This document shows, piece after piece, positions 1-7,535 of a stretch of DNA of 7,535 nt. The position numbers and the translations under genes were made by a program. How positions within the stretch are numbered: position 1 is the first letter of the stretch; each line of letters begins with the position of its first letter. Under the pieces are notes generated by a model. That model made no database searches. It was not told the origin of the DNA and saw nothing but the letters and a program-made list of their open reading frames with translations. Origin of the DNA: Planctomycetota bacterium (lineage in GTDB: Bacteria > Planctomycetota > Phycisphaerae > WQYP01). Location: positions 1 to 7,535 of the forward strand of contig JAKBAC010000156.1 of the NCBI GenBank assembly GCA_021809365.1. The letters run 5' to 3'.

Positions 1-937
1 GATTCGTGCCGCTGAAACCAGCCACACGCGGCACCGCATTGACCTTGTGGTAGCCGGAACTGCCGCGGCTCGCGGTCAGAAGGTTCATAACCAATTGGCG
101 GCGGTAGAAATCACCACCGATCAGGATGTTTTTCTGGCCTTCATGGACGCCGATGCCCATCCCGCGTCCAACTGGCTGCACGCGCTGGTTTCCATGCTTA
201 ATTCCCATCATATCGGCGCTACCACCGGGTACCGGTTTTATGTGCCCAGCAATGGCCATGCAGCCAATGCCGTTATCTGTGTGCTCAATGCCATGGTTGG
301 AACCTTATTAGGCCCCTACCGCCGCACCGTGGCCTGGGGCGGTTCGATGGCCATTCGACGAAAAGATTTTTTTGCGTTCGGCGTGCATGATGCGTGGCAG
401 GGCGCGTTAAGTGATGATTACGTGTTGACCTGGTGCGTCAAGAAAAATGCCCGCACCAAAATCCACTTTGTGCCCCAGTGCATTGTGGCCTCCCAGGCAG
501 CCTTTGACTGGCCGCAAGCATGGGAGTTTGCGGTGCGGCAATATCGGATTACGCGGGTGTGCGCCGGCCGGCTGTGGCTGACGGCGCTGGCGGGCGCGGG
601 GCTGTATATTTCCGCACTGGTAACAGCCCCGATAGCGGCCATTATTCTGGCACTGGAAGGATCCGGTTGGTGGATAGTTCCGACAGGGGTGGTTGCGGGC
701 CTGTATGGATTGTCCATGTATCGCGGATGGACGGTTCTTAAAGCGGCCCGGCGCTTATTGCCGGGTCATACGGCGGCGATGGATCACGCGCAATTCTGGT
801 TCACCTGGGGCATGCCTGCCGTTTATTGTGTCAATGCACTGTTCCTGCTGGCAGCGGCATTGGGCAGGACGATCACCTGGCGCGGCATACGTTATGAAAT
901 GAAATCCCGCACAGAGACGGTCGTGCTTTCGTCGTAG
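1..937 (+). CDS. Glycosyltransferase, GT2/GT21-like membrane enzyme (5' end cut by window)
   Basis: Family-2-type glycosyltransferase that would transfer a sugar from an activated donor to a lipid-type acceptor at the cytoplasmic membrane; donor and acceptor are unknown. The frame is open to the left edge from base 2, and the sequence before the GTG at 47 (ending RIDLVVAGTAAARGQKVH) already reads like the family, so the true start lies outside. Counting 311 visible residues, the DADAHP metal/nucleotide motif is at 49-54, the catalytic-type SDD at 137-139, and RQYRI at 179-183 matches the (Q/R)XXRW position of ceramide glucosyltransferase-like GT21 enzymes, with Ile in place of Trp. Three hydrophobic C-terminal segments follow (about 191-218, 223-240, 265-288), then ITWRGIRYEM at 291-300, a common end in this family. 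HpnI-like or carotenoid glycosyltransferases are possible alternatives. It is convergent with the minus-strand genes. Family call firm, substrate unknown. Confidence 0.85.
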   Translation, partial: IRAAETSHTRHRIDLVVAGTAAARGQKVHNQLAAVEITTDQDVFLAFMDADAHPASNWLHALVSMLNSHHIGATTGYRFYVPSNGHAANAVICVLNAMVGTLLGPYRRTVAWGGSMAIRRKDFFAFGVHDAWQGALSDDYVLTWCVKKNARTKIHFVPQCIVASQAAFDWPQAWEFAVRQYRITRVCAGRLWLTALAGAGLYISALVTAPIAAIILALEGSGWWIVPTGVVAGLYGLSMYRGWTVLKAARRLLPGHTAAMDHAQFWFTWGMPAVYCVNALFLLAAALGRTITWRGIRYEMKSRTETVVLSS

Positions 938-1112
938 GGATGCGTCATTCCGGTGAGTGAATTTGAAAGCAACCCTGCCGATTGACGCCGCAGACTTTCC
1001 CGTGATGATGTTCCGCCTCAAATCGTGACATGTGCCATTAGCTCAATGCGGAAGCGTTGAGTTGGCCGCGGAAATGAAATTTGATAACACAACGCGTTTC
1101 CGCCCGTCACAA

Positions 1113-1194
1113 TGGATCCAGCGCGTGCCACATTGCGACGCACATATATTCCGTGACTGCGTTGCGCATCCAACCGTGACGCTGCCGCGTCAGG
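1113..1194. repeat. Intergenic repeat, copy 1
   Basis: The unit opens with TGGATCCAG (1113-1121) and ends with a 34 bp segment (1161-1194) that is exactly repeated 98 bp downstream at 1259-1292. The middle is only loosely similar between copies. The 34 bp segment contains an inverted repeat TGACGC-TGCC-GCGTCA (1177-1192) that can form a 6 bp hairpin with a 4-base loop. It looks like a REP-type dispersed extragenic repeat; whether it is multi-copy in the genome cannot be seen here. Confidence 0.7.
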
Positions 1195-1205
1195 ACGGGC
1201 TTTGG

Positions 1206-1292
1206 CTGGATCCAGGATTGGGCTTGCCGGGGTGGACGTGCGCTTATTCTTGGATATTGTTGCGCATCCAACCGTGACGCTGCCGCGTCAGG
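1206..1292. repeat. Intergenic repeat, copy 2
   Basis: Second copy of the unit. It opens with the palindrome CTGGATCCAG (1206-1215) and ends with the exact 34 bp repeat (1259-1292), including the hairpin TGACGC-TGCC-GCGTCA at 1275-1290. It ends 30 bases beyond the lipoprotein stop codon, so the hairpin could act in 3' processing or weak termination of that transcript; no T-run follows, so this is inference only. Confidence 0.7.
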
Positions 1293-1321
1293 CTACGGCC
1301 GGTGACTGGGTTTGCGGTGCG

Positions 1322-3034
1322 TCAATGTTTTGGCAGGGGCAAATTCAGTGATGAATTTACCTTTTCAGCCGACATTGCGCTGGCGGCGGCGGCCTTGAGT
1401 GCCGCAGCGCGAACCGATGGATTATCAGAAATTCCCGCCACGGACATATCCACGTTATACATCATCGCCGGGACAATCCAAGTCAGCGGTGAAGCTTGCA
1501 TGGGATAAGAGGATTGCGCTTGCTTAAGTGCCCCGGCGGCATGGACATTAAATTCCACCATGGCCTGCTTGCGGAAATTTCCCACCGCACCGGCTGGGGG
1601 TCCCAGCAGAGGTGATTTTTCGCTCACGATAGAAAAAATCTGTTTACCGGCCTTTGCCGCCCCAGCCTGAAGTTGCGCTGCGTACATTCGCATGGCGGCA
1701 ATCTGCCCCGCTTTCAGGGCAGCGGCGGCGCGATACACTTCCAGAACACATTGCGGAGCACGGCTCTGATTGGCGGCCACCAGTGGATCAGCCGGTTTGA
1801 ATCCGGAGGTAATCAGGCTTTGGGCGTACGCGCTGGAACGACGCTGTTCATTCAGGGCGGCCATAAGATCACTGGAAGCCGCCTGGGTATATTTATCAGC
1901 GATAGCGCCTTGTTTATTGATGGTTTTAATCAGAGCGTTAATACCGACAGCGCGCCCGGCAGCGGACGTTGGAGAACTGCCGTTGGAACCGTCAATGAGC
2001 ACAGTGACACCAGCCTTAAGCGCGGCAATTTGCGCACTATCGCTTTGGGCTAATTCCGCCGCGGACTTTTGAGCCTGCCGTAAGGCCGACACCTGATTGG
2101 CCCAGCGGGCTTGCTGGAGTTTCGCGGAATGAAAAGCCAGTGTCGCGAGTTGATAATGAGCTTGTAAAACGCGGGCTTTCTGATTGGCGGCGGCGGCACG
2201 GTCCAGATACCCTGCCCCGCGCTTAAAATCCTCCAGCGTGGCGGGCGTAACGGTCACTTCACCCGTGGTTTGCAACGCCATCCCGCGAATATCCAACGCT
2301 TTGGCAATACCCCGGTAGTGCATCAGGACACGGTGTACAGAACCTGCTTTCCTGTGAGTTGCCGCCACCACACGTTTTGCGGATTGTTCCATACGTTGCG
2401 CGTGGCGCAGATCCTGATCATATAAGTGCAGGTACAGATCATGCTGTTTTTTCAAAAATGCCATTTTCTCGGCAAAGCGCCCCACCTGTGTGGAGGCGGA
2501 ATCCACGGATAATACCTGATCCTGCAACGCCATTAAGGCCGCGGATAACTGGTTTGTATGGACCTGTGCCGAGGCCAAATTGACCAGCCCGCGCTGCAAT
2601 TCAAGCAAGCCCTTCACCTGGAAATTCAGATCAGAATTTCCCAGGGCGCTGGAAAGCGTCGCGTACGCATGGCGTAAATCACGGCTGACCGAGGGTGCCT
2701 GGAGATACGCACCGGGATTACTTTTGGCCGCCTCCCGCGCCATCATCAACTGCCCGGAGCTTAAGGGTCCACTGATTGAAACCGGAAAATGAGCCTTGGA
2801 ATGATATCGCCCCGCCTCCGCTAACAGCACAGATGCTTTGGCTGATGCCGCCTGCGCCTGCACATCCGCCTGATGCGATGCCGAAGCACCGCAACCGGCC
2901 AGGGCGGCAGTGACCGCAAACGCGGCCGCTGCACCTACGGCCCGTGCTAAGCCGGTCCATCGACCTGCACGGACCATCCCTGCGGTATTGGCCTTGGAAA
3001 TCATAAGAACGGGCCGTTGTGTTGTAGAAATCAC
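1322..3034 (-). CDS. Predicted lipoprotein of unknown function, Ala/Gln-rich and helical
   Basis: No family recognised. With the GTG at 3034 as start the protein has 570 residues. A basic stretch (VRAGRWTGLARA) precedes a hydrophobic run and a lipobox L45-A46-G47-C48, so it should be lipidated on Cys48 and anchored to a membrane on the periplasmic side. The rest is very rich in Ala, Gln, Ser and Leu with heptad-like stretches (roughly residues 50-330 and 340-420), suggesting long helices or coiled coil. I see no enzyme motif. Start choice: AGGAG lies 5 bases before GTG 3034, whereas the in-frame ATG at 3049 has no such site. The ATG at 2977 would give a more usual 28-residue signal peptide, but its AGGG directly abuts the codon. 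The gene follows the pseudopilin operon on the same strand but has its own promoter. An accessory envelope part of the secretion machine is possible, unproven. Confidence 0.8.
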   Translation of the reverse strand: MISTTQRPVLMISKANTAGMVRAGRWTGLARAVGAAAAFAVTAALAGCGASASHQADVQAQAASAKASVLLAEAGRYHSKAHFPVSISGPLSSGQLMMAREAAKSNPGAYLQAPSVSRDLRHAYATLSSALGNSDLNFQVKGLLELQRGLVNLASAQVHTNQLSAALMALQDQVLSVDSASTQVGRFAEKMAFLKKQHDLYLHLYDQDLRHAQRMEQSAKRVVAATHRKAGSVHRVLMHYRGIAKALDIRGMALQTTGEVTVTPATLEDFKRGAGYLDRAAAANQKARVLQAHYQLATLAFHSAKLQQARWANQVSALRQAQKSAAELAQSDSAQIAALKAGVTVLIDGSNGSSPTSAAGRAVGINALIKTINKQGAIADKYTQAASSDLMAALNEQRRSSAYAQSLITSGFKPADPLVAANQSRAPQCVLEVYRAAAALKAGQIAAMRMYAAQLQAGAAKAGKQIFSIVSEKSPLLGPPAGAVGNFRKQAMVEFNVHAAGALKQAQSSYPMQASPLTWIVPAMMYNVDMSVAGISDNPSVRAAALKAAAASAMSAEKVNSSLNLPLPKH

Positions 3035-3039
3035 GTCAA

Positions 3040-3044
3040 CTCCT
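3040..3044 (-). promoter_or_regulatory. Ribosome binding site that decides the lipoprotein start
   Basis: AGGAG on the minus strand, separated by TTGAC (5 bases) from the GTG at 3034-3032. It lies inside the first codons of the longer frame beginning at ATG 3049, so the shorter GTG start is favoured. Confidence 0.65.
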
Positions 3045-3083
3045 GCCATAGCTCAACCGCCACCCTGTCGAAAATCGAACATT

Positions 3084-3112
3084 TTTGTACCATCAGTGTG
3101 CCTCGGCGTCAA
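3084..3112 (-). promoter_or_regulatory. Sigma70-type promoter for the lipoprotein gene
   Basis: Minus-strand TTGACG (3112-3107) and TACAAA (3089-3084) are separated by exactly 17 bases, close to the sigma70 consensus. Transcription would start near 3077, giving a leader of about 40 bases before the GTG at 3034. A small inverted repeat TCGAaaaTCGA (3068-3078) overlaps the predicted start point and could be an operator half-site pair, though 4 bp arms are weak evidence. The promoter makes the lipoprotein at least partly independent of the upstream operon. Confidence 0.6.
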
Positions 3113-3120
3113 CTAAAAGG

Positions 3121-3146
3121 CTGAAAAATAATGGTGCCGCCCGCAC
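3121..3146 (-). terminator. Weak candidate terminator after the pseudopilin operon
   Basis: On the minus strand a short stem GTGC/GCAC (3146-3143 with 3137-3134, 5-base loop) is followed within two bases by ATTATTTTT (3132-3124). It sits 47 bases past the GspK-like stop and just upstream of the lipoprotein promoter. The stem is only 4 bp, so this is a tentative call. Just upstream, CGATTGGCC occurs twice on the plus strand (3149-3157 and 3166-3174). Confidence 0.3.
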
Positions 3147-3192
3147 GACGATTGGCCCGCCACGGCGATTGGCCGCGAACATAACGGTTTGC

Positions 3193-3672
3193 TTACGCCG
3201 GTGGCTCGAAGGTGGCCCGGCCAAAGGATGTTCCGGGAATGGCCACACGGGTAAGCCTCCAATGCCCAACATTGCGCTGGAATTCCAGCACGCGACGACT
3301 GTGCAGATCGGCGAATGTTGCCTGCACGGTAAAGAATATTTTTTTGTCGGCCGGTCGGCGCGCGGAAATTATCAGCCGTCCGCTATTTTTTATCAGGGCT
3401 TCGGGCAAAGCCACCGCCCGCGGATCGGATGAAATTTTCCCCGCCGCCAGTTCATTTATTGCGCAGCTTTCTCCCGCATGAAGCAGAAGACCCAGTTGCA
3501 ACCGGGCGATGGTGTGATCTGTGAGTTTTAATTGATAGGAAAACACCTCACCAAGCACCACAAAACAGGCCGCAGCCAAAGCGATCATCGCCACCACGGT
3601 GATAATGGCAAAACCGCGCGGATTTTGGCAGTGCGTGATTTTGCGACCAGTGGATGGAAAATGATGGTTCAT
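3193..3672 (-). CDS. Small GspK/PilX-like minor prepilin
   Basis: A 159-residue prepilin-like protein. After a hydrophilic leader comes PRG-FAIITVVAMIAL: prepilin peptidase would cut after Gly20, and position +5 of the mature protein is Thr25 rather than Glu. Lack of Glu+5 is a known trait of the minor pseudopilin GspK, and the following LLLHAGESCAINEL resembles the AEAG...A..L helix of GspK/PilX proteins. GspK proteins are usually around 300 residues with an extra alpha domain; this one is about half that, so it is a minimal version at best. The frame extends upstream to 3816, but the ATG at 3672 overlaps the stop of the GspJ-like gene (ATGA, 3669-3672) and places the leader correctly. It is the last gene of the I-J-K-like trio and would sit at the pseudopilus tip. 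The exact subtype is inferred mainly from order and the missing Glu+5. Confidence 0.75.
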   Translation of the reverse strand: MNHHFPSTGRKITHCQNPRGFAIITVVAMIALAAACFVVLGEVFSYQLKLTDHTIARLQLGLLLHAGESCAINELAAGKISSDPRAVALPEALIKNSGRLIISARRPADKKIFFTVQATFADLHSRRVLEFQRNVGHWRLTRVAIPGTSFGRATFEPPA

Positions 3673-4172
3673 AGCGCACCAGGCTTTCCGGCATGAAGCT
3701 CTGCCACAAGGGATACGAACGTTTGGGTAACGTGTTGTTTTCGTCTCACCCAGGAAACGGACACATAGCCGGGGCTGAATTGTGCAAAGTGCAAGTCGGG
3801 CCAGAGTGCAGGCCAATACTGTGGCGGTGGAGAAATTTTCCCATTCTGCCAGATCCGTGCCACGGTGCCGTTGGAATTCACCAGCCAGAGAATCTTCCGC
3901 TTTTTTCCAAATCCGCAGATCAGACCATGGGATCCCTGCAACTGCAGATTTGCAGCAGTGGCTATGTCCTGCCGCAATTCCCGCATCAACTGTCCCTGCT
4001 GCGACACATGTGCCGCCCGAAGATCAGCTTGGTTAAATGTGCGGAGGCACACCACAAAGAGCTGCCCGGCCATCATCAAAAAAACAGCCATGACCGGAAG
4101 CATGACCACGCACTCCATGAGGGTAAATCCCCCTTTGCAACGGCCAGTTCCAACAAGCATTTTTCGTTTCAT
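3669..4172 (-). CDS. GspJ-like minor prepilin
   Basis: A 167-residue prepilin with a textbook class III signal: CKGG-FTLMECVVMLPVMAV, cleavage after Gly15 and Glu20 at mature position +5. The hydrophobic helix spans about 16-41. The amphipathic stretch QQGQLMRELRQDI (58-70) matches the region in GspJ/PulJ where a conserved R.L.QDL-type motif occurs; the C-terminal half is beta-rich looking and diverged. The start at 4172 has GGAGG 6 bases upstream and overlaps the stop of the preceding gene by ATGA; the longer frame to 4343 is the antisense-like extension through that gene. Its place between a GspI-like and a GspK-like gene matches the usual I-J-K order. Prepilin assignment is firm; GspJ subtype is moderate. 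Confidence 0.82.
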   Translation of the reverse strand: MKRKMLVGTGRCKGGFTLMECVVMLPVMAVFLMMAGQLFVVCLRTFNQADLRAAHVSQQGQLMRELRQDIATAANLQLQGSHGLICGFGKKRKILWLVNSNGTVARIWQNGKISPPPQYWPALWPDLHFAQFSPGYVSVSWVRRKQHVTQTFVSLVAELHAGKPGAL

Positions 4173-4546
4173 TTTTTGCCTCCCATGCGTTTCGTCTGCG
4201 GCGACAGAGCCAACGCATACAGCGTCGGTCCGGGGGAATGGCCGGCAGCATGAATGGCAACCCAATGGCTGCCGCCGGGCAACGGTTGACTGCCCCGGCT
4301 TGGCATTTTGGCCGGCCCGATGACCCCCGCGCCAGCGACCCATTGTTTGGCAGCGGCTCCCTGGGGCCGCATCGTGGCGCGATACAGCATGGTCTGCTCA
4401 TTGCGGGCCGCAATACGCATAGCCGCCAGACGCCCGCAGTCCCGGTTATACAGCCACACCACATGCACGAACACTGACGCCAGCGCCAAAAGCAGCACAA
4501 TGGCAAGCGTCAGATCGAACATAAAAAAGCCGCGACTTCGGTTCAT
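4169..4546 (-). CDS. GspI/GspH-like minor prepilin with Asp at +5
   Basis: A 125-residue prepilin-like protein. A very short leader MNRSRG is followed by FFMFDLTLAIVLLLALASVFV, giving cleavage after Gly6 and an N-methylation-type helix. Mature position +5 is Asp11 instead of the usual Glu, a conservative but uncommon change. The AAMRIAARNEQTMLYR segment (about 41-56) resembles the helix after the membrane anchor in GspI; the C-terminus is rich in Gly, Pro and Ser with no recognisable domain. The ATG at 4546 overlaps the T2SF-A stop (ATGA, 4543-4546); GGAGG lies 9 bases upstream (4556-4560). The first 16 codons are almost identical in DNA to the start of the chimeric ORF at 5957. First in the prepilin trio, so GspI-like is the best guess from order; GspH is an alternative. 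Confidence 0.75.
   Translation of the reverse strand: MNRSRGFFMFDLTLAIVLLLALASVFVHVVWLYNRDCGRLAAMRIAARNEQTMLYRATMRPQGAAAKQWVAGAGVIGPAKMPSRGSQPLPGGSHWVAIHAAGHSPGPTLYALALSPQTKRMGGKK
4179..4183 (-). promoter_or_regulatory. Ribosome binding site of the GspJ-like gene
   Basis: Minus-strand GGAGG lies 6 bases (CAAAAA) before the ATG at 4172. It confirms that the prepilin leader starts here and not at an upstream codon of the longer open frame. Confidence 0.7.
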
Positions 4547-4552
4547 GATCCA
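4503..4552. repeat. 50 bp exact repeat at a prepilin start, copy 1
   Basis: These 50 bases, covering the last codons of T2SF-A and the first 15 codons of the GspI-like prepilin, are identical to 5914-5963. The spacing is 1411 bp. On the left they remain similar for only about one further codon; on the right an extra 3 bases in this copy (an added codon in the T2SF-A tail) break the match. Confidence 0.9.
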
Positions 4553-5808
4553 GCACCTCCACTGACCACCTGCAAAATATGGACGTATGGCACATACAAT
4601 GCCAAACATAATAGCAGCACCAAGGTTCCCATACACAATACGGTAATCGGAATGCTGACAGCATGGATCAGTTCCACCTTGCGGCGATACTTGAGGTCGT
4701 AATAGCCCGCCACCAATGCCAGTGCCGAACCTGTGGAACCCAACGGTTGGGCCAGAGCACCACACAACAGTCTCGGCAGCCCGCATTTCCGCGCAGCACG
4801 ATCTGCCGACGTTCCCGCCAGCACCAGTTCTCGCCACAACCGCAGGCGCCGCTTCGCCACGCGGCTACCCACAGCTTCTACTGCGGCTTGCGAAACATCC
4901 GGCAAGGGCTGGCCCACGGCGATGCCTTGAGCCAATATCCGCGTACCGTCGGACCAAGAGCGGCAGCGAATCAGGGAACCCAGTATCGGCAGACGCCACG
5001 CCATGGCATCGCGGATATAAATCACGACATTTCCGGGCCTGAAAAAGGGAATCGCAAGGCGGCGAAGCAGGATGGCCGTAATGATGATGATCGCGAAGGG
5101 CAGGCTGGCGAGGAAGCCGATGGCGACGTGTTCGACCCAGCGGTGACTGAGAAAAGACGTGACTTTCATAAGCGGCCGCGCGAAAGGAAAAACGCCGGAC
5201 CCCATCCCCCGGAGGAGCGGGGGCGCAATCATCGAACGAAACACCATCAGGGCTAAAGCGAACGTGATCAGGAGGCAGATAAGATAGGCCAGGAAGGCCA
5301 CATCGAGTTCCGAAGTGCTTGGCCAACTCCGTCGGCGCTCACAAAGACGATCCATTTCACTCAATAAAAAACCAGATTTCTCGGCTTCCTCAATCGACGC
5401 CAAGTCTGCCGCCGCCACCTCCGGCACCGCCAGCCGCAGGGACCCCGCCAGCAACCTTCCGCCGTGTAGTTGTTCAGCAAGCGTTTGCAGCCGCACGCCC
5501 AAGATGCCTGGTTCGCCCTCGCTTGCCCGCAGCAAGTTCTCATATAGTGGATGATTGAGTCGCATCGCGTCGTAGATTTTCTGCAGCACAACTTGGGCGC
5601 GCCGCCGGGCGATGAAATACCGAGCCATTACCATCACTGGTAGAGAAAGAAGAACCGCAATTACGATGGGCGGAATCGGGGGAAGGACAAGACCGGCGAT
5701 CAGGCACCACACCGGCAGCCATGTCCCTACAAATGCCAGTACCCCGCGCCGGCGCTGCCATCGTGCGATGCGCCTGCGGGCAAGCCAGATTTGCAAACTT
5801 TTAAGCAT
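4543..5808 (-). CDS. Type II secretion system F-domain protein (GspF/PilC-like), copy A
   Basis: Inner-membrane platform protein of a type II secretion or type IV pilus-like machine, 421 residues. It carries two T2SF-type repeats: domain 1 at about 85-205, with IEEAEKSGFL (139-148) at the position of the family GE.SG.L motif, and domain 2 at about 270-410, with LGSTGSAL (356-363). Hydrophobic segments are at about 24-42, 47-64, 171-191, 231-248 and 384-408. The extra N-terminal membrane pair preceded by a basic patch (RRRIARWQRRR, 11-21) is not the usual GspF beginning. The frame opens with a GTG at 5820, but the ATG at 5808 aligns with the start of copy B and shares its A with the stop of the small upstream ORF (TGATG), so I chose it. 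Aligned by hand to copy B it has no gaps to residue 420, with about 44% identity in residues 1-250 and 74% in 251-420. It directly precedes the prepilin trio. Confidence 0.88.
   Translation of the reverse strand: MLKSLQIWLARRRIARWQRRRGVLAFVGTWLPVWCLIAGLVLPPIPPIVIAVLLSLPVMVMARYFIARRRAQVVLQKIYDAMRLNHPLYENLLRASEGEPGILGVRLQTLAEQLHGGRLLAGSLRLAVPEVAAADLASIEEAEKSGFLLSEMDRLCERRRSWPSTSELDVAFLAYLICLLITFALALMVFRSMIAPPLLRGMGSGVFPFARPLMKVTSFLSHRWVEHVAIGFLASLPFAIIIITAILLRRLAIPFFRPGNVVIYIRDAMAWRLPILGSLIRCRSWSDGTRILAQGIAVGQPLPDVSQAAVEAVGSRVAKRRLRLWRELVLAGTSADRAARKCGLPRLLCGALAQPLGSTGSALALVAGYYDLKYRRKVELIHAVSIPITVLCMGTLVLLLCLALYVPYVHILQVVSGGAGS
4691..4755. repeat. 65 bp exact repeat inside T2SF-A
   Basis: These 65 bases are identical to 6105-6169 in T2SF-B (offset 1414 bp). 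They encode the AQPLGSTGSALALVAGYYDL region of both proteins. Every synonymous position is identical, although flanking DNA differs at many sites, which suggests recent recombination between copies as well as protein-level constraint. Confidence 0.9.
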
Positions 5809-5957
5809 CACTTCGTCCACCGGTCGCCAACGCGGATTACGACTCGAACTGTCCTGGGCCGCCTGGCTTCTTCAACACTCTGAGCAAACGGCAGCGCTAC
5901 GGCCCGTGCAATAGCAAGCGTCAGATCGAACATAAAAAAGCCGCGACTTCGGTTCAT
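5808..5957 (-). CDS. 49-codon chimeric ORF: prepilin N-terminus fused to unrelated tail
   Basis: The first 16 codons (MNRSRGFFMFDLTLAI) repeat the start of the GspI-like prepilin almost base for base. The remainder, from ARAVALPFAQSVEE to the TGA at 5808, is unrelated to that prepilin. Its AVALPF resembles AMALPF in the partial T2SF protein at the right edge, and lies 78 bases before the T2SF-A start, against 80 bases for AMALPF before T2SF-B. The ORF thus looks like the junction of a tandem duplication. GGAGG lies 6 bases before the ATG (5964-5968), the ATG overlaps the T2SF-B stop (ATGA) and the TGA overlaps the T2SF-A start (TGATG), so it is probably translated and may couple the two genes. 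The hydrophobic helix is cut to about 10 residues, so a working pilin is unlikely. It may equally be called a prepilin pseudogene. Confidence 0.6.
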   Translation of the reverse strand: MNRSRGFFMFDLTLAIARAVALPFAQSVEEARRPRTVRVVIRVGDRWTK

Positions 5958-5963
5958 GATCCA
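5914..5963. repeat. 50 bp exact repeat at a prepilin start, copy 2
   Basis: Identical to 4503-4552. It spans the end of T2SF-B and the start of the chimeric ORF. Identity stops within codon 16 of the prepilin reading, where the tail of different origin begins. Confidence 0.9.
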
Positions 5964-7222
5964 CCTCCGCTGCGGCCAGCAATCTGCAGCAGTTCAACAT
6001 AGGGAACATACAGCGCCAAACAGAGCATCAGAACCAGCGTTCCCATACATAGCACCACCAGAGGAATACTTACAGCGCGAATGACCTCTGTCCGGCGGCA
6101 ATATTTGAGGTCGTAATAGCCCGCCACCAATGCCAGTGCCGAACCTGTGGAACCCAACGGTTGGGCCAGGGCGCGGCATACCATTTGTGGCAGGCCGGTT
6201 TTTCTTGCTGCGGCATCGGCCGGCATTCCCGCCAACATTCTTTCGCCCCATCGTCGGAGCCGCCGCCGTGCAACGCGGCTGCTAACAGCTATCGCGGCAG
6301 TTTGAGACACCTCCGGCAAGGGTTGGCCTGCCGCCATGCCCTGCGCGAGAATCCGTGTACCATCTGACCAAGCCCGCCAACGAATCAGCGGGCCGGCTAT
6401 CGGCAGCCGCCAAACCACCGCGTCGCGCAGATAAATCGACACGTTCCCGCGACGGAAAAAGGGAATCGCCAGGCGGCGGAGGATGGCACCGGCAGCTATA
6501 AATAGTGCGATCACAACAACGGTCGCAATCGTGGCCGAGACATGCTCCGCCTGACGACGGCTGAGCCAATCTGAGAACTGTAACCAGCGGCCCGGAAAAG
6601 TAACACCCCACTGGCCAAAGGCCTTCCGCAACTTCGGCTCGACCACCACGGTGAAAATGAGAAATGTGATTATGAAAACGCCAAAGAAAGAAGCGAAATA
6701 TATCAGCAGGCCTCCGTCCAGTTCATTGACAATATTCCAAGCTTGTTCCTTGGAAGTAAGTCTCGCTAGTTCCGGTAGAAGCCGTCCGGCCCTCTCCGCC
6801 TCGGTGATCGCTGCGAAGTCGGAGGCTCTTAATTCGGGCATTGCCAGTTGCATTGATTCGGCAAGTGTCAGGCCGCGCTGCAGGAGTTCCGCCAGCATTT
6901 CCAAGCGGACGCCAACCGCACCTCGTTCAGAAGCCCCGGCGGCCCGCAGTCCTTCGGCCAGGGGATGGTTCAGGCGAACGATGGTATAGATTTTCCGAAG
7001 GACGATATCGGCATAACGACGGGTGATAAAATACCGCGCAATGACCCAGACTGGAATCACCAGCAGGAGCACGTACCCGAGCACTCGCATAAAATCCCCG
7101 AGCACGAAGGCCAGCCCGCACCACACCGGCAACCAGGTTGCCAGAAATGCCAGCACCCCGCGCCGGCGCTGCCATCGGGCGATGCGCCTTCGAGCCAGAG
7201 AGATTCTTAAATTCCTAAGCAT
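5954..7222 (-). CDS. Type II secretion system F-domain protein (GspF/PilC-like), copy B
   Basis: Second full-length platform-type protein, 422 residues, collinear with copy A. The basic N-terminal patch RRRIARWQRRRGVLAF (11-26) is identical to copy A; hydrophobic segments fall at about 24-41, 47-63, 172-193, 230-247 and 384-408. T2SF domain 1 has ITEAERAGRLL (139-149), and domain 2 the shared LAQPLGSTGSALALVAGYYD (352-371). The middle (about 160-250) differs most from copy A and carries VEPKL (194-198), nearer to the canonical T2SF EP motif than APPLL in copy A. The ATG at 7222 has AGGA 4 bases upstream (7227-7230); the gene begins 43 bases after the stop of the preceding T2SF gene and ends overlapping the chimeric ORF. 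Two such proteins could form a mixed platform, or serve different substrates. Confidence 0.88.
   Translation of the reverse strand: MLRNLRISLARRRIARWQRRRGVLAFLATWLPVWCGLAFVLGDFMRVLGYVLLLVIPVWVIARYFITRRYADIVLRKIYTIVRLNHPLAEGLRAAGASERGAVGVRLEMLAELLQRGLTLAESMQLAMPELRASDFAAITEAERAGRLLPELARLTSKEQAWNIVNELDGGLLIYFASFFGVFIITFLIFTVVVEPKLRKAFGQWGVTFPGRWLQFSDWLSRRQAEHVSATIATVVVIALFIAAGAILRRLAIPFFRRGNVSIYLRDAVVWRLPIAGPLIRWRAWSDGTRILAQGMAAGQPLPEVSQTAAIAVSSRVARRRLRRWGERMLAGMPADAAARKTGLPQMVCRALAQPLGSTGSALALVAGYYDLKYCRRTEVIRAVSIPLVVLCMGTLVLMLCLALYVPYVELLQIAGRSGGGS
6105..6169. repeat. 65 bp exact repeat inside T2SF-B
   Basis: Partner of 4691-4755, offset 1414 bp, in the same reading position of the paralogous gene. 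Confidence 0.9.
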
Positions 7223-7265
7223 ACGTTCCTGATCCAGCAGCAGAGAAAATATTTTTCTTTCAGGC

Positions 7266-7535
7266 TTAGCCCGTGGCGGTCAAGGTCTGCAGAAGGTGGA
7301 AAAACGGCAGTGCCATGGCGTATATGACAAGAAATAACACCACACCGATCAGCAGCAGGGACACCGGGGTTACCACCGCCGGCGCAATGCTGATGCGCGC
7401 TTGGGCTTCACGCGTGTATCCCTCTGAGAGCACCGTCAATGTCTCGGGCAGATTATTTCCGGCGATACCGCTTTGAATGGTCGCGGCCACCGAGGCCGGC
7501 AACATCCGCCCCGGCGAAGCTTGATTTGGTGGCAG
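7266..7535 (-). CDS. T2SF-domain protein, C-terminal part (5' end cut by window)
   Basis: Last 89 residues of a third GspF/PilC-like platform protein; the frame is open to the right edge, so the rest lies outside. The visible part has the order of a T2SF second domain: an amphipathic SVAATIQSGIAGNNLPETL where the family has its GE.SG.L...L motif, then VLSEGYTREAQARISIAPAVVTP, then a long terminal membrane helix (SLLLIGVVLFLVIYAMALPF) and a short tail. The Glu of the GE motif is not preserved (GIAGNN). It is not close to copies A or B and looks more like ordinary GspF. It is probably the first T2SF gene of the operon, since T2SF-B starts 43 bases later on the same strand. Confidence 0.8.
   Translation of the reverse strand: MPPNQASPGRMLPASVAATIQSGIAGNNLPETLTVLSEGYTREAQARISIAPAVVTPVSLLLIGVVLFLVIYAMALPFFHLLQTLTATG

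Follow-up and report, generated by a model that had tools for sequence, protein, structure and literature searches.

A chimeric open reading frame between tandem T2SF genes as a candidate duplication scar and coupling leader

Between two adjacent genes for GspF/PilC-like platform proteins (T2SF-B and T2SF-A), in a pilus/secretion gene cluster of a Planctomycetota bacterium, lies a 49-codon open reading frame (ORF) with a prepilin-like head and a tail resembling the end of the upstream gene T2SF1. We consider it probable, at roughly 0.6, that this junction ORF is a domesticated duplication scar that now acts as a translated coupling leader between T2SF-B and T2SF-A, a reading built on sequence comparison. 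The proposed event is a tandem duplication, or an insertion equivalent to one in its ends, of a segment that begins at the 3' end of T2SF1, takes in a complete T2SF gene and stops within the prepilin I head; the homologies on either side suggest that the chimeric ORF was left at the seam. A change of frame, visible in the sequence, would have let the ORF extend beyond the old T2SF1 stop and end at a TGA overlapping the ATG of T2SF-A. Ribosomes ending T2SF-B would then reinitiate on the ORF via ATGA, TGATG or TAATG, read about 49 codons, finish over the T2SF-A SD sequence (GGTGG) and reinitiate at T2SF-A, and expression of T2SF-B, T2SF-A and prepilins I-J-K would stay chained. The first 25 residues, a prepilin-type start and a hydrophobic stretch, appear to have been kept, seemingly under selection as a peptide, with the middle drifting freely; in the lineage of the window, the head would later have been overwritten by the prepilin head through gene conversion.

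The window, a stretch of 7,535 nt, lies on the minus strand of a 30-kb contig (G000:C57), and the genes and their parts are given here on that strand. In minus-strand order, the genes are the 3' part of T2SF1, T2SF-B, the junction ORF, T2SF-A, prepilins I-J-K and a 575-aa protein. The T2SF1 part (7266..7535) belongs to a canonical GspF of 412 aa that runs on beyond the window, and a 43-nt spacer (7223..7265), paralogous to the end of the junction ORF, separates it from T2SF-B (5954..7222; 422 aa; PF00482). The junction ORF (5808..5957) is laid out as in the relatives G002 and G006, and is followed by T2SF-A (4543..5808; 421 aa; PF00482), which has orthologues at 86% in G002 and 83% in G006. 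Prepilin I (4169..4546; MNRSRGFFMFDLTLAIV...), named by its N-terminus and the likely donor of the converted head, precedes a prepilin J-like gene (3669..4172) and a prepilin K-like gene (3193..3672), both with starts set at the -4 overlap, where an ATG is present. Pfam gave no match for prepilin I or for the longer J and K frames (3669-4343 and 3193-3816). The 575-aa protein (window 1322-3049) has equal length in G002 and G004 and no Pfam match above the cut-off. The window also carries an exact 34-bp direct repeat (1161-1194 and 1259-1292) with the hairpin core TGACGC-TGCC-GCGTCA, a REP-like dispersed repeat with 7 sites in the genome within 3 mismatches and 0 for the reversed control.

The observation of the junction ORF and its repeats was confirmed. 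The ORF starts with ATG behind the SD sequence GGAGGTGG, encodes 49 aa, and overlaps T2SF-B by ATGA and T2SF-A by TGATG; the good ribosome binding site and the stop/start overlaps on both sides described in the initial annotation are all present in the window. Its first 16 codons, noted there as identical to the prepilin start, match it at 47 of 48 nt, more than expected by chance, and the match sits within an exact 50-nt run (5914..5963 versus 4503-4552, the prepilin I head). The annotation had further read AVALPF (5886..5903) as mirroring AMALPF at the upstream T2SF end, and the coding blocks (GCCGTAGCGCTGCCGTTT and GCCATGGCACTGCCGTTT) do agree at 15 of 18 positions; they lie 77 and 79 bases before the next T2SF start by our count, so the near-equal distances stand with the figures (78 and 80) each reduced by one. 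The repeats are spaced by 1411-1414 nt, as expected for the proposed duplication unit of about 1.41 kb. Inside the window, the AVALPF/AMALPF pair is weakly above chance (shuffle p 0.016), and comparison of the ORF with the T2SF1 end gives shuffle p values of 0.0125 (nt 49-78) and 0.085 (nt 37-78). Against the single-copy relative G003, 0 of 400 shuffles were as good as ORF nt 49-78, a far stronger result than within the window.

T2SF-A orthologues at 83% or more occur in 3 of 28 searched genomes of the family (own genome included), namely the window genome (G000), G002 and G006. Both relatives have the window's layout of T2SF-B, 49-codon ORF, T2SF-A and prepilin, and the ORF persists in them with stop/start overlaps on both sides. 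In all three genomes, found via the T2SF pair, the ORF is exactly 150 nt, and an ORF profile matches at full length in the same 3 genomes among the 397 of the class that were searched. Since these are two further MAG assemblies with the layout, we rejected the idea that the tandem is an assembly artefact. Relatives of the kind that the initial annotation had proposed to seek also exist: in G003, G004, G005 and G007, a single T2SF separates T2SF1 from prepilin I. Among about 5.8 billion proteins, searched up to E 10 with 11 candidates scored, there were nine ORF clusters, the window's own included, all of 49-50 aa, in a kind of search that would miss broken ORFs. The same set holds at least 8 T2SF-A clusters at 82% or more, again with the window's included, and the next stands at 63% among the 7998 scored candidates, those with the most shared words. 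Three ORF clusters match T2SF-A clusters in the size of the longest contig (79900, 4609 and 84755).

The relatives change how the head is to be read. Identity between the ORF head and the prepilin I of the same genome drops from 47/48 nt in G000 to 34/48 in G002 and 30/48 in G006, and any two of the three prepilin heads differ at 2 of 48 nt only. In 8 of the 9 clusters the product begins M(A/S)RR(R/H)GFFL, in some preceded by an extra Met, and MNRSRGFFM is found in the window's alone; the ORF of the G002 genome begins MVRRRGFFL. Because the heads of G002 and G006 diverge from their own prepilins, a later gene conversion in the lineage of the window probably wrote the prepilin head over that of the ORF. 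These two heads also rule out the 16-codon identity as the original breakpoint. Thus, the tandem-duplication junction proposed in the initial annotation is supported in outline but not in its placement of the breakpoint at codon 16, and the breakpoint can be located only to between ORF codons 16 and 26. An exact repeat in one genome can reflect recent gene conversion, and relatives are needed before a breakpoint is called. Apart from a few exact tracts, T2SF-A and T2SF-B have a protein identity of 56% and a third-position identity of 43%, near saturation. One such tract, of 65 nt in G000 (4691..4755, common to 6105-6169), compares with a 99% maximum run of 23 nt under the null, and exact A/B tracts at other places measure 45 nt in G002 (null 99% maximum 27) and 32 nt in G006 (23). 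The 65-nt tract may reflect conversion between T2SF-A and T2SF-B, but the stretch is generally conserved, with other copies agreeing at 54-61 of 65 nt; given this agreement and a null made by codon shuffling over the whole gene, the T2SF tracts are weaker evidence of conversion than the head.

The remainder of the ORF points to the other end of the duplicated unit. Its last part (nt 79-150; 5808..5879) resembles the T2SF1 3' end with the intergenic spacer: the G006 ORF scores 62 against G007 (shuffle mean 27, 0/400), 44 against its own genome (0/400) and 42 against G002 (p 0.005); the G002 ORF scores 44 against G007 (0/400), 38 against its own (0.0225) and 35 against G003 (0.04); and the window's ORF scores 37 against G007 (p 0.005). 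Over all comparisons of this part with T2SF1 ends, 7 of 15 fall below 0.05 and the other 8 lie at 0.0575-0.68. When the part is shortened to nt 79-130, the best p of the window's ORF is 0.0875, with G002 and G006 still below 0.05. Taken from codon 17 as far as its stop, the ORF falls below 0.05 in 9 of 18 comparisons with T2SF1 ends. A profile of the three tails, run against six loci, finds outside the ORFs themselves G007 (E 0.015) and G003 (E 0.074), both at the T2SF1 end and spacer, before the next match at E 5.1; the G007 match covers model positions 12-98 and stops 4 nt short of the T2SF ATG, the same distance as in the ORF. In the reverse search, a T2SF1-end profile places the three ORFs at E 0.69, 1.1 and 3.5, among noise. 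When windows were ranked with the stretch around each junction ORF masked, the T2SF1 end came first of 2551 for G006 versus G007 and for G000 versus G003. Against the T2SF1 end of the same genome the tails are weak (ranks 63, 64 and 44 of 2551), and the G002 tail has its top score at an unrelated place, with its best T2SF1-end window ranking 48. G004 was excluded from the spacer profile and the segment test, its spacer being nearly identical to that of G006. In the alignment, the ORF frame is shifted relative to T2SF1 and thereby passes the old T2SF1 stop; in G002 and G006 that stop can still be recognized as an out-of-frame GATAA. The AVALPF block lines up in register with the G003 T2SF1 end but is missing from the other 8 of 9 clusters, and was dropped as a conserved signature. 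The left part of the chimera is thus homologous to prepilin I, the gene that closes the duplicated unit on the right, and the right part to sequence at its left end, weak as the reverse profile is. This supports the reading of the tail as the 3' end of T2SF1 with the spacer after it, in matching register, and hence of the ORF as a duplication junction.

The same comparisons bear on an internal deletion, in which a full prepilin copy would have lost its middle and the tail would be a prepilin C-terminus, the finding that the initial annotation had named as contrary to its proposal. The head homology suits such a deletion, as do two comparisons with prepilins, G002 nt 37-78 against G007 (p 0.01, although head codons are included) and G006 nt 49-78 against its own (p 0.0475). 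However, similarity to the prepilin from codon 17 onward is no better than shuffles (0 of 18 comparisons below 0.05; p 0.16-0.99), nt 79-150 give p 0.35-1.0 over 15 comparisons with the prepilin, and the tail matches the T2SF1 end and spacer instead. We therefore rejected the deletion, which is highly improbable. An import is harder to dismiss: T2SF-A and the left seam could have come from a relative and been joined at the prepilin, a course compatible with a coupling role. The T2SF tree joins T2SF-B to the single-copy genes of G003/G007 and places T2SF-A outside (support 91/96), and the tail is closer to the T2SF1 ends of G007 and G003 than to its own. Yet the tree carries a long-branch warning and does not reject a clade of A and B (AU p 0.057; 0.068 for A with the single-copy genes, under the same warning), the segment has the ends of an in-place duplication and its 1.41-kb spacing, and fast-changing T2SF1 ends could account for the better match elsewhere. 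Import is a possibility, though not one we favour. As it stands, the duplication may be older, with A lost elsewhere; A may have come from outside; or the tree may be misleading.

Related loci show further differences. Within the genus, the rpoB tree is ((G000,(G002,(G006,G007))),(G003,G005)), drawn without G004 (no RpoB match) and G019 (two partial matches only). G004, which resembles G006 at 98% in T2SF-B, carries a single T2SF, and its prepilin start follows the G006 junction-ORF head before switching to the G006 prepilin. This would fit a loss of T2SF-A through recombination between the heads, tentatively so at a contig coverage of 1.68. G007 is the rpoB sister of G006, yet its locus is single-copy and G003-like, which points to replacement or mis-binning; by eye, the end of its prepilin K (L041) is again G006-like, with a switch inside the locus. 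Downstream of prepilin K, G004 (L040, 3682-4357) and G007 (L041, 5413-6088; both as reverse-complement positions) carry a toxin-antitoxin-like pair that is absent from the window and that we take, by eye, to be of AbrB/SpoVT-MazF type. T2SF-B (window 5954-7222) changes far faster than T2SF-A and has near-random middle parts; third-position identity between G000 and G002 is 0.55 for T2SF-B, 0.84 for T2SF-A and 0.72 for T2SF1. In G005 (L042) and G023 (L047), which belong to different genera, T2SF1 shows no difference at two decimals, even at third positions, by transfer or through a mis-binned contig. Ahead of its prepilins, G018 (L046) has two consecutive T2SF-type pairs, in a gene order unlike that of the window, perhaps a separate tandem duplication in the family.

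A role in coupling is argued by the wiring of the operon. From the T2SF-B start through prepilin K, all junctions are -4 or -1 nt in G000, G002 and G006, with prepilin J and K starts placed at the -4 position, where ATG was found in 5 of 6 cases and GTG in 1 of 6. The overlap between T2SF-B and the ORF varies in type, being ATGA in G000, TGATG in G002 and TAATG in G006, and TGATG joins the ORF to T2SF-A in each of the three genomes; the gap from T2SF1 to T2SF-B is 42-43 nt. An ORF that ended at the old T2SF1 stop would fall about 40 nt short of T2SF-A, and the actual ORF overlaps it. In published experiments, a spacing of about 20 nt nearly abolishes reinitiation coupling (PMC10666635), 38 nt in E. 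coli removes 80-90% or all of reinitiation, -4 and -1 overlaps are the commonest spacings (PMC10666635, PMC6728339), and 13 of 14 overlapping gene pairs are coupled (PMC6728339, Huber et al.). The avoided shortfall, together with these distance effects, favours a coupling leader. The energy of the SD duplex ranges from -8.8 to -9.8 at the ORF, from -5.1 to -6.4 at T2SF-A and from -3.6 to -5.0 at T2SF-B. T2SF-A has its own SD and an in-frame GTG 12 nt upstream of its start, so coupling may be dispensable.

The coding pattern of the ORF suggests that parts of it are under purifying selection. Between G002 and G006, in segments whose limits were picked after viewing the alignment and whose counts are small, codons 2-25 carry 8 synonymous against 5 nonsynonymous changes (pN/pS 0.23, P 0.010), codons 26-42 have 3 and 13 (1.48; 1.40 for G000-G006) and codons 43-49 have 3 and 0 (0, P 0.0135). 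The whole ORF stands at 0.44 (P 0.0196) and T2SF-A at 0.26; within the first 25 codons, P is 0.096 for codons 1-16 and 0.034 for codons 17-25. These values suggest purifying selection on codons 2-25 and 43-49 and none on 26-42. Since codons 43-49 span the T2SF-A SD and the overlap, no peptide function is needed to explain that end. The window's ORF departs in part from this pattern: G000-G002 shows 9 nonsynonymous and 1 synonymous changes in codons 17-25 and 8 and 0 in codons 26-49, and G000-G006 shows 10 and 4 in codons 17-25 and 1 and 3 (P 0.044) in codons 43-49. Across 8 of the 9 clusters (the window's ORF excluded, the extra first Met of P0007-P0009 trimmed), identity is 0.89 for residues 2-13, 0.70 for 14-26, 0.55 for 27-42 and 0.88 for 43-49.

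A neutral relic, that is a scar open by chance with constraint only on the SD and TGATG of the T2SF-A start region, would account for the free middle and for the absence of synonymous changes in codons 26-49 between G000 and G002. Tail divergence is also near that of T2SF-A four-fold sites (18/99 versus 0.20; 24/99 versus 0.29; 37/99 versus 0.30), and under simulated neutral substitution at 0.2-0.3 changes per site the tail stays open in 45-65% of cases. With openness so likely by chance, an open frame in three genomes is weak functional evidence, and we discarded it as proof of function. On the other hand, the purifying signal in codons 2-25 is as strong as that of T2SF-A, all three loci have the ORF at one length, all nine clusters are 49-50 aa long, and both overlaps are kept in 3 of 3, which makes a relic rather unlikely. 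If codons 2-25 are selected as a peptide, the product may have a role of its own. Type IV prepilin peptidase sites have the motif G↓F followed by a hydrophobic segment, usually with E at +5. By motif and hydropathy, such a site is predicted in all nine clusters, as RG↓FF or HG↓FF with a 19-residue hydrophobic stretch directly after it (Kyte-Doolittle mean 1.59-2.44 in the clusters; 2.73 in prepilin I). The product could thus be a 49-aa micro-prepilin, exported or inserted via its prepilin-type start and acting in the pilus or secretion platform, with coupling secondary. However, a pilin body after the N-terminal helix is absent from these 49-50-aa products, which have no room for one and no Pfam match, codons 26-42 are unconstrained, and in the window's ORF the head is converted and codons 17-25 form a different block; we regard this as quite improbable. 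A broader proposal, that the scar has turned into a new gene, would combine the two roles: a prepilin start and out-of-frame T2SF/spacer DNA would encode a translated, membrane-targeted 49-aa peptide, selected as a peptide (codons 2-25) and as a reinitiation bridge, kept across several species of the genus, with the head serving as a recombination handle that rewrites (G000) or collapses (G004) the tandem. In this full form the proposal is speculative and unlikely to hold.

To our knowledge, tandem-duplication seams are seldom viewed as more than scars. This one can be compared across species as an ORF, and its stop/start overlaps on both sides make the wiring of an added gene copy into a tightly coupled operon directly testable. 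The two flanking genes are ordinary in kind, as T2SF-A and T2SF-B both match GspF/PilC platform proteins (PF00482) above the cut-off, but the best match here is to the C-terminal domain, and T2SF-A orthologues at 83% or more occur in 3 of the 28 family genomes. The ORF head, RRRG↓FFLFDLT with its hydrophobic stretch, is like that of type IV prepilins and GspI-like T2SS pseudopilins, from which the short, bodyless product differs also in having D for E at +5. For a seam ORF of this kind, or for tandem GspF genes in Planctomycetes, there was nothing closer, among the open-licence papers listed, than PMC6728339, PMC10666635 and PMC11111574. As in the termination-reinitiation coupling described in the first two (Huber et al.), -4/-1 overlaps lie on both sides of the ORF in 3 of 3 genomes, but the putative link here is a short chimeric scar and no gene of the complex. 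Join points of tandem duplications can place silent genes under new promoters by fusion (Anderson and Roth 1978, cited by PMC11111574), and the seam described here likewise makes a new connection for gene expression; whereas those are promoter fusions in fresh mutants, this seam is common to several species and carries an in-frame leader ORF.
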